From the NCBI RefSeq assembly GCF_036195045.1, contig NZ_CP108100.1, positions 124,001 through 188,000 on the forward strand: a DNA stretch of 64,000 nt, read 5' to 3'. Positions 1 to 64,000 of the stretch are shown here, piece by piece. This stretch comes from Streptomyces sp. NBC_00236 (lineage in GTDB: Bacteria > Actinomycetota > Actinomycetes > Streptomycetales > Streptomycetaceae). Under the pieces are notes generated by a model. It worked only from the letters and a program-made list of their open reading frames with translations, did no database searches and was not told where the DNA came from. Both the position numbers and the translations under genes were made by a program. The stretch's first letter is position 1. The number at the start of each line of letters is the position of its first letter.

Positions 1-770
1 AGGCCCGCAGGCAGCTGACCGCATGGCGGCGCCAAGGGCTCGCGGGGTACGAGGAAGGTCACGACGACCTGTCCGGAGACGCCACGTCACGGCTCTCGCC
101 GCATCTCCACTTCGGCACCCTGTCCCCCGTCGAGCTCATCCACCGGGCCCGCTCCGCCGGCGGTGCGGGGGCAGACGCCTTCGTACGGCAGCTGTGCTGG
201 CGCGAGTTCCATCATCAGGTCCTCGCGGCCCGGCCCGCCGCGTCCCGCCAGGACTACCGCACCCGGCACGACCACTGGCGCTCCGGGGCGGAGGCGGGCC
301 AGGACATCGAGGCCTGGCAGCAGGGCCGCACCGGCTTCCCGGTGGTCGACGCGGCGATGCGCCAGCTGCGCCACGAGGGATGGATGCACAACCGCGGCAG
401 GCTCCTCGCCGCGGGCTTCCTCACCAAGACGCTGTACGTGGACTGGCGCATCGGTGCACAGCACTTCCTGGACCTGCTGGTCGACGGCGATGTCGCCAAC
501 AACCAGCTGAACTGGCAGTGGATGGCCGGGACCGGGACGGACAGCCGGCCCAACCGGGTGCTCAACCCCGTGGTCCAGGGCAAGCGGTACGACCCGGACG
601 GCAGCTACGTCCGGCGCTGGGTGCCGGAGCTGGCCGCGGTGGCCGGGGCCGCCGTGCACGAGCCGTGGAAGCTACGGGGGCCGGCGCACGACCGGCCGGA
701 CTACCCACAACCGGTGGTGGAGCTGACGGAAGGGCTGGCCCGCTTCAGGAGGGCGCGGGGCCTGGACTGA
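1..770 (+). CDS. phr: Deoxyribodipyrimidine photolyase, C-terminal part
   Basis: The reading frame is open from base 3 and its start lies outside the window. The 255 visible residues are the FAD-binding helical domain of the cryptochrome/photolyase family. Landmarks are LSPHLHFGTLSP, FVRQLCWREFHHQVL, TGFPVVDAAMRQL, EGWMHNR and the NNQLNWQWMAGTG segment that lines the flavin pocket. The enzyme repairs UV-induced pyrimidine dimers using light. The antenna-binding N-terminal domain is not in the window, so the CPD versus 6-4 class cannot be fixed; the family is clear. Confidence 0.93.
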   Translation, partial: ARRQLTAWRRQGLAGYEEGHDDLSGDATSRLSPHLHFGTLSPVELIHRARSAGGAGADAFVRQLCWREFHHQVLAARPAASRQDYRTRHDHWRSGAEAGQDIEAWQQGRTGFPVVDAAMRQLRHEGWMHNRGRLLAAGFLTKTLYVDWRIGAQHFLDLLVDGDVANNQLNWQWMAGTGTDSRPNRVLNPVVQGKRYDPDGSYVRRWVPELAAVAGAAVHEPWKLRGPAHDRPDYPQPVVELTEGLARFRRARGLD

Positions 771-864
771 GGGCCGTGCGGGCGTCCGGCCCCGGTGCCG
801 CATCCGCCGCGCCGAGCCGGGAGCAACACCGTACGGCCGGACGGACGGCGGCGAGGATGCTGTC

Positions 865-1542
865 GTGCCGACTTCCCCCGCATCCACCGAACCGGCCGCC
901 CGTGACACCGCGGACGGTCCCCGCGCCCACGCGGCGCTGTTGCTGCTGTCGGCGGCCTCCGGGGCGGCGGACGCCTTCGTCTTCATCTGCGTCGGCCAGG
1001 TCTTCGCCGGTGTGATGACGGGCAACCTGGTCCTGCTGGGCGCCGCGGCCGCGGGGGCGGGCGAGGAGGGAGTCGCGCTGCGCGTGATCACCGCGCTGGT
1101 CTCGTACGGGTGCGGGGTGGCCTGGGGCGCGGTGACGGGCGAGCGGACGTGGTGGCGGCTGCCCGTCATGCTGCTGGTCGAGGTGGTGCTGCTCACGGCC
1201 GGCGCCGTGCTGTGGGCGTGCGGCCTGATCACGTCGGACGCGGACCGGCTGGGCCTCCTGGTCGTGATGGGGCTCGCGATGGGCATCCAGGGCCGTGTCC
1301 GGGCGACGCCCACGAACTACTTCACCGGAACGCTGACCTCCCTCGTCGGACGGCTGGCCCTGGGGTCGTGGCGTCCGGGTGACGGCTGGGTGGTCGGCCG
1401 GCTGCTCGCCGTCGTGGCGGGCGCTGCTGCGGCCGCGCTGACGGTGCGCCTGTGGCCTGCGTCCGGTGCCGTGGCTGCGGCGGGACTGGCGGCCGCTGCG
1501 CTCCTCGTGGAAGCCGCCGGGCGGCGGGCCGTCCGGGCGTAG
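865..1542 (+). CDS. DUF1275 (YoaK-like) membrane protein
   Basis: This 225-residue protein has about six hydrophobic segments. It carries the DUF1275 hallmarks SAASGAADAF near the N-terminus, VFAGVMTGNLVLLG, and a central GLAMGIQGRVRA...TNYFTGTLTSL stretch. The family is a set of predicted inner-membrane proteins whose transport role is unproven. The GTG start at 865 follows a GAGG at about 852-855. It lies 94 bp downstream of the photolyase stop on the same strand. Family assignment is firm; function is unknown. Confidence 0.85.
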   Translation: MPTSPASTEPAARDTADGPRAHAALLLLSAASGAADAFVFICVGQVFAGVMTGNLVLLGAAAAGAGEEGVALRVITALVSYGCGVAWGAVTGERTWWRLPVMLLVEVVLLTAGAVLWACGLITSDADRLGLLVVMGLAMGIQGRVRATPTNYFTGTLTSLVGRLALGSWRPGDGWVVGRLLAVVAGAAAAALTVRLWPASGAVAAAGLAAAALLVEAAGRRAVRA

Positions 1543-1568
1543 GGCGGGTACGCCCCGGACAAGGGGAA

Positions 1569-1601
1569 GCCCCGGCCGGATCGGGGGATTCCAGCCGGGG
1601 C
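1569..1601. terminator. Hairpin between DUF1275 gene and L31 gene
   Basis: GCCCCGGC (1569-1576) pairs with GCCGGGGC (1594-1601) around a 17-nt loop. It sits between two convergent genes, so it could stop transcripts from both sides. The rest of 1602-1758 shows nothing I recognise. Confidence 0.45.
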
Positions 1602-1758
1602 GGTTCTGGTGTGGGCGCTCAGCGCGTCGTCCACGTATAGGTGAACGATAAATCATCTGGCCGTGTTCCCGGGAATCCGCGGCCCGGGCTGTGATCCAGG
1701 GCACGGTTCACAGCCCGCGTGGGCACGGCTTCGCCCACCGGCCACGAGGACCGCGGCA

Positions 1759-2022
1759 TCACTCACCGGCGGCGGGCACTCCGCTGCCGTAACGGCGGTT
1801 GAACTGCTCGATCCGGCCGGCCGTGTCCAGCACCTGACGGGTCCCCGTGTAGAACGGGTGGCTCGCCGACGAGGTCTCCACGTCGATGACCGGGTAGCTC
1901 CGGCCGTCCTCCCACGTCACCCGCTGATCGGAGTCCGCGGTGGAACGGGTCAGGAAGGCCTCCCCGGCAGCGCGGTCACGGAAGACCACCGGACGGGAGA
2001 CGGGGTGGATTCGGGACTTCAT
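1759..2022 (-). CDS. rpmE: 50S ribosomal protein L31 type B (zinc-independent)
   Basis: This is an 87-residue type-B L31, with MKSRIHP at the start, [16 protein letters not shown], a [18 protein letters not shown] core and QFNRRYG at the end. It has no cysteines, so it lacks the CxxC zinc site of type-A L31. In Streptomyces such forms replace zinc-binding L31 under Zur control. The ATG at 2022 is preferred over the one at 2028 because the AGGGAAGGA ribosome site then sits six bases upstream, and because the paralogue at 52170 also begins MK. It is the second gene after L33, 67 bp downstream, and is presumably co-transcribed. Confidence 0.93.
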
Positions 2023-2089
2023 GGGCATTCCTTCCCTGGTGCGAGATCGGTTGGACGACAGGGGCCGTCCGGCAGCGGTCGAACGACGG

Positions 2090-2254
2090 TCAGCGTTCCT
2101 CGCGGAACAGAACGTGCAGGCCTGCGGCGGGGTCGTACTTGCGCAGCACCAGACGGTCGGGGTTGTTGCGGCGGTTCTTGCGCGTCACATAGCTCTGACC
2201 GGTTCCGGCGGTCGAGCGAAGGGTGACGACGGGACGGGTCTCACTGCGGGCCAT
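2090..2254 (-). CDS. rpmG: 50S ribosomal protein L33 (cysteine-free paralogue)
   Basis: A 54-residue L33 with the core [20 protein letters not shown] and a basic C-terminus. There are no cysteines, so it is the zinc-independent form. It closely resembles the second L33 in this window (51956-52120). The ATG at 2254 is preceded by GGAGCCGGAGG. It leads the L33-L31 operon, and a Zur-like site lies about 45 bp upstream. Identity is certain; regulation by zinc is inferred from family knowledge and the upstream motif. Confidence 0.95.
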
Positions 2255-2297
2255 GGGCACCTCCGGCTCCTGTACCGATCCCACGCCTTGATGGCAA

Positions 2298-2312
2298 TGG
2301 GATTCGTTTTCG
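2298..2312 (-). promoter_or_regulatory. Zur-like box upstream of L33-L31
   Basis: On the minus strand the site reads CGAAAACGAATCCCA and continues into TTGCCA. It matches 11 of 15 positions of the palindromic Streptomyces Zur motif TGAAAACGATTTTCA. The following CCATTGCCA is shared with the promoter of the second L33 gene near 51935-51943. This is the weakest of the three candidate sites in the window. Confidence 0.5.
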
Positions 2313-2470
2313 TTCTGCTCCTGTAACGCGGGCGCACACCGGCGCATTCCCGGACCGCCCACCACCTCCCGCGGGGCTCCCGAGCACCCTTCGGCAGCCG
2401 TCACGTGGGACCTCGACGCTCGTTGATCGCTGTGCCCGGCACTTCAGCCGACTCCCTAGGAACGTGAGCC

Positions 2471-2764
2471 ATGCGCCTGAAGAACACCCTGACCACTCTC
2501 GCGGCCACCGCGATGATCACCGCCTCCTGCATGACCGCGGCAGGCCCGGCGGCCGCCGCCGGCGACACGGCACCCGCCTGCGTGGCGCGCGAGGTCATCA
2601 AGCAGAACAAGACGGCCTGGACGACCAACAACTGCGGCCGGAACATGCACATCCAGCTGGTGATCAACAACGGTCCCGACAGGAGTTGCTGGACCACCTC
2701 GCCCGGCGAGACCCTCGAGTGGAAGTGGAAGATGGGCTCGTACGGCCGCATCGCCCTCTGCTGA
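2471..2764 (+). CDS. Small secreted four-cysteine protein, possibly tendamistat-like
   Basis: A 97-residue protein with a Sec signal peptide (about residues 1-30, cleavage after the AAAA-G region) and a roughly 67-residue mature part. The mature part has four cysteines: C-x17-C-x17-C-x23-C with the last residue a cysteine. The second-to-third spacing of 17 and the SPGE segment after the third cysteine recall Streptomyces alpha-amylase inhibitors of the tendamistat type, but the WRY binding triplet is not present. The similarity is my inference. An AGGAA ribosome site precedes ATG 2471, and a strong terminator follows at once, so it is a single-gene unit. Confidence 0.7.
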   Translation: MRLKNTLTTLAATAMITASCMTAAGPAAAAGDTAPACVAREVIKQNKTAWTTNNCGRNMHIQLVINNGPDRSCWTTSPGETLEWKWKMGSYGRIALC

Positions 2765-2788
2765 CACCACGGAGACAAGCATCACCCC

Positions 2789-2814
2789 GGAGCCCCCGCC
2801 CAGGCGGGGGCTCC
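2789..2814 (+). terminator. Strong hairpin after the small secreted protein
   Basis: A perfect 12-bp stem (GGAGCCCCCGCC at 2789-2800 with its complement at 2803-2814) closes on a 2-nt CA gap, so the top pairs must open to form the loop. It begins 25 bp after the stop codon, with no long T run, as is usual in Streptomyces. The stretch 2815-3086 upstream of the next gene shows no recognised site. Confidence 0.8.
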
Positions 2815-3086
2815 GCCCGCATATGCCCGTACGCGACCCGCGCACACCGCGCGAGGACGGCGCGCACGGACGCACAACAGCCATCGGGCGCCGGGTGACT
2901 TGCATCAACGCCCGCAGACAGCAAGGGTGTTCGATGGAATCGGGTTCCGATCAGCCGCTGACATATGCCGGATGCAAGAACGCGTCGAGTGTTGCCAAAC
3001 CACTTACGGGCTCGTGTCGGCTGTGCCACAGTCGTATCCGGTCCACCCTCAGACCTGGTTGTACCGCGCCTGTATCGGAGTACGAC

Positions 3087-4547
3087 ATGCCGCCCCACCC
3101 GCCTGCGGACCACCCCGCCCCCCAGCCGTCCGAACGTGATGCCGTCGACGCGTTGATCAACCGGACGCACCGGCTGCGCGGAGACGTGGACGCGGTGCGG
3201 CGTGACACCGTCCTCATCGACGAGGACGACCCGCAGCTGCGCTGGCAGCGCGCACTGTGCGACCTGGCGGTCCATCAGCTCGATGATCTCGGCGCACATC
3301 TGGGACAGCTCAAGCAGGGACTGCTCTCCGGGGCCGCGGAACAGTTCTCAGCCGGGGCGGCGCACCCCGCCGGCCATGTCCCGGCCCCCGGCGAGCAGCC
3401 GGGTTCGCTGATCGGCAGGGTGGGCAGCGCCGAATGGAATCTGCTGACCGACGAGGTGAGCTGGTCCGACGAACTGCTCCAGATCTTCGGCCGCACACCC
3501 GAGGCGGGGCCGCTCTCACTGGACGACCTGCCTTCCGTACTCCTGCCCGAGGACCAGCCCGTGCTCACGGCCCTGGTGACCGACTGCCTGGTCGACGGCA
3601 AACCGATAGACGGCGAGTTCCGCATCCTGCGCACGGACGGGCAGATGCGGACCCTGCACATGATGGGTGAACCCGTCCTGGATGCTGACGGCTGCACGGC
3701 TTCCATGTGGGCGGTCCTGCGCGATGTCAGCGCGCTGCGCCGCAGCCAGCAGGTGGTGCACCGCACCCAGGACTCGCTCCAGCGACAGCAGCACATCGCA
3801 AGGACCGAGCGCCGGATGGCCGTGGAACTGCAGGAGGCCGTGCTTCCCCCGTGGCGGGGTTCGCTGACCCTCCCCGGCCAGGGGCCCGGCTCGCTGGACA
3901 TCGCGGCCCACTACCTGCCGTCGGATTCCAGCGCCCTGATCGGCGGCGGCTGGTACGACGCGATGCAGCTTCCGGACGGCCGGACGCTGCTCACGGTCGG
4001 CGATCTGACCGGTCACGGCATCCAGGCGACCTCCACCATGGCGATGATCCTGGGTGCGCTGCGCGGCATGGCGGTGGCCGGTATCGAGCCCGGAGCCCTG
4101 ATGGGGCACCTCAACCAGTTACTCGAGACATCGATCCAGCCCGCACTGGGCAGCGCGGTGTGCTGCCGGTTCGACCCCGCCACCCGCAGGCTGGACTGGG
4201 CGCAGGCCGGACACCCGGCGCCCCTGCTCTTCCGCAACGGCGTCGGGCGCCCGGTCCCCCCGCCGGACGGAGTGCTCCTCGGAGCGGCGTCCGGGGTCGC
4301 GTACGAGCAGGACGAAGTACACCTGCTGCCCGGTGATGTGCTGGTGCTCCACACCGACGGGCTGGCCCGGGGCGCCGGGAGCGCGCACAACGGTCTCCGT
4401 CCGGGCACGGAAACGCTGCTCGGACTCGCACCGCGCTTCGCCGAGGCCCGCTCGGCGCAGGAGTGCGTACGCACGGTCGCCGAGGAGTTCGGCGGCACCG
4501 AGCGACTGGACGATGCGTGCGTGCTGATCGCCCGCATCGGCGCGTAG
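3087..4547 (+). CDS. PAS domain plus SpoIIE/PP2C-type phosphatase regulator
   Basis: The 486-residue protein starts at ATG 3087, behind a GGAG six bases upstream. It has a helical N-terminal region, a PAS domain (about residues 110-220, with the EWNLLTDEVSWSDELLQIFG segment) and a PP2C/SpoIIE domain to the C-terminus. Such proteins usually dephosphorylate anti-sigma-factor antagonists. GDLTGHG and the final LDDACVLIA are intact. The usual GGDWYD, which carries a metal-binding aspartate, reads GGGWYD with Gly288, so activity may be altered or lost. Leucine at 4119-4121 is encoded by TTA, so translation should depend on the bldA tRNA. No anti-sigma or antagonist gene is adjacent. Confidence 0.85.
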   Translation: MPPHPPADHPAPQPSERDAVDALINRTHRLRGDVDAVRRDTVLIDEDDPQLRWQRALCDLAVHQLDDLGAHLGQLKQGLLSGAAEQFSAGAAHPAGHVPAPGEQPGSLIGRVGSAEWNLLTDEVSWSDELLQIFGRTPEAGPLSLDDLPSVLLPEDQPVLTALVTDCLVDGKPIDGEFRILRTDGQMRTLHMMGEPVLDADGCTASMWAVLRDVSALRRSQQVVHRTQDSLQRQQHIARTERRMAVELQEAVLPPWRGSLTLPGQGPGSLDIAAHYLPSDSSALIGGGWYDAMQLPDGRTLLTVGDLTGHGIQATSTMAMILGALRGMAVAGIEPGALMGHLNQLLETSIQPALGSAVCCRFDPATRRLDWAQAGHPAPLLFRNGVGRPVPPPDGVLLGAASGVAYEQDEVHLLPGDVLVLHTDGLARGAGSAHNGLRPGTETLLGLAPRFAEARSAQECVRTVAEEFGGTERLDDACVLIARIGA

Positions 4548-4642
4548 CCGCAGCGACGGGGAAGAACGGGCGCTGAAGGGGACGACGGCATTCCCACGGG
4601 GCGCCTCTTGTTGACAGCACCTCGTCCTCGTGTCGCCAAGGG

Positions 4643-6139
4643 TCAGATCTCCGAACTCCTGGGCCTCTTGATGATGGAGCTCTGGGGCAGCGAGAGCTGG
4701 ATCTCCTCACGCAGGTCCTCGATCTTCGCGTAGCCCGCGAACTGACCCGTCAGCCGGTACATTTCGCGCAGCCGGTCCCAGGTGCGGTGGGAGGAGGTCT
4801 CCCCCATCGTCACCAGGGCCAGTCGTGCGTAGCGGTCGGCCTGTTCGGGGTCGTCGGCGATGAAGCAGGCCGAGGCGAGCGAGATGTAGTCGAAGATCTT
4901 CGACCGCTGGCGTCCGTTGCGCCGCAGTTCCAGCGCCTGCTTCGCGTGGCGCTGGGCGGTGACGGCGGCCGAGGGGTCGTGCTCGGCCAGCGTGCGAAAG
5001 GCCAGGGCCTGCATGCCGTGCAAATCTGCCTCGTCGAACATCTGCATCCAACTGGGCGGAGGTACATCGCCCTTGTCGGAGATGAAGAGTTCTTCCGCCC
5101 GGCCCAGGGTGCGCCGCATGGCCTGTCCCCGGCCCATGGACGCCTGTGCCCAGGCCTCGATGGTGTGCAGCATTGCCTGGGTGCGCGGCAGGACCATGTC
5201 GCCCGAGCCGGACTTGGCGAGTTTCATGAGGTCGAGTGCATCGTCGGGACGGCCCAGGTGGACCATCTGCCGGGCTGCCCGGGAGAGTGCCTCCCCCGCC
5301 CGCGGACGGTCACCGCCTTCACGCGCGGCGTGCGCGGCGATGACGAAGTACTTCTGCGCGGTGGGTTCGAGGCCGATGTCATGGGACATCCAGCCCGCGA
5401 GCACGGCGAGGTTGGCGGCGACGCCCCAGAGGCGGCGCTGCAGGTGGTCGGGGTGGCGGTAGGCGAGCATGCCGCCCACCTCGTTCAGCTGGCCCACCAC
5501 TGCCTTGCGCTGGAGGCCTCCGCCGTGGGAGGCGTCCCAGGCGCGGAACACCTCCACGGAGCGTTCCAGCGCCTCGATCTCCTCCGAGCCGATGGGCGCG
5601 GCCTCGTACCGGTCGTAGCCGGCCGGGTCCGCGTGCACGGGGTCGTCGATACGTGGGGCGTCGGCCGCCAGTACGGGGTCGGTGTGCAGCCAGTCGTGCA
5701 TGGGGCCGGCGATCGTGGAGCCGGCGGCGAGCGCGGCGCCCGCGCTCACCAAGCCGCGTCGGTTGAGCATGAGGTCCATTCCCGTGAATTCGGTGAGGAC
5801 CGCTGCCGTCCGCTCGGGCGCCCACGGGAGTTGGTCGGGATTGGCTTCCGTCCCGGCCTCTCGCCGCTTCCCCACACGCCCGCGTCGGCCGAACCCGAGG
5901 TCCTCGATGGTCACGACACGACCGAGCCGCTCGGTGAACAGGGCTGCCAGCACTTCGGGCACCGGATCGCGCGGGGACTCCCCCATGTCGATCCATCGCC
6001 TCACGCGCGAGGTGTCGGTGGCCAGTTGGGGGTGGCCCATGGCCGCCGCCTGCCTGTTCACCATTCTCGCGAGTTCACCCTTGGACCAGCCGGCAAGGCC
6101 GAACAGGTCGGAAAGGCGGGTGTTGGGTTCTCCGGTCAC
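4643..6139 (-). CDS. NsdA-like regulatory protein with TPR-type helical repeats
   Basis: This 498-residue protein has an N-terminal HTH-like segment typical of the NsdA family (GWSKGELARMVNRQA, then a TDTSRVRRWIDMGESPRDP segment). A basic linker follows, then the LMLNRRGLVSAG stretch around residue 125, and a long alpha-helical TPR-like C-terminal region. NsdA-type proteins in Streptomyces repress sporulation and antibiotic production. It is transcribed divergently from the phosphotransferase-like gene at 6371. Whether this is the true NsdA orthologue or one of its paralogues cannot be told from the window. Confidence 0.8.
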   Translation of the reverse strand: MTGEPNTRLSDLFGLAGWSKGELARMVNRQAAAMGHPQLATDTSRVRRWIDMGESPRDPVPEVLAALFTERLGRVVTIEDLGFGRRGRVGKRREAGTEANPDQLPWAPERTAAVLTEFTGMDLMLNRRGLVSAGAALAAGSTIAGPMHDWLHTDPVLAADAPRIDDPVHADPAGYDRYEAAPIGSEEIEALERSVEVFRAWDASHGGGLQRKAVVGQLNEVGGMLAYRHPDHLQRRLWGVAANLAVLAGWMSHDIGLEPTAQKYFVIAAHAAREGGDRPRAGEALSRAARQMVHLGRPDDALDLMKLAKSGSGDMVLPRTQAMLHTIEAWAQASMGRGQAMRRTLGRAEELFISDKGDVPPPSWMQMFDEADLHGMQALAFRTLAEHDPSAAVTAQRHAKQALELRRNGRQRSKIFDYISLASACFIADDPEQADRYARLALVTMGETSSHRTWDRLREMYRLTGQFAGYAKIEDLREEIQLSLPQSSIIKRPRSSEI

Positions 6140-6166
6140 GTCAAGCCCCCAGGTTCTCGGCTGTGT

Positions 6167-6185
6167 TGACAGTAACCCCCTGTCA
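6167..6185. promoter_or_regulatory. Inverted repeat TGACAG-N7-CTGTCA upstream of the NsdA-like gene
   Basis: Perfect 6-bp arms lie 28-46 bp upstream of the NsdA-like start, next to a TTGACA-like hexamer. This suggests an operator over the promoter of the minus-strand gene. No family could be assigned. Confidence 0.45.
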
Positions 6186-6201
6186 GATGCCCTGCGACTA
6201 T

Positions 6202-6227
6202 TCGCCAGGCTTCGCCAGGGGTCGCCA
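6202..6227. promoter_or_regulatory. Three TCGCCA repeats in exact 10-bp phase
   Basis: TCGCCA occurs at 6202, 6212 and 6222, one DNA turn apart, in the divergent intergenic region of the NsdA-like and phosphotransferase-like genes. Helically phased direct repeats are a usual target for regulators that bind cooperatively. The binding protein is unknown. Confidence 0.5.
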
Positions 6228-6370
6228 TGTTCTCTGCCACGGGCACACCGGTGTCAGGTAGGAGTGCGCCACCCCGCCCGGCAGCCCTAGGTACTCCCCA
6301 GGGTGCCGAACGGCCGCCGGCCGGGGCGGCGCACGCAACTTGTCGGCGCACGAAGGGATCTGTCTCGCCC

Positions 6371-7510
6371 ATGTACACAGCATCGTCCTCCGTGTCCGCC
6401 CCGCCCCGGCCGCTGCGTCCCCTGGGAGCGGGTGGCGGACCGTATCTCGACCCCCGCGCCGCCGTGCCCGCGCCCGGCATCGGCCGGACCCGGCGCGCGG
6501 CAGGGCCGGGCGCCCCCTCGCTCAGCGGACGGCTGGACCTGTCCGGTCCGCAGGGTGCCCAGCTGAGGATGGCGATCGCCTCCGTGCACCGGATCTGCCC
6601 GGAGTTCAACCCGGTACAGGTACTGCGGCGCAGCGGCCGTTCGGTGCTCCTCGTCGGTTCCACCGGCCGCGCGACCGCTGTCGCCAAGTGTTTACTGGAC
6701 CACTCCCCCGCGTGGTCGGAGCGGTTCCGCCACGAAATAGCGGCATACCGGGCGTTCGTCCGGCACCGCCCCCCGGTCCGGGTGCCCCGGCTCATCGCAG
6801 CGGACCCGGAGAACTGCACCCTGGTCATCGAGCGGATGCCCGGGCGGGTGGCGGCGCTGACGAGGCACCCTTCGGAGGCTCCGCCGAGGGCGGATCTGCG
6901 TGCGGTACTCGGTGCGGTCAGCCGGGTCAACGCCTGGCGACCCCCGTCCGGCCTGTTCGACGCCCCGCTGGACTACGCGGCACGGATCGCTCGCTATCAC
7001 GAGCTCGGTCTGTTCACCGACCGCGATCTGGGAGACCTGCAGAAGCTGCTGCACGGCCTCGCCGTCGCCGGGGGCCGTCAGGGCATGGGGCAGTTCTGCC
7101 ACGGTGACGCCCTGCTCTCCAACATCCTGCTGTCGCCCACCGGTCCGGTACTGGTGGACTGGGAACACGCCGGCTGGTATCTGCCGGGCTACGACCTGGC
7201 GACGCTCTGGGCGGTCCTGGGCGATGCGCCGGTGGCGCGGCGTCAGATCAGCCAGCTGGCCCAGGTCGCGGGTCCCGCGGCGAGGGATGCGTTCCTGGTC
7301 AATCTGATGCTCGTGCTGACACGGGAGATCCGTACGTACGAAACGGCCCTGCAGCGGGCCATGCGGGACACCAGTGCACCGGCCCGGACCGGGCAGGAGC
7401 GTCCGGGCGCGCTCTCCTCGGGTGAGGAGCAGCGGCTGCTGCTTCGCCGCCTGCACGACGACTGCGCCATGGCGCGGAGTGCGGTCCGAGCCGCGGTCGG
7501 CACTCGCTGA
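6371..7510 (+). CDS. Aminoglycoside phosphotransferase (APH) family protein
   Basis: A 379-residue protein whose C-terminal two thirds is a kinase-like APH fold. The catalytic loop is HGDALLSN (His244 to Asn251), followed about 12 residues later by a metal-binding DWE ([10 protein letters not shown]). The N-terminal 70 residues are proline- and glycine-rich and probably flexible. The natural substrate may be a sugar, choline-like or other small alcohol; resistance cannot be inferred. ATG 6371 was chosen because homology and a GAAGGG upstream fit better than farther starts. A TTA codon at 6692-6694 suggests bldA dependence. Confidence 0.78.
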
Positions 7511-7527
7511 CCTGTCCGACGGGGGAT

Positions 7528-7571
7528 GCGCGCTGCGGGTCCGGTGCCGACACACCGGGCCCGCAGCGCGC
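7528..7571. terminator. Bidirectional terminator between APH-like and amidase genes
   Basis: 19-nt arms at 7528-7546 and 7553-7571 pair at 18 positions, with one G-T pair, around a 6-nt loop. The hairpin lies between two convergent stop codons and can serve both genes. Confidence 0.8.
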
Positions 7572-7609
7572 TGTTGTGCTGCCCTGACCACTCGGAGCGG
7601 TGTATCCGC

Positions 7610-8941
7610 TCAGTGTGCGCGGACGATGTCCACGTCGGATGCCTTCACGAAGGCGATGCGGTGGCCGATCTGGACCGTCACGTACTTCTCCTTGCCACGG
7701 AAGTAGGCGTGGTCCAGGGGGTAGGAGGAGTCGATCGTCGGTGCGTAGAAGAAGCCGGTGGGGGCCTCTCCGCCACCGGGATAGGACTGACCGGCCTTGA
7801 TGGTGTACTGCAGGGCCGTGCCCACCCGCCGGTCCGCGAAGTCGGCGGGGTACTCGGACTTCTCCGGGTACGCGACCCCGTACACCGGTACCTCCGTCCT
7901 GCCGGCCTTCGGCTTGACCACGTAGCCGGACGTGGGGGTGGTGGTGCGGGTGCGGGCCGGCGTGCTGAACCAGGCCTTCTTGCCGTACCACCAGATCGCT
8001 GTCCAGCCGGGTGCGTGGTCGGCGACGACCGCCTGCTGGGTGGCGCTGATCTTGCTGCCCCAGTCGGCGGCGCAGTTGGTGCCGGGCGACCCGTCCGTGT
8101 GCAGGCCCGGGTCGGAGAAGAGCGGTGCGTCCTCGGAGGGTTCCGTGTGCAGCGGCACGGCGCTGGAGCCCTGTAGGGGGAGGTCGATGCCCTTCTCGCA
8201 GTCACGGAAGGCCTGCTGGTTGTCCTTGAACCGCGGGCTGACGGTGATGAGTTCGCTGCTCTTGCGGGCGGTCGGCACGGTGGGCTTGCCGAGGAGCGCC
8301 ATGAAGCGGTTCCAGTCCCAGTAGGTGCCCGGGTCCCAGTGCATGTTCTTGGTACCGGCGGCGCTGGTGGGCGGCACCCCGTCGTGGCCGATGATGTGCT
8401 GGCGGTCGAGGGGGATGTCGTACGTGGCGGCGAGGTAGCGCACGAGCGCAGCCGTCGAGCGGTACATCTCGGGGGTGTACCACTTCGCGCCCTCGGTGGC
8501 GACGCCCTCCTGCTCGATGCCGATCGAGTGGCTGTTGACGTACCAGTTGCCGGCCTGCCAGGCGACGTCCTCGTTCTTCACCATCTGCGTGACATGTCCG
8601 TCGCCGGATCGCACGACATAGTGGGCCGAGGTCTGTTTCAGCGGGTTCTGGAAGATCTTCAGGGTGGTGTCGAAGTCCTCCTCCGTGTCATGGAGGACGA
8701 TGAACTTGATCTTGTTGCTGTGCGGCCGGTCCGCGGTGTCGTAGTTGCCGTACGTCTCCTTGTCGGCCGGATCGCCGGTCTGCTGGTAGGCGGCCGGGAC
8801 CCAGTCGCAGTCCAGACCGCGCGGGCACTGTGGCCGTACCCCGTCCGCGCCCGCGTGTGCCGCGGGACTGAGCAGCGCGAGACTCAGTGCGCCGACGGTG
8901 GTCAGCGCGCGTGCGCGTCCGGTCCTCTGCTTGGACGTCAT
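7610..8941 (-). CDS. Secreted N-acetylmuramoyl-L-alanine amidase (Amidase_2/PGRP type)
   Basis: A 443-residue protein with a signal peptide ending AAHA around residue 30. The amidase domain has the zinc-ligand and catalytic landmarks: IVLHDTEE, a HSIGIEQEG segment, and HIIGHDGVPP near its end, matching the two histidines and the acidic residues of type-2 amidases. The C-terminal 200 residues are an extension likely to help wall binding. ATG 8941 has AGAAGGG five to six bases upstream. The enzyme would cut the lactyl-peptide amide of peptidoglycan outside the cell. A DasR-like palindrome lies about 150 bp upstream. Confidence 0.88.
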   Translation of the reverse strand: MTSKQRTGRARALTTVGALSLALLSPAAHAGADGVRPQCPRGLDCDWVPAAYQQTGDPADKETYGNYDTADRPHSNKIKFIVLHDTEEDFDTTLKIFQNPLKQTSAHYVVRSGDGHVTQMVKNEDVAWQAGNWYVNSHSIGIEQEGVATEGAKWYTPEMYRSTAALVRYLAATYDIPLDRQHIIGHDGVPPTSAAGTKNMHWDPGTYWDWNRFMALLGKPTVPTARKSSELITVSPRFKDNQQAFRDCEKGIDLPLQGSSAVPLHTEPSEDAPLFSDPGLHTDGSPGTNCAADWGSKISATQQAVVADHAPGWTAIWWYGKKAWFSTPARTRTTTPTSGYVVKPKAGRTEVPVYGVAYPEKSEYPADFADRRVGTALQYTIKAGQSYPGGGEAPTGFFYAPTIDSSYPLDHAYFRGKEKYVTVQIGHRIAFVKASDVDIVRAH

Positions 8942-9087
8942 GACAACCCTTCTTGGAGCTGGGTGTTTCCCGAGCCGTGCGTGTCGAGAGGTGTGCGTGT
9001 TCCGATCTCGCGTGCCGCTGTGCGCGCACACTCTCCGACCTGAGGTGATGGCACGTCAAGGGTGTGGTGGGGGCCGCGGGTCGAGCC

Positions 9088-9103
9088 AGTGGACCAGACC
9101 ACT
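9088..9103. promoter_or_regulatory. DasR-responsive-element-like palindrome
   Basis: AGTGGACCAGACCACT matches 14 of 16 positions of the DasR element AGTGGTCTAGACCACT, and the palindrome extends to CCAGTGG...CCACTGG at 9086-9105. DasR is the GntR-type regulator of N-acetylglucosamine use and development. A second inverted repeat, GCAGGT-N6-ACCTGC, adjoins at 9105-9122. The site lies between a peptidoglycan amidase and geosmin synthase. The rest of 8942-9341 shows nothing else I recognise. Confidence 0.6.
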
Positions 9104-9305
9104 GGCAGGTGCTCTGACCTGCGAAGGGAAGGTGCCGACGAGAGGGTGGCGGTGCCGTGTTACCTGAGTTTTACGCGGGGCCGAGCCTGCCGGCACGGCT
9201 CTGCCCGTCCCTCGAACGAGCGCACTTCTTGTGTGACTAATCGCGGCTGTGCGTGCCTCGAACGGCCGAAGGGTAGTCCTGGCGCGGAACGACCGCACCG
9301 CGTGA

Positions 9306-13924
<4,619 letters not shown>

Positions 13925-14104
13925 GCCGAACGACGCTAGAGGTCCGATGACTCACCCGGCAAGACGCATGACAAAGCGGCCTCTTGGACAGAGGCCGCGT
14001 GTACTTGGACGGAAATGGCGCGGCCGGACGGCTGCCGGGGCGGGTTGGGGTCGATCGGATCAGGCCGGCCCCCGCAAGCCCGGCATGATCCGAACGAGAG
14101 GTCC

Positions 14105-14321
14105 TAAGGCGTGTTGCGGAAGGAGCGCCGTCCGCCCGGAGGGCGGGCTCGGCGGCGTCCGGTGCGTGCGGTCGCAAGGCGGAGGGTCGCCCCGATACTG
14201 GTGGTACCGGGGTGATCCCGACAACGCGGCGAGCAAGGGGCCTCCCCTGCTCGAGCGAAGCCGAGAGCTCGGGGAAGTGCCAGGCGTCGCCCAGCAGACG
14301 GGACTTCCGAAACCCGCCCTA
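14105..14321. mobile_element. MITE-like element with imperfect terminal repeats
   Basis: A non-coding 217-bp unit bounded by 18-bp inverted ends that match at 15 of 18 positions: TAAGGCGTGTTGCGGAAG at left and, reversed, TAGGGCGGGTTTCGGAAG at right. Both ends start with TA, which fits the TA target duplication of IS5/IS427-type elements. An internal hairpin with CCCC...GGGG arms lies at 14244-14274. I recall very similar stretches in many Streptomyces intergenic regions. Its right end supplies the TAG stop of the next gene. The remaining 13925-14104 shows nothing else. Confidence 0.6.
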
Positions 14322-14819
14322 GCCCTGCTGGAAGAGCTCGGCGGGCAGCGGCTTCAGGAGGGTGTACAGATCGTCGGTGATCGGCCGGTCCCAGCTGGCG
14401 ATGGTGACGAGGACACCGTCACTGCGGTCGAACTGCACGCAGGAGATGCGGCTCTCGGAGAGCTTCACCCGGCGGACGATCAGCAGGTTGTCGCCCTGCA
14501 TCACGGGCATGTCCTCGGTGGCGGTGACCTCGACCGGCTCGTCGTTCTCCAGTGCGAGCAGCAGCTGGGCGACCTCGAAGGGGACCTGGCCCTCCTCCGT
14601 CTCGCGGGCGGGCGATCCCTCCGGGAGGTTGCCGATGATCATCGCGGGGCCGCGGCCGCCGAACAGGTCGTAGCGCAGGAACACGCCCTGACAGCTGCCG
14701 TCGGGAGCGGGCAGCAGGCCGGCGCCGAGGTTTCCGGGCCAGTCGCCCGGGTCCATGGCCAGGACGTCGAAGTCGGGGCCCGCGGGTGTGGCGGCGCTAC
14801 GGCGGCGGAGGAAGGACAT
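14319..14819 (-). CDS. Conserved hypothetical protein
   Basis: A 166-residue soluble protein without signal peptide or membrane segment, rich in acidic residues. I recognise it only as an actinobacterial conserved hypothetical. The middle carries QVPFEVAQLLLALEN, and the C-terminus reads SWDRPITDDLYTLLKPLP. Its stop codon lies within the right end of the MITE-like element, so insertion may have altered its last residues. No function can be proposed. Confidence 0.7.
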   Translation of the reverse strand: MSFLRRRSAATPAGPDFDVLAMDPGDWPGNLGAGLLPAPDGSCQGVFLRYDLFGGRGPAMIIGNLPEGSPARETEEGQVPFEVAQLLLALENDEPVEVTATEDMPVMQGDNLLIVRRVKLSESRISCVQFDRSDGVLVTIASWDRPITDDLYTLLKPLPAELFQQG

Positions 14820-14903
14820 GCAGACATGTTACGTGTCCGGGGCCGCCTCGCCGAGCCGGGCCCGGGCAGGCCTGTGCCGTCCCGGCCCCCGGCAACACCC
14901 CGG

Positions 14904-15311
14904 TCACCCCGTGCCCGACTCCGAGGCCAGGGCCTCCAGCACGGCGACGGCCTCGGCGGACCGCTCGTACGGGACGAAGAGGTGGTCGTGGTGGAACCCG
15001 GCCACCACGTTGCAGCTGATTCCCGCGTCGGTCAGGGCGAGCGAGACGGCGGCGGTCAGCCCGACGGCCTCCAGGGCCGAGTGCACACGGAGAGTGATCC
15101 AGCCTGCCACGTAGGAGTACGGCAGCCCCGCCGCCACGGCTTCGGCTTCGGGGAGCACCAGCGTGAGCCCTTCGGCCTCACCGACCGTGACGACGGGGGC
15201 GGCACCGTCGGGTACCCGTCCGTCGGGCGCGGTCGCGTAGACGTAGCGCCCCGGGTGCAGCTGCGGGCGCAGGTCGCTCAGCAGGACGCGAAGATCACTC
15301 TCACCGGTCAC
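14904..15311 (-). CDS. ACT domain-containing protein
   Basis: A roughly 135-residue protein of two ACT-like halves: an N-terminal part (LRVLLSDLRPQL, then YVYAT) and a C-terminal ACT core (WITLRVHSALEAVGLTAAVSLALTDAGISC and FHHDHLFVPYE). Such stand-alone proteins bind amino acids in known ACT families; the ligand here is unknown. The GTG at 15311 is chosen because the conserved part starts there; upstream GTG codons at 15323 and 15320 are possible and no clear ribosome site decides. Confidence 0.8.
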   Translation of the reverse strand: MTGESDLRVLLSDLRPQLHPGRYVYATAPDGRVPDGAAPVVTVGEAEGLTLVLPEAEAVAAGLPYSYVAGWITLRVHSALEAVGLTAAVSLALTDAGISCNVVAGFHHDHLFVPYERSAEAVAVLEALASESGTG

Positions 15312-15412
15312 AGCCACCACGCTACCCAAGGTGCGCGCCCCGCGGCTCGTGAGGTCGTGGGGCCGGGGCCCCACGACCGGTCCGGGAGGCCCAGGCCCTC
15401 CTCAGGGGCGGG

Positions 15413-15655
15413 TCACCGCGGGTCGAACCCGCCGTGCCGGGCGTTCACGACGAAGGTGCGCCATCCCGCGGGAGTGAAGACCAGCGGCGGGCTGCCGGTG
15501 CGATCGGCGTTGCGCATCGCGATGAATCCCTCGACGAAGGCGATCTGGACGTCTCCGATGCCCTGACTGCCGGAATGCCACCGGGCGTTGCTGAGGTCGA
15601 GGTCCGGCTTGTCCCAGCGGTCGAAGTGCTGCTGGGGCGTCGTCCTGGGTGCCAC
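15413..15655 (-). CDS. Orphan DUF397 protein
   Basis: An 80-residue DUF397 protein, with DLSNARWHSGSQGIGDVQIAFVEG and the terminal PPLVFTPAGWRTFV...GGFD pattern. In Streptomyces DUF397 genes normally sit beside an XRE-type helix-turn-helix gene as a regulator pair. No such gene is next to this one, and the residues usual after the serine pair are altered. It may work with a distant partner or be a remnant. Confidence 0.82.
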   Translation of the reverse strand: MAPRTTPQQHFDRWDKPDLDLSNARWHSGSQGIGDVQIAFVEGFIAMRNADRTGSPPLVFTPAGWRTFVVNARHGGFDPR

Positions 15656-15761
15656 GTCGGCTCCTCCCGCTCGTCCTTGCGGCCGGAACAGAGCCTAGCC
15701 ACCGCGGGCGTTCCCGAACAGGCCGCGGTGTGCGGTGGGCGGCCTGCCCGGGACGGCCGGG

Positions 15762-16928
15762 TCAGCCCGTGGGTGGCTCGGCGCCGACGAGCCACATGGA
15801 GAAGAACTGCGCCCCGCCGCCGTAGGCGTGGCCGAGCGCACGGCGGGCTCCGTCCACCTGGTGCTCCCCCGCCTGCCCCCGCACCTGGAGTGCGGCCTCG
15901 GCGAAGCGGATCATTCCGGAGGCGCCGATGGGATTCGTGGAGAGCACGCCGCCCGAGGGGTTCACGGGCAGGTCCCCGTCGAGCTCGGTGACTCCGGCCT
16001 CGGTGAGCTTCCAGCCCTCGCCCTCGGCCGCGAAGCCGAGGTTCTCCAGCCACATCGGTTCGTACCAGGAGAAGGGGACGTACATCTCGACGGCGTCGAT
16101 CTCGCGACGCGGGTCGCTGATGCCTGCCTGCCGGTACACGTCGGCGGCGCAGTCCTTCCCGGCCTGCGGCGAGACGAAGTCCTTGCCTGCGAAAAGGGTC
16201 GGTTCGCTGCGCATCGCACCGCCGTGCACCCAGGCGGGCGGGTGCGGTGAACGCTCGGCGCCCGCGCGGTCGGTGAGGATCATCGCGCAGGCCCCGTCGG
16301 AGGACGGGCAGGTCTCCGAGTAGCGGATGGGGTCCCAGAGCATCGGCGCCGCCTGGACCTTCTCCAGGGTGATGTCCGCGTCGTGGATGTGCGCGTACGG
16401 GTTCTTCAGCGCGTTGCGCCGGTCCTTGTACGCGACGAGCGAGCCGACGGTGTCCGGCGCCCCGGTCCGGCGCATGTAGGCCCGCACATGCGGGGCGAAG
16501 AAGCCGCCCGCGCCGGCCAGCAGGGGCTGCTGGAACGGGATGGGGAGCGAGAGGCCCCACATGGCGTTGGACTCCGACTGCTTCTCGAAGGCGAGGGTGA
16601 GGACGGTGCGGTGCACACGGGCCGCGACGAGGTTCGCGGCGACGAGTGCGGTCGAGCCGCCGACCGAGCCCGCGGTGTGGACCCGGAGCATCGGTTTGCC
16701 GACCGCGCCGAGGGCGTCGGCGAGGTAGAGCTCCGGCATCATCACGCCCTCGAAGAAGTCGGGGGCCTTGCCGATGACGACGGCGTCGATGTCCGCCCAG
16801 GTCAGCCCGGCGTCCTGGAGGGCGGCCACGGCGGCTTCGCGGACGAGACCGGCGAGGGAGACGTCGTGGCGGGCGGCGACGTGTTTGGTCTGGCCGACGC
16901 CCACGACGGCCACGGGCTCCTTAGGCAT
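15762..16928 (-). CDS. Thiolase-fold lipid-transfer-like protein (Ltp type)
   Basis: A 388-residue thiolase-superfamily protein (VAVVGVGQTKH start, NPSGGVLSTNPIGASG near the C-terminus). The usual nucleophilic cysteine is absent; the segment reads HTAGSVGGSTAL. Ltp-type relatives work with DUF35 partners as retro-aldolases on CoA side chains, and the DUF35 gene is in this operon, so aldol cleavage is as likely as thiolysis. The ATG at 16928 overlaps the previous stop by 8 bp. Last gene of the 19752-to-15762 operon. Confidence 0.82.
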   Translation of the reverse strand: MPKEPVAVVGVGQTKHVAARHDVSLAGLVREAAVAALQDAGLTWADIDAVVIGKAPDFFEGVMMPELYLADALGAVGKPMLRVHTAGSVGGSTALVAANLVAARVHRTVLTLAFEKQSESNAMWGLSLPIPFQQPLLAGAGGFFAPHVRAYMRRTGAPDTVGSLVAYKDRRNALKNPYAHIHDADITLEKVQAAPMLWDPIRYSETCPSSDGACAMILTDRAGAERSPHPPAWVHGGAMRSEPTLFAGKDFVSPQAGKDCAADVYRQAGISDPRREIDAVEMYVPFSWYEPMWLENLGFAAEGEGWKLTEAGVTELDGDLPVNPSGGVLSTNPIGASGMIRFAEAALQVRGQAGEHQVDGARRALGHAYGGGAQFFSMWLVGAEPPTG

Positions 16929-17973
16929 GAGCACTCTCCCCTTCGAGAACGGCGACCAGGTTCTGCTGGAGGCAGGGCCCGGACGTGGCATGGGCGAGCG
17001 CCCGGTCGGACTCGCCGCGGTGGATACGGGCGGCGGCCTCACCGAGGCGGATCAGCCCGGCTGCCATCACCGGATTGGCGGCCAGCGCGCCGCCGGACGG
17101 GTTGACCCTGACCTCGTCGCCCAGGCCGAGCGCCTTGCGCAGCACCACTTCCTGGGAGCTGAACGGGGCGTGCAACTCGGCGGTGTCGACGGGTCGTTCG
17201 AAGACCCCGGCCCGTTCGGCGGCGAGCCGGGTCGACGGAGACTCGGTGAGCTCGCGCACTCCGAGGCCGTGGGCCTCGATGCGGTGGTCGATGCCGCGGA
17301 TCCAGGCGGGCCTGGCGCACAGGGCTCGCGCGGTGTCCCCCGCGGCGAGGATCACGGCGGCGGCGCCGTCGCCGATGGGCGGGCAGTCGCCGGTCCGCAG
17401 CGGCTGAACGAGGTAGTCACCGGCCGGGACCGGCCCGCTGAGCTGCGCGTGCGGGTTGTCCGAGGCGTCCGCGCGGCTGCGGGCGGCGACGGCCGCGAGC
17501 GCGGTCTCGTCCGTGTCGCCCGCGTCGATCAGCGCCTGCGCCTGGAGCGCGGCGAGTGCGACGGAGTCGGGCCACAGCGGGGCGGTGTAGTACGGGTCGA
17601 GCTGACGGGTGAGGACGTCCCGAACCTGGCCGGGCGAGGACTTCCCGTACGCGTAGACGAGCGCGGTGTCCGCCTCGCCCGTCTGGATCTTCACCCAGGC
17701 CTCGTACAGGGCCCAGGCGCCGTCCATCTCGACATGGGACTCGGAGATCGGCGGGTGCGCCCCCACCCCGTCCAGCGCCATGGTGAAGGAGAAGGCGCGG
17801 CCGGCGAGGTAGTCGCTGGAGCCGGAGCAGGTGAATCCGATGTCACTCGTCCTGAGGCCCGTCGCGTCGAGGACCTGGTGCAGGACGGGCATCAGCATCT
17901 CGACTTCGGACAGTTCGTCGGTGCGGCGCAGATGGTCGGTCTGCGCGAAGGCGACGATCGCTACGTCTCGCAT
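16921..17973 (-). CDS. Thiolase-fold protein, second copy in the operon
   Basis: A 350-residue thiolase-superfamily protein, with MRDVAIVAFAQTDH, GFTCSGSSDYLAG, GDGAAAVILA and VRVNPSGGALAANPVMAAG. At the nucleophile position it has SHVEMDGAWAL, again without cysteine, while a late cysteine is present in ATSGPCLQQN. It probably pairs with the neighbouring thiolase-fold protein and the DUF35 protein as a heteromeric CoA-processing complex, as in steroid side-chain degradation; this is inferred from gene order. Its start abuts the DUF35 stop. Confidence 0.8.
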   Translation of the reverse strand: MRDVAIVAFAQTDHLRRTDELSEVEMLMPVLHQVLDATGLRTSDIGFTCSGSSDYLAGRAFSFTMALDGVGAHPPISESHVEMDGAWALYEAWVKIQTGEADTALVYAYGKSSPGQVRDVLTRQLDPYYTAPLWPDSVALAALQAQALIDAGDTDETALAAVAARSRADASDNPHAQLSGPVPAGDYLVQPLRTGDCPPIGDGAAAVILAAGDTARALCARPAWIRGIDHRIEAHGLGVRELTESPSTRLAAERAGVFERPVDTAELHAPFSSQEVVLRKALGLGDEVRVNPSGGALAANPVMAAGLIRLGEAAARIHRGESDRALAHATSGPCLQQNLVAVLEGESAHA

Positions 17974-18915
17974 CTAGACCAGCTCCTTGTACGCGTCGTA
18001 GTCGGCGTCGGGCTCACCGGTCGGCCGGTAGTGGTCGGGGTGGCGGTTTCCCTCGGACCAGACGGGTTCGACCCGCAGTCCCATCCGCACCTGGTCGTAC
18101 GGGATGCCTCCGATCCGGGCGTGCAGGGCGAGGTCGGCGCCGTCGAGGGCGATGTGGGCGTAGACGTAGGGGACCTCGATGTCGAGGTTCTTCGCCTTGA
18201 TGTTGACGACGCAGAAGGTGGTGACCGTGCCGCGCGGTCCGACCTCGACCTGTTCGTCGGTGGCGACCCCGCAGGTGGGGCAGGCGCCTCGCGGCGGGAC
18301 GTACACCTTGCGGCAGGACGGGCAGCGTTCCCCGACGACGCGCCGGCTCGCGAGCGCTTCGAGGTAGGCGCTCTGCGCGCGGCCCGGCGAGTAGGTGTAG
18401 TCGAGGCGGGCGGGGGTGACGATGCCGGTGACCGGGTCCGCGAACTCGCCGTCGTGCGGGGCGGATCCGCCGGGCTCACCTTCGTACGGCTCGAAGCAGG
18501 CGATGTCCGTGATGGCGCCGGTGCGGGTTCCGGCCCAGCGGACGCGGACGCGCATACCGGTGTGGACGGCGTCGGGTCCGGGTGCGTCCAGGACGTGCAG
18601 GAGCGCGGTGTCGGCGCCGTCGAGGCGGACGAGCACCCAGGCGAAGGGGGTGTCGAGCGGCTGATCGCGGCGGGGGGCCGGGTTCCAGGCCCAGGTGGTG
18701 ACGGTTCCGGTGGCCGCGACCTCGACCAGGTCCCGGATCTCCTCGGCGGTGACGGGGTCGTACTCGACGGGCGGGACCAGGACCTTGCCGTCGCCGGTCC
18801 GGACGCCGAGCACGGTGCGTTCGCGCAGTCCGGTGAGGAAGGCGCTCTGGACCGGGCCGAGGGAGCGGGTGAAGGGGAATTCGACCACCAGTGGTGCGCT
18901 GAGGACTTCGGGCAC
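17974..18915 (-). CDS. Tandem DUF35 (OB-fold with zinc ribbon) protein
   Basis: Two DUF35 units are fused in 313 residues. The C-terminal unit (from about residue 165) has an intact ribbon, CPSCRKVYVPPRGACPTC, followed by the OB-fold VTTFCVVNI...PYVYAHIALDGADLA. The N-terminal unit keeps the OB-fold pattern (TVTTWAWNPAP...PFAWVLVRLDGADTALLH) but has no ribbon cysteines. DUF35 proteins are partners of Ltp-type thiolase-fold enzymes, two of which follow directly. The fusion may supply one structural and one CoA-binding subunit. Confidence 0.87.
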   Translation of the reverse strand: MPEVLSAPLVVEFPFTRSLGPVQSAFLTGLRERTVLGVRTGDGKVLVPPVEYDPVTAEEIRDLVEVAATGTVTTWAWNPAPRRDQPLDTPFAWVLVRLDGADTALLHVLDAPGPDAVHTGMRVRVRWAGTRTGAITDIACFEPYEGEPGGSAPHDGEFADPVTGIVTPARLDYTYSPGRAQSAYLEALASRRVVGERCPSCRKVYVPPRGACPTCGVATDEQVEVGPRGTVTTFCVVNIKAKNLDIEVPYVYAHIALDGADLALHARIGGIPYDQVRMGLRVEPVWSEGNRHPDHYRPTGEPDADYDAYKELV

Positions 18916-18951
18916 GGTTGCCTCCTTGGGTTGGGGCGGGTGTCTCGTCGG

Positions 18952-19752
18952 TCAGGCCCGCCGGTACACGGGCGGGCGCTTCTCGGCGAAGGCGCGGGCG
19001 CCCTCCTTGGCGTCGGCGGTGGCGAAGACGGGCCAGCCGCGCTTGAGTTCGGCAGCGAGGCCGTCGCTCTCGGTCATCTCCGCCGTCTCGTACACCGAGG
19101 CCTTGACCTCCTCGACGGCGAGCGGGCCGCAGGCGTTGATCTGCTCGGCGACGGCGAGGGCCGCCTCCAGGGCGGTGCCGTCGGGAACGACCCGGCCGAT
19201 CAGTCCGATCCGGGCCGCTTCGTCCGCCGAGTAGGGGCGGCCGGTGAGCAGCATTTCGAGCGCGTGGGTGCGGGCGATCTGGCGCGGCAGCCGCACGGTG
19301 GAACCACCGATGGGGAAGAGGCCGCGGCGGACCTCGAAGAGTCCGAACGTGGCGCTCTCACCGGCGATGCGGATGTCGGTGCCTTGCAGGATCTCGGTGC
19401 CGCCGGCCACGCAGTGGCCCTCGACGGCGGCGATGACCGGCTTCCGGGGGCGGTGGTGGCGCAGCATGGCCTTCCAGTGCAGATCGGGGTCGGCCGTCAT
19501 CCGGTCCCGGTACTGCTCGCCCTCCATTCCCTTGCCGGCGAGTGCCTTCAGGTCCATGCCGGCGCAGAAGCAGCCGCCGGCTCCGGTGAGGACGACGGAG
19601 CGGACCTCCTCGTCCTCGTCCGCGGCCAGCCAGCCGTCGTACAGGCCGACCAGCATCGGCAGCGAGAGTGCGTTCTTGCTCTCGGGCCGGTTCAAGGTGA
19701 GCACCAGTGTGGCGCCTTCGCGCTGCACGGTGAGGTGTTCCGTTCCGCCCAT
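18952..19752 (-). CDS. Enoyl-CoA hydratase/crotonase family protein
   Basis: A 266-residue crotonase: LTLNRPESKNAL, the oxyanion loop GCFCAGMDLKAL, and HCVAGGTEIL. Both catalytic glutamates of enoyl-CoA hydratase appear to be kept, one in GGTEIL and one in GLFEVRRGLFP. It adds water to an enoyl-CoA in a beta-oxidation-like pathway. It is the first gene of the operon toward 15762. Its start is 21 bp from the arm of the long hairpin at 19774-19942, which probably lies in its 5' untranslated region. Confidence 0.88.
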   Translation of the reverse strand: MGGTEHLTVQREGATLVLTLNRPESKNALSLPMLVGLYDGWLAADEDEEVRSVVLTGAGGCFCAGMDLKALAGKGMEGEQYRDRMTADPDLHWKAMLRHHRPRKPVIAAVEGHCVAGGTEILQGTDIRIAGESATFGLFEVRRGLFPIGGSTVRLPRQIARTHALEMLLTGRPYSADEAARIGLIGRVVPDGTALEAALAVAEQINACGPLAVEEVKASVYETAEMTESDGLAAELKRGWPVFATADAKEGARAFAEKRPPVYRRA

Positions 19753-19773
19753 GGTCTGTCTCCCGTCTCAAGG

Positions 19774-19942
19774 CCAGTGCCGCGTCAGCCGAGGTTCGCC
19801 CCGTCGCGACGCCATGCACGCACTCTCGCCGCACCGGCCGAAAGCCCGGGTACGTCCAGTACGAGGGCTTCCGGCCGGGGCGCCGAGAGCACGCACCTGA
19901 CGCCGCTCCTTACCGGGCGAACCTCGGCTGACGCGGCACTGG
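19774..19942. repeat. Long nested hairpin with perfect 28-bp inverted ends
   Basis: Bases 19774-19801 and 19915-19942 are exact reverse complements over 28 bp. Inside, 19834-19847 pairs with 19865-19878 at 13 of 14 positions. The 169-bp unit could be a small mobile element with terminal repeats or a structured leader of the crotonase operon. No coding region fits it. Confidence 0.75.
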
Positions 19943-19977
19943 AACAGGTTGCAGTAAGCGGGGAGGCAGTTCAATAG

Positions 19978-19999
19978 TTTTCTGACAGTCAGTCAGATT
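19978..19999. promoter_or_regulatory. Operator TTTTCTGA-N7-TCAGATT (copy 1)
   Basis: TCTGAC and GTCAGA form 6-bp arms with a 5-bp spacer. The outer frame TTTTCTGA-N7-TCAGATT is repeated at 41365-41386 before the nitronate monooxygenase operon. It is in the divergent region of the crotonase operon and the acyl-CoA synthetase, so one TetR- or MarR-type regulator may control both. Confidence 0.6.
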
Positions 20000-20082
20000 T
20001 CTTCCCGGACCCCCTTCCCACTTGTGCCGGTCGGCGCTCTAATGACCGCCGGGCCACTCAGCAACCGGGGTCAGGAGGAACG

Positions 20083-21711
20083 GTGGAGTACAACCTTGCC
20101 GACCTGTTCGAATCGGTCGTCGACGCTGTCCCGGAACGCGAGGCGCTCGTCTACCTCGACCATCCCGGAACAGGTGCGGAACGCAGGCTCACGTACGCGG
20201 AGCTCGACACCGCGGCCAACCGCATCGCCCATCACCTCATCGAGGCGGGCATCGGCCCCGGCGAGCATCTCGGGCTGCACCTCTACAACGGCATCGAGTA
20301 CCTCCAGACCGTGCTGGCCTGCATGAAGGCACGCATCGTCCCCGTCAACGTCAACTACCGCTACGTGGAGGAGGAGCTGGTCTACCTCTACCGTGACGCG
20401 GATCTGGCGGCGCTCGTCTTCGACGCGGAGTTCGACGAGCGCGTCGCCGCCGCCGCCCCGCAGGCACCGAGGCTGCGCCATCTGGTGCGGGTGGGCGCGT
20501 CGGCGGACGGCACGCCCGGGCCCGACGCGGTGGCGTTCGCGGCGGCGGAGGCGGCCGGGGAGGCGGGGCGCGGCTTCCCGGCCCGCTCGGCCGACGACCA
20601 GTTCATCATCTACACGGGGGGCACCACGGGCATGCCCAAGGGGGTGATGTGGCGCCAGGAGGACCTGTTCTTCTCCGGCCTGGGCGGCGGCGCCCCGACG
20701 GGCGACCCGGTGAAGACCCCCGAGGAGCTGGCCGAGCGGGTGGCGGCCGGCGGGGAGGGCATCACCTTCTTCCCCACTCCCCCGCTGATGCACGGCACCT
20801 CGACACTCACCGCGTTCATCGGCTTCAACTTCGGACAGCGGGTCGTCGTCCATCGCAAGTACGTGCCGCACGAGGTGCTCCGCACCATCGAGAAGGAGAA
20901 GGTCACGAGCGTGTCGCTGGTGGGCGACGCGATGCTGCGGCCGCTGATCGACGCCCTGAAGGGACCGCTGAAGGGCACCGACTGTTCGGCGCTGTTCTCC
21001 GTCTCCAGCTCAGGCGCGATCATGTCCGACTCGGTACGGGCGGAGTTCCAGGCACTGGTCCCCCACGTGATGCTGCTCAACAACTTCGGATCCTCCGAGT
21101 CCGGTTTCAACGGCACCGCGACCGCCGACTCCGGCCCGGAGAACGGCTTCCGGCTCCGGGTCAACGCCCGTACCGCGGTCGTCGACCCGGCGACGTACGA
21201 ACCGGTGGTGCCGGGCGAGGCGGGGCGGATCGCCCAGCGCGGTCACGTACCGCTCGGCTACTACAACGACCCGGGCAAGACCGCCGAGACGTTCTTCCGC
21301 AAGGGTGACGAGCGGTGGGTCCTGCTCGGCGACATGGCGACGGTCGACGCCGAGGGCATCGTGACCGTGCTCGGCCGGGGTTCGCAGTGCATCAACACCG
21401 GGGGCGAGAAGGTGTATCCGGAGGAGGTCGAGCAGGCTCTCAAGTCCCATCCGGACGTGTACGACGCGCTGGTCGCGGGCGCCCCCGACGAGCGGTGGGG
21501 CAACCGGGTCGCGGCCGTGGTGCAGCTGCGCGAGGGCGCCGAGGCCCCCTCGCTCGACGACGTACAGGCGCACTGCCGCACCCGGCTGGCCGGCTACAAG
21601 ATCCCGCGCCACCTGGTCATCGCCCCGCAGATCCAGCGCTCCCCCAGCGGCAAGGCCGACTACCGGTGGGCCCGCACGGTCGTCGCACCTCGCCCGGCCA
21701 CCGACCGATAG
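20083..21711 (+). CDS. Acyl-CoA synthetase (AMP-binding, FadD-like)
   Basis: A 542-residue member of the ANL superfamily. The P-loop is YTGGTTGMPKGVMW, the adenine motif region is NNFGSSESG, and the hinge and A8 region reads GRGSQCINTGGEKVYPEEVE. The C-terminal catalytic lysine is in SPSGKADY. It activates a fatty or aryl acid to its CoA ester through an adenylate. The GTG start at 20083 follows CAGGAGGAACG. It is divergent from the crotonase operon and probably feeds it. Confidence 0.92.
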   Translation: MEYNLADLFESVVDAVPEREALVYLDHPGTGAERRLTYAELDTAANRIAHHLIEAGIGPGEHLGLHLYNGIEYLQTVLACMKARIVPVNVNYRYVEEELVYLYRDADLAALVFDAEFDERVAAAAPQAPRLRHLVRVGASADGTPGPDAVAFAAAEAAGEAGRGFPARSADDQFIIYTGGTTGMPKGVMWRQEDLFFSGLGGGAPTGDPVKTPEELAERVAAGGEGITFFPTPPLMHGTSTLTAFIGFNFGQRVVVHRKYVPHEVLRTIEKEKVTSVSLVGDAMLRPLIDALKGPLKGTDCSALFSVSSSGAIMSDSVRAEFQALVPHVMLLNNFGSSESGFNGTATADSGPENGFRLRVNARTAVVDPATYEPVVPGEAGRIAQRGHVPLGYYNDPGKTAETFFRKGDERWVLLGDMATVDAEGIVTVLGRGSQCINTGGEKVYPEEVEQALKSHPDVYDALVAGAPDERWGNRVAAVVQLREGAEAPSLDDVQAHCRTRLAGYKIPRHLVIAPQIQRSPSGKADYRWARTVVAPRPATDR

Positions 21712-21733
21712 GCGGCGAATCACCCGAGTGCCC

Positions 21734-21762
21734 GGCCCCGCGTCCACGACGGACGCGGGGCC
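21734..21762 (+). terminator. Terminator after the acyl-CoA synthetase gene
   Basis: A perfect 12-bp GC stem (21734-21745 with 21751-21762) around a 5-nt loop, 22 bp after the stop codon. Confidence 0.85.
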
Positions 21763-21852
21763 TTCGCCACGACGTAAGCCATTCGGGCACGGCCCGTGAG
21801 CAACCGGGCACCCTGCGTGGCATCGGGGGGTGATCGCCCATAGCTTCGGCTC

Positions 21853-22929
21853 ATGAGGAAACGACACATCACCAGCCTCGTGAGCATCGCCGCCGCCTCG
21901 GCCGCCGGACTGGGCGTCCTCGCCCCGTCCGGCCCGGCCGCCGCCGCGGGCGGCCACGTGGTGCGTCCGGGCGAGTCCATCCAGGCAGCGGTGGACGCCG
22001 CGCAGCCCGGTGACACCATCGTCGTCCGGCCCGGCACCTACCGGGAGAGCGTGCTGATCACCACCCCCGGACTGACCCTGCGCGGCTCCGGGGACCGTAC
22101 CGTCATCAAGCCCGGCGCAAGCGCGGCCCGGACCGAGAACGCCTGCGCCAAGGCCGGCAACGGGATCTGCGTCCTGGGCACGGCACAGAACACCGTGGAC
22201 GACGTGTCCATCAGGTCCCTGACCGTGTCCGGCTTCACCAGGAGCGGTATCTGGGCGTCCTGGACGGACCGGCTGGAGGTCCGTTCGGTGACCGCGGCGT
22301 CCAACGGCGTCTGGGGCATCGCGCAGCAGCGGTCCACCCGCTCCGACCTCCGGCACAACACCGCCCGCTCCAACGGGGACGCCGGCATCTTCGTCGCCAA
22401 CAGCGTCGACGAGGAGGGCGGCGCCACCGACACCGGCGGGACCCGGGTCCGGGGCAACACCCTCACCGACAACCGGATCGGGTTCACCGCCCGCCGCGTG
22501 CGGAACCTGATGGTGAACGGCAACACCTTCACCGCCAACTGCAGCGGTGTGTTCGTCGTGGGCGACGAGGGAACGCCGCAGGCCGGCGCCATGACCATCC
22601 GGTCGAACCGGATCACCGGCAACAACAAGTTCTGCGCCGCCACCGACCGGCTGCCGGCGATCCAGGGCTCCGGGATCGTCCTCACCGGGACCGAGTCCAC
22701 CGAGGTGCGGTCCAACGTGATCCGCGACAACGTGGGCGCCACCCCGCTCTCGGGCGGCGTCGTGCTGTTCAAGAGCTTCGTGGGAGCGAAGAACACCGAC
22801 AACACCATCAGCGACAACACGGTCCTGGGCAACCAGCCGGCGGACCTGGCCGACCAGGACACCGCCGGCACGGGCAACCGATTCACCGGCAATCGCTGCA
22901 CCACCTCCGCACCGGCCGGAATGTGCTGA
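21853..22929 (+). CDS. Secreted parallel beta-helix repeat protein
   Basis: A 358-residue exported protein with a signal peptide ending AAAA near residue 32. A NosD-like start follows (VRPGESIQAAVDAAQPGDTI, VVRPGTYRESV, LTLRGSGDRTVIKPG), then repeated beta-helix turns such as SNGVWGI, NGDAGIFV, GNTLTDNRIGF and SNRITGNN. Such right-handed helices bind or cut polysaccharides; no catalytic motif of a known lyase family is evident. It ends 35 bp before the methyltransferase start on the same strand. Confidence 0.82.
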   Translation: MRKRHITSLVSIAAASAAGLGVLAPSGPAAAAGGHVVRPGESIQAAVDAAQPGDTIVVRPGTYRESVLITTPGLTLRGSGDRTVIKPGASAARTENACAKAGNGICVLGTAQNTVDDVSIRSLTVSGFTRSGIWASWTDRLEVRSVTAASNGVWGIAQQRSTRSDLRHNTARSNGDAGIFVANSVDEEGGATDTGGTRVRGNTLTDNRIGFTARRVRNLMVNGNTFTANCSGVFVVGDEGTPQAGAMTIRSNRITGNNKFCAATDRLPAIQGSGIVLTGTESTEVRSNVIRDNVGATPLSGGVVLFKSFVGAKNTDNTISDNTVLGNQPADLADQDTAGTGNRFTGNRCTTSAPAGMC

Positions 22930-22964
22930 CCGGTGTCCCCCCGCACGAGGAGAAGCGAGACGGT

Positions 22965-24026
22965 ATGACCACCGTGAGCACCACCCCCACCACCACTCCC
23001 GTCCAGCCGGTTCCCACCCCGCAGCCGGCCATGCGGCTGCGCGAGATCGTGTTCGGCGCGGCCCGCTCAGCGGCCGTGCGCGCCGCGGCGCGACTGCGTG
23101 TCGCGGACGCGCTGGGTGAGAAGCCGGCCACCGCGGACGAGCTCGCCGCCGTGGTGAAGACCGAACCGGGGCCGCTGCGAAGGCTGCTGCGTGCCCTGTC
23201 CTGCTACGGCATCTTCGCCGAGAACGCCGACGGCACCTTCGCCCACACCGACATGTCACGGCTCCTGCGCGAGGACGACCCGCACAGCCTGCGGGACATC
23301 TCGCTGTGGTGCACGGAGCCGTGGACGTGGGAGGTCTGGCCCCGGCTGGACGACGCGGTGCGCTCCGGCGGCAACGTCTTCGAGGACGTGTTCGGCAAGG
23401 AGTTCTTCGACTACCTCCACCAGGACGCCCACGAGTCGGCCCAGGTGTTCAACCGGGCGATGACGACGTCCAGCGTGCAGTCCGCGCTGGACGTCGCCGC
23501 TCTGCTCGACCTCTCCGGGGTGTCGGTCGTCGCCGACATCGGCGGCGGCCAGGGGCATGTGCTGGCGAGCCTGCTGGAGAAGCACCCCTCGGTCAGCGGC
23601 ACCCTGATGGACCTGCCGGGTGTGATCGCACGGGCCGACGAGCGGCTGCGGGACGGCGGTTCGCTCGCGGGCCGGGCGTCCATCGTGGCCGGTGACTGCC
23701 GCGAGGGCATTCCGGTGGCGGCCGATCTCTACATCATCAAGAACATCCTGGAGTGGGACGACGACAGCACCCGTCGGGCGCTGCGCGCCGTCATCGCGGC
23801 GGCCCGTCCCGGGGCCCGGGTCGTCGTCATCGAGAACCTCGTCGACGACACCCCGTCGATGCGGTTCACCACCGCCATGGACCTGCTGCTGCTCCTGAAC
23901 GTCGGCGGTGCCAAGCACACCCGGCAGAGCCTGGTCGACCGGCTGTCCGACGCCGGACTGGCCGTCGGCGAGATCCGGCCGGTCAACCCGTACCTCCACG
24001 CGTTCGAGTGCGTGGTCCCCGGCTGA
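22965..24026 (+). CDS. SAM-dependent O-methyltransferase (aromatic polyketide type)
   Basis: A 353-residue class I methyltransferase of the hydroxyneurosporene/TcmN type. It has an N-terminal dimerisation winged-helix region (DALGEKPATADELA, LRRLLRALSCYGIF), then the SAM-binding VVADIGGGQGHVLASLL, the LMDLPGVI acidic motif, and IIKNILEWDDDS before the catalytic region. It converges on the spore-pigment genes and may methylate the pigment, although that link is inferred only from position. ATG 22965 follows a GAGGAGAAG. Confidence 0.88.
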   Translation: MTTVSTTPTTTPVQPVPTPQPAMRLREIVFGAARSAAVRAAARLRVADALGEKPATADELAAVVKTEPGPLRRLLRALSCYGIFAENADGTFAHTDMSRLLREDDPHSLRDISLWCTEPWTWEVWPRLDDAVRSGGNVFEDVFGKEFFDYLHQDAHESAQVFNRAMTTSSVQSALDVAALLDLSGVSVVADIGGGQGHVLASLLEKHPSVSGTLMDLPGVIARADERLRDGGSLAGRASIVAGDCREGIPVAADLYIIKNILEWDDDSTRRALRAVIAAARPGARVVVIENLVDDTPSMRFTTAMDLLLLLNVGGAKHTRQSLVDRLSDAGLAVGEIRPVNPYLHAFECVVPG

Positions 24027-24036
24027 CGCGTCCGCA

Positions 24037-24088
24037 CATGACGGGGCCCCGGGCCCGGCCGCAAGGCCGGGCCCGGGGCCCCGTCATG
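24037..24088. terminator. Very strong bidirectional terminator with 24-bp stem
   Basis: Arms at 24037-24060 and 24065-24088 pair perfectly over 24 bp and close on a GCAA tetraloop. It lies between the convergent methyltransferase gene and the pigment cluster and insulates both. Confidence 0.9.
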
Positions 24089-24091
24089 CCG

Positions 24092-24424
24092 TCAGGCCGT
24101 GGAGTCGCGCTCCCAGCGGTAGAACTCCTGCGCCATCGCGTCCTTCGGTCCCCGCCAGGTCTGCGGGTCGTAGGGGCTGACGAAGGCGGTGAGCCGGTCG
24201 CTGATGTCCTTGAACGCCGGATGACCCGTCACCTTGGCGATCTCCGGGCCCGGCGGGCGCTCGGACTCGATCAGGTGCAGATAGACGTCGCCGAACTGGA
24301 ACAGCTTGCGCCGGGTGACGCCCACCAGGTGCGGCAGCTCACTGCTGTCGGAGGCGGCGAACAGCTCGGCGATGTCCGGCGCCGATTCCGGTGCCATCCG
24401 GGCGACGATCAGAGCGTGGTGCAT
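24092..24424 (-). CDS. TcmI-type polyketide cyclase (WhiE ORFVII-like)
   Basis: A 110-residue ferredoxin-like-fold cyclase: HHALIVARMAPESA, LPHLVGVTRRKLFQFGDVYLHLIE, and the C-terminal WRGPKDAMAQEFYRWE, all typical of TcmI relatives. It closes later rings of the poly-beta-ketone. It is the last gene of the minus-strand cluster that starts at 29414. ATG 24424 is used because conserved sequence begins there; the AAAGG upstream is weak. Confidence 0.88.
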   Translation of the reverse strand: MHHALIVARMAPESAPDIAELFAASDSSELPHLVGVTRRKLFQFGDVYLHLIESERPPGPEIAKVTGHPAFKDISDRLTAFVSPYDPQTWRGPKDAMAQEFYRWERDSTA

Positions 24425-24503
24425 CAGGTGGTGCCTTTCTGGTACCCGGTCCGGGGCCCGGCCGGGAAGGCCGGGCGGGCGGACGCCGTCGGCGGACGGT
24501 GTG

Positions 24504-25242
<739 letters not shown>

Positions 25243-25278
25243 GAGGGCTTCTCCTTCTCACGGGGGGTGTCGGTGGGT

Positions 25279-26520
25279 TCACACGGGGCGCCGGAGCACC
25301 ATCGCCGCGTTGGAGCCCATGAGGCCGCGGCTGAGCACGAGGGCCGTGCGCAGCTCGGCGGGGCGGGCCTTGCCCATGACGACGTCGAGGTCGTGGCACA
25401 CCTCGAAGACGTTCGGCGTGGGCGGGATCAGTCCGTTCTCCATGGCGAGGACGGCGGCGGCCGCGTCCAGGACGGGGGCTCCGCAGTAGGCCCGTCCGAT
25501 ACCCGTCTTGGGTGCCGTCACCGGGACGCGGCGGCCGTGCGCGCCGAGCGCGTCGGCCAGCGCCAGCGCCTCGGCCCGGTCGGCCGCCGGGACTCCGAGC
25601 GCGTCCGCGAAGACCACGTCGATCTCCTCGGGGGCGCAGCCGGCCTCGCGCAGGGCGCCCTCGATGGCGTGGGCGAGGCCCTCGCGGGACTCCTCCCAGC
25701 GCATCGCGGTGGTGAACGTGGCCGCGTGACCGGCGATCTCGGCCCGGACCCGCGCGCCGCGCTCCCGGGCCGCCGTCTCCTCCTCGACCACGAACATCGC
25801 CCCACCCTCGGCGGGCACGAATCCGCAGGCGTCCGAGGTGAACGGCCGGTAGGCCCGCGTCGGCTCCTCGGCGGCGCTGAGGTCCCGGTAGCCGAGCTGG
25901 CAGACGACGGAGTAGGGCGCGAGCGGGGCCTCCGCCGCGCCGACCACCACCGCGTCGGTGCCGCGCCGGACGGACCGGTCGGCGTGCGCCAGCGCGTCGA
26001 GGCCGCCGGCCTCGTCGCTGGCCACCACCGCGCACGGCCCCTTGAAGCCGCCGCGGATGGAGATCTGGCCGGTGCTGGCCGCGTAGAACCAGGCGATCGA
26101 CTGGTAGGGGCCGACGTACTTGGAACCCTGGCCCCACAGCCGCTGCAGCTCGCGCTGGCCGAACTCGCCGCCGCCCGAACCGGCGGCGGTGACCACGCCC
26201 ACGCTGTACGGCGCGTCCTCGTAGTCGGCGCGGCCCAGCCTGGCGTCGTCCAGTGCCATGTCGGCCGCGGCCATCGCGAAGTGCGTGAACCGGTCGGTCT
26301 GCACGAGGTAGCGCTCCTCGATCAGCGAGACCGGGTCGAAGCCCCGGACCTCGCCGGCCACATGGAGGGGCAGCTCCTCGCACCCTTCCCGGGTGACCCG
26401 GTCCAGGACGCTCATGCCTTCCTGCGTCCGCTTCCAGAAGGCCTCGGTGGTCGTGCCGTTGGGGGCGACGACGCCGATACCGGTGACTACGGTCTGCCTG
26501 GCCTGCCGGGCCTTGCTCAT
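25279..26520 (-). CDS. Ketosynthase beta / chain length factor (WhiE ORFIV-like)
   Basis: A 413-residue chain length factor, partner of the ketosynthase encoded just upstream. The ketosynthase cysteine is replaced: the segment is [12 protein letters not shown], with Glu170 where most chain length factors carry glutamine. This subunit supplies the decarboxylase function and sets chain length. Its ATG overlaps the ketosynthase stop by four bases (ATGA), the usual coupling of these heterodimer genes. Confidence 0.95.
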
Positions 26521-27785
26521 GGTGTCCTCCCACCGCTTCTGGTCAGGGCCACCGCGGACTGGAATCCGCCGAATCCGCTGCCGACCGACAGGACGCTGCG
26601 CAGTTTCAGGGGACGTGCGGTGCGGGGCACGTAGTCGAGGTCGCACTCGGGGTCCGGGGACTCGTAGTTCGCCGTCGGCGGCACGGTCTGGTGGACCAGG
26701 GCGAGTACGCACGCGGCGATCTCTATCGCGCCGATCGCCCCGAGCGAGTGACCCACCATCGACTTGATGGAACTCATCGGTACGTCATGGGCGTGTGCGC
26801 CGAGCGCCCGCTTCACGGCAGCGGTCTCGTGCCGGTCGTTCTGCTTGGTGCCCGAGCCGTGCGCGTTGACGTAGTCGATGTCCGCGGCGGCGATGCCGGC
26901 GTGCCCGAGTGCCCGGTTGATGGCCTCGGCCATCTCCAGGCCCTCCGGGGTCAGCCCGGTCATGTGGTACGCGTTGCCGAAGGTCGCGTAGCCCGCGATC
27001 TCGCAGTACACCGTCGCGCCGCGGGCGCGTGCGTGCTCCAGTTCCTCCAGGACGAGTACGGCTCCGCCCTCACCCATCACGAAGCCGTCGCGGCGGGAGT
27101 CGAAGGGCCGGGACGCGTGTTCCGGGTCCTCGTTGTTGGCCGAGGTCGCCTTGATCGCGTCGAAGCACGCCACCGTGATGGGGGTGATCGGGGAGTCCGA
27201 CGCCCCGGCGATGCACACGTCGACGCGGCCCTCCTCGATGGAGTGGAAGGCGTAGCCGATCGCGTCCAGGCCGGAGGTGCAGCCGGTGGAGACGGTCTGC
27301 ACCGGGCCGTGCGCGCCGACCTGTTCGGCGACCGCCGCGGCCAGCGAACTGGGTGAGAACGCGCGCTCCAGATGGGGCCCGGCCGGGCGGTGGTCGACGT
27401 CCCAGCGTGCTCCGCTGCCGCTGACGGCGACGTAGTCGTGCTCCAGCCGGGTGGTGCCGCCGACCGCGGTGCCGAGCGAGACGCCCATGCGCCACGGGTC
27501 GGTCCGCTCCGGGTCGAGGCCCGCGTCGGCGAGGGCCTCGCGGGCGGCCACCATCGCGAACTGCACGTAGCGGTCCGCCCGGGCGACCTCCTCCTCGTCC
27601 AGTCCGTGGGCCGCCGGGTCGAAGTCGCACTCGGCGGCGATCCGGGACCGGAAGCCGGCCGGGTCGAAGAGGGTGATGCCCCGGGTCGCGGTGCGGCCGT
27701 TGGAGAGGAGGTCCCAGAAGGCCGGGGTGCCGATGCCGCCCGGGGCGACGACGCCGACGCCGGTGACGGCCACACGCCGGGTCAT
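26517..27785 (-). CDS. Ketosynthase alpha of the spore-pigment PKS (WhiE ORFIII-like)
   Basis: A 422-residue type II ketosynthase. The catalytic triad is Cys169 (STGCTSG), His309 (NAHGSGT) and His346 (VGHSLGA). It condenses malonyl units on the ACP. Sequence style and gene order (cupin, KS-alpha, KS-beta, ACP, aromatase, cyclase) identify the cluster as spore pigment and not antibiotic. It overlaps the cupin gene by four bases. Confidence 0.96.
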
Positions 27786-28216
27786 GAGGCGGCCTCGGTT
27801 CGTTCTGGCGGCGCGCCCCGGTCGGCCGGCTCGGTGACCTCGGTGTCGACGTGGCCGAGTTCCGGGCGGGGCGCGAGCGGGCCGAGGTGGAAGACCATGC
27901 GCGCCTCGACGTCACCGACGTTGCGGAAGCGGTGGCGTACGTTCAGGGGGATCAGCAGTCCCTGGTCCGGCCTCATCGCGTACGGCTCACCGTCCAGGTC
28001 CACTTCGAGCAGCCCGTCCACGACGTAGACGAACTCCTCGGAGTACGGGTGGTAGTGCTCCGCGATGCGGTCGCCGGGCTGAATGATGGCCAGCCCCATG
28101 AAGCCGCTGGTGGCGCCCACGGCCGTCGGGGTGAGAAGGGCGCGCAGGTCACCCCCGCGCCTGGTGTTGGGCTGGGTCTCACTGAGGTCCACGATGCGTG
28201 GCCGGTGCATGGTCAT
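27782..28216 (-). CDS. Cupin protein of the spore-pigment cluster (WhiE ORFII-like)
   Basis: A 144-residue single cupin: [21 protein letters not shown] has the two histidines and the glutamate of cupin motif 1, and [13 protein letters not shown] has the motif 2 histidine. It may bind a metal and act as cyclase or oxygenase helper; its role in pigment formation is not established. It precedes the ketosynthase gene with an ATGA overlap. Confidence 0.92.
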
Positions 28217-28292
28217 GACTGCTTTCCTCCTGGCGCATGGCGCGTTGTGTCGACGGGTTGAGCGAGAACCCCCCAGAGTGCTGCTGCGCGGC

Positions 28293-29414
28293 TCAGGACT
28301 CCGCGGCCCGCCGGTCGGTGATCAGCGTCATCCCGGACCGGGCCAGGAAGCGTGCGGCGTCCTCGTCGCTCGCCGGCACGGCGTTCGCCTCGCCGTCGAG
28401 GAGGCGGGCGAGCCGGGCGGCCTTGCCGGGGCCGTGGATGCCGAGGGCCTTGGCGGGCTGTGCGTCGAGCGGACCGTCCACCTCCAGCAGACGGACCACG
28501 ATGTCGTCGCGCTGGAAGATCGTGCTGCTCTCGATGGGGCTGCCGGTGTTGTCGGCCTCCTCCTCGTCGTGCTCGGCCAGGAGGCGGGCCAGCGCCATTC
28601 CGCAGCCCTCCTTGGCCTGGTAGAACAGCGCGTGGCGCTTGCGCTCCCCGGCTGCGTGGCGGCCTGTCGTCACGTGGTGGACGGTGGGCAGGGCCGCCCG
28701 GGTGAAGAACATCCTCGCGGAGTCGGGGTCGGCCAGATCGCGGTCCTGCTCCAGGTACGGGTTGATGGCCTCCTCGACGGCCCGGACCTCGGGCTGCCGG
28801 GAGACGTGGCGCAGGGCCGCGAGGAGGTCGCCCTCGACCTCGACCGCGCGCACCACCCGGTTGCCGTGCATGAACAGCGAGGTGCGGCGCAGCCGGGTGT
28901 GCTCGTCGACCCGGGCCTGCGGGGAGTCGTAGTCGGCGAGGATCTTCGCGACGATCTCCTCGGTGCCCGGCTTGACGGTGAAGGTCAGCGCATGGCGCAC
29001 CACCCCGTCCCCGAGACGGGGCGCGGCCTGAAGACCGCCCTTGACGGGCTCGAAGCTCTCCTCGAAGGCCGCTCCGGTCTCGCGCAGGACGCTGAAGCGC
29101 AGCGAGCGGGTGTCGCGCACGCAGCTGTGCAGGGGCTGGACCGTGGCGACGTGGTCCTCGCTGTTGACCCAGGCGAGGAAGGGCGGCGCGCTCTCCCACT
29201 CGCTGGTGATGAGCCACTGCGACGGGTTCTCGATGGACTGGCACAGCTGGTCACTGATGTGGCCGGGGATGGAGGCGACCTGGTTGCGCATGTGCTCGTA
29301 CGCCTCCAGGAACTGCTTCTGGGCGCCGTCGTGCAGGTCAAGCAGCAGGATGACCCGCAGCCTTGATCCGTCGAAGGCGGACTGGGAGGTCCGTTCCGAG
29401 AGCGTGGTGGTCAT
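28293..29414 (-). CDS. SchA/CurD-like protein (WhiE ORFI-like)
   Basis: A 373-residue protein of the SchA/CurD family found in spore-pigment clusters. The N-terminal half resembles a dimeric alpha-beta-barrel monooxygenase ([34 protein letters not shown]). The second part holds two SchA/CurD repeats ([18 protein letters not shown] and [18 protein letters not shown] are clearly related). It is the first gene of the minus-strand pigment operon. A role in quinone formation or pigment targeting is possible but unproven. Confidence 0.9.
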
Positions 29415-29676
29415 CTTGAGAACTCCTTCGAGACGAGGCGAGCCGGCCGGGCCGGTGGGAACCGTCGAGTGGGGGGTCGGAGCGGGGAATCTCCCGGCGG
29501 ATGCGCACGGTCCGCCCGGACCGTGGGCGACGTCTCCGTGACCGATCGTGAAACGCTGGTCCGCCTGACGCGAGATTTATGAACCGTTCAGGTGAGCGGG
29601 CGTCCGAACCGCTCCGACAAGGCTCCGACAAGGGCATGGACACTGCATCTGTACGGCGTCCGAGCAGGAGCAACAC
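29415..29676. promoter_or_regulatory. Divergent promoter region of the spore-pigment cluster
   Basis: The 262-bp gap separates the minus-strand pigment operon from the hydroxylase gene. In S. coelicolor whiE the corresponding region holds two sporulation-specific promoters, one sigma-F dependent. I could not place promoter elements with confidence; the only clear feature is a tandem GCTCCGACAAG at 29613-29634. Confidence 0.5.
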
Positions 29677-31311
29677 ATGAACGAGAACGTCGACGTCCAA
29701 GTACCGGTCCTCATCGTGGGCGGCTCCCTGGTGGGCCTTTCCGCGTCCCTCTTCCTCGGCCGGCTCGGCGTCGAGCACCTGCTGGTCGAGAAGCACGCCG
29801 CCACTTCGACACACCCGCGGGGCCGCGGCAACAACGTCCGCACGATGGAGATCTTCCGCAAGGCGGGAGTGGAGCCGCAGATCCGTGCGGCGGCGTCCGT
29901 CCTGGCGGAGAACCACGGCATTCTGCAAGCCGGTTCACTGACCGGTGACGACCAGGAGTGGCTGTTCAAGGAAATCGACCCGGGTGGCGCACTGGCCCGT
30001 TTCAGCCCGAGCGGCTGGTGCCTGTGCAGCCAGAACGACCTGGAGCCGGTGCTCCTGGACCGGGCCCGGGAGCAGGGCGGCGATCTGCGCTTCTCCACCG
30101 AGCTGCTCTCGTTCGACCCGGACGCGACGGGCGTCGGGGCGGTCCTGAAGAACCGGGAGACGGGCGAGCACACCACCGTGCGGGCGGACTACCTGATCGC
30201 GGCCGACGGCCCGCGCAGCCCGGTCCGGGAGCAGTTGCGCATCGGCCGTTCGGGTGCCGGTGACCTGTTCCACAACGTGAGCATCACCTTCCGGTCCCGG
30301 CAGCTCGCCGAGGTGCTGGGCGACCGGCGCTTCATCGTGTGCTACCTGACCAACCCTGAGGCGGACGGAGCGCTGCTGCCCGTGGACAACGAGCAGGAGT
30401 GGGTGTTCCACGCGCCGTGGCAGCCGGACCGGGGCGAGACGCTGGAGGACTTCACGGACGAGCGGTGCGTGGCCCACATCCGCAAGGCGGTCGGGGCGCC
30501 GGACATCGACGTCGAGATCACCGGCAAGGCGCCGTGGCACGCCGCGGAGCGGGTGGCCGACCGCTACTCACGGGGCCGCGTCTTCCTGGCCGGCGACTCG
30601 GCGCACGAGATGTCGCCCACCGGGGCGTTCGGCTCCAACACGGGCATCCAGGACGCACACAACCTGGCGTGGAAGCTCGCGGCCGTGCTGCGCGACGAGG
30701 CGGGTCCTGGCCTGCTGGACACGTACGAGGCGGAGCGGCGGCCGGTGGCCCGGGCGACGAGCGAGCGGGCCTCGGCCCGTTCGGGTGAGCACAGCCATCC
30801 GGGGTACGCGGCTCCGCCGACCGTGGGTGGCGGGAAGCGCGGCGGGATGCTGAACGTGGCGCTGGGCTACCGCTATGTGGACGGCGCGGTGCTGGGCATC
30901 GGACCGGAGTGGCCCGTGGTGCCCGAGGGCGTACAGCTGGCGGGTGAACCGGGCAGCAGGGCACCGCACCTGTGGGTCCGCCGGGCCGGTGAGCGAATCT
31001 CCACGCTGGATCTGTACGAGCGGTCGTTCGTGCTGCTGACCGATGCGGCGGACGTGGCGTGGCGCCGTGCGGCCGCGCGGGTCGGCGAACGGCTGGGGGT
31101 GCGGCTCGACGCGTTCGGGATCGGCACGGGCCCGGGCGGGGACCTGGAGCCGGAGGAGGGTGCCGACTGGGCCGAGGCGCACGGGACGAGCGCCGAGGGC
31201 GCCGTGGTGGTGCGCCCCGACGGGTTCGTCGCCTGGCGCGCGGAGTCGGGTGTCGAGGACGCCGACGCGGCGCTGCACGAGGTCATGGTGGCGCTGCTGC
31301 GCCGGGACTGA
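29677..31311 (+). CDS. FAD-dependent aromatic hydroxylase (WhiE ORFVIII-like)
   Basis: A 544-residue flavoprotein monooxygenase of the PHBH/MhpA class. It has the dinucleotide fold (VLIVGGSLVGLSASLFLGR), the DG motif (YLIAADGPRSPVR) and the second FAD motif VFLAGDSAHEMSPTGAFGSN with Gly306-Asp307. A thioredoxin-like C-terminal domain ends in VVVRPDGFVAWR. It hydroxylates the polyketide as a late pigment step. Transcribed divergently from the rest of the cluster, as in other whiE loci. Confidence 0.94.
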   Translation: MNENVDVQVPVLIVGGSLVGLSASLFLGRLGVEHLLVEKHAATSTHPRGRGNNVRTMEIFRKAGVEPQIRAAASVLAENHGILQAGSLTGDDQEWLFKEIDPGGALARFSPSGWCLCSQNDLEPVLLDRAREQGGDLRFSTELLSFDPDATGVGAVLKNRETGEHTTVRADYLIAADGPRSPVREQLRIGRSGAGDLFHNVSITFRSRQLAEVLGDRRFIVCYLTNPEADGALLPVDNEQEWVFHAPWQPDRGETLEDFTDERCVAHIRKAVGAPDIDVEITGKAPWHAAERVADRYSRGRVFLAGDSAHEMSPTGAFGSNTGIQDAHNLAWKLAAVLRDEAGPGLLDTYEAERRPVARATSERASARSGEHSHPGYAAPPTVGGGKRGGMLNVALGYRYVDGAVLGIGPEWPVVPEGVQLAGEPGSRAPHLWVRRAGERISTLDLYERSFVLLTDAADVAWRRAAARVGERLGVRLDAFGIGTGPGGDLEPEEGADWAEAHGTSAEGAVVVRPDGFVAWRAESGVEDADAALHEVMVALLRRD

Positions 31312-31326
31312 CGCGGCTGAACGGGC

Positions 31327-32850
31327 TCAGCCCACACCGAACGACCGGAGGGCCGCAAGGAATTCCTCCGGTCGTTCGGTGTGCACGAGGTGGCCCGCGT
31401 CGATGGTGACGTGCTGCGCGCCGGGAATCAGCCGGGCCATCCGGGCGATGTCCTGCTGGTCGATCCGGCTCCTGGGGCCACCGCCGATGACGAGGGTGGG
31501 GGCGGTGATCTGGCCGAGGAGTTCACGGCCTGCCGGATCCGGGTCGCCCAGCTGGGCGTCGATGGAGGGCACCAGCGGCCAGTCGAAGTCCAGCTGCCCG
31601 TCGGGGCGTTCGGCGACTGCTCGGGGCGTTTCGAGCGGGAAGGGCGGCGGCGCCTCCTCGATGACGAGGCGGCCGATGAGTCCGGGCTGCCGTTCGGCGA
31701 GCAGATACGCCGCGGCGCCGCCCATGGAGTGTCCGACGACCGTGGCACCGGCGAGGTTGCGTACTTCCAGGAAGGCGTGCAGGTCGTCGCGGAACAGCTC
31801 GAAGGAGTAGCGGCCTGGCCAGTCGCTGAGTCCGTGGCCGCGGAAGTCGAAGGCGTACACCCGGTGCCGGGCGGCGAGCCGTTCGGCGACGGTGGTCCAG
31901 GTGTTGCTGGAACCGCACCGTCCGTGGACGAGGACGACGGGAGGTGCGGACGGGTCGCCCCACACGCGGTGGGCGAGCCGGACCCCGCCGGCCTGGACGC
32001 TGTGCACGTCCGGGTCCAGGAAGGCGGTGACGGTCCGGACGAAGGCGCCCGGGTCGTCGAGCCAGGGGAAGTGACCGGCGCCGCGCTGCACGGCGAACTC
32101 CGATTCCGGGAAGAGTGCGGCCAGTTCGGCGGCGCGGTCGGGCGTGGTCACGCCGTCGTACGCGCCTGCGAGGACGAGCACGGGGCAAGGAAGGGTCCGC
32201 AGCGCGGCGACCGTCGCGGCCGGGTCGAACGCCCCTTGCCCGTAATAGGCCTGCGCCGCCTCGGAGTTGATCTGCCGCGCGGACAGATCCGCATGAGCCT
32301 GTGCGGCCGCGTCCCAGCGCCCGTAGAGGAACGGCCTGGCCGCTGCGCGCAGCTCGTCCGTCATGCGTCCTGCCCAGATCTCCTCCAGAGCCGGGAGCGC
32401 CTGCCCGTACCAGGGTTCGGCGCTGCGCAGCGCGGCGGCCTCCCGGGCCTCGCGCTCGACGAACGGAAAGCCGACCGCCCTGGTGGTGGGCGCGACGAGG
32501 ATCAGGCTCCGCACCGCCTGCGGGTACCGTGCCGCGTAGAGCGCGGCGAGGTCCCCGGCCGCCGAGTGGGCGAGCAGGTCGGCACCGTCGATCCCCAGGT
32601 GCCGGCGCAACGCCTCGATATCCTCGACGAGCCGGTCGCACCGGTAGGTGGAGATGTCGTCCGGTACGGCGGAGTCCCCCGTGCCGCGCAGATCGAGGAC
32701 GACCAACTGCCGTACGGCGGAGAGCCCGCCGAGGTCCCCGAGGTAGGCGCCGGCTCTCATCGCACCGCCCGGCAGGCAGATCAGCGGCTCGCCCTCCCCC
32801 ATGACGTGATAGGCGAGCTCGGTCCCGTCGTACGTGCGGAAGGTCGGCAT
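31327..32850 (-). CDS. Fused double alpha/beta-hydrolase
   Basis: Two complete alpha/beta-hydrolase domains in 507 residues. The first (about 1-250) has ICLPGGAMRAG as its oxyanion region, LDLRGTGDS, nucleophile elbow LLAHSAAGD and a late GAGHFPW histidine. The second (about 260-507) has VVLVHGRCGSS, FDFRGHGLSDWPG, elbow VVGHSMGG and DAGHLVHTERP. The first elbow lacks the canonical G at the front (AHSAAG) but keeps serine. Single-domain members are usual; the fusion is uncommon. Substrate unknown. ATG 32850 starts the conserved part. Confidence 0.85.
   Translation of the reverse strand: MPTFRTYDGTELAYHVMGEGEPLICLPGGAMRAGAYLGDLGGLSAVRQLVVLDLRGTGDSAVPDDISTYRCDRLVEDIEALRRHLGIDGADLLAHSAAGDLAALYAARYPQAVRSLILVAPTTRAVGFPFVEREAREAAALRSAEPWYGQALPALEEIWAGRMTDELRAAARPFLYGRWDAAAQAHADLSARQINSEAAQAYYGQGAFDPAATVAALRTLPCPVLVLAGAYDGVTTPDRAAELAALFPESEFAVQRGAGHFPWLDDPGAFVRTVTAFLDPDVHSVQAGGVRLAHRVWGDPSAPPVVLVHGRCGSSNTWTTVAERLAARHRVYAFDFRGHGLSDWPGRYSFELFRDDLHAFLEVRNLAGATVVGHSMGGAAAYLLAERQPGLIGRLVIEEAPPPFPLETPRAVAERPDGQLDFDWPLVPSIDAQLGDPDPAGRELLGQITAPTLVIGGGPRSRIDQQDIARMARLIPGAQHVTIDAGHLVHTERPEEFLAALRSFGVG
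31333..31383. terminator. 19-bp-stem hairpin inside the end of the hydrolase gene
   Basis: Arms at 31333-31351 and 31365-31383 are perfect complements with a 13-nt loop. The hairpin starts 21 bp after the hydroxylase stop and lies within the last codons of the convergent hydrolase gene, so coding and termination signals coincide. Confidence 0.75.
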
Positions 32851-32979
32851 GGACCCATCCAAACAGGGCCGACCGGGTGATGCAGCCGTGTTCGGTAGGG
32901 GCGTATCGGTGGCACGTTCCGGATACGCCGCGCCTCTTGCCACACCGGGGAAGATCCTGAATTACTGCTCCCGGAAGGA

Positions 32980-32999
32980 ACGACCGAATGATCGGTCGT
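32980..32999. promoter_or_regulatory. TetR-type palindrome upstream of paaK
   Basis: ACGACCGA-ATGA-TCGGTCGT is a perfect 8-bp inverted repeat with a 4-bp spacer, 30 bp before the paaK start. It resembles the ACCGA-N-TCGGT operators of PaaR-like TetR repressors that sense phenylacetyl-CoA in actinobacteria. No regulator gene is adjacent. Confidence 0.65.
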
Positions 33000-33029
33000 C
33001 TGCACGGCGCACGGACGAGGGAGATCGGC

Positions 33030-34325
33030 ATGGCGGTTCTGCTGGACGCTGCGGAACGGATGAGCAGCGAGGAGCTGGCGTCTCTGCAGCTGGAGCGGCT
33101 GCGGGCCACCCTGCATCATGCGTACGACCGGGTCGGTCACTACCGGCGGGCGTTCGACCGGGCGGGGCTGCATCCGGACGACTGCCGCTCGCTGGCCGAT
33201 CTGGCCCGGTTCCCCTTCACCACCAAGGCCGATCTGCGCGACAACTACCCGTTCGGGATGTTCGCGGTACCCGAGGAGCAGGTGCGGCGGATCCACGCCT
33301 CCAGTGGCACGACCGGCCGCCCGACGGTCGTCGGCTACACGGACAAGGACCTGGACACCTGGGCCGACGTGGTGGCCCGCTCGATCAGGGCGGCCGGCGG
33401 ACGCCCCGGGCACAAGGTCCATGTCGCGTACGGGTACGGGCTGTTCACCGGCGGGCTGGGCGCGCACTACGGCGCGGAGCGGCTCGGCTGCACGGTCATT
33501 CCGGCCTCGGGCGGCATGACGGCCCGGCAGGTCCAGCTGATCCAGGACTTCCGGCCCGAGATCATCATGGTGACGCCGTCCTACATGCTGACGCTCCTGG
33601 ACGAGTTCGAGCGACAGGGCGTCGACCCACGGACGACGTCGCTGAAGGTGGGGATCTTCGGCGCCGAGCCGTGGACTCAGGAGATGCGCCGCGAGATCGA
33701 GGAGCGGTTCGCGATCGACGCCGTCGACATCTACGGGCTGTCCGAGGTGATGGGTCCGGGGGTGGCGCAGGAGTGCGTGGAGACGAAGGACGGGCTGCAC
33801 ATCTGGGAGGACCACTTCTATCCGGAGGTGGTCGACCCGTTCACCGGCGAGGTGCTGCCCGAAGGGGCGGAGGGCGAGCTGGTGTTCACCTCGCTCACCA
33901 AGGAGGCCATGCCGGTGATCCGCTACCGGACCCGCGACCTGACGAGGCTGCTGCCCGGCACGGCCCGGGTCTTCCGGCGCATGGAGAAGGTCACCGGGCG
34001 CAGCGACGATCTGGTGATCCTGCGCGGGGTGAACCTCTTCCCGACGCAGATCGAGGAGATCGTGCTCCGTACACCGGGGGTCTCGCCGCATTTCCAGCTG
34101 CGGCTGACCCGGGAGGGGCGGCTGGACGTGCTGACGGTACGGGCCGAGGCCCGGGCCGGAGCGACACCGGAGCAGCGGGAGGCGGCCGCCGCTTCGGTCG
34201 CGGCGGCCGTCAAGGACGGGATCGGCGTATCGGTCGGGGTCGAGATCCTCGATCCGGAGACGCTGGAGAGGTCCGTCGGCAAGTTCAGAAGGATCGTGGA
34301 CGAGCGGGAGCAGCGGGGCAGTTGA
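33030..34325 (+). CDS. paaK: Phenylacetate-CoA ligase
   Basis: A 431-residue PaaK-type ligase: P-loop IHASSGTTGRPTVVGYT, HVAYGYGLFTGGLGAHYGAE, IYGLSEVMGPGVAQEC, RTRDLTRLLPG and GRSDDLVILRGVNLFPTQIE, all signatures of the family. It converts phenylacetate to phenylacetyl-CoA, the first step of the aerobic hybrid pathway. The other paa genes are not next to it, so it is an isolated entry gene. ATG 33030 follows GGGAG at the right spacing. Confidence 0.93.
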   Translation: MAVLLDAAERMSSEELASLQLERLRATLHHAYDRVGHYRRAFDRAGLHPDDCRSLADLARFPFTTKADLRDNYPFGMFAVPEEQVRRIHASSGTTGRPTVVGYTDKDLDTWADVVARSIRAAGGRPGHKVHVAYGYGLFTGGLGAHYGAERLGCTVIPASGGMTARQVQLIQDFRPEIIMVTPSYMLTLLDEFERQGVDPRTTSLKVGIFGAEPWTQEMRREIEERFAIDAVDIYGLSEVMGPGVAQECVETKDGLHIWEDHFYPEVVDPFTGEVLPEGAEGELVFTSLTKEAMPVIRYRTRDLTRLLPGTARVFRRMEKVTGRSDDLVILRGVNLFPTQIEEIVLRTPGVSPHFQLRLTREGRLDVLTVRAEARAGATPEQREAAAASVAAAVKDGIGVSVGVEILDPETLERSVGKFRRIVDEREQRGS

Positions 34326-34467
34326 CGTCGGGGCCCAACAGCCGCCCCGCGTCTGGTCACGGCGCTCCGCCCGCGCCCGGGCGCGGCCGTCCCGGAGACC
34401 AGGGACGCCACCGACAGCTTCTCCATGTCGGGGTCGCCCTCGTCCGTCGGTAGCCGCCCTCTTCGAC

Positions 34468-35967
34468 TCAGGCGAAGCGGTCGCGGAGCTCGCGCTTGAG
34501 GATCTTTCCGCTGGCGTTGCGCGGGAGAGCGTCCACGAACACGACCCTCTTCGGGGCCTTGAAGTGGGCGAGCTTCTCGCGGGCGTGGTCGATCAGTTCG
34601 GCCTCGGTGGCCTCCCCGCGCAGCACCACCACGGCGGTGACGGCTTCGATCCAGCGCTCGTCGGGCAGTCCGACGACGGCCGCCTCGGCGACGGCGGGGT
34701 GGGTGTAGAGCGCGTCCTCGACCTGGCGGGAGGCGACGAGGACGCCGCCGGAGTTGATGACGTCCTTCACCCGGTCGACGACGGTGAAGTAGCCCTCCGC
34801 GTCACGGACGGCGAGGTCGCCGGAGTGGAACCAGCCGTCGCGGAACGCCTCGGCACTCTCCTCGGGCTTGTCCCAGTAGCCGCTGCACAGCTGGGGCGAG
34901 CGGTAGACCACCTCGCCCGCGGTGCCGTCGGGAACGTCCTTGCCGTTCTCGTCGACGACCTTCGCCTCGACGAAGAGGACGGGCCGGCCGCAGGAGTCCA
35001 TCCGGCCCTCGTGCTCGTCCGGTCCCAGGACGGTGGCGAGGGGGCCGATCTCGCTCTGGCCGAAGCAGTTGTAGAAGGCGAGCTCCGGAAGGCGTGCGCG
35101 CAGGCGTTCCAGTACCGGGACGGGCATGATCGAAGCCCCGTAGTACGCCTTGCGCAGACCGCCGAGGTCGCGGACCGCGAAGTCCGGGTGGTTGGCAAGA
35201 CCGATCCAGACGGTGGGCGGGGCGAAGAGACTGTCGGCCTGCCCCGACTCGACGAGGCCGAAGATCCGGGCCGCGTCCGGGGCGTCGAGAATCGTGTTCT
35301 CGGCGCCGACCGCGAGGTAGGGCAGCAGGAACACGTGCATCTGCGCCGAGTGGTAGAGCGGCAGGGCGTGCACGGGCCGGTCGGCGGCGCGCAGATCGAG
35401 GGCGGTGACGGCACTGACGTACTCGTGGACGAGGGCGCCGTGCGTCATCATCGCGCCCTTGGGCAGGGCGGTGGTGCCGGACGTGTACAGCAGCTGCACG
35501 AGGTCGTCCGCCGACGGTTCGTGCGCGGACGTGAAGGGGCGCGGAGTGCCGAGTTCGGCCAGGAGCGAGCCGGGGGCGTCGCGCAGCGGCCGTACGGCAT
35601 GCCCCGGCGGGACACGGCCGGCGAGGTCGGGGTCGGTGAGGACCAGCGAGCTGCCTGACTGGCTCAGGATGTACGCGAGGTCCTCGCCCGTGAGGTTCTG
35701 GTTGACCGGCACATGGACGAGTCCGGCGCGGGCGCAGGCGAGGTACGCGATCAGGTACGCGTCGGAGTTGTGGGCGTAGGAGGCGACCCGGTCCCCCGGG
35801 TGCAGTCCGTGGCCGTCCATGAGGACGGCGGCCGCGGTGCTGACCGCCTCGTCGAGCCCGCGGTAGGTCCAGGCCCGGTCGGCGTACCGCAGGGCGGTCC
35901 GCTCGGGGGTGCGCCGTGCGCTGCGGGTCACGACGCCGTCGACTGTGCTGCTGCGTACACCGGTCAT
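34468..35967 (-). CDS. Long-chain fatty-acid-CoA ligase (FadD-like)
   Basis: A 499-residue ANL enzyme: P-loop LLYTSGTTALPKGAMMTH, FYNCFGQSEIG, GWFHSGDLAVRDAEGYFTVVDRVKDVINSGG split by the hinge, and the final LPRNASGKILKREL lysine motif. It makes acyl-CoA by an acyl-AMP route. ATG 35967 is chosen at the start of conserved sequence. It is divergent from the acylase gene at 36117, which suggests a joint function: the acylase releases fatty acids and the ligase activates them. That is inference. Confidence 0.9.
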   Translation of the reverse strand: MTGVRSSTVDGVVTRSARRTPERTALRYADRAWTYRGLDEAVSTAAAVLMDGHGLHPGDRVASYAHNSDAYLIAYLACARAGLVHVPVNQNLTGEDLAYILSQSGSSLVLTDPDLAGRVPPGHAVRPLRDAPGSLLAELGTPRPFTSAHEPSADDLVQLLYTSGTTALPKGAMMTHGALVHEYVSAVTALDLRAADRPVHALPLYHSAQMHVFLLPYLAVGAENTILDAPDAARIFGLVESGQADSLFAPPTVWIGLANHPDFAVRDLGGLRKAYYGASIMPVPVLERLRARLPELAFYNCFGQSEIGPLATVLGPDEHEGRMDSCGRPVLFVEAKVVDENGKDVPDGTAGEVVYRSPQLCSGYWDKPEESAEAFRDGWFHSGDLAVRDAEGYFTVVDRVKDVINSGGVLVASRQVEDALYTHPAVAEAAVVGLPDERWIEAVTAVVVLRGEATEAELIDHAREKLAHFKAPKRVVFVDALPRNASGKILKRELRDRFA

Positions 35968-36116
35968 GGCGTGATCCTGTGCGGCCGGGGCCGCGGGGTC
36001 AAGGTCTGGATACCGACCGGGATGTTGACAGACGTACAGGCGTGCTGGCTGAGTGGCCCATGACATCTCGAACTCCTGAGTAACCGTCTCTCGCACCCGC
36101 AGAGTTGGGAGGAACG

Positions 36117-38528
36117 TTGCCCCTCCGGAACCGTCTGAGGATTCTCGCCGTATCCGGTCTCGCGCTGTTCACCGTGTCGGCGTCCCTGCCGCCGGCCTCG
36201 GCGCACACCACCCGCACTCACCATCCGTCGGGCGGCGGGCTGACCGCCGTGATCCGCTACACCGAGTACGGCATTCCGCACATCGTGGCGAAGGACTACG
36301 CGAATCTGGGCTTCGGCAACGGCTGGGCGCAGGCCGCCGACCAGGTGTGCACGCTCGCCGACGGCTTCGTCACGCTGCGCGGGGAGCGGTCCCGGTACTT
36401 CGGTCAGGACGCGGCGCCGGACGGCTCGCTGTCCTCGGCGGCGAAGAACCTGTCCAGCGACCTGTACTTCCGCGGGGTACGCGACAGCCGCACCGTGGAG
36501 AAGCTGCTGAAGGTGCCCGCCCCGGCCGGACCGAGCCGTGCGACGAAGGAACTCCAGCGCGGCTGGGCAGCCGGCTACAACGCCTGGCTGGCGCAGAACC
36601 GGATCACCGACCCTGCCTGCCGGGGCGCCCGCTGGGTGCGCCCGGTGACCACGCTCGATGTCGCGGAGCGGGCCTTCGCGCTCTCCGTGCTCGGCGGCCA
36701 GGGCCGCGGCATCGACGGCATCACGGCCGCGCAGCCGCCCGCCGCCGCCCCGGCGCCCGCTCCCCCGGCGCCCGGCGAGGCGGCGGACGCGGCGGCGCGG
36801 CTGCTGTCGACGCAGAACGCGGACATGGGGTCCAACGCCGTCGCGTTCCGCGGCAGTACGACGGCGAACGGGCGCGGGCTGCTGCTCGGCAACCCGCACT
36901 ATCCCTGGCAGGGCGGGCGGCGGTTCTGGCAGTCCCAGCAGACCATCCCGGGTGAGCTGAATGTGGCGGGCGGTTCGCTGCTGGGTTCCGCGACGATGTC
37001 CATCGGGCACAACGCGCACGTCGCGTGGAGCCACACGGTGGCCACGGGCGTCACGCTCAACCTGCATCAGCTGGCCCTCGATCCGGCCGATCCGACCGCG
37101 TACCTGGTGGACGGGAAGCCGCAGCGGATGACGAAGCGCACGGTCTCCGTCGCGGTCGAGGGCGGCGGGTCGGTGACGCGCACCCAGTGGTGGACCCGGT
37201 ACGGCCCCGTCGTCACCTCGCTCGGTGCGGGTCTGCCGCTGCCCTGGACGCAGACGGCCGCGTACGCGCTGGGCGACCCGAACGCGGTGAACCTGCGCTC
37301 CGGAGACACCGCGCTCGGGTTCAGCAAGGCCCGCAGCACGGCCGGGATCAAGGAGGCGCTGCGACGTACGCAGGGGCTGCCGTGGGTCAACACGATCGCG
37401 GCCGACTCCGCCGGGCACACGCTCTTCTCGCAGTCGCAGGTGCTGCCGAGGATCACGGACGAGCTCGTGCAGCGCTGTTCGGCGCCGCTGGGCAGGGCCA
37501 CGTATCCGACGTCGGGACTCGCGGTGCTCGACGGCTCGCGGAGCGACTGCGTACCGGGGTCGGATCCGGACGCGGTGCAGCCCGGCATCTTCGGCCCGGG
37601 CCGGATGCCCACCGTGGAGAACGCGCCGTACGTCGAGAACTCCAACGACAGCGCCTGGCTGACGAACGCCGACGCCCCGCTGACCGGGTACGAACGCATC
37701 TTCGGGAACGTGGGCACACCGCGCTCCATGCGGACGCGGGGCGCCGTCGAGGACGTCTCGGCGATGGCGGAGCAGGGCCGGCTGACCGTCGCCGATCTGC
37801 AGCGCCAGCAGTTCGCGAACCGGGCGCCGGCCGGTGACCTGGCCGCATCCGGTCTGGCACGCGCCTGCGAGACGCTGCCCGGTGGCACGACTCCCGGGAG
37901 CACGGGCACACCGGTCGACGTCTCGGCGGCCTGCCCGGTGCTGCGCGCCTGGGACCGGACGGTCGACACGGGGAGCCGGGGCGCGTTGCTCTTCGACCGG
38001 TTCTGGCGCCGGGCGGTGGCCGTGCCGGCGTCCGACCTGTGGAAGGTGCCGTTCTCCCCGGCCGACCCGGTCGGCACGCCGAACACGCTCAACACCTCGG
38101 CACCGCCTGTCCTCGCAGCCCTCGCCGACGCGGTGACCGAGCTGAGGGGTGCGGGCATCGCCCTGGACGCACCGCTGGGCGAGCACCAGTCCGTACTGCG
38201 GGGTGAACGGCGTATCCCGATCGGCGGCGGGACGGAGGCCCTGGGGATCTGGAACAAGACGGAGGGTGTGTGGGACGCGGCGGCCGGCGGGTACACGGAC
38301 ATCTCGACCGGTTCCAGCTACATCCAGGCGGTCGGCTGGGACGGCGGTCCCTGTCCGGTGGCGCGCACCCTGCTCACCTACGCGCAGTCGTCGAACCCGG
38401 CGTCGCCGCACTACAGCGATCAGACCGAGCTGTACTCGGGTGAGCGCTGGGTGACGTCGCGGTTCTGCGAGGAGGACATCGCGCGTTCACCCGCCCTGAA
38501 GGTGGTGCGGGTGCACGAGCACCGCTGA
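36117..38528 (+). CDS. Secreted penicillin-amidase-family acylase (PvdQ/aculeacin acylase type)
   Basis: An 803-residue Ntn-hydrolase precursor: signal peptide (to about residue 29, LPPASA), alpha subunit, linker, and beta subunit beginning at Ser239 in DMGSNAVAF, where self-cleavage exposes the catalytic serine. LLLGNPHYPW, IGHNAHVAWSHTVA and NSNDSAWLTNADAPLTGYE are family motifs. Members cleave fatty acyl groups from homoserine lactones or lipopeptide antibiotics. The TTG start at 36117 has GGGAGG six bases upstream, better than the TTG at 36105. Confidence 0.92.
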   Translation: MPLRNRLRILAVSGLALFTVSASLPPASAHTTRTHHPSGGGLTAVIRYTEYGIPHIVAKDYANLGFGNGWAQAADQVCTLADGFVTLRGERSRYFGQDAAPDGSLSSAAKNLSSDLYFRGVRDSRTVEKLLKVPAPAGPSRATKELQRGWAAGYNAWLAQNRITDPACRGARWVRPVTTLDVAERAFALSVLGGQGRGIDGITAAQPPAAAPAPAPPAPGEAADAAARLLSTQNADMGSNAVAFRGSTTANGRGLLLGNPHYPWQGGRRFWQSQQTIPGELNVAGGSLLGSATMSIGHNAHVAWSHTVATGVTLNLHQLALDPADPTAYLVDGKPQRMTKRTVSVAVEGGGSVTRTQWWTRYGPVVTSLGAGLPLPWTQTAAYALGDPNAVNLRSGDTALGFSKARSTAGIKEALRRTQGLPWVNTIAADSAGHTLFSQSQVLPRITDELVQRCSAPLGRATYPTSGLAVLDGSRSDCVPGSDPDAVQPGIFGPGRMPTVENAPYVENSNDSAWLTNADAPLTGYERIFGNVGTPRSMRTRGAVEDVSAMAEQGRLTVADLQRQQFANRAPAGDLAASGLARACETLPGGTTPGSTGTPVDVSAACPVLRAWDRTVDTGSRGALLFDRFWRRAVAVPASDLWKVPFSPADPVGTPNTLNTSAPPVLAALADAVTELRGAGIALDAPLGEHQSVLRGERRIPIGGGTEALGIWNKTEGVWDAAAGGYTDISTGSSYIQAVGWDGGPCPVARTLLTYAQSSNPASPHYSDQTELYSGERWVTSRFCEEDIARSPALKVVRVHEHR

Positions 38529-38676
38529 GACCCGGTGGCCCGCGATCGGCCCCTGCCCGTTGACCGGTCGGGGGCTGATCGCGAGGAAGACGAACGCGAC
38601 GAAGACGGACAGGTGCACGCCGCCCCCGGAGCAGCGGCCGGTGCCCGCTCGCAGGGAGGGACGCCCGGACAGGCCG

Positions 38677-40218
38677 TCAGCTGTGCCCTTCCCAGTACGG
38701 CTCGCGCAACCGTCGTTTGTACAGCTTGCCGTTGGGGTCGCGGGGCATCGTCGTGATGAAGCCGAGGGTCTTGGGCCGTTTGTACCCGGCGAGCAGGCCG
38801 TCGCAGTGCCCGAGGATCTCGGCTGCGAGCTCGTCACCCGCCTCGTGTCCCTCGGCGGCCTCGACGACCGCTCTGACCTCCTCGCCCCAGTCGGCGTGCG
38901 GGATGCCGAAGACGGCGGCGTCGGCGACGGCGGGGTGACTGAGCAGGGCGCTCTCGATCTCGGCGGGGTAGATGTTCACCCCGCCGGAGATGATCATGTC
39001 GATCTTGCGGTCGCGGAGGAAGAGATAGCCGTCCTCGTCCAGCACGCCGAGGTCACCGACGGTGAAGAAGTCGCCGATGCGGTTCTTCCTCGTCTTGCCC
39101 TCGTCCTTGTGGTAGCTGAAGCCGCCGGTGCTCATCTTCATGTAGACGGTGCCGAGCTCGCCCGGGCCGAGCCGGTTGCCGTCGTCGTCGAAGACCGCGA
39201 GTTCGCTGATCGGCCAGGCCCGGCCGACGGTGCCCGGCTTCTTCAGCCAGTCGTCGGCGGTGGCGAAGGCGCCGCCTCCCTCGCTGGCCGCGTAGTACTC
39301 CTCCACGCACCGGCCCCACCAGTCGATCATGGCCCGTTTGACGTGGTCGGGGCAGGGGGCGGCGCCGTGGATGGCGTGGCGCATCGCCGAGACGTCGTAC
39401 CGCTGCCGGACCCCTTCGGGGAGGGCGAGAAGGCGGTGGAACTGGGTGGGGACCATGTGGGTGTGGGTGCAGCGGTGGGTGTCCATCGCCCGCAGCATCT
39501 CCTCGGGCGACCACTTGTCCATCAGGACGAGGGGGTGGCCGATGTGCAGGGCGGCGCCCGCGAACTGGAGCACGGCGGTGTGGTAGAGCGGCGAGCAGAC
39601 CAGGTGGACGTTGCCGTCGAACGGCTTGATGCCGAAGATGCCGAGGAAGCCGCCGAGGTAGCTCTCCTCGGGAAGCTTGCCCGGCAGCGGGCGGCGGATG
39701 CCGCGCGGGCGGCCGGTGGTGCCGGAGGTGTAGTTCATGACCCAGCCCAGCGTGCGGCCCTCCGGGGGCGACACCGGCCGGTTCTCCAGCAGTTCGGCGT
39801 ACGGGCGGAAGCCGTCGACCGCACCGACGCCGTAGCGGTGGCTCGTGGGCAGTTTCGCCTCGTCGGCGGCGGCGGTCGCTGCCTCGGTGAAGCGTTCGTG
39901 GGCGATGAGCACCTTGGCGCCGGAGTCGGAGACGATCCAGGCGATCTCCGGCCCGACGAGGTGGTGGTTGACGGGGACGAGGTAGAAGCCGGCCTGCGAG
40001 GCGGCGAGGTAGGCGGTGAGGAACTCGACGCCGTTGGGCAGCACGACCGCGAAGGCGTCGCCCTCTTCGAGTCCGGCCGCGCGCAGTCCGTGGACCATGC
40101 GGTTGGCCTCGGCGTGCAGCCGCCCCGCCGTCCATGTCCCGCCGTCGGGCGCGATCAGGACCGTGCGGTCGGGGTCGGCGGTGGCCTGGGCCCAGAAGCC
40201 GTTGGGCGGCTGGTTCAT
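38677..40218 (-). CDS. Acyl-CoA synthetase (AMP-binding)
   Basis: A 513-residue ANL enzyme: NYTSGTTGRPRGIRRPLP, EEYYAASEGGG, GDFFTVGDLGVLDEDGYLFL, RDRKIDMIISGGVNIYPAEIE, and the C-terminal lysine in PRDPNGKLYKR. The close HMVPTQFHRLLALP segment is usual in FadD-like enzymes of acyl-CoA and sterol pathways. Its ATG overlaps the stop of the nitronate monooxygenase gene by four bases, so the two form an operon read from 41324. Confidence 0.9.
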   Translation of the reverse strand: MNQPPNGFWAQATADPDRTVLIAPDGGTWTAGRLHAEANRMVHGLRAAGLEEGDAFAVVLPNGVEFLTAYLAASQAGFYLVPVNHHLVGPEIAWIVSDSGAKVLIAHERFTEAATAAADEAKLPTSHRYGVGAVDGFRPYAELLENRPVSPPEGRTLGWVMNYTSGTTGRPRGIRRPLPGKLPEESYLGGFLGIFGIKPFDGNVHLVCSPLYHTAVLQFAGAALHIGHPLVLMDKWSPEEMLRAMDTHRCTHTHMVPTQFHRLLALPEGVRQRYDVSAMRHAIHGAAPCPDHVKRAMIDWWGRCVEEYYAASEGGGAFATADDWLKKPGTVGRAWPISELAVFDDDGNRLGPGELGTVYMKMSTGGFSYHKDEGKTRKNRIGDFFTVGDLGVLDEDGYLFLRDRKIDMIISGGVNIYPAEIESALLSHPAVADAAVFGIPHADWGEEVRAVVEAAEGHEAGDELAAEILGHCDGLLAGYKRPKTLGFITTMPRDPNGKLYKRRLREPYWEGHS

Positions 40219-41324
40219 GAGGCGCTCCGTCCGGCGATGCGGTTGATCCGGTCGATGGCTCGTTCGAAGCCGCTGGTCAGGTCGTCGAAGACGGCCTGCA
40301 CGCTGCGTTCGGTGTTCATCCGGCCGACGATCTGGCCGACGGGCGTGCCGAGCAGGGCGCCCGTCTCGTACTTCTGGATACGGGATACGGCCTCGGCGAC
40401 CAGGAGTCCCTGAAGCGGCATGGGCAGGGTGCCCGGACCCGACGGATCGTCCCAGGCGTCGGTCCATTCGGTACGGAGCTGGCGTGCGGGTTTGCCGGTG
40501 AGGGCGCGCGAGCGGACGGTGTCGCCGGAGCCCGCGGCCAGGAGCTTGGCCGTCAGGGCCCGGGAGTGCATGTCGGCCTCCTCGGTGGTCAGCCAGAGGG
40601 AGCCGAGCCAGACGCCCTGGGCGCCCAGGGCGAGTCCGGCGGCGATCTGTTCACCGCTGCCGATGCCTCCCGCGGCGAGGACCGGGAGCGGCCCCACGGC
40701 GTCGACCACGTCCGGGACGAGGACCATGGAGGCGATCTCGCCGGTGTGGCCGCCCGCCTCGTACCCCTGCGCGACGACGATGTCGATGCCCGCGTCCGCG
40801 TGGTGGCGTGCGTGCCGGGCGCTTCCGGCGAGGGCGGCGACGAGGACGTCCTGGTCGTGGGCGCGGGCGACGACGTCGGCGGGCGGTGAGCCCAGCGCGT
40901 TGGCGAGGAGCTTGATGGGGTAGTCGAACGCCACATCCAGCTGGTTGCGGGCGACTTCCTCCATCCAGCCCGTGATGCGCCAGCCCGACGCCTCGCCGTC
41001 GGCGAGTTCGGGGACGCCGTGTCTGGCGAGGGTCTCCTGGACGAACTGCCGGTGGCCGGGCGGGATCATCGCCTCCACATCGGCCTCGCTCACACCCTCC
41101 ACCTTCTTCGCCGGCATGACGACGTCGAGGCCGTAGGGCTTGCCGTCGGTGTGTTCCTGCATCCAGTCGAGGTCGCGTGCGAGGTCGTCGGGTGCGGTGT
41201 AGCGGACCGCGCCGAGTACGCCGAATCCACCGGCCCGGGTGATGGCCGCGGCCACCGCCGGGAAGGGCGTGAAGCCGAAGATGGCGTGCTCGATCCCCAG
41301 TTTTTGACTCAGCTCCGTCTCCAT
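40215..41324 (-). CDS. Nitronate monooxygenase (2-nitropropane dioxygenase family)
   Basis: A 369-residue FMN-binding TIM barrel. It has IFGFTPFPAVAAAITRAGGFGVLGA at the N-terminus, the NMO signature VAQGYEAGGHTGEIAS, and VLAAGGIGSGEQIAAGLALGAQGVWLGS for phosphate binding. The family oxidises nitronates or acts as a flavin-dependent enoyl reductase-like enzyme; within an acyl-CoA operon the true substrate may be a CoA ester. The frame stays open far upstream, but homology begins at ATG 41324. An operator shared with the crotonase locus lies in front. Confidence 0.9.
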   Translation of the reverse strand: METELSQKLGIEHAIFGFTPFPAVAAAITRAGGFGVLGAVRYTAPDDLARDLDWMQEHTDGKPYGLDVVMPAKKVEGVSEADVEAMIPPGHRQFVQETLARHGVPELADGEASGWRITGWMEEVARNQLDVAFDYPIKLLANALGSPPADVVARAHDQDVLVAALAGSARHARHHADAGIDIVVAQGYEAGGHTGEIASMVLVPDVVDAVGPLPVLAAGGIGSGEQIAAGLALGAQGVWLGSLWLTTEEADMHSRALTAKLLAAGSGDTVRSRALTGKPARQLRTEWTDAWDDPSGPGTLPMPLQGLLVAEAVSRIQKYETGALLGTPVGQIVGRMNTERSVQAVFDDLTSGFERAIDRINRIAGRSAS

Positions 41325-41364
41325 GGGCGGCAGGATGCCGCAGTCCGACGGACGAGGGAAGAGA

Positions 41365-41386
41365 TTTTCTGATGCAGTGTCAGATT
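41365..41386. promoter_or_regulatory. Operator TTTTCTGA-N7-TCAGATT (copy 2)
   Basis: It has the same half-sites, outer bases and 7-bp spacing as the site at 19978-19999. A third TTTCTGAT half-site follows at 41388-41395. It lies 41 bp upstream of the nitronate monooxygenase start, in its promoter region. Confidence 0.6.
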
Positions 41387-41471
41387 CTTTCTGATCCCGG
41401 GGCCTGCGGGACGGCGGGGGGTGACAGTACTCTCTGCTTCGGCAGGAAGTTTCAGACTCGGAAGAGATTTC

Positions 41472-41484
41472 GAAAGTTACTTTC
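41472..41484. promoter_or_regulatory. Inverted repeat GAAAGT-T-ACTTTC
   Basis: A perfect 13-bp palindrome 23 bp before the serine hydrolase start, with further GAAA/TTTC half-sites from 41448. GAAA-N-TTTC operators are typical of RpiR/MurR-type regulators that control cell-wall recycling genes; that link is inference. Confidence 0.55.
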
Positions 41485-41507
41485 ACGGCATGGGGAAGGG
41501 GTTCCGG

Positions 41508-43358
41508 ATGACCGAGGACACGGCGGGCGGGGGCATCGGCCGGCGGAGGCTGGGCGGTGGGATGCTGGCCCTGGGCGGCGCACTCGCCCTGGCGCCGATC
41601 CCGTTCGCGAAGGCGGCGTCTGCCACGGAGTCGGGGGCGGGGTCGTCGGACATGAGTACAGGGACTGCGGCGCGGACGCCTTCGGGGCAGGGCGGACCGA
41701 CCCTGCGGCGCGGGTCCGCCGCCCGTGCGGGACTGCTTCAGGAGCCGCTCGACCAACTGGTCACCGAGGCGCAGAAATATCTCGCCGACTCCCCCAAGCA
41801 CCCGTGGTACGCGGGCGCCGTCCTGCTCGCGGGACGGGGCGGGACCGTGGCGCTGCACCGGCCGATCGGCAAGGCGGTGCGCTATGCGGCGTACGACGAG
41901 AAGACCGACACCGGTGTGGAGTTCCCGGCCGACCAGCAGATCGACATGGCCGAGGACACCGTCTTCGACCTGGCGTCGGTGTCGAAGCTGTTCACGTCGA
42001 TCCTGGCCGTGCAGCAGATCGAACGCGGCAGGCTGGAGCTGGAGGCACCCGTCGCCTCCTACCTTCCCGACTTCGCCGGGGGCGGCAAGCAGGACATCAC
42101 CATCCGTCAGCTGCTCACGCACACCTCGGGATTCCGCGCCTGGATCCCGCTCTACAAGGCGCCCACCCGTGAGGGAAAGCTGGAGCTGATCTGGAACGAG
42201 GTACCGGCGAACCCGCCCGGCACCGCGTATCTCTACTCCGACCTCAACCTGATCTCGCTCCAGCTGGTACTGGAGAAGATCACCGGACAGACCGAGGACG
42301 TACTGCTCCGCGAGCAGATCACCGCTCCGCTGGGGATGCACCGCACTCGCTACAACCCGCCGGCCTCCTGGAAGCCGAAGGTCGCCGCGACCGAGGACGC
42401 CCGGCTCCCCTGGTCCGGACTGGAGCGCGGCCTGGTCTGGGGCGAGGTGCACGACGAGAACGCGTACAGCCTGGACGGCGTCGCGGGCCACGCCGGGGTC
42501 TTCTCCTGCGCCTGGGACCTGGCGGTCCTCGCCCGCACCCTGCTCAACGGCGGGGTCTACGGCCGCGCGAGGATCCTCTCCGCGGCATCGGTCGACCTGC
42601 TGTTCACGGACTTCAACACCGCGTTCCCCGGTGACGCGCACGGCCTCGGCTTCGAGCTCTACCAGCACTGGTACATGGGGGCGATGGCCACCCCGCGCAC
42701 GGCGGGCCACACCGGCTTCACGGGCACCAGCCTGGTGCTCGACCCGACCACGGACTCGTTCCTGATCGTGCTGGGCAACTCGGTCCATCCGGTGCGCAGC
42801 TGGCGCTCCGGCAGCGCACCGCGTGTCGCCGCCGCCAACCAGATGGCCCGCGCGGTCGCGGTCCGGCCCGCCCGGGGCCGTACGGCATGGTTCTCCGGCC
42901 TGGCAAGCGCCTCGTCGGCCACCCTGGCGCTCCCGCCGCTCGCCCTGAAGTCGTCGCGGGCCCGGCTGAGCTGCGCGTTGTGGTGGGACACCGAGCCCGC
43001 TTCCGACTTCCTCTTCCTGGAGGCCTCCACGGACGACGGGACCACCTGGCAGCCGGTCCCGTTCACCACCGGTCCGGCCTCGCCGAACGGGCAGCAACAG
43101 CCCGAACCGCATCCGACGGGCTCGGTGTCCGGCTGGTCGGGCCGGGTCTGGCACCGGCTGGACGCGGACCTCGCCCAGTGGGGCGGCGGGGCGTTGCGGC
43201 TGCGCTGGCGGTACGCCACGGATCAGCTCTACGTCGGCCGTGGGGTGTACGTGGACGCCATCAGGGTCGAGGACGGCGGACGTACGGTCTTCGACGAGGG
43301 CCGGCCGTCCGACGCCCGGCGCATCGAGGCGAACGGCTGGGCTGCTTCCGCGAACTGA
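41508..43358 (+). CDS. Exported serine hydrolase, class C beta-lactamase/DD-peptidase fold
   Basis: A 616-residue protein with a Tat-like export signal (IGRRRLGGGMLALGG, cleavage near the AKA at about residue 37). Catalytic motifs are Ser157-x-x-Lys160 (ASVSKLF), YSDLN and HTGFTG. A C-terminal domain of about 150 residues is beta-rich (LEASTDDGTTWQPVPF) and probably binds carbohydrate. Related proteins occur with GH3 N-acetylglucosaminidases in peptidoglycan recycling operons; none is here. ATG 41508 has GGGGAAGGGG six bases upstream. Confidence 0.85.
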   Translation: MTEDTAGGGIGRRRLGGGMLALGGALALAPIPFAKAASATESGAGSSDMSTGTAARTPSGQGGPTLRRGSAARAGLLQEPLDQLVTEAQKYLADSPKHPWYAGAVLLAGRGGTVALHRPIGKAVRYAAYDEKTDTGVEFPADQQIDMAEDTVFDLASVSKLFTSILAVQQIERGRLELEAPVASYLPDFAGGGKQDITIRQLLTHTSGFRAWIPLYKAPTREGKLELIWNEVPANPPGTAYLYSDLNLISLQLVLEKITGQTEDVLLREQITAPLGMHRTRYNPPASWKPKVAATEDARLPWSGLERGLVWGEVHDENAYSLDGVAGHAGVFSCAWDLAVLARTLLNGGVYGRARILSAASVDLLFTDFNTAFPGDAHGLGFELYQHWYMGAMATPRTAGHTGFTGTSLVLDPTTDSFLIVLGNSVHPVRSWRSGSAPRVAAANQMARAVAVRPARGRTAWFSGLASASSATLALPPLALKSSRARLSCALWWDTEPASDFLFLEASTDDGTTWQPVPFTTGPASPNGQQQPEPHPTGSVSGWSGRVWHRLDADLAQWGGGALRLRWRYATDQLYVGRGVYVDAIRVEDGGRTVFDEGRPSDARRIEANGWAASAN

Positions 43359-43472
43359 CCGGTACCCGAGGAGGGCCGGGGCGGCCGGGCCATCGCGGCC
43401 GGCCGGCCCGGCCACCGCACCGCCCGGACGAGCACCCGAACCGCCGGCCCCGATTCCCCGGCCCCGCTCCGG

Positions 43473-44330
43473 TCATCCCGGCAGATCGGCGGAGAGGAAG
43501 GGGGCAAGCAGCGCGAGCAAGTCGTCAGGGCGGTCGAGGGGAATGATGTGGCCGCAGTCCTGGAGCCGGTGTCCGACCAGGTCGTCGGCGAGCGGACGGA
43601 GCTGGCGTTCGAGCGCGGTGCCGACGGGGTGCGAGCCGACGGCCATCGTGGGCATGGTCAGCCGGGCCGTCGCCACGGCGTCCTGGAGCTGCCGCGCGCT
43701 GGTGGGCAGGGCCCGGTAATAGGAGAACGCACAGCGCAGGGCCTCGCTCCCGGTGTACGCGTGGAGGAAGGCCGCACGGACGTCGTCGGGTACACCCCGT
43801 CCGAGCGTGCCCGAGTCGAGGAACCAGTCGATGTACGCGGCCTCGTTGCCCGCCAGCACGGTCTCGGCGAGACCGGGGACCCCATGGAAGCCGAACCACC
43901 ACGGGGCACCGCCCGCGAAAGCGTTCTCCGCCCCGGGCAGACGGCCGAGCAGCGCCTCCATCACGACCAGGCGCCGGACGAGGCCGGGCCGGCGCAGCGC
44001 GAGCAGGGCGGCGGGGGCGGTGCCCGCATCGATGCCGACCACTGCCGCCGAGGTCTCACCGAGTGCGTCGAGCAGTCCTTCGGCGTCGGCGGCAAGGGTG
44101 CCCGCGTCGTAGCCGTCGACGGCACGTTCGCTGGCACCGAAGCCTCGCAGGTCGGGGGCGATGACCCGGTACTGCCCGGACAGCCGGTCCATGATGCCGC
44201 TCCAGAGCCGCCAGGTGTGGGGGAAGCCGTGCAGCAGGAGAACCGCAGGTCCGTCCCCGGCGATGGCGACGTTGAGTTCGACGCCGTTCGTTGCGATGCG
44301 GCGCAGGTGGTGAGCGGTGGTGACGGGCAT
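43473..44330 (-). CDS. Alpha/beta-hydrolase with aspartate nucleophile (epoxide-hydrolase-like)
   Basis: A 285-residue hydrolase: LLLHGFPHTW (oxyanion HGFP at 34-37), APDLRGFGASE, nucleophile elbow VVGIDAGTA with Asp101, and DCGHIIPLDRP for the catalytic histidine. An aspartate in the elbow points to epoxide hydrolase or haloalkane dehalogenase chemistry and not to an esterase. It is divergent from an HxlR regulator and shares its operator region, so it is probably the regulated target. Confidence 0.87.
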   Translation of the reverse strand: MPVTTAHHLRRIATNGVELNVAIAGDGPAVLLLHGFPHTWRLWSGIMDRLSGQYRVIAPDLRGFGASERAVDGYDAGTLAADAEGLLDALGETSAAVVGIDAGTAPAALLALRRPGLVRRLVVMEALLGRLPGAENAFAGGAPWWFGFHGVPGLAETVLAGNEAAYIDWFLDSGTLGRGVPDDVRAAFLHAYTGSEALRCAFSYYRALPTSARQLQDAVATARLTMPTMAVGSHPVGTALERQLRPLADDLVGHRLQDCGHIIPLDRPDDLLALLAPFLSADLPG

Positions 44331-44346
44331 GACGGATCCTTGCGGT

Positions 44347-44381
44347 GGTTACCATTGGTGACCTCAGAACCATAGGTAACC
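44347..44381. promoter_or_regulatory. HxlR-type operator between hydrolase and regulator
   Basis: 13-bp arms GGTTACCATTGGT (44347-44359) and ACCATAGGTAACC (44369-44381) are inverted with 11 of 13 matches and a 9-bp spacer. It lies in the 100-bp divergent gap, as expected for an autoregulated HxlR repressor. Confidence 0.7.
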
Positions 44382-44430
44382 GTCTGGTCGTTGCCCAGAC
44401 GGCACTTTCAGGGAAGGTGGTGAGCCACAG

Positions 44431-44850
44431 GTGACCACCTCGAAGCCCCGGGCCACCGGGCGTGGGGTACACGGCGATCTGTTCGACCCCCAGTGCCCGA
44501 CGCGGCAGTTGCTGGACCGTCTGGGGACGAAATGGACGTCCATGGCGGTCAAGACGCTCGCCGATGCCGCACCGGACGAGGTGCGCTTCGCGGAGCTGAG
44601 GCGCCGGATGCCCGGTGTCTCGCAGAAGATGCTGTCCGTGACGTTGCGGAGCCTGACCCGCGACGGGCTGGTGTCGCGCCGGGTCGAACCGACCGTGCCG
44701 CCACGGGTCTTCTACCGGCTCACCGGGCTCGGGCTGTCCCTGGAGGCCGTGCTCGCAGGGCTGCGAACCTGGGCGGAGGAGCACATGGCCGAGATCGACC
44801 GCGCCAACCACGCCGTGGACCGGGAGGCCGAGGAGACCGAGGTGCCTTAG
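44431..44850 (+). CDS. HxlR-family transcriptional regulator
   Basis: A 139-residue winged-helix protein: DPQCPTRQLLDRLGTKWTSM, RFAELRRRMPGVSQKMLSVTLRSLTRDGLVSR split between recognition helix and wing, and YRLTGLGLSLEAVL. The cysteine in the DPQCPTR stretch is the residue that senses electrophiles or oxidants in many family members. It is divergent from the epoxide-hydrolase-like gene, which fits a sensor of reactive compounds. The GTG start at 44431 is 100 bp from the hydrolase start. Confidence 0.9.
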   Translation: MTTSKPRATGRGVHGDLFDPQCPTRQLLDRLGTKWTSMAVKTLADAAPDEVRFAELRRRMPGVSQKMLSVTLRSLTRDGLVSRRVEPTVPPRVFYRLTGLGLSLEAVLAGLRTWAEEHMAEIDRANHAVDREAEETEVP

Positions 44851-44864
44851 CCAGGGCCCGACTC

Positions 44865-44911
44865 GCCCGCTGCCGAGCACCCGCGCCAGGGGCTCGCTCG
44901 CGGCAGCGGGC
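44865..44911 (+). terminator. Hairpin after the HxlR gene
   Basis: An 11-bp stem (44865-44875 with 44901-44911) spans a 25-nt loop, 15 bp after the stop codon. Between it and the Zur box at 45141 I see no gene. Confidence 0.55.
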
Positions 44912-45140
44912 AGAGGCACGGCCTCGACAGGCACGTCCTGCGGCGCCGTTGCCGCATGGCGCGGCGGCCGACGCGAAGCCGGCCACCCGGATACGCGCGG
45001 TGCACCAGGAATCGGACGGCACCTCGGAGCCGAAGATCACCGCCGAACTCCACGAGACGAGCGGAGAGGCGCTCAACGACAAACTCATCGGCGGCACCCC
45101 TGCGACCCGCCGCCTCCAAACGGCACACCTGAGCCCTTTC

Positions 45141-45155
45141 TGAAAATGATTATCA
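45141..45155 (+). promoter_or_regulatory. Zur box in front of the Opp/Nik-type importer operon
   Basis: TGAAAATGATTATCA matches 14 of 15 bases of the Streptomyces Zur motif TGAAAATGATTTTCA. It lies 59 bp upstream of the binding-protein start, and TACGGT at 45162-45167 could be the -10 element. Iron control by DmdR is less likely, because its sites look like TTAGGTTAGGCTAACC. Confidence 0.8.
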
Positions 45156-45213
45156 TCATGCTACGGTCGTCGCACGCTCAACCTTTGACCTGCCTTTTAC
45201 TCGGAGTGACCCC

Positions 45214-46701
45214 GTGCGCGTCCTGTCCCGCCCCCTGCTCTTCCCCGCGGTTCTCGCCGCCGCTGTCCTGCTCACCGGCTGCTTCGCGTCCACGGAAACC
45301 ACCGGCACCGGCTCGGGCGAGCGCCTCAGTGTCGCGATGATGCAGCCGCCCCGCTCGGGCTTGTCTCCGCTCTCCGACGACGCGTTCAAGCTGTCCCGTT
45401 GGTCCACGGCGGAAACACTCGTGAGACTGAACGCGGACGGCGACGCCGAGCCCGCTCTTGCCACCGGGTGGAAGCGGTCCGGTCGGAACTGGGCCTTCAC
45501 CCTCCGCAAGGACGTCACCTTCCACGACGGCACCGAGCTGACCGCCGAGGCCGTTGTCCGTTCCCTCACCAAGGCCACTGGCGCCTCCCCCAAGCCCCGC
45601 ATTCTCGACGGCGTCGAGCTGACCGTGAAGGAAGGGGACCCCGGCACCGTCATCGTCACGACCGCCGAGGAGGACCCGTTGGTCCCCCAGCGGCTCAGCT
45701 CCCCGCAGTTGTCGATCCTCGCGGCGAAGGCGTACGGAGGGAAGACGGTGAATCCGGTCGGTGCCGGCACCGGTCCCTTCGAGCTGATCAAGGTCAACGG
45801 CACCTCTTCCGCCGCCCTCGACCGCTACGACGACTACTGGGGCGGCACGGCCAAGGCTTCCGGCATCGACGTGACGTTCGTGCCCGACGGCACCGCCCGC
45901 GCCGCCGCCCTGCGCAGCGGCGAGGCCGACATCGTCGAGGCGGTCCCGGTCTCACAGGCCGCACTGCTGGACAAGGACCTGATCACCGAGGTCCCGATGC
46001 CGCGCACGAACACGCTGTACCTCAACACGGGGAAGGGCGCATTCAAGGACCCGGCGCTGCGGGCGGCGGCCCGCGAGGCGATCGACGCCGAATCGATCGT
46101 GAAGGGCGTGTACGAGGGGCGAGCCGACGTGGCCGAGGGGCTGCTCGGGCCCGCGCTGCCGTGGGCGGCCGACCTGCGCGAGCCGGCGCGCCGTGCGAAG
46201 TCGGGTGATCCGGCGGGCAAGAGCATCACCATCGGTACGTTCACCGACCGGGCGGAACTGCCCGAGGTGGCCGCCGCCCTGCAACAGCAGCTGCAGAAGG
46301 CGGGGTTCCGGGTGAAGCTGGAGGTCCGCGAGTACGCCAATATCGAGTCCGACGCTCTGGCGGGCGCGTTCGACGCGTTCATCCTCTCCCGGGCCACCGT
46401 CCTCGATTCCGGCGACCCGGCCGCGTACCTGTACAGCGACTTCGCCTCCGACGGTTCGTTCAACATCCCCCAGCTCGCCGATCCGGTCGTCGACAAAGCC
46501 CTGAGCAAGGCGGGCGCGACGCCGACAGGTGACGCCCGCCGCCGAGCCGTCGTCGATGCCGAGGCCGCCGTACTCGCCACCGACGCGGCCGTGCCGATGC
46601 TCCACGAGCGCGTGATCCAGGGCGACGCCGCCGACGTGGTCGGCGCGGCCCACGACCCGCGCGAGCGGGAGCTGGTCACGCTCGACACCCACGTCAAGTG
46701 A
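45214..46701 (+). CDS. Solute-binding lipoprotein, peptide/nickel (family 5) type
   Basis: A 495-residue lipoprotein with lipobox LLTGC (Cys23). SBP family 5 features are ETLVRLNADGDAEPALATGW, the WAFTLRKDVTFHDGTELTAEAVV segment, GTGPFELIKVN and NTLYLNTGKGAFKDPALR. Such proteins bind peptides, nickel complexes or metallophores. With a Zur box in front, the likely cargo is zinc or a zinc-chelator complex, as for Cnt importers; this is inference. GTG 45214 follows CGGAG. First of four overlapping importer genes. Confidence 0.9.
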   Translation: MRVLSRPLLFPAVLAAAVLLTGCFASTETTGTGSGERLSVAMMQPPRSGLSPLSDDAFKLSRWSTAETLVRLNADGDAEPALATGWKRSGRNWAFTLRKDVTFHDGTELTAEAVVRSLTKATGASPKPRILDGVELTVKEGDPGTVIVTTAEEDPLVPQRLSSPQLSILAAKAYGGKTVNPVGAGTGPFELIKVNGTSSAALDRYDDYWGGTAKASGIDVTFVPDGTARAAALRSGEADIVEAVPVSQAALLDKDLITEVPMPRTNTLYLNTGKGAFKDPALRAAAREAIDAESIVKGVYEGRADVAEGLLGPALPWAADLREPARRAKSGDPAGKSITIGTFTDRAELPEVAAALQQQLQKAGFRVKLEVREYANIESDALAGAFDAFILSRATVLDSGDPAAYLYSDFASDGSFNIPQLADPVVDKALSKAGATPTGDARRRAVVDAEAAVLATDAAVPMLHERVIQGDAADVVGAAHDPRERELVTLDTHVK

Positions 46702-48449
46702 GGTCGGCCACGGCGGGGGTGACCCGCGCTGTCTGCCTCGTCGCCGCACTGGCCGCCGTCGGTCTGCTGCCCTGGCTCTCCGGCCGGGACCCCGCCCTGA
46801 CGGTACTGCGCGCCCGGTCCGCCGAACAGGAGCCGACCGAGGAGGCCCTGTCCGCGATCCGCCGCGACCTCGGTCTGGACGCAGGACCGCTCTCCTTGCT
46901 CGGTGACTGGGCCGGCGGGCTGCTGCGCGGCGAATTCGGGACCTCCTGGGTGTCGGGGACGGACATCCTGCCGTCCGTCATCTCCGGCCTCCAGGTATCG
47001 CTGGGCCTGATGACCGCCGCGCTGGCGGTGGCGATGATGCTGGCTGTGGCCCTGGTGGCACCCGTTCTCGTGCGGGGCCGGGGGTCAGCCGGGGCGTTCG
47101 CCGCCATGGCCGCCGCCGTGCCGGAGTTCCTCCTGGCCACCGTGGCACTGCTGGTGTGCGGAGTATGGCTGGGGTGGCTGCCCACGTCCGGCTGGCAGGG
47201 GCCCGAGTACCTGGTGCTGCCCGCACTCGCGCTCGGTGTCCCCGCGGGCGGACTGCTCGGCCGGCTCGTCGCGGACGCGCTGCCCGCCGTACTGGACGAA
47301 CGATGGGTGGAGCTGTGGCAGGGAGCGGGAGTGAGCCGCAGCCGTGTCTCGGCGGCGGCCCTGCGTCGTGTACTGCCACCGCTGATACCGCAGTTCGGGA
47401 TGGTCGCCGTCGGGCTGACGGGTGGGGCGGTCGCGGTGGAAACCGTCTTCGCGGTACCCGGCATCGGACGTACCGCGCTGGGTGCGGCCAAGTCCCAGGA
47501 CCTGCCGCTGCTCCAGGGCGCCGTCCTCGCCCTGCTCGCCCTGGGCCTGGTCACCGGCGCGCTCGCCGCCCTCGTGCGACGCCGGCTGCTGGGTCCCGCC
47601 CTGCGTGATGCAGGGCTCTCGCTGCCACCGGCCCGCCCGGTCCGGGCGCACCCGGCGATCCCGGCTCTCCTCGGGATCCTGCTGCTGACCGCGATCGGCT
47701 GGGGCCTGCTCCGCGACCCGTACGCGGTGGACACCACGGCTCGGCTGGCCCCGCCCTCGTGGGCGAACCCGCTGGGCACCGATGGGCTCGGCCGCGACGT
47801 GCTGGCCCGGCTCGGCCACGGAGCCGCCTCAACAGTCGGCACGGCGGCGGCCGTGTGCCTGCTGAGCCTGATGGTCGCACTGGTCCTCGGCTTCCTCCCT
47901 GGCATCGCGACGGGCGCGGCCGACATCGCCAACGCGCTGCCACCGGTGATTGTCGGCATTCTGGTCGCCGCGGCGGCCGGTCCCGGCACCGGCGGAGCGG
48001 CCCTCGCGGTCGCGCTGATCTCCTGGCCGCCCCTGGCGGCGCATGCGGCGGCGCTGGTCCAGGAGGTACGGGCGTCTGCGTTCCTGACCGCCCAGCGCGC
48101 CATAGGCGCACCGCCGTTGTGGATTCTCACCCGGCACGTCCTGCCGTCCGTCGCCGCCCCGGTCACCCGCCACGCCCTGCTGCGGCTGCCCGGCATCGCG
48201 CTCGCGCTGGCCTCCCTGGGGTTCCTCGGTCTCGGCGCCCAGCCACCCGCCCCCGAGTGGGGTCTGCTCCTCGACGAGTCCCGCGCCTACGTGGAACGCG
48301 CCCCCTGGGCGGCCCTCGCCCCGGCCACCGCGCTGGCCCTCCTGGCAGGACTGGCCGTGTCGGGTGCGGCGTACGCGCAGGGCCGGGGAGACCGGCGCAC
48401 GACCAGGCGCTCGGTACGGAAACGGAAGGAGACCGCCCATGCGGTCTGA
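46698..48449 (+). CDS. Fused double permease of the Opp/Nik-type importer
   Basis: A 583-residue protein that joins the two permeases normally encoded separately (DppB- and DppC-like). The first half (about 1-300) has RRDLGLDAGPLSLLGDW, GEFGTSWVSG and the coupling loop WQGAGVSRSRVSAAALRRVLPP. The second half has the DppC mark NPLGTDGLGRDVLARL and the loop AIGAPPLWILTRHVLPSV. About ten to twelve membrane helices are expected. The GTG start overlaps the preceding stop by four bases (GTGA). The fused arrangement is unusual. Confidence 0.9.
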   Translation: MRSATAGVTRAVCLVAALAAVGLLPWLSGRDPALTVLRARSAEQEPTEEALSAIRRDLGLDAGPLSLLGDWAGGLLRGEFGTSWVSGTDILPSVISGLQVSLGLMTAALAVAMMLAVALVAPVLVRGRGSAGAFAAMAAAVPEFLLATVALLVCGVWLGWLPTSGWQGPEYLVLPALALGVPAGGLLGRLVADALPAVLDERWVELWQGAGVSRSRVSAAALRRVLPPLIPQFGMVAVGLTGGAVAVETVFAVPGIGRTALGAAKSQDLPLLQGAVLALLALGLVTGALAALVRRRLLGPALRDAGLSLPPARPVRAHPAIPALLGILLLTAIGWGLLRDPYAVDTTARLAPPSWANPLGTDGLGRDVLARLGHGAASTVGTAAAVCLLSLMVALVLGFLPGIATGAADIANALPPVIVGILVAAAAGPGTGGAALAVALISWPPLAAHAAALVQEVRASAFLTAQRAIGAPPLWILTRHVLPSVAAPVTRHALLRLPGIALALASLGFLGLGAQPPAPEWGLLLDESRAYVERAPWAALAPATALALLAGLAVSGAAYAQGRGDRRTTRRSVRKRKETAHAV

Positions 48450-49398
48450 AGCACTGCTGTCGGTACATGACCTGCGGATCGCGTTCGGCGCGGTCGAGGC
48501 GGTGCGCGGACTGACCTTCGACGTCCGCCCGCGCGAGGTGTTCGCCCTCGTCGGGGAGTCCGGCGCGGGCAAGTCCCTCACCGCCCGGGCGCTGCTCGGC
48601 ATGGTGCCGCGCGGCGCGACCGTCGGCGGCAGCGTGCGGTTGCGTGACTCCGCAGATCTCGTCGCCGAGCGCGGGCGCCGGATCACCCTCGTCCCTCAGG
48701 ACGCCCTGTCCGCTCTCTCCCCCGTCCACCCGGTCGGCGACCAGATCGCCGCGGCCGTGCGGTCGGTGCGGCACGTGTCCCGCAGACAGGCTCGCGCCCG
48801 GGCGGTGACGGCACTGGACCGGGTCGGCATCCCGGACGCCGCGCGCCGGGCAAGGGCCTACCCTCACGAGTACTCGGGCGGCATGCGTCAGCGTGCGGTG
48901 ATCGCCATGGCAACGGTCAACGAGCCCGACATCGTCGTCGCCGACGAGCCGACCACCGCGCTGGACGAGGAGCGCCGCGAGCAGGTGCTGCGGGTGCTCG
49001 CCGAACAGCGGGAAGCGGTCGGCGCCGCGCTGGTCCTCGTCACCCACGACCTGGACGTCGTACGGGACCACGCGGACCGCATGCTGGTGATGTACGCAGG
49101 GCGGGCGACCGAGCTCGGCCCGGTTCGGCAGGTCCTGAGCCGTCCGCGCGCCCCGTACACAGCGGGCCTGCTGGCCTCGCTCCCGCAGGACGGCCCCCGG
49201 CGCCGCAAGCTGCCGGCGCTCCGCGGCACCCCACCCGCACCGGACGCCCTCGGGCCGGGCTGCGCCTTCGCCCCACGCTGCCCACTGGCGACGGACCCGT
49301 GCCACGACCGCGAACCAGACGTCCAGGCCATGGACGGACACCTGGTCGCCTGCCACCACGCCGCCGACGTGCCCGACCCCATTCGGAAGTTCGTATGA
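48439..49398 (+). CDS. ABC transporter ATPase, DppD/NikD-like
   Basis: A 319-residue ATPase: Walker A GESGAGKSLTA, signature YSGGMRQRAVIAMA, Walker B DIVVADEPTTALD, and H-loop VTHDLD. The C-terminal oligopeptide-transporter extension has its cysteine set (GCAFAPRCPLATDPC and VACHH), which in relatives can hold an iron-sulfur cluster. ATG 48439 overlaps the permease gene by 11 bp and has GGAAGGAG upstream. It pairs with the next ATPase to drive the importer. Confidence 0.93.
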   Translation: MRSEALLSVHDLRIAFGAVEAVRGLTFDVRPREVFALVGESGAGKSLTARALLGMVPRGATVGGSVRLRDSADLVAERGRRITLVPQDALSALSPVHPVGDQIAAAVRSVRHVSRRQARARAVTALDRVGIPDAARRARAYPHEYSGGMRQRAVIAMATVNEPDIVVADEPTTALDEERREQVLRVLAEQREAVGAALVLVTHDLDVVRDHADRMLVMYAGRATELGPVRQVLSRPRAPYTAGLLASLPQDGPRRRKLPALRGTPPAPDALGPGCAFAPRCPLATDPCHDREPDVQAMDGHLVACHHAADVPDPIRKFV

Positions 49399-50075
49399 AC
49401 CACCCCCTGCTGGACGTCCGCGACCTCGTCGTCCGCTACGGCCCGGTCACCGCCGTGGACCATGTCTCGTTCGCACTGGACGCCGGTGAGACCCTCGCCC
49501 TCAACGGCCCCTCCGGATGCGGTAAATCCTCCACCGCCCTCGCGGTGCTCCGGCTACGCCCGCCTGACGCCGGGCAGATCCGCTTCGAAGGACGGGAGCT
49601 GACCCACCTGACGGAACGCGAACTGCGTCCGCTACGCCCACGCATGCAGCCGGTCTTCCAGGACCCCTACGGCTCCCTCAGCCCCCGTCGCCGCATCCGC
49701 GACGCGGTGGCCGAGCCACTGAAGGTGCACGGCACATGGGACCCGGCCGACGGGCCCGCCCGCGTGGCCGAGCTGCTCGACCGCGTCGGCCTCGACCCGT
49801 CGTCCGGGGACCGGCGACCCCACGAACTCTCCGGCGGCCAGTGCCAGCGGGCCGGCATCGCCCGCGCCCTCGCCTCCGGACCGCGGCTGCTCGTCCTCGA
49901 CGAACCGGTGTCGGCCCTCGACGCTTCCGTCAGGGCCGGCGTGTTGAACCTGCTCGCCGACCTCCAGGACGAACTGGGCCTCGGCTACCTGTTCATCTGC
50001 CACGACCGGGCCGTCGTACGGCACTTCGCTGACCGCGTGATCGAGATGCGGGACGGACGCATCGTCCCCACCTGA
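49395..50075 (+). CDS. ABC transporter ATPase, DppF/NikE-like
   Basis: A 226-residue ATPase: Walker A GPSGCGKSSTA, Q-loop VFQDPYGSLSPRRRIRD, signature LSGGQCQRAGIARAL, Walker B LLVLDEPVSALD, H-loop ICHDRAVV. It is short and ends soon after the core fold, without the oligopeptide C-terminal extension, as NikE-like partners do. Its ATG overlaps the preceding stop (ATGA at 49395-49398). Last intact gene of the importer operon. The 205 bp after it hold no gene. Confidence 0.93.
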   Translation: MNHPLLDVRDLVVRYGPVTAVDHVSFALDAGETLALNGPSGCGKSSTALAVLRLRPPDAGQIRFEGRELTHLTERELRPLRPRMQPVFQDPYGSLSPRRRIRDAVAEPLKVHGTWDPADGPARVAELLDRVGLDPSSGDRRPHELSGGQCQRAGIARALASGPRLLVLDEPVSALDASVRAGVLNLLADLQDELGLGYLFICHDRAVVRHFADRVIEMRDGRIVPT

Positions 50076-50280
50076 CAACTGGGCCAGGTGGCCCGGGAGG
50101 GCCTGATGTGGCTCATGGGTTCTTGCCTTCAGGGGCTTCCCAGGAGTGGCTGTCCGGTTCTCCGGGGCGCCCTGGCTGCCTGATCGAGATGTGCGCGCTT
50201 CGTGCGGTCGCCTATTACCGAGATGACAGCGGGGTGTTCCTCGGGCCGACGGCGTGCCGGGCGGAACGAGGAGGGGCAAG

Positions 50281-50420
50281 TGAGCAAGCGGAAGGCCCAG
50301 GTCCGGGCCGGCGTCGATGCCGGTAGAGGCCACCACTGGGCGGCCGTCGCCGATGAGACCGGCGCAACCCTGTCCTCGAAGTAGGCGACAACGAGGAGTC
50401 GGCGATCCTGGGCGCGCTCG
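50281..50420 (+). pseudogene. IS110-family transposase remnant (N-terminus only)
   Basis: From GTG 50281 the product begins like an IS110 transposase: VRAGVDAGRGHHWAAVADETG, with the first acidic residue of the RuvC-like site, split here for length. A one-base loss before 50386 creates a stop; the next frame continues DNEESAILGALGE, the expected following segment. After about 45 residues the similarity ends at the junction with the CobW remnant. The rest of the transposase is gone. Confidence 0.72.
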
Positions 50421-51008
50421 GTGAGAGCCGCCCTCACCCGCCTCAATCCGGTAGCCCGGATCGTGCCCGTCAGCCGAGGCCGCGCGGAACTGTCCGAGGT
50501 ACTCGGCACCGGGCTCTTCGACCTGGAACGGGCCCATCAGGCTCCGGGATGGGTGCGGGAGCTGAACGGGGACCACGTGCCGGAGACCGAGGAGTACGGC
50601 ATCTCCAGCACGGTCTTCCGCTCGGACCTGCCCTTCCATTCCGAGCGCCTGTGGACATTCGTCACCGACAAGCTCGGCGCGGCCGGTACGGGCAGGTTCT
50701 GCGCTCCAAGGGCTTCTTCTGGCCGGCCGGCCGGCCGGCCGCATGTGACCGGACTCTGGTCGCAGGCGGGCTCCGTGGCCCGCTTCGAGCCGTCCGGCGC
50801 TCGCGACGCCGGCACCACACAGGGCCAGGAACTGGTCTTCATCGGCACAGCTCTACGCGCGGAAATCCTCCACGAAGAGTTGTCCGCATGCCTGATGTCC
50901 GTGGGCGAGGCGCGGCCAGCGGCCGATCCCTTCCCCGACTGGGACACGTACGGGATCGGCGACGCGTGTGAGCACGTGCACCTGGACACTGTGGCAGCGC
51001 ACCCCTGA
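50421..51008 (+). pseudogene. CobW-family GTPase, truncated C-terminal remnant
   Basis: About 195 residues match the C-terminal half of CobW/ZNG1-type zinc-metallochaperone GTPases: LNPVARIVPVSRGRAELSEVL, then FDLERA, GISSTVFRSDLPFHSERLW, and a histidine-rich end. The GTPase domain is missing and is replaced by the IS110 remnant. Near 50700 one base is lost (aggttctgcgct) and after 50732 one CCGG unit is gained, so two frameshifts cancel and the frame resumes at RPHVTGLWSQAG. It once probably delivered zinc in this regulon. Confidence 0.75.
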
Positions 51009-51073
51009 ACTCCGGGCCGGACGGTGGTCGCAGCCACGGCATCGTCCGGTCCGGCCCGTGTCGCATACAAGTG

Positions 51074-51107
51074 GGCCCCGCCGACCATGACATCGGTCGA
51101 CGGGGCC
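51074..51107. terminator. Hairpin between the CobW remnant and the S14 gene
   Basis: GGCCCCG...CGACC pairs with GGTCG...CGGGGCC with one internal mismatch around an 8-nt loop. It is placed between converging units. The rest of 51009-51345 shows nothing I recognise. Confidence 0.6.
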
Positions 51108-51345
51108 TGTTTGTGCGTGGCGACTACAGGGCTCCCCTTGACCAGAGGGTCGCCACCCGAGCAGCGGGGCGGGCATCGCGGCCCACGCATCCCTTCCCTG
51201 CGCCGGCTGTTGTCCCACGAGGCGAGGCGCCCGCGCGCTCCCCCCACGGCGCCTCATCGGCCGTAACAGCTTTCGGGCCCGGAAGGGGTGACGGGTGGCG
51301 CCACGGCCGCCGACCGCGCCACCACTCGTCACCTGCAGCCAGATG

Positions 51346-51651
51346 TCACCAGGAGGACTTGGTCACTCCGGGAAGAAATCCTGCGTGCGCCTGTTCGCGC
51401 ATCCGGACCCGCGACAGTCCGAACTTCCGAAGGTGACCACGTGGACGGCCGTCCACACTGTCCCGGTTACGCACCCGGGTCGCACTGGCGTTGCGCGGCT
51501 GGCGGCGCAGCTCCTCGACGGCTGCGAGTCGCTCGGCCTCCGGGGTACCGGGCTTGCGGATGATCTCCTTCAACTCCGCGCGCCGCGCGGCATACCGCTC
51601 GACGGTCACCTTGCGCTTCTCGTTCTGCGCGATCTTGCTCTGCTTGGCCAT
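51346..51651 (-). CDS. rpsN: 30S ribosomal protein S14 (zinc-independent form)
   Basis: A 101-residue S14 of the long type: [28 protein letters not shown] and the end [19 protein letters not shown]. It lacks the CxxC pairs of the short zinc-binding S14, so it can replace that form during zinc limitation. Its ATG shares one base with the L28 stop (TGATG), so the two are translationally coupled and driven from the divergent promoter near 51930. Confidence 0.96.
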
Positions 51652-51887
51652 CAGACCTTCACTCCCCGCGCCCGGATGCGGGCGACCGCCGCCTCGATGC
51701 CGATGGTGTCGATCACCTTGATCGCCCGGGCACTCAGCACCAGGCGCACGTGACGGCCTTCGCCGGGTAGCCAGTAGCGCTTGCGCTGGATGTTCGGGTC
51801 GAACCGGCGCGACGTGCGCCGGTGCGAGTGGGAGATCTTGTTGCCGAAGCCCGGTTGCGCACCGGTCAGTTGGCAGTGGGCGGACAC
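51651..51887 (-). CDS. rpmB: 50S ribosomal protein L28 (zinc-independent form)
   Basis: A 78-residue L28: [25 protein letters not shown], split in two stretches, then [13 protein letters not shown] and [14 protein letters not shown]. The second cysteine of the usual CxxCG zinc motif is absent (CQLTG), so it is the cysteine-poor paralogue. GTG start at 51887, with GAGGCAGG about eight bases upstream. First gene of the minus-strand unit with S14, divergent from L33. Confidence 0.95.
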
Positions 51888-51921
51888 GTAGTTACCTGCC
51901 TCTCATTGACTCGGCCCCATA

Positions 51922-51955
51922 TTGAACATGGAAACCATTGCCATATAGTAGCGCC
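51922..51955 (+). promoter_or_regulatory. Zur-overlapped promoter of the L33-L31-CobW-S18 operon, probably leaderless
   Basis: TTGAAC at 51922-51927 and TATAGT at 51944-51949 are spaced by 16 bp. The Zur-like palindrome TGGAAACCATTGCCA fills the gap (51929-51943). Transcription would start about seven bases after TATAGT, right at the L33 ATG (51956), so the mRNA is probably leaderless; no ribosome site precedes the ATG. The palindrome can also repress the divergent L28-S14 unit. Confidence 0.72.
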
Positions 51956-52120
51956 ATGGCTCGCAACGAAATACGTCCGATCATCAAGCTCCGCTCCACC
52001 GCGGGGACGGGCTACACCTACGTCACCCGCAAGAACCGGCGGAACAACCCCGACCGGCTGGTACTGCGGAAGTTCGACCCGCTCGTCCGCCGCCACGTCG
52101 ACTTCCGCGAAGAGCGCTGA
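51956..52120 (+). CDS. rpmG: 50S ribosomal protein L33 (cysteine-free paralogue)
   Basis: A 54-residue L33: [19 protein letters not shown], split here, then [14 protein letters not shown] and HVDFREER. It has no cysteines. ATG 51956 is supported by alignment with the other L33 (both MAR-E-RP) and by the promoter, which would place the transcript start at or beside it. First gene of the plus-strand operon. Confidence 0.96.
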
Positions 52121-52169
52121 CACCGCGGCTCCCCGCTCGACACCACCCCCGATCCCCTAGGAGACCGCC

Positions 52170-52424
52170 ATGAAGCCCGGAATTCACCCCGACTACCGCC
52201 CCGTCGTCTTCCGCGACAAGGCCGCCGACTTCGCCTTCCTGACCCGCTCCACCCTGACCAGCGACCGGACCGTCGAGTGGGAGGACGGCAACACCTACCC
52301 CGTCGTGGACGTGGAGATCTCCTCCGCGAGCCACCCCTTCTACACCGGGACCGCGCGCGTTCTGGACACCGCAGGCCGCGTCGAGCGCTTCGAGCGCCGC
52401 TACGGCCGTCGTGAGGGCCGGTGA
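52170..52424 (+). CDS. rpmE: 50S ribosomal protein L31 type B (zinc-independent)
   Basis: An 84-residue type-B L31: [35 protein letters not shown] and [11 protein letters not shown]. No cysteines. AGGAG sits about seven bases before ATG 52170. Its stop shares a base with the ATG of the CobW-like gene (TGATG), which couples them. The copy at 1759-2022 is a clear paralogue. Confidence 0.96.
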
Positions 52425-53578
52425 TGGAGGCCAAGCACGAGCTCTCCGTCGTCATCGTCAGCGGGCTCCACTCGGACGCACGCCACCATGTCGTGGAGGG
52501 GCTGCTGAAGGACGTGCCTCACAGCGTCGCACTGCACCACGACCTGGGCACTGCGGAGAAGGGCACGGTGTACCGGACCGTACGTGACACCTCCGGGACG
52601 CTCTCCAGCGGCGAGGCCCCCTTGGTGAACGACTGCGCCTGTTGCGCCCTGCGCGAGGACCTGATGCCGGAACTGGAGCGCCTTGCGGCCGACAGCGTGA
52701 CCAAGATGGCCGTCCTCGAACTGTGGGACTCCGTCGAGCCCCGGGCGATGGCCGAGGTCATCACCGCGCACGGCGAGGGCGTGGTCGAAGTGACCGGCGT
52801 GATCACCGCCGTCGATCCCGCCCTCGTGCTGCCCTACCTCGTCAACGGCGACGACCTTGCCGAAGCCGGCCTGGCAGCCGCGGCCACCGACCAGCGGACC
52901 GTCGGCGACACCTGGGCCAGGCAACTCGAATACGCCTCCGTCATCGCCCTCGTGGAAAACACCGAGGCGGACGACGAGGACCGGGCGCTGATCGGCCAGT
53001 TGCACCCGACCGCCCCTCAGGCGGCAGCCGGCTCACCCGAGCTGGTGAAGCTGGCTCTCGCAGGGTTCGATGTGGAAGCTGCCGGTGCCGGCCAGCATCC
53101 CGCCTGCGCCCTGCTGCCCCAGGATGCCGAGGAGGCCGGCGTCAGCACTCTCGTCTGGCGCAAGCACCGCCCGTTCCATCCTGAGCGCCTCTACGACGCG
53201 CTGGAGGACCTGAGTTGCGCAGCGGCCCGCAGCCGTGGCAGGTTCTGGCTCGCCGACCGGCCCGACACCCTGCTGTCCTGGGACGCGGCGGGCGGCGCTC
53301 TCTGCGTCGAGAACAACGGTCCCTGGCTCGCGTCCCTCCCGGACGCCGCCTGGGACATGATCCCGCCGGTCCGGCGGGCCGCCGCCGCACTGGACTGGCA
53401 CCCCGAGCACGGTGACTGCTGCCAGCACCTGGTCTTCATCTCGCCCGGTCTCGACCGGGACGGGCTGACCGCTCTGCTCGATTCCTGCCTGCTGACCGAC
53501 GACGAGTACGAAGCAGGCCGCACGGCATGGAAGAACCTGCCCGCCGCGTTCGATGCACTCCTCGACCCGGTTCACTGA
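52424..53578 (+). CDS. CobW-like protein lacking a P-loop
   Basis: A 384-residue CobW/COG0523-like protein. The metal-binding CxCC motif is intact (NDCACCALRED, cysteines about 71, 73, 74), and a CobW C-terminal domain is visible (VWRKHRPFHPERLYDAL, RFWLADRP, HLVFISPGLDRDGL). The nucleotide site is lost: Walker A GxxGxGKT is replaced by VSGLHSDARHH, and the NKxD position reads VENTEADD. It may store or hand over metal without GTP hydrolysis. ATG 52424 or GTG 52421 could start it. Confidence 0.85.
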   Translation: MEAKHELSVVIVSGLHSDARHHVVEGLLKDVPHSVALHHDLGTAEKGTVYRTVRDTSGTLSSGEAPLVNDCACCALREDLMPELERLAADSVTKMAVLELWDSVEPRAMAEVITAHGEGVVEVTGVITAVDPALVLPYLVNGDDLAEAGLAAAATDQRTVGDTWARQLEYASVIALVENTEADDEDRALIGQLHPTAPQAAAGSPELVKLALAGFDVEAAGAGQHPACALLPQDAEEAGVSTLVWRKHRPFHPERLYDALEDLSCAAARSRGRFWLADRPDTLLSWDAAGGALCVENNGPWLASLPDAAWDMIPPVRRAAAALDWHPEHGDCCQHLVFISPGLDRDGLTALLDSCLLTDDEYEAGRTAWKNLPAAFDALLDPVH

Positions 53579-53614
53579 CCGCCCCTCACACCCTCGCACC
53601 CGTAAGGAAGACCG

Positions 53615-53857
53615 ATGGCTCGACGCCAGGAAGCCCGTAAGCCGGCGAAGGACCGCCCGAACCCTCTCGACGCGGCCAAGATCACCTACATCGACTACAA
53701 GGACATCGATCTGCTGCGGAAGTTCATCTCCGACCGGGGGAAGATCCGCAGCCGCAGGGTCACCCGGATCAGTGCCCAGCAACAGCGGCAGGTCACCACT
53801 GCGATCAAGAACGCACGCGAGATGGCACTGCTGCCGTACACCGGTTCCGGCAAGTGA
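53615..53857 (+). CDS. rpsR: 30S ribosomal protein S18 (zinc-independent form)
   Basis: An 80-residue S18: [38 protein letters not shown] and [16 protein letters not shown]. The N-terminal cysteines of zinc-type S18 are absent. It begins 36 bp after the CobW-like gene and closes the operon. The following 214 bp to the LacI gene hold no recognised feature. Confidence 0.96.
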
Positions 53858-54071
53858 CCCGCGGCGCGGGGCAGCCGTCACACCACTACGTGAGGTGACA
53901 CCCGGGAACAAAGGGTGACACGTCGATGTGCCCGGCAGCGCCCGGAGGTGCCTGCGCCCCAGCAGGCTTACGCTGCGGGATATGACTCATCGATCTTGAT
54001 CAGGCCCAGGGGCAACCCAGCTCAGCCTTGGTGCGGTCGACCCGGCGCGGCGCGGGGTACGCGACGCCGTG

Positions 54072-55154
54072 TCAGCTGCGCGCGAGCGCCTCCCCCGGCG
54101 CCGCCACCGCCGCGGGCGCGGGCGCCGTCGACTCCCGGACCACCAGCCGCGGCCTGATCAGGAGCGAGCGCCCGGCAACCGGCGCCGAGTCGATACGGGC
54201 ACGCAGCTGCTGGAACGTCTCGGCGGCCATCTCCGGCAGCGGCTGGCGGACCGTGGTCAGCGGCGGTTCGAAGAGGTCGGCGAGCAGGATGTCGTCGAAA
54301 CCGACCACGGACACGTCCTGCCCGGCGTTGCGGCCGGCGTCCTTGGCGCCACGGCAGATCCCGATGGCGCACATGTCGTTGATGGCGACGAAGGCGGTGG
54401 GCGGGCGCGGGCCGCAGAGGAGTTCGCGGGCAGCCTTGCGTCCCAGTTCGGCGGCGTCCTTGTCGCCGAACTCGGTGGTGTCGGCGCCGGGCCACACGAT
54501 CGCGTCGGCCGGGTCGAGGCCCGCCGACTCCAGGGCGGCGCGGAAGCCGCGCAGTCGCTCACGGCGGTTGACGCTGTTGACCGAGCCGGAGACGAACGCC
54601 AGTCTGCGGTGGCCCAGTTCGAGCAGGTGGCGGGTGGCGAGCTCGGCGCCCATCGCGTTGTCGACGCTGATGGAGGCGAGCGACGGCGGGTCGCCCGCCT
54701 GGGCGGTGCGGTCGAAGGCCACCATCTTCAGGCCGCGGCTGAGCAGCGGTGCCACATGGTCGAGCGAGGGCAGCGAGGAGCACAGCACCACACCGCTCAC
54801 CCCGTCGGCCAGCAGCTCCTCGCCGTACTTGAGCTCACGGGCCGGATCGCGCTCGCTGTTGCAGAGCAGTACGTGGTACCCCTCGGCGAGCGCGATGGCC
54901 TCCAGCTCCCGGGCGAGCGCCCCCCAGAACGGGTTGGCGACGGACGGCACGATCAGGCCGATGACCTTGATCCGGCCGGTGCGCAGCATGCGGGCCGCAC
55001 GGTTGGGCCGGTAGCTGAGCTGCTCGATCACCCGCTCCACACGGGCCAGGGTCGCCGCCTGCATACGGTCCGTACGTCCGTTGAGGACGTTCGACACGGT
55101 GCTGGCGGAGACACCCGCAGCCTCCGCGACCTGATGGATCGTTACCCCGCTCAT
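54072..55154 (-). CDS. LacI-family repressor of the polysaccharide locus
   Basis: A 360-residue LacI/GalR protein. The helix-turn-helix is at residues 4-25 (TIHQVAEAAGVSASTVSNVL), with the hinge helix RPNRAARMLRTG. The periplasmic-binding-like domain carries IGLIVPSVANPFW, VGFDDILLADLFEPPLTTVRQP and an effector pocket whose ligand cannot be predicted. It is divergent from the binding-protein operon and shares CGATTTAC sites with it, so it most likely represses both itself and the operon. Confidence 0.92.
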   Translation of the reverse strand: MSGVTIHQVAEAAGVSASTVSNVLNGRTDRMQAATLARVERVIEQLSYRPNRAARMLRTGRIKVIGLIVPSVANPFWGALARELEAIALAEGYHVLLCNSERDPARELKYGEELLADGVSGVVLCSSLPSLDHVAPLLSRGLKMVAFDRTAQAGDPPSLASISVDNAMGAELATRHLLELGHRRLAFVSGSVNSVNRRERLRGFRAALESAGLDPADAIVWPGADTTEFGDKDAAELGRKAARELLCGPRPPTAFVAINDMCAIGICRGAKDAGRNAGQDVSVVGFDDILLADLFEPPLTTVRQPLPEMAAETFQQLRARIDSAPVAGRSLLIRPRLVVRESTAPAPAAVAAPGEALARS

Positions 55155-55194
55155 GCCACCTCCGGTTCGGAACGTGTTCGCCAGACTAGTGTAC

Positions 55195-55202
55195 CGATTT
55201 AC
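55195..55202. promoter_or_regulatory. CGATTTAC half-operator near the lacI start
   Basis: The octamer CGATTTAC lies 41 bp upstream of the lacI start and recurs at 55299-55306 on the same strand. Two such sites 104 bp apart fit a LacI regulator that binds both promoters. Confidence 0.45.
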
Positions 55203-55260
55203 TGAACTCTCTTCACCGGTACACCCGTTAACTTCCCCGAAAATTGTTGTGCATCAGCTG

Positions 55261-55306
55261 TTGACGAGCCTCTCAGGGCGTTCCTAGTCTCAGTGCATCG
55301 ATTTAC
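55261..55306 (+). promoter_or_regulatory. Promoter and LacI operator of the polysaccharide operon
   Basis: TTGACG at 55261-55266 and TAGTCT at 55285-55290 are 18 bp apart and fit a housekeeping promoter. The site TCGATTTACCA (55298-55308), which resembles half of a TGGTAAA-TTTACCA LacI operator, covers the expected transcript start, ideal for repression. Confidence 0.65.
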
Positions 55307-55379
55307 CAGCGCTTCCCGGCCATGACCGGGTTGCCATCGCTGGATCGATCCACTGCCTCCACCTCAAAAGGGGTGCCCA

Positions 55380-56648
55380 ATGGAACTCAAACGACGGTCG
55401 CTGCTCGCCGCCATCGGCGCCGGTACGGCCGCGGCCGCACTCTCCGGCTGCGGCACAGGCTCCACGGCGGCCGGCTCCGCCGACGGTCCCGCCGAGGGCG
55501 AGATCACACTGCTCACCCCGATCTTCGAAGGCGCCAACGGCAAGACGCTGCTGGAGAAGGAGATCATCGGCGGCTTCCGGAAGAAGTACCCGGACGTCAA
55601 GGTGAACGTGGACTACACCACGTACGCGCAGCTCAACGAGAAGATCACCACGGGTCTGGCCGGCGGGCTGCTGCCCGACGTACTGATGATGGGGGTCGGC
55701 TGGATCCCGCCGTTCGCGGCGAAGAAGGCCATCGCCCCGCTGCCCGAGAAGTTCGCCACCGCGCACGACTACGAGAAGCGGGTGCTGGAGCCGTCGCGCT
55801 ACGACGGCAAGCTCTACGCGCTGCCGGTCGTCCTGGACACCCGCATCGTCGTCTACCGCAAGGACCACTTCGCCGAGGCCGGCATCAAGAAGACCCCGGC
55901 CAACTGGGCGGAGCTGCGGGCCGTCGCGAAGCAGCTGACGAAGGACGGCCGGGTGGGATTCGACCCGTTCTCCATCGATCTGCGCCAGTGCTGGGAGACC
56001 TTCCTGTTCGCCAACGGCGGTCAGCTGTTCAGCGCGGACGGCAAGAAGGTGCTGTTCACCGACAACCGGGGCGTCGAGGCGCTGCAGTTCTTCAAGGACC
56101 TGTCTGCGGACGGCTCCGCCGACTACGCGAAGAAGACGGCTGCCGGTGCACCGTCGAACGTCCAGACGGGCAAGGCGTCGATGATGATGACGACGAGTGC
56201 CCTGTGGGAGCAGGTACGCGCGCAGAACCCGGAGCTGTTGAAGGACGACACACTCGGCGCGTTCATCCTGGCCAACCGCAAGCCGGCGATGCTCCAGGGC
56301 GGCACGCTCGTCACCCAGTCGGCGAGCTCCAAGCACCCGGCGGCGGCGCGTGCCCTCGTCGAGTACCTCGCGACGCCCGACTCGATCCTGGGCGCCGCGA
56401 AGCAGCGCGGTTCGGTGCCGGGGCTCAAGGATCTCAACGAGTCCGGCTATGTGAAGGAGAACAAGTTCGTCGATCTCTCCCTCCAGAACATGGGCGCCGC
56501 CTACTCGGAGGGCGGCACCGCGGCCTGGATGGAGATCCGCGAGAAGATCAAGCCGACGCTGGAGCCGGCGATCGTGGGCGGTCAGTCCGCGAAGGACGCC
56601 ATCGCGGAACTCGGCCGTCTCGCCGAGGCCGCCATCGGCCGGATGTGA
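55380..56648 (+). CDS. Sugar-binding lipoprotein (ABC family 1)
   Basis: A 422-residue lipoprotein with lipobox ALSGC (Cys24) after a twin-basic signal. The fold is of the maltose/multiple-sugar type: ITLLTPIFEGANGKTLLEKE, GGLLPDVLMMGVGW, YALPVVLDTRIVVYRKDHF, GKASMMMTTSALWEQV and TPDSILGAAKQRGSVPG. It should bind an oligosaccharide released outside the cell. First gene of the operon; two permeases follow but no ATPase, so a shared MsiK-type ATPase probably serves it. Confidence 0.92.
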   Translation: MELKRRSLLAAIGAGTAAAALSGCGTGSTAAGSADGPAEGEITLLTPIFEGANGKTLLEKEIIGGFRKKYPDVKVNVDYTTYAQLNEKITTGLAGGLLPDVLMMGVGWIPPFAAKKAIAPLPEKFATAHDYEKRVLEPSRYDGKLYALPVVLDTRIVVYRKDHFAEAGIKKTPANWAELRAVAKQLTKDGRVGFDPFSIDLRQCWETFLFANGGQLFSADGKKVLFTDNRGVEALQFFKDLSADGSADYAKKTAAGAPSNVQTGKASMMMTTSALWEQVRAQNPELLKDDTLGAFILANRKPAMLQGGTLVTQSASSKHPAAARALVEYLATPDSILGAAKQRGSVPGLKDLNESGYVKENKFVDLSLQNMGAAYSEGGTAAWMEIREKIKPTLEPAIVGGQSAKDAIAELGRLAEAAIGRM

Positions 56649-56657
56649 GGCGCCGCT

Positions 56658-57629
56658 GTGGGAGCTGTATCCGTACTGAAGGCACGGCCCGCGCGGCCGC
56701 CTTCGCCGCCCGGTAACACCCGGCCCGCCAAGCAGCGGGCCGGCAGGACCCCGACGGGTCCGGGGCGCCGCAGGCAGCGGGCCGGCATGCTGATGGTCGC
56801 ACCCGCCCTGCTGCACGCCGCCCTGTGGATCGGGCTGCCGGTCGTCGCCTCGGTCGTCCTGGCCTTCACGAAGTACGACGTGCTGACGCCGCCGCAGTTC
56901 GTGGGGCTGGACAACTTCAAGGAGATGATGGACGACGCGGTGTTCCGCAAGTCCATCGTCAACACCGTCATCTACACCTTCTTCACCGTGCCGTTCGGCA
57001 TGATGCTGGGTCTGTTGCTGGCGCTCGCCCTGCACACGGGTCTGAAGGCGCGCGGCATCTTCCGTACCGCGATCTTCCTGCCGCAGGTCACCGCCACGGT
57101 GGCGATCGCCCTGGTCTGGCTGTGGATCTACAACCCGGGCAACGGGCTGTTCAACGCCCTCCTCTCGTTCGTCGGGATCGACGGCCCGGCCTGGCTCTCG
57201 TCGACCACCTGGGCGTTGCCCTCGGTGATCCTGGTCGGGGTCTGGCAGGGCATCGGCATGAAGATGCTCATCTACCTGGCCGCGCTCCAGTCCCTGCCGA
57301 GGGAGCTGTACGAGGCGGCGTCGGTGGACGGCGCCTCCAAGGCGCGGCAGTTCTTCTCGATCACCCTGCCGCTGCTGAAGCCGGCCACGTTCTTTGTGCT
57401 CATCACGTCGATGATCAGCGCGTTCCAGTCCTTCGACCAGGTCTACATCCTCACCGAGGGCGGGCCGGCCAACAGCACCACGATGATGACGTACGAGATC
57501 TACAAGTCCGCCTTCCGGGAGTTCCGCGTCGGCTACGCCTGCGCCCAGTCACTGGTGCTGTTCGTCCTGCTGATGGGCTTCACCCTGGTCAACCGGCGGA
57601 TCATGGGAGGCACCCGTGGCCACAACTGA
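56658..57629 (+). CDS. Sugar ABC permease, MalF-like
   Basis: A 323-residue permease with six membrane helices after a basic, proline-rich N-terminus of about 40 residues. It begins LMVAPALLHAALWIGLPVVA and has the cytoplasmic EAA loop ELYEAASVDGASKARQFFSI, which contacts the ATPase. The GTG start at 56658 lies nine bases after the preceding stop. It forms a heterodimer with the next permease. Confidence 0.93.
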   Translation: MGAVSVLKARPARPPSPPGNTRPAKQRAGRTPTGPGRRRQRAGMLMVAPALLHAALWIGLPVVASVVLAFTKYDVLTPPQFVGLDNFKEMMDDAVFRKSIVNTVIYTFFTVPFGMMLGLLLALALHTGLKARGIFRTAIFLPQVTATVAIALVWLWIYNPGNGLFNALLSFVGIDGPAWLSSTTWALPSVILVGVWQGIGMKMLIYLAALQSLPRELYEAASVDGASKARQFFSITLPLLKPATFFVLITSMISAFQSFDQVYILTEGGPANSTTMMTYEIYKSAFREFRVGYACAQSLVLFVLLMGFTLVNRRIMGGTRGHN

Positions 57630-58539
57630 GCTGCACAAGCCCGGGGTCGCGAAGTCGCCCCGCCCCACGGCCAGCCGGAAACCGGTCTCCGCCGGCCGGA
57701 TCGCGCTCTATGTGACGCTGTCCGTGATCTCCCTGCTGATGGTGGTGCCGTTCATCTGGATGGTGCTGACCTCCCTCAAGACTCCGGTGGAGATCGCGTC
57801 GCAGGACGCGGGACTGCTGCCGGAACACTGGGACTTCAACAACTACAGCGAGGCGCTGAAGGCCGCGCCCTTCGCCACGTACGCCCGTAACAGCTTCATC
57901 ATCGCGACCAGCCACACCGTGCTCAACCTGGTGATCGCCTCGATGGCGGGGTACGCGCTGGCCCGGATCCGATTCCGCGGCAGCGAGGTCATCTTCTACC
58001 TCTTCATCGCGGCCCTGATGATCCCGACGTACACCAAGGTGCTGCCCGAGTTCCTGATCGTCCGCTTCATGCCGCTGGCCGGCGGGAACGACCTGTTCGG
58101 CCAGGGCGGCAGCGGCTGGCTCGACACCTGGTGGGCCCTCATCGTGCCCGGTGCGGTCACGCCGTTCGCCGTCTTCCTCTTCCGGCAGTTCTACCTGGAT
58201 CTTCCGGTGGAGCTGGAGGAGGCGGCCAGGCTGGATGGTCTGGGCGAGTTCCGGATCTACGCCCGGATCATGACGCCGCAGGTCAAGCCGGCGCTCATCA
58301 CGGTGGCGCTGCTGACCTTCGAGTCGTCCTGGAACAACTTCCTGTGGCCGCTGCTGGTGACCCGGACGGACAGTCTGCGGGTCATCCAGGTGGGGCTCTC
58401 CGTCTTCAAGACGGAGAACGGCCCCCAGTGGCACTTCCTGATGGCGGGCACCACGCTCGCCACCCTGCCCATGGTCGTTCTCTTCCTGATCGGCCAGCGC
58501 TACTTCGTGCAGGGCTTCGCCACCGCCGGTCTCAAGTGA
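57616..58539 (+). CDS. Sugar ABC permease, MalG-like
   Basis: A 307-residue permease with six helices: ISLLMVVPFIWMVLTSLKTP, NSFIIATSHTVLNLVIASMAG and the EAA loop ELEEAARLDGLGEFRIYARI. Its GTG start at 57616 overlaps the preceding gene by 14 bp. An insert before the EAA loop (residues about 152-175, GGNDLFGQGG) is seen in some family members. Confidence 0.93.
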   Translation: MATTELHKPGVAKSPRPTASRKPVSAGRIALYVTLSVISLLMVVPFIWMVLTSLKTPVEIASQDAGLLPEHWDFNNYSEALKAAPFATYARNSFIIATSHTVLNLVIASMAGYALARIRFRGSEVIFYLFIAALMIPTYTKVLPEFLIVRFMPLAGGNDLFGQGGSGWLDTWWALIVPGAVTPFAVFLFRQFYLDLPVELEEAARLDGLGEFRIYARIMTPQVKPALITVALLTFESSWNNFLWPLLVTRTDSLRVIQVGLSVFKTENGPQWHFLMAGTTLATLPMVVLFLIGQRYFVQGFATAGLK

Positions 58540-58584
58540 CCGGTCCCGGTCCTCAACGGCCGGTTATCGAAAGGGTTACCCCCC

Positions 58585-59349
58585 ATGTCTGCTGATCTCC
58601 AAGGTTCCCGCGCGCTGGTGACCGGGGCGGGCCACGGCATCGGCCGCGCCATCGCCGTCGCCCTGGCCGAGGCCGGCGCCGATGTCGCCGTTCACTACCA
58701 CTCCTCCGCCGACGAGGCCGCGAAGACGGTCTCCGCGATCGAGGCGCTCGGCCGCAAGGCCAAGGCGTTCCAGGCCGACGCGACGGTGACGGCCGAGGTG
58801 GACCGCCTGGTCGAGGAGGCCACCGGATTCCTCGGCGGGCTGGACGTCCTCGTCTGCAACGCCGGTCATCTGATCGGGCGCGCGACCGTCGCCGAGATGT
58901 CCGACGACCACTTCGAGCAGGTCATCGGAACCAATCTGACCTCGACGTTCCGTACGGTGCGGGCGGCCCTGCCGCATCTGAAGGAGTCGTCCGCCGGGCG
59001 CATCATCACCATGTCCTCGCTCGCCGCGCACAACGGCGGCGGCCCCGGCTCGGTCGCCTACGCAGCCGCCAAGGCCGGAATCCGGGGCTTCACCAAGGGG
59101 CTGGCCAAGGAGCTCGGCGGCACCGGCATCACGGTGAACACGGTCGCCCCGGGCTTCATCAAGGGCACCGCCTTCCATGACACGTTCACCGCGCCTGCGG
59201 CGCAGGAGGCGATGGAGGCGGGCATCCCGGTGGGCCGGGCCGGCACGCCCGAGGACGTCGCCACGGCGGTCGTGCACCTGGCCTCCCCCTCGTCCGGCTT
59301 CCTCACCGCGACCACGGTCGACATCGACGGTGGCGTATGGCCGCGTTGA
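58585..59349 (+). CDS. Short-chain dehydrogenase/reductase
   Basis: A 254-residue classical SDR: cofactor motif TGAGHGIG, VCNAGHLIG, catalytic Ser in ITMSSLAAHN, YxxxK as YAAAK, and the end TVDIDGGVWPR. In uronate pathways such enzymes reduce or oxidise unsaturated or keto-uronates, which fits the lyases behind it; the substrate is inferred. The 3' end overlaps the next gene by 13 bp. Confidence 0.92.
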   Translation: MSADLQGSRALVTGAGHGIGRAIAVALAEAGADVAVHYHSSADEAAKTVSAIEALGRKAKAFQADATVTAEVDRLVEEATGFLGGLDVLVCNAGHLIGRATVAEMSDDHFEQVIGTNLTSTFRTVRAALPHLKESSAGRIITMSSLAAHNGGGPGSVAYAAAKAGIRGFTKGLAKELGGTGITVNTVAPGFIKGTAFHDTFTAPAAQEAMEAGIPVGRAGTPEDVATAVVHLASPSSGFLTATTVDIDGGVWPR

Positions 59350-61124
59350 GGCGGATCGCGCGGGAGCGCGGCGGCTGGTGGCACGCGTACGTCTGCCCGG
59401 CGCACGGGGTGGAGCTCGACCACGGCGATGTGCTCGCCGGAGCGTTCCCCGAGGGCGGTGCGCGATGTTCGTACGGCTGCCGGGTGGACAACGAAGCGGT
59501 GCGCGGTGCCTGGCTGGTGCTGTCGCACCAGGCGTGGGCACGGCATCTGCGGGTGCTCGCCCACCGGGGCGAGCATGCCGAGGTGGTGGCGCGGCTGGTG
59601 GAGTACACCGCGCTGTACGAGGAGCTGGCCACCGCTCAGCACGGTGAGGCTCAGGGCTGGATGCTGCGCGGCCGGCTCTTCCACCAGGCGCTGACCGACG
59701 CGATCTGGGCGGTGAACATCGGTCACACCGTCGTGACGCTCGCCGAGCACGGCACGGATGACCTGGCCGGAGTGCTGCCGCTGCTTGACTCCTTGGAGCG
59801 AGCAGCACTCGACGCCCGCGCCGTACTGATCGGCAAGGGACAGCTCGCCTCGAACTACACCGCATGGCTCAACGCCGCGGGCGCCGCCACCGGGCGTGCC
59901 GCCGCGGCGGTACGCGGACAGGAGTGGGACGGGCGCAAGGAGTGGCTGGAGGGCGACAGCGGGCTCTACGCGCATCTGCGGGTCGCGGTCGCCGACGACG
60001 GCTGGGAGTGGGAGGGCAGCACCTACTACCACGGGTTCGTACTGCGGGCTGCGCTGCTGGCGCTGCGGGGCACCGATCCGACAGAGATCCCTGCCGATGT
60101 GGTGGGCGTGCTGGCGGGGATGACGGATGTGCTGGCGGCGATCGCCACGCCGGGCGGGATCCTGCCCGCGCTGCACGACGGGCCCTACCTGCGTGACCCG
60201 CTGGCCCTTGAGTTGCTGGAACTGGTCGCGCTGGCCCAGCAGTTGGTTCCCTCGGGTGCGCTGGACGCCGTCGCTGCGCGGGCCCGCGCCGAACTGGGCG
60301 CCGGCGACGACGGGCTGGACGGGGAGCTGGGCGGCTGGTTCGCGGGGCCACCGCTGCCGGAGCGCCCGGCGCCCGGAGCACTCACGCTGTTCGGTGCCGC
60401 GGGCTACGCGGTGCTCCGCGTCGCGGGCATTCACGCGCTGCTGGACTTCGGCCCGCACGGCGGTTCGCACGGCCACCGCGACAAGCTGTCTCTTTATCTC
60501 TACGGCGATACGACGCCGTGGCAGCCCGATCCGGGCCAGGTGCCGTACGCACACGCCGAGTTCCGTGATCTGTACGCGTCGACCGAGGCCCATCCCGCGT
60601 TCCGCGTGGACGGCCGCGAACAGGCGGAGTGCACGGGGGCGCTGCTCGCCTCGGACGACCGTTCCGTCACCGCCGAGGTGACCACGGCGTACGAGGGTGT
60701 GCGCGCGGTCCGGCGCATCGTGGCGGGCCCCGGCTGTCTGGTGGACCTGCTGACCGTGACGGCCACGGAGTCGCACCGCATCACCGCCCAGTTGCGCCCC
60801 GGCACCGCGCTGGACGTACAGGTGCAGGCGGCGGGCGCGACGCGCACCACGTGGTACGGCGACGAGACGCTGCACGGCTGGCACACGCACCGCGCCAAAG
60901 TCCCGGTGCGTCCGGTGAGCCGGCCGGGTCCTGGCCCGGCGGATGATCCGCAACGCACGCGGACCCGGGTGGACTTCACGGCCGACACCGAGCGGGTCAC
61001 GTTCGCCTCGGTGTACCAGGCGGCATCGGCCGGGCCCGCGGTGACCGACGTACGGCTGGACGCCGACGGGCTGACGGTGCGGCTGGCCGACGGCAGCACC
61101 ACGCGATTCCGGACGGAGGACTGA
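59337..61124 (+). CDS. Heparinase II/III-family polysaccharide lyase-like protein
   Basis: A 595-residue protein with an alpha-helical toroid N-terminal part and a beta-rich C-terminal heparinase II/III domain. The key segment is LLDFGPHGGSHGHRDKLSLY, with the histidines and glycines typical of the family near the active site. No signal peptide is visible, so it may act on imported oligosaccharides. Early cysteines (YVCPAHG, CSYGC) could bind a metal. It begins inside the SDR gene and is translationally coupled to it. Confidence 0.87.
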   Translation: MAALRRIARERGGWWHAYVCPAHGVELDHGDVLAGAFPEGGARCSYGCRVDNEAVRGAWLVLSHQAWARHLRVLAHRGEHAEVVARLVEYTALYEELATAQHGEAQGWMLRGRLFHQALTDAIWAVNIGHTVVTLAEHGTDDLAGVLPLLDSLERAALDARAVLIGKGQLASNYTAWLNAAGAATGRAAAAVRGQEWDGRKEWLEGDSGLYAHLRVAVADDGWEWEGSTYYHGFVLRAALLALRGTDPTEIPADVVGVLAGMTDVLAAIATPGGILPALHDGPYLRDPLALELLELVALAQQLVPSGALDAVAARARAELGAGDDGLDGELGGWFAGPPLPERPAPGALTLFGAAGYAVLRVAGIHALLDFGPHGGSHGHRDKLSLYLYGDTTPWQPDPGQVPYAHAEFRDLYASTEAHPAFRVDGREQAECTGALLASDDRSVTAEVTTAYEGVRAVRRIVAGPGCLVDLLTVTATESHRITAQLRPGTALDVQVQAAGATRTTWYGDETLHGWHTHRAKVPVRPVSRPGPGPADDPQRTRTRVDFTADTERVTFASVYQAASAGPAVTDVRLDADGLTVRLADGSTTRFRTED

Positions 61125-61127
61125 CCC

Positions 61128-63107
61128 TTGTTGCTCTCGGCGACCCCGCCGCCCGGCCCGCGTCCCGCGCAGGAGGTGCGGCTGTACGAGGAGGCCGTCC
61201 GCCACCGCGGGCTGACCCCGCCCCGTACGCACCCCCTGGCCAGCATCACATGGCTCGGCCCCGCCGCCTCCAACCCGGCTCTCGCGTACCTGGTGGGCGG
61301 CGACCCGGCGCATCTGGCGGAGAGCCAGCGCTGGATCGAGGCCGCGGTGCGGCTCCCGCACTGGGGCCGGGCCCATATGCCCGACCACGACCTGGACGCC
61401 GGCTGGCTGCTGCACCATCTGGCCCTGGCGTACCGGTGGATCGGGGACGACCTGCCGGACGGGGTGCGCGCGCTGCTGCGGTACAAGCTGCTGCTCCAGG
61501 GGCGGCGGATGTACGAGTTCGCGGTGGCGAGCGAGGGCCGCTGGTGGTCGTCCTCGTACTGGCAGAACCACAACTGGATCTGTTACGCGGGTCTGGCGAC
61601 GGCAGGGTACGTGCTGGGCAAGGAGGAGTGGACCGAGCGCGCCAAGGACAATCTCGGCACCGTCCTGGACCTGATGCCGGAGGACGGATCGCACGCCGAG
61701 GGCGTCGTCTACTGGCGCTACGGTGTGCCGTTCCTCGCCGCCCACCTGGACCTCCTCAAGGAGGCGGAGGGCATCGACTGGTGGGACAGGGGCGGATTCA
61801 TGTCGCGCACGTTCCGTTACCGGCTGCACCAGACGGCGCCCGGGTTCGCCTTCAACGTCGACCACGGCGACTGCCACGACCGGCGCAGCGGGCACAGCGC
61901 CGGTCTCTACTACCGGCTCGCCGCCCAGTACGCGATCCCGGAGGCCCAGTGGTTGGGCGATCTGGCCTCGGGTGAACTGCTGTGGCCGGAGGCGTCCGAG
62001 AGCGGGGTGCGGCCGGGCATCCTGCCGGAGGCCTACCTCGAATACCTCTGGTACGACCCGTCGGTGCCTGTCGCCCGGCCCACCGGGACGCGGGCGTTCT
62101 TCCCCGATCTCGGGCTGCTGGCCGCACGCACGGGGTGGGACGACGACGCCACGCTGGTGTCGTTCAAGGCCAGCCCCGGTGGCGGCCACCGGGCGTGGGA
62201 GACCGCCGCGAAGCACCGGGCCGAGAAGGGCTGGGACACCCTGAACCAGGGGCACCACCACCCCGATTCGGGTTCGTTCGTGTTCGTTTCGCAGGGTGCG
62301 TTCCTCGCCGTGGACGAGGGTTACAGCAACCGCAAGCGGGCCGCGCACCACAATCTGCTGCTGGTGGACGGGCAGGGGTACGCGGACGAGGACCGGTATC
62401 ACGTGTACCGGGACATCCCCTTCGAGCGGCAGGCCCGGCAGCGCGACGTGCTCGTCTCCGACGACTGCGGGTGGGCGCACGCCACGGCGGAGATCGCCGC
62501 GATGTACGACCCCGGTCTGGGGGTGCGGCGGCTCGACCGGACGCTGGTGTTCACCCCGTCGGGGCGCCTGGTGCTGCTGGACCTCGCCGAGGCGGAGGCG
62601 GCCCGGGAGTGGACGTTCCTGCTCCAGACCGACCGGCCCACCGAGCCGCGGCAGGACGGCAGCCGGCTGATCCGCTCCGGTAAGGCCGCGGCCCGGCTGC
62701 GGCAGTTCGCCCCCGCCGACGGCCGTGTCGTGGGCGAGGTCACCGAGGTGGCGGCCAACCCGACGTCGAGCACGCCGGAACTGCGCCTCACCCGCACGCT
62801 GCACACGCTGCGCTCGACCACGACGCGGTCGGCGGAGGCGCTGTTCCTCACCACGATCGCCCCGGGAACCGACACCCACGCCGCCCGGGTTCCCTGCACC
62901 GAGGGCCAGGGCGTGACCTTCGGGACCGAGACCGTGCTGCTCTCCCCCGTCGCCCGGCGCATCCGCGCCGAAGGGGTCCTCGCCGACGCGGCAGCCGTAC
63001 TGCTCACCGAAGGTGACGCCCCGTACGTCGTGGCGGCGACCCGGCTGGAGCTGGGCGGCAAGGTGCTCCTCGACGTGGCGGAACCGTACACAGGGAAGGT
63101 CGGCTGA
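61128..63107 (+). CDS. Second heparinase II/III-like protein
   Basis: A 659-residue protein: N-terminal toroid (YWQNHNWICYAG is the family tryptophan-asparagine motif; EDGSHAEGVVYWRYG carries the histidine-glutamate pair) and a C-terminal beta-sandwich with LNQGHHHPDSGSFVFVSQG and AAHHNLLLVDGQG, which provide histidines for metal or catalysis. The TTG start at 61128 follows GGAGGA; a second TTG lies at 61131. It differs strongly from its neighbour, so the two probably cut different linkages. Confidence 0.87.
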   Translation: MLLSATPPPGPRPAQEVRLYEEAVRHRGLTPPRTHPLASITWLGPAASNPALAYLVGGDPAHLAESQRWIEAAVRLPHWGRAHMPDHDLDAGWLLHHLALAYRWIGDDLPDGVRALLRYKLLLQGRRMYEFAVASEGRWWSSSYWQNHNWICYAGLATAGYVLGKEEWTERAKDNLGTVLDLMPEDGSHAEGVVYWRYGVPFLAAHLDLLKEAEGIDWWDRGGFMSRTFRYRLHQTAPGFAFNVDHGDCHDRRSGHSAGLYYRLAAQYAIPEAQWLGDLASGELLWPEASESGVRPGILPEAYLEYLWYDPSVPVARPTGTRAFFPDLGLLAARTGWDDDATLVSFKASPGGGHRAWETAAKHRAEKGWDTLNQGHHHPDSGSFVFVSQGAFLAVDEGYSNRKRAAHHNLLLVDGQGYADEDRYHVYRDIPFERQARQRDVLVSDDCGWAHATAEIAAMYDPGLGVRRLDRTLVFTPSGRLVLLDLAEAEAAREWTFLLQTDRPTEPRQDGSRLIRSGKAAARLRQFAPADGRVVGEVTEVAANPTSSTPELRLTRTLHTLRSTTTRSAEALFLTTIAPGTDTHAARVPCTEGQGVTFGTETVLLSPVARRIRAEGVLADAAAVLLTEGDAPYVVAATRLELGGKVLLDVAEPYTGKVG

Positions 63108-63109
63108 TC

Positions 63110-63712
63110 ATGCAGGCAACTCTCTCGTCCGGCTGGCCGACGCTGCTGCGGCGGCTGGAGTTCGTGGCCTACCCGGCCGCGGCCGGAGCCGCGTTCGCCG
63201 TGCTGTCGCTGGGGGTGGTGACCTGGCTGCCCGCGCTCGCCGCGATGGCGCACGGGCTCCAGCGGTGGCGGGCCGATGGGGACAGCCGGACCTTCGTCCA
63301 TACGTTCACGGCCTTCCCGCGCTACTGGCGGGCGCTGTGGCGGCATTCGCTCGTCTCCACGGCGGCCGGAGGCGTCCTGGCGGCCAACATCGTCCATCTG
63401 CTGGGCCGTTCGGAGCCGTGGTCCTTCGTGCTGCTGGCGGCCCAGGTGGGCATCGCGGCCGCCCTGGTCATCCACCATGTGGCGTTCGCGGCCGAGGCCG
63501 GCCGGGCTCCGGGCGGCACGGTCCGCGCCTGGACCCGGGGCGCGCTGGCGCTCGGCTTCGGCTCGGCCGCCCGGGGCACCGCGCTGCTCGGCGCGGTGGT
63601 CTCCGCCGTGCTCCTCTCTCTCGTCGTACCGCTGGGGCCACTGCTGCTCGGCCCGAGCATTCCCGTACTGCTCGCTCTGTCCTTCGCTGATCCCAGGAGG
63701 CACACCCCATGA
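63110..63712 (+). CDS. YesL-like (DUF624) membrane protein
   Basis: A 200-residue protein with about five membrane helices and the DUF624 mark LGVVTWLPALAAMAHGLQRW. YesL-type proteins occur in sugar-uptake operons, for instance with rhamnogalacturonan genes in Bacillus, where their role is unknown. It starts two bases after the previous stop and overlaps the next gene by four bases. Confidence 0.82.
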   Translation: MQATLSSGWPTLLRRLEFVAYPAAAGAAFAVLSLGVVTWLPALAAMAHGLQRWRADGDSRTFVHTFTAFPRYWRALWRHSLVSTAAGGVLAANIVHLLGRSEPWSFVLLAAQVGIAAALVIHHVAFAAEAGRAPGGTVRAWTRGALALGFGSAARGTALLGAVVSAVLLSLVVPLGPLLLGPSIPVLLALSFADPRRHTP

Positions 63713-64000
63713 GCCACGCACTGCGTACCACCCTCGTCGCCGCGCTCGCCGTCGGCGCCCCGCTCGTCTTCCCCCCGCCCGCGGTGGCCGCTGCCACCGC
63801 CACCGCCTACTACGTGTCGCCGTCCGGCAGCGACAGCAACTCCGGTACGTCGGCGGGCTCCCCGCTCGCCACGATCCAGAAGGCGGTCGATCTGGCACCG
63901 ACGGGCGCGGTGGTCAACCTCGCCGCCGGTTCGTACAAGCAGGACGTCGTGACCAAGCGCGCCGGCGTCACGATCACCGGCCCGGCGAACGCCGTGGTGA
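63709..64000 (+). CDS. Secreted right-handed beta-helix protein, truncated by window end
   Basis: Ninety-seven residues are visible. A signal peptide ends near residue 28 (AVAAA). Then comes YYVSPSGSDSNSGTSAGSPL with ATIQKAVDLAPTGAVVNLAAGSY, the usual entry of parallel beta-helix polysaccharide lyases (DUF1565/PL9-like). It would attack the polymer outside the cell and feed the importer. ATG 63709 follows AGGAGG. The enzyme class cannot be fixed without the C-terminal part. Confidence 0.8.
   Translation, partial: MSHALRTTLVAALAVGAPLVFPPPAVAAATATAYYVSPSGSDSNSGTSAGSPLATIQKAVDLAPTGAVVNLAAGSYKQDVVTKRAGVTITGPANAVV

Follow-up and report, generated by a model that had tools for sequence, protein, structure and literature searches.

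A Zur-boxed importer operon of the peptide/nickel class in Streptomyces, probably serving uptake of ligand-bound zinc

The window analysed here, a 64-kb stretch corresponding to bases 124001-188000 of an 8.33 Mb Streptomyces chromosome, carries a four-gene importer operon preceded by a predicted binding site for the zinc regulator Zur. The features of the locus, in window positions, are as follows.

45141..45155, + strand: Zur box TGAAAATGATTATCA, overlapping a putative -35-like region
45162-45167: putative -10-like element, TACGGT
45214..46701, + strand: substrate-binding lipoprotein, SBP_bac_5 (PF00496), 495 aa, lipobox LLTGC with Cys23
46698..48449, + strand: fused permease, 583 aa, a NikB-like half followed by a NikC-like half (two BPD_transp_1 stretches)
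48439..49398, + strand: ATPase 1, with an oligo_HPY tail; Walker A, signature and Walker B all present
49395..50075, + strand: ATPase 2; Walker A, signature and Walker B all present
50421..51008, + strand: COG0523 GTPase remnant, C-terminal part only
51346..53857: spare ribosomal-protein genes, named by eye, for bS14 and bL28 (- strand) and bL33, bL31 and bS18 (+ strand)
51929-51943: weak Zur-like site (4 mismatches), flanked by the paralogue genes of bL28 and bL33
52424-53578: MRF/ZigA-like COG0523 gene

The four operon genes overlap end to start and contain no internal stops. One SBP_bac_5 protein, two BPD_transp_1 halves and two ABC_tran ATPases place the system among the cluster C (peptide/nickel) ABC importers. 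The preliminary description had presented an Opp/Nik-type operon, and the gene set is as it described, except that both permease halves are encoded by a single gene. The only cysteine of the lipoprotein is that of the lipobox, and the protein contains four histidines.

Fourteen of the 15 bases of the box agree with TGAAAATGATTTTCA, as had been claimed, and scans of the window, of shuffled sequence and of the chromosome bore the match out. One hundred dinucleotide shuffles of the window did not produce a single match to TGAAAATGATTTTCA at up to three mismatches. The box also agrees with the Zur ChIP-chip motif tGaNNatSatNNtCa at 11 of 11 fixed positions, as that motif is given in PMC5472717, and no other place in the window comes within four mismatches of taaTGaNAANNNTTNtCANta, the 21-bp motif of actinobacteria. 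On the whole chromosome, two places were found within one mismatch of TGAAAATGATTTTCA and three within two mismatches, against 0.005 and 0.18 expected from base composition. At up to three mismatches the real pattern gave 10 + 9 matches and the reversed control pattern 2 + 2. The three boxes with at most two mismatches precede the binding-protein gene of the window, the gene of a 55% identical paralogue (box at 4557068) and znuA (2457066), the last of which has a second box, with three mismatches, at 2457044. As predicted from the promoter-like elements, the box of the window would cover the -35 region and the spacer. The stretch TGCTACGGTC, 3' of the box, is common to the aligned loci, every base, including the -10-like core, being present in 26-28 of 30.

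Among 295 Streptomyces genomes, 131 contained a homologue of the binding protein at E <= 1e-80 and 48 a close orthologue (identity of at least 74%). A Zur site was present 5' of the binding-protein gene in all 48 genomes with a close orthologue, with at most two mismatches in 46 (the first 30, 13 more, and a last five with 2, 2, 2, 3 and 4 mismatches), and the box was found in each of the 30 aligned orthologues. In a labelled actinobacterial set of 79 loci, 34 that looked orthologous were gene-called and 45 (L238, L239 and L241-L283) were left out. Twenty-seven of these 34 loci had a box in front of the operon at up to four mismatches, and 24 at up to three, part of the 34 being contigs already counted among the 48 Streptomyces genomes. 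Boxed loci included those of Nocardiopsis, Saccharothrix, Glycomyces, Arthrobacter oryzae (four mismatches), Microbacterium, where the box is a perfect 7-1-7 palindrome (TGATAATCATTATCA), and Actinomyces, where there are two; none was seen at up to four mismatches in L225-L228 and L235-L237. A phylum-wide draw at E <= 1e-50 gave a match in 12 of 396 genomes and 7 of 236 genera. From this draw, the distant loci L078 and L079 had four-mismatch sites 5' of the gene for the first ATPase, and L080-L083 had no site at up to three mismatches. Outside Streptomyces the frequent gene set consists of two ATPases, an MFS protein, the binding protein and the fused permease, in varying order. Thirteen of the 34 labelled loci have an MFS gene next to the operon, in L230 in divergent orientation. 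By its promoter box, retained in orthologues, the window operon would thus count as a member of the Zur regulon.

A second Zur-boxed operon, here called class B, lies at 4556477-4562010 of the same chromosome, between ispF and cysS (both named by eye). It comprises a GNAT gene, the box, the gene of the 55% identical binding protein, a fused permease gene, an MFS gene and a PPOX gene, and it contains no ATPase genes. Loci at the class B position had a box at up to three mismatches in nine cases out of nine, and other paralogue loci (L084-L095) had one near the operon in five of 12. A scan of the paralogue loci L050, L062, L063 and L065 detected no box, and 27 further homologues had one within two mismatches in 17 cases and within three in 19. 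EAA-like coupling loops are kept in both permease classes (37 rows, by eye), so that class B should depend on ATPases encoded at another locus. A search of 13 genomes that seemingly have class B only gave no close orthologue of ATPase 1 (best identity 45-55%). Five loci around some of the better candidates for shared ATPases turned out to contain other Opp-type systems, without a box at up to three mismatches, and were discarded. The conservation of the box, together with this second boxed operon, strongly supports at the sequence level the proposal that an importer of the Opp/Nik class is controlled by Zur; we regard control of a zinc-related importer by Zur as very likely.

The ribosomal-protein genes already reported near the operon are spare copies, located about 1.3 kb 3' of it, with the COG0523 remnant in between. 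An intact counterpart adjoins the orthologous operon in S. marokkonensis (L214), and the remnant shares 59% identity with its residues 198-380. A putative transposase-like start was seen by eye near 50281. The spare ribosomal proteins appear to be of the zinc-independent type, and a single Cys occurs close to the start of the bL28 paralogue. Whereas the weak Zur-like site at 51929-51943 has four mismatches, its counterpart in the relative L055 has two, and control by Zur through this site may be weak in the strain analysed here. Similar zinc-type neighbours were present in six of 74 other gene-called loci, paralogues included (L048, L055, L057, L079, L205 and L214); P-type ATPase and ArsR genes were named by eye.

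The family scores of the lipoprotein bear on its cargo. It reached 199.5 bits with the Opp5A/NikA profile NF045468 (cut-off 600) and 63.2 bits with the CntA profile NF047575 (cut-off 800); both cut-offs are far off, and the protein is closer to NikA than to CntA, the binding protein of the staphylopine-type (Cnt) importers initially put forward as precedent. At E <= 0.001 only PF00496 was matched, and not a TroA/ZnuA-type binding protein as in ZnuABC. A sequence search of solved structures ranked a nickel-binding protein of Bacillus halodurans first. The AlphaFold model of the lipoprotein (mean pLDDT 89.1, pTM 0.84) aligned best with S. aureus NikA carrying a nickel-histidine chelate, with another family-5 protein within 1 Z. 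Since the top rows of this fold search were tied, it was uninformative as a test of cargo; CntA chains were not among the 50 rows listed in either of two such searches. The structural likeness of the model is compatible with a metal-chelate binder without proving one. Nickel importers of the NikA/Opp5A type (NF045468; PDB 3t66 and 4xkr) were the best matches by profile, sequence and fold, whereas the window system scores below their cut-off and has a fused permease and a Zur box.

Several known systems share part of these traits. The staphylopine and bacillopaline Cnt systems combine an Opp-type importer with an MFS exporter and a proposed role in zinc starvation, according to the portion of the source available (PMC7438024). 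The likeness lies in the importer type, in the MFS efflux partner of some relatives of the window operon and in the proposed role; in contrast, the lipoprotein falls under the CntA cut-off, the window operon contains no MFS gene, and no biosynthesis genes were seen adjoining it. The znuABC/coelibactin regulon of Streptomyces has the same box and regulator as the window operon but, in the passages cited, another class of transporter; coelibactin is there a zincophore from another gene cluster (PMC5472717), and is described as a predicted zincophore in the available text of a further article (PMC3430247). In Paracoccus denitrificans, Pden1338-1344 is a Zur-regulated cluster C ABC transporter, so that a system of the same class with a COG0523 gene, there inside the operon, has already been reported. 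The two are alike in transporter class, in Zur control and in having a COG0523 gene at the locus; the Paracoccus system differs in being alphaproteobacterial, is likened here by description and not by sequence, and is presented in the accessible text with no mention of a fused permease or MFS partner (PMC5387054).

No publication on the window operon or on the ten-gene operon described below was recognised by title or start of abstract, in a search that most subscription journals and supplements lay outside. To our knowledge, zinc-complex uptake in Streptomyces and relatives is not settled. The locus probably encodes an importer that Zur represses and that takes up zinc in complex with a small organic ligand, a confidence that derives from the footprint of the box in 48 genomes. 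In zinc-replete cells, Zur with zinc would sit on 45141-45155, over the -35 region and the spacer, and block transcription; at low zinc the four-gene operon would be expressed. The lipoprotein would then capture zinc that is already in complex with such a ligand, and transport of the complex into the cell would be the task of the fused permease and the two ATPases. Capture as a complex, and not as the bare ion, is suggested by the transporter class and by a mature protein without Cys beyond that of the lipobox. The MdtH-like MFS protein encoded beside the operon in some relatives may perhaps export or recycle the ligand; in the window genome such a gene belongs to the class B operon and follows its box at 4557068. 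A zinc chelate is the likely cargo, and a dedicated zincophore a possible one.

In the bolder form of this explanation, which we hold somewhat short of an even chance, the importer serves a dedicated zincophore, which the strain makes with a ten-gene operon at 7999736-8011232 of the same chromosome or acquires from neighbours, and which the MFS protein exports or recycles. The ten-gene operon follows a Zur-like box with three mismatches at 7999620 and encodes an L-amino-acid ligase of the ATP-grasp type, a DUF364 protein (putative heavy-metal chelation), an SbnA-like enzyme, an epimerase, an MFS protein, a methyltransferase and its own Opp-type importer. Of 295 Streptomyces genomes, 69 contained its first gene, that of the ligase, at an identity of at least 67%. 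An upstream Zur-like site with two to four mismatches, the last base always G, was found in 30 of 30 loci (the best 30 of the 69). Gene order was intact in 13 of 16 fetched loci; L285 and L290 are truncated by contig ends, and the genes that follow the binding-protein gene in L284 were not recognised. This content makes the operon a candidate for a non-opine zincophore pathway. Its MFS protein is 36% identical to that of class B, and 24 of the 48 genomes with the window importer contained the operon, compared with 45 of the remaining 247 (Fisher p 9e-6, before any correction for kinship). However, it is missing from the other 24 importer genomes, the two binding proteins are only 26% alike, and because the ten-gene operon has its own importer it is doubtful whether the window cargo comes from it. 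An SbnA-MFS pair next to the importer in S. marokkonensis (L214) was considered as a link between import and biosynthesis and rejected: the pair recurs as a separate unit, and among the matches listed for 26 importer genomes it lay on the same contig as the importer in 12 (at least 162 kb apart) and on different contigs in 14, so that the adjacency was not repeated. This two-gene unit (L304-L313) is related to the SbnA and MFS genes of the ten-gene operon, and had a box at up to three mismatches in none of 10 Streptomyces loci fetched. An opine pathway was likewise considered as the cargo source and provisionally set aside: the CntM-type opine dehydrogenase family PF10100 was found in 0 of 295 Streptomyces genomes, with a control that was itself silent (0 of 14).

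We consider it rather less likely that the cargo is zinc complexed with common metabolites, zinc-histidine for example, in the manner of NikA-type proteins. The closest profiles and structures are of that type, nickel-histidine chelate binders included, and comparison of the 34 labelled loci with a reference set revealed no synthase gene as a repeated neighbour of the operon; but the scores are far under the NikA cut-off, and a free metabolite has no obvious need for an MFS efflux partner. A plain peptide importer, drawn into the response to zinc starvation for the sake of salvage, is improbable: fold and class are those of Dpp/Opp/GsiB, but the box is conserved across genera, and the first search for the binding protein returned 45 candidate places in the genome, yet boxes within two mismatches mark two of this class, plus znuA. 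The half-sites of the motif of the nickel regulator Nur are TGCAA and TTGCA. A nickel importer under Nur is highly improbable, since neither half-site occurs in 45080-45213, where a full Zur motif is present, even though the family is NikA-like and the genome has four FUR-family genes.

As an importer of ligand-bound zinc, the Zur-boxed system, found across several actinobacterial genera and sometimes accompanied by an exporter, would offer a concrete protein for fishing out the ligand, and beside it the conserved ten-gene operon offers a concrete candidate pathway. A more speculative extension, which we regard as unlikely, is a two-way actinobacterial shuttle under Zur, in which a fused NikBC-type importer and an MdtH-like exporter would serve non-opine zincophores, for example the product of the ten-gene, diaminopropionate-type operon, class B borrowing its ATPases. 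Two minor observations concern loci of the ten-gene operon. In L292, a bL28 paralogue gene directly follows it. In L297 (contig 9 of G257), a GNAT gene whose product is 57% identical to the class B GNAT is divergent to it, and a P-type ATPase-like gene lies 3' of it.
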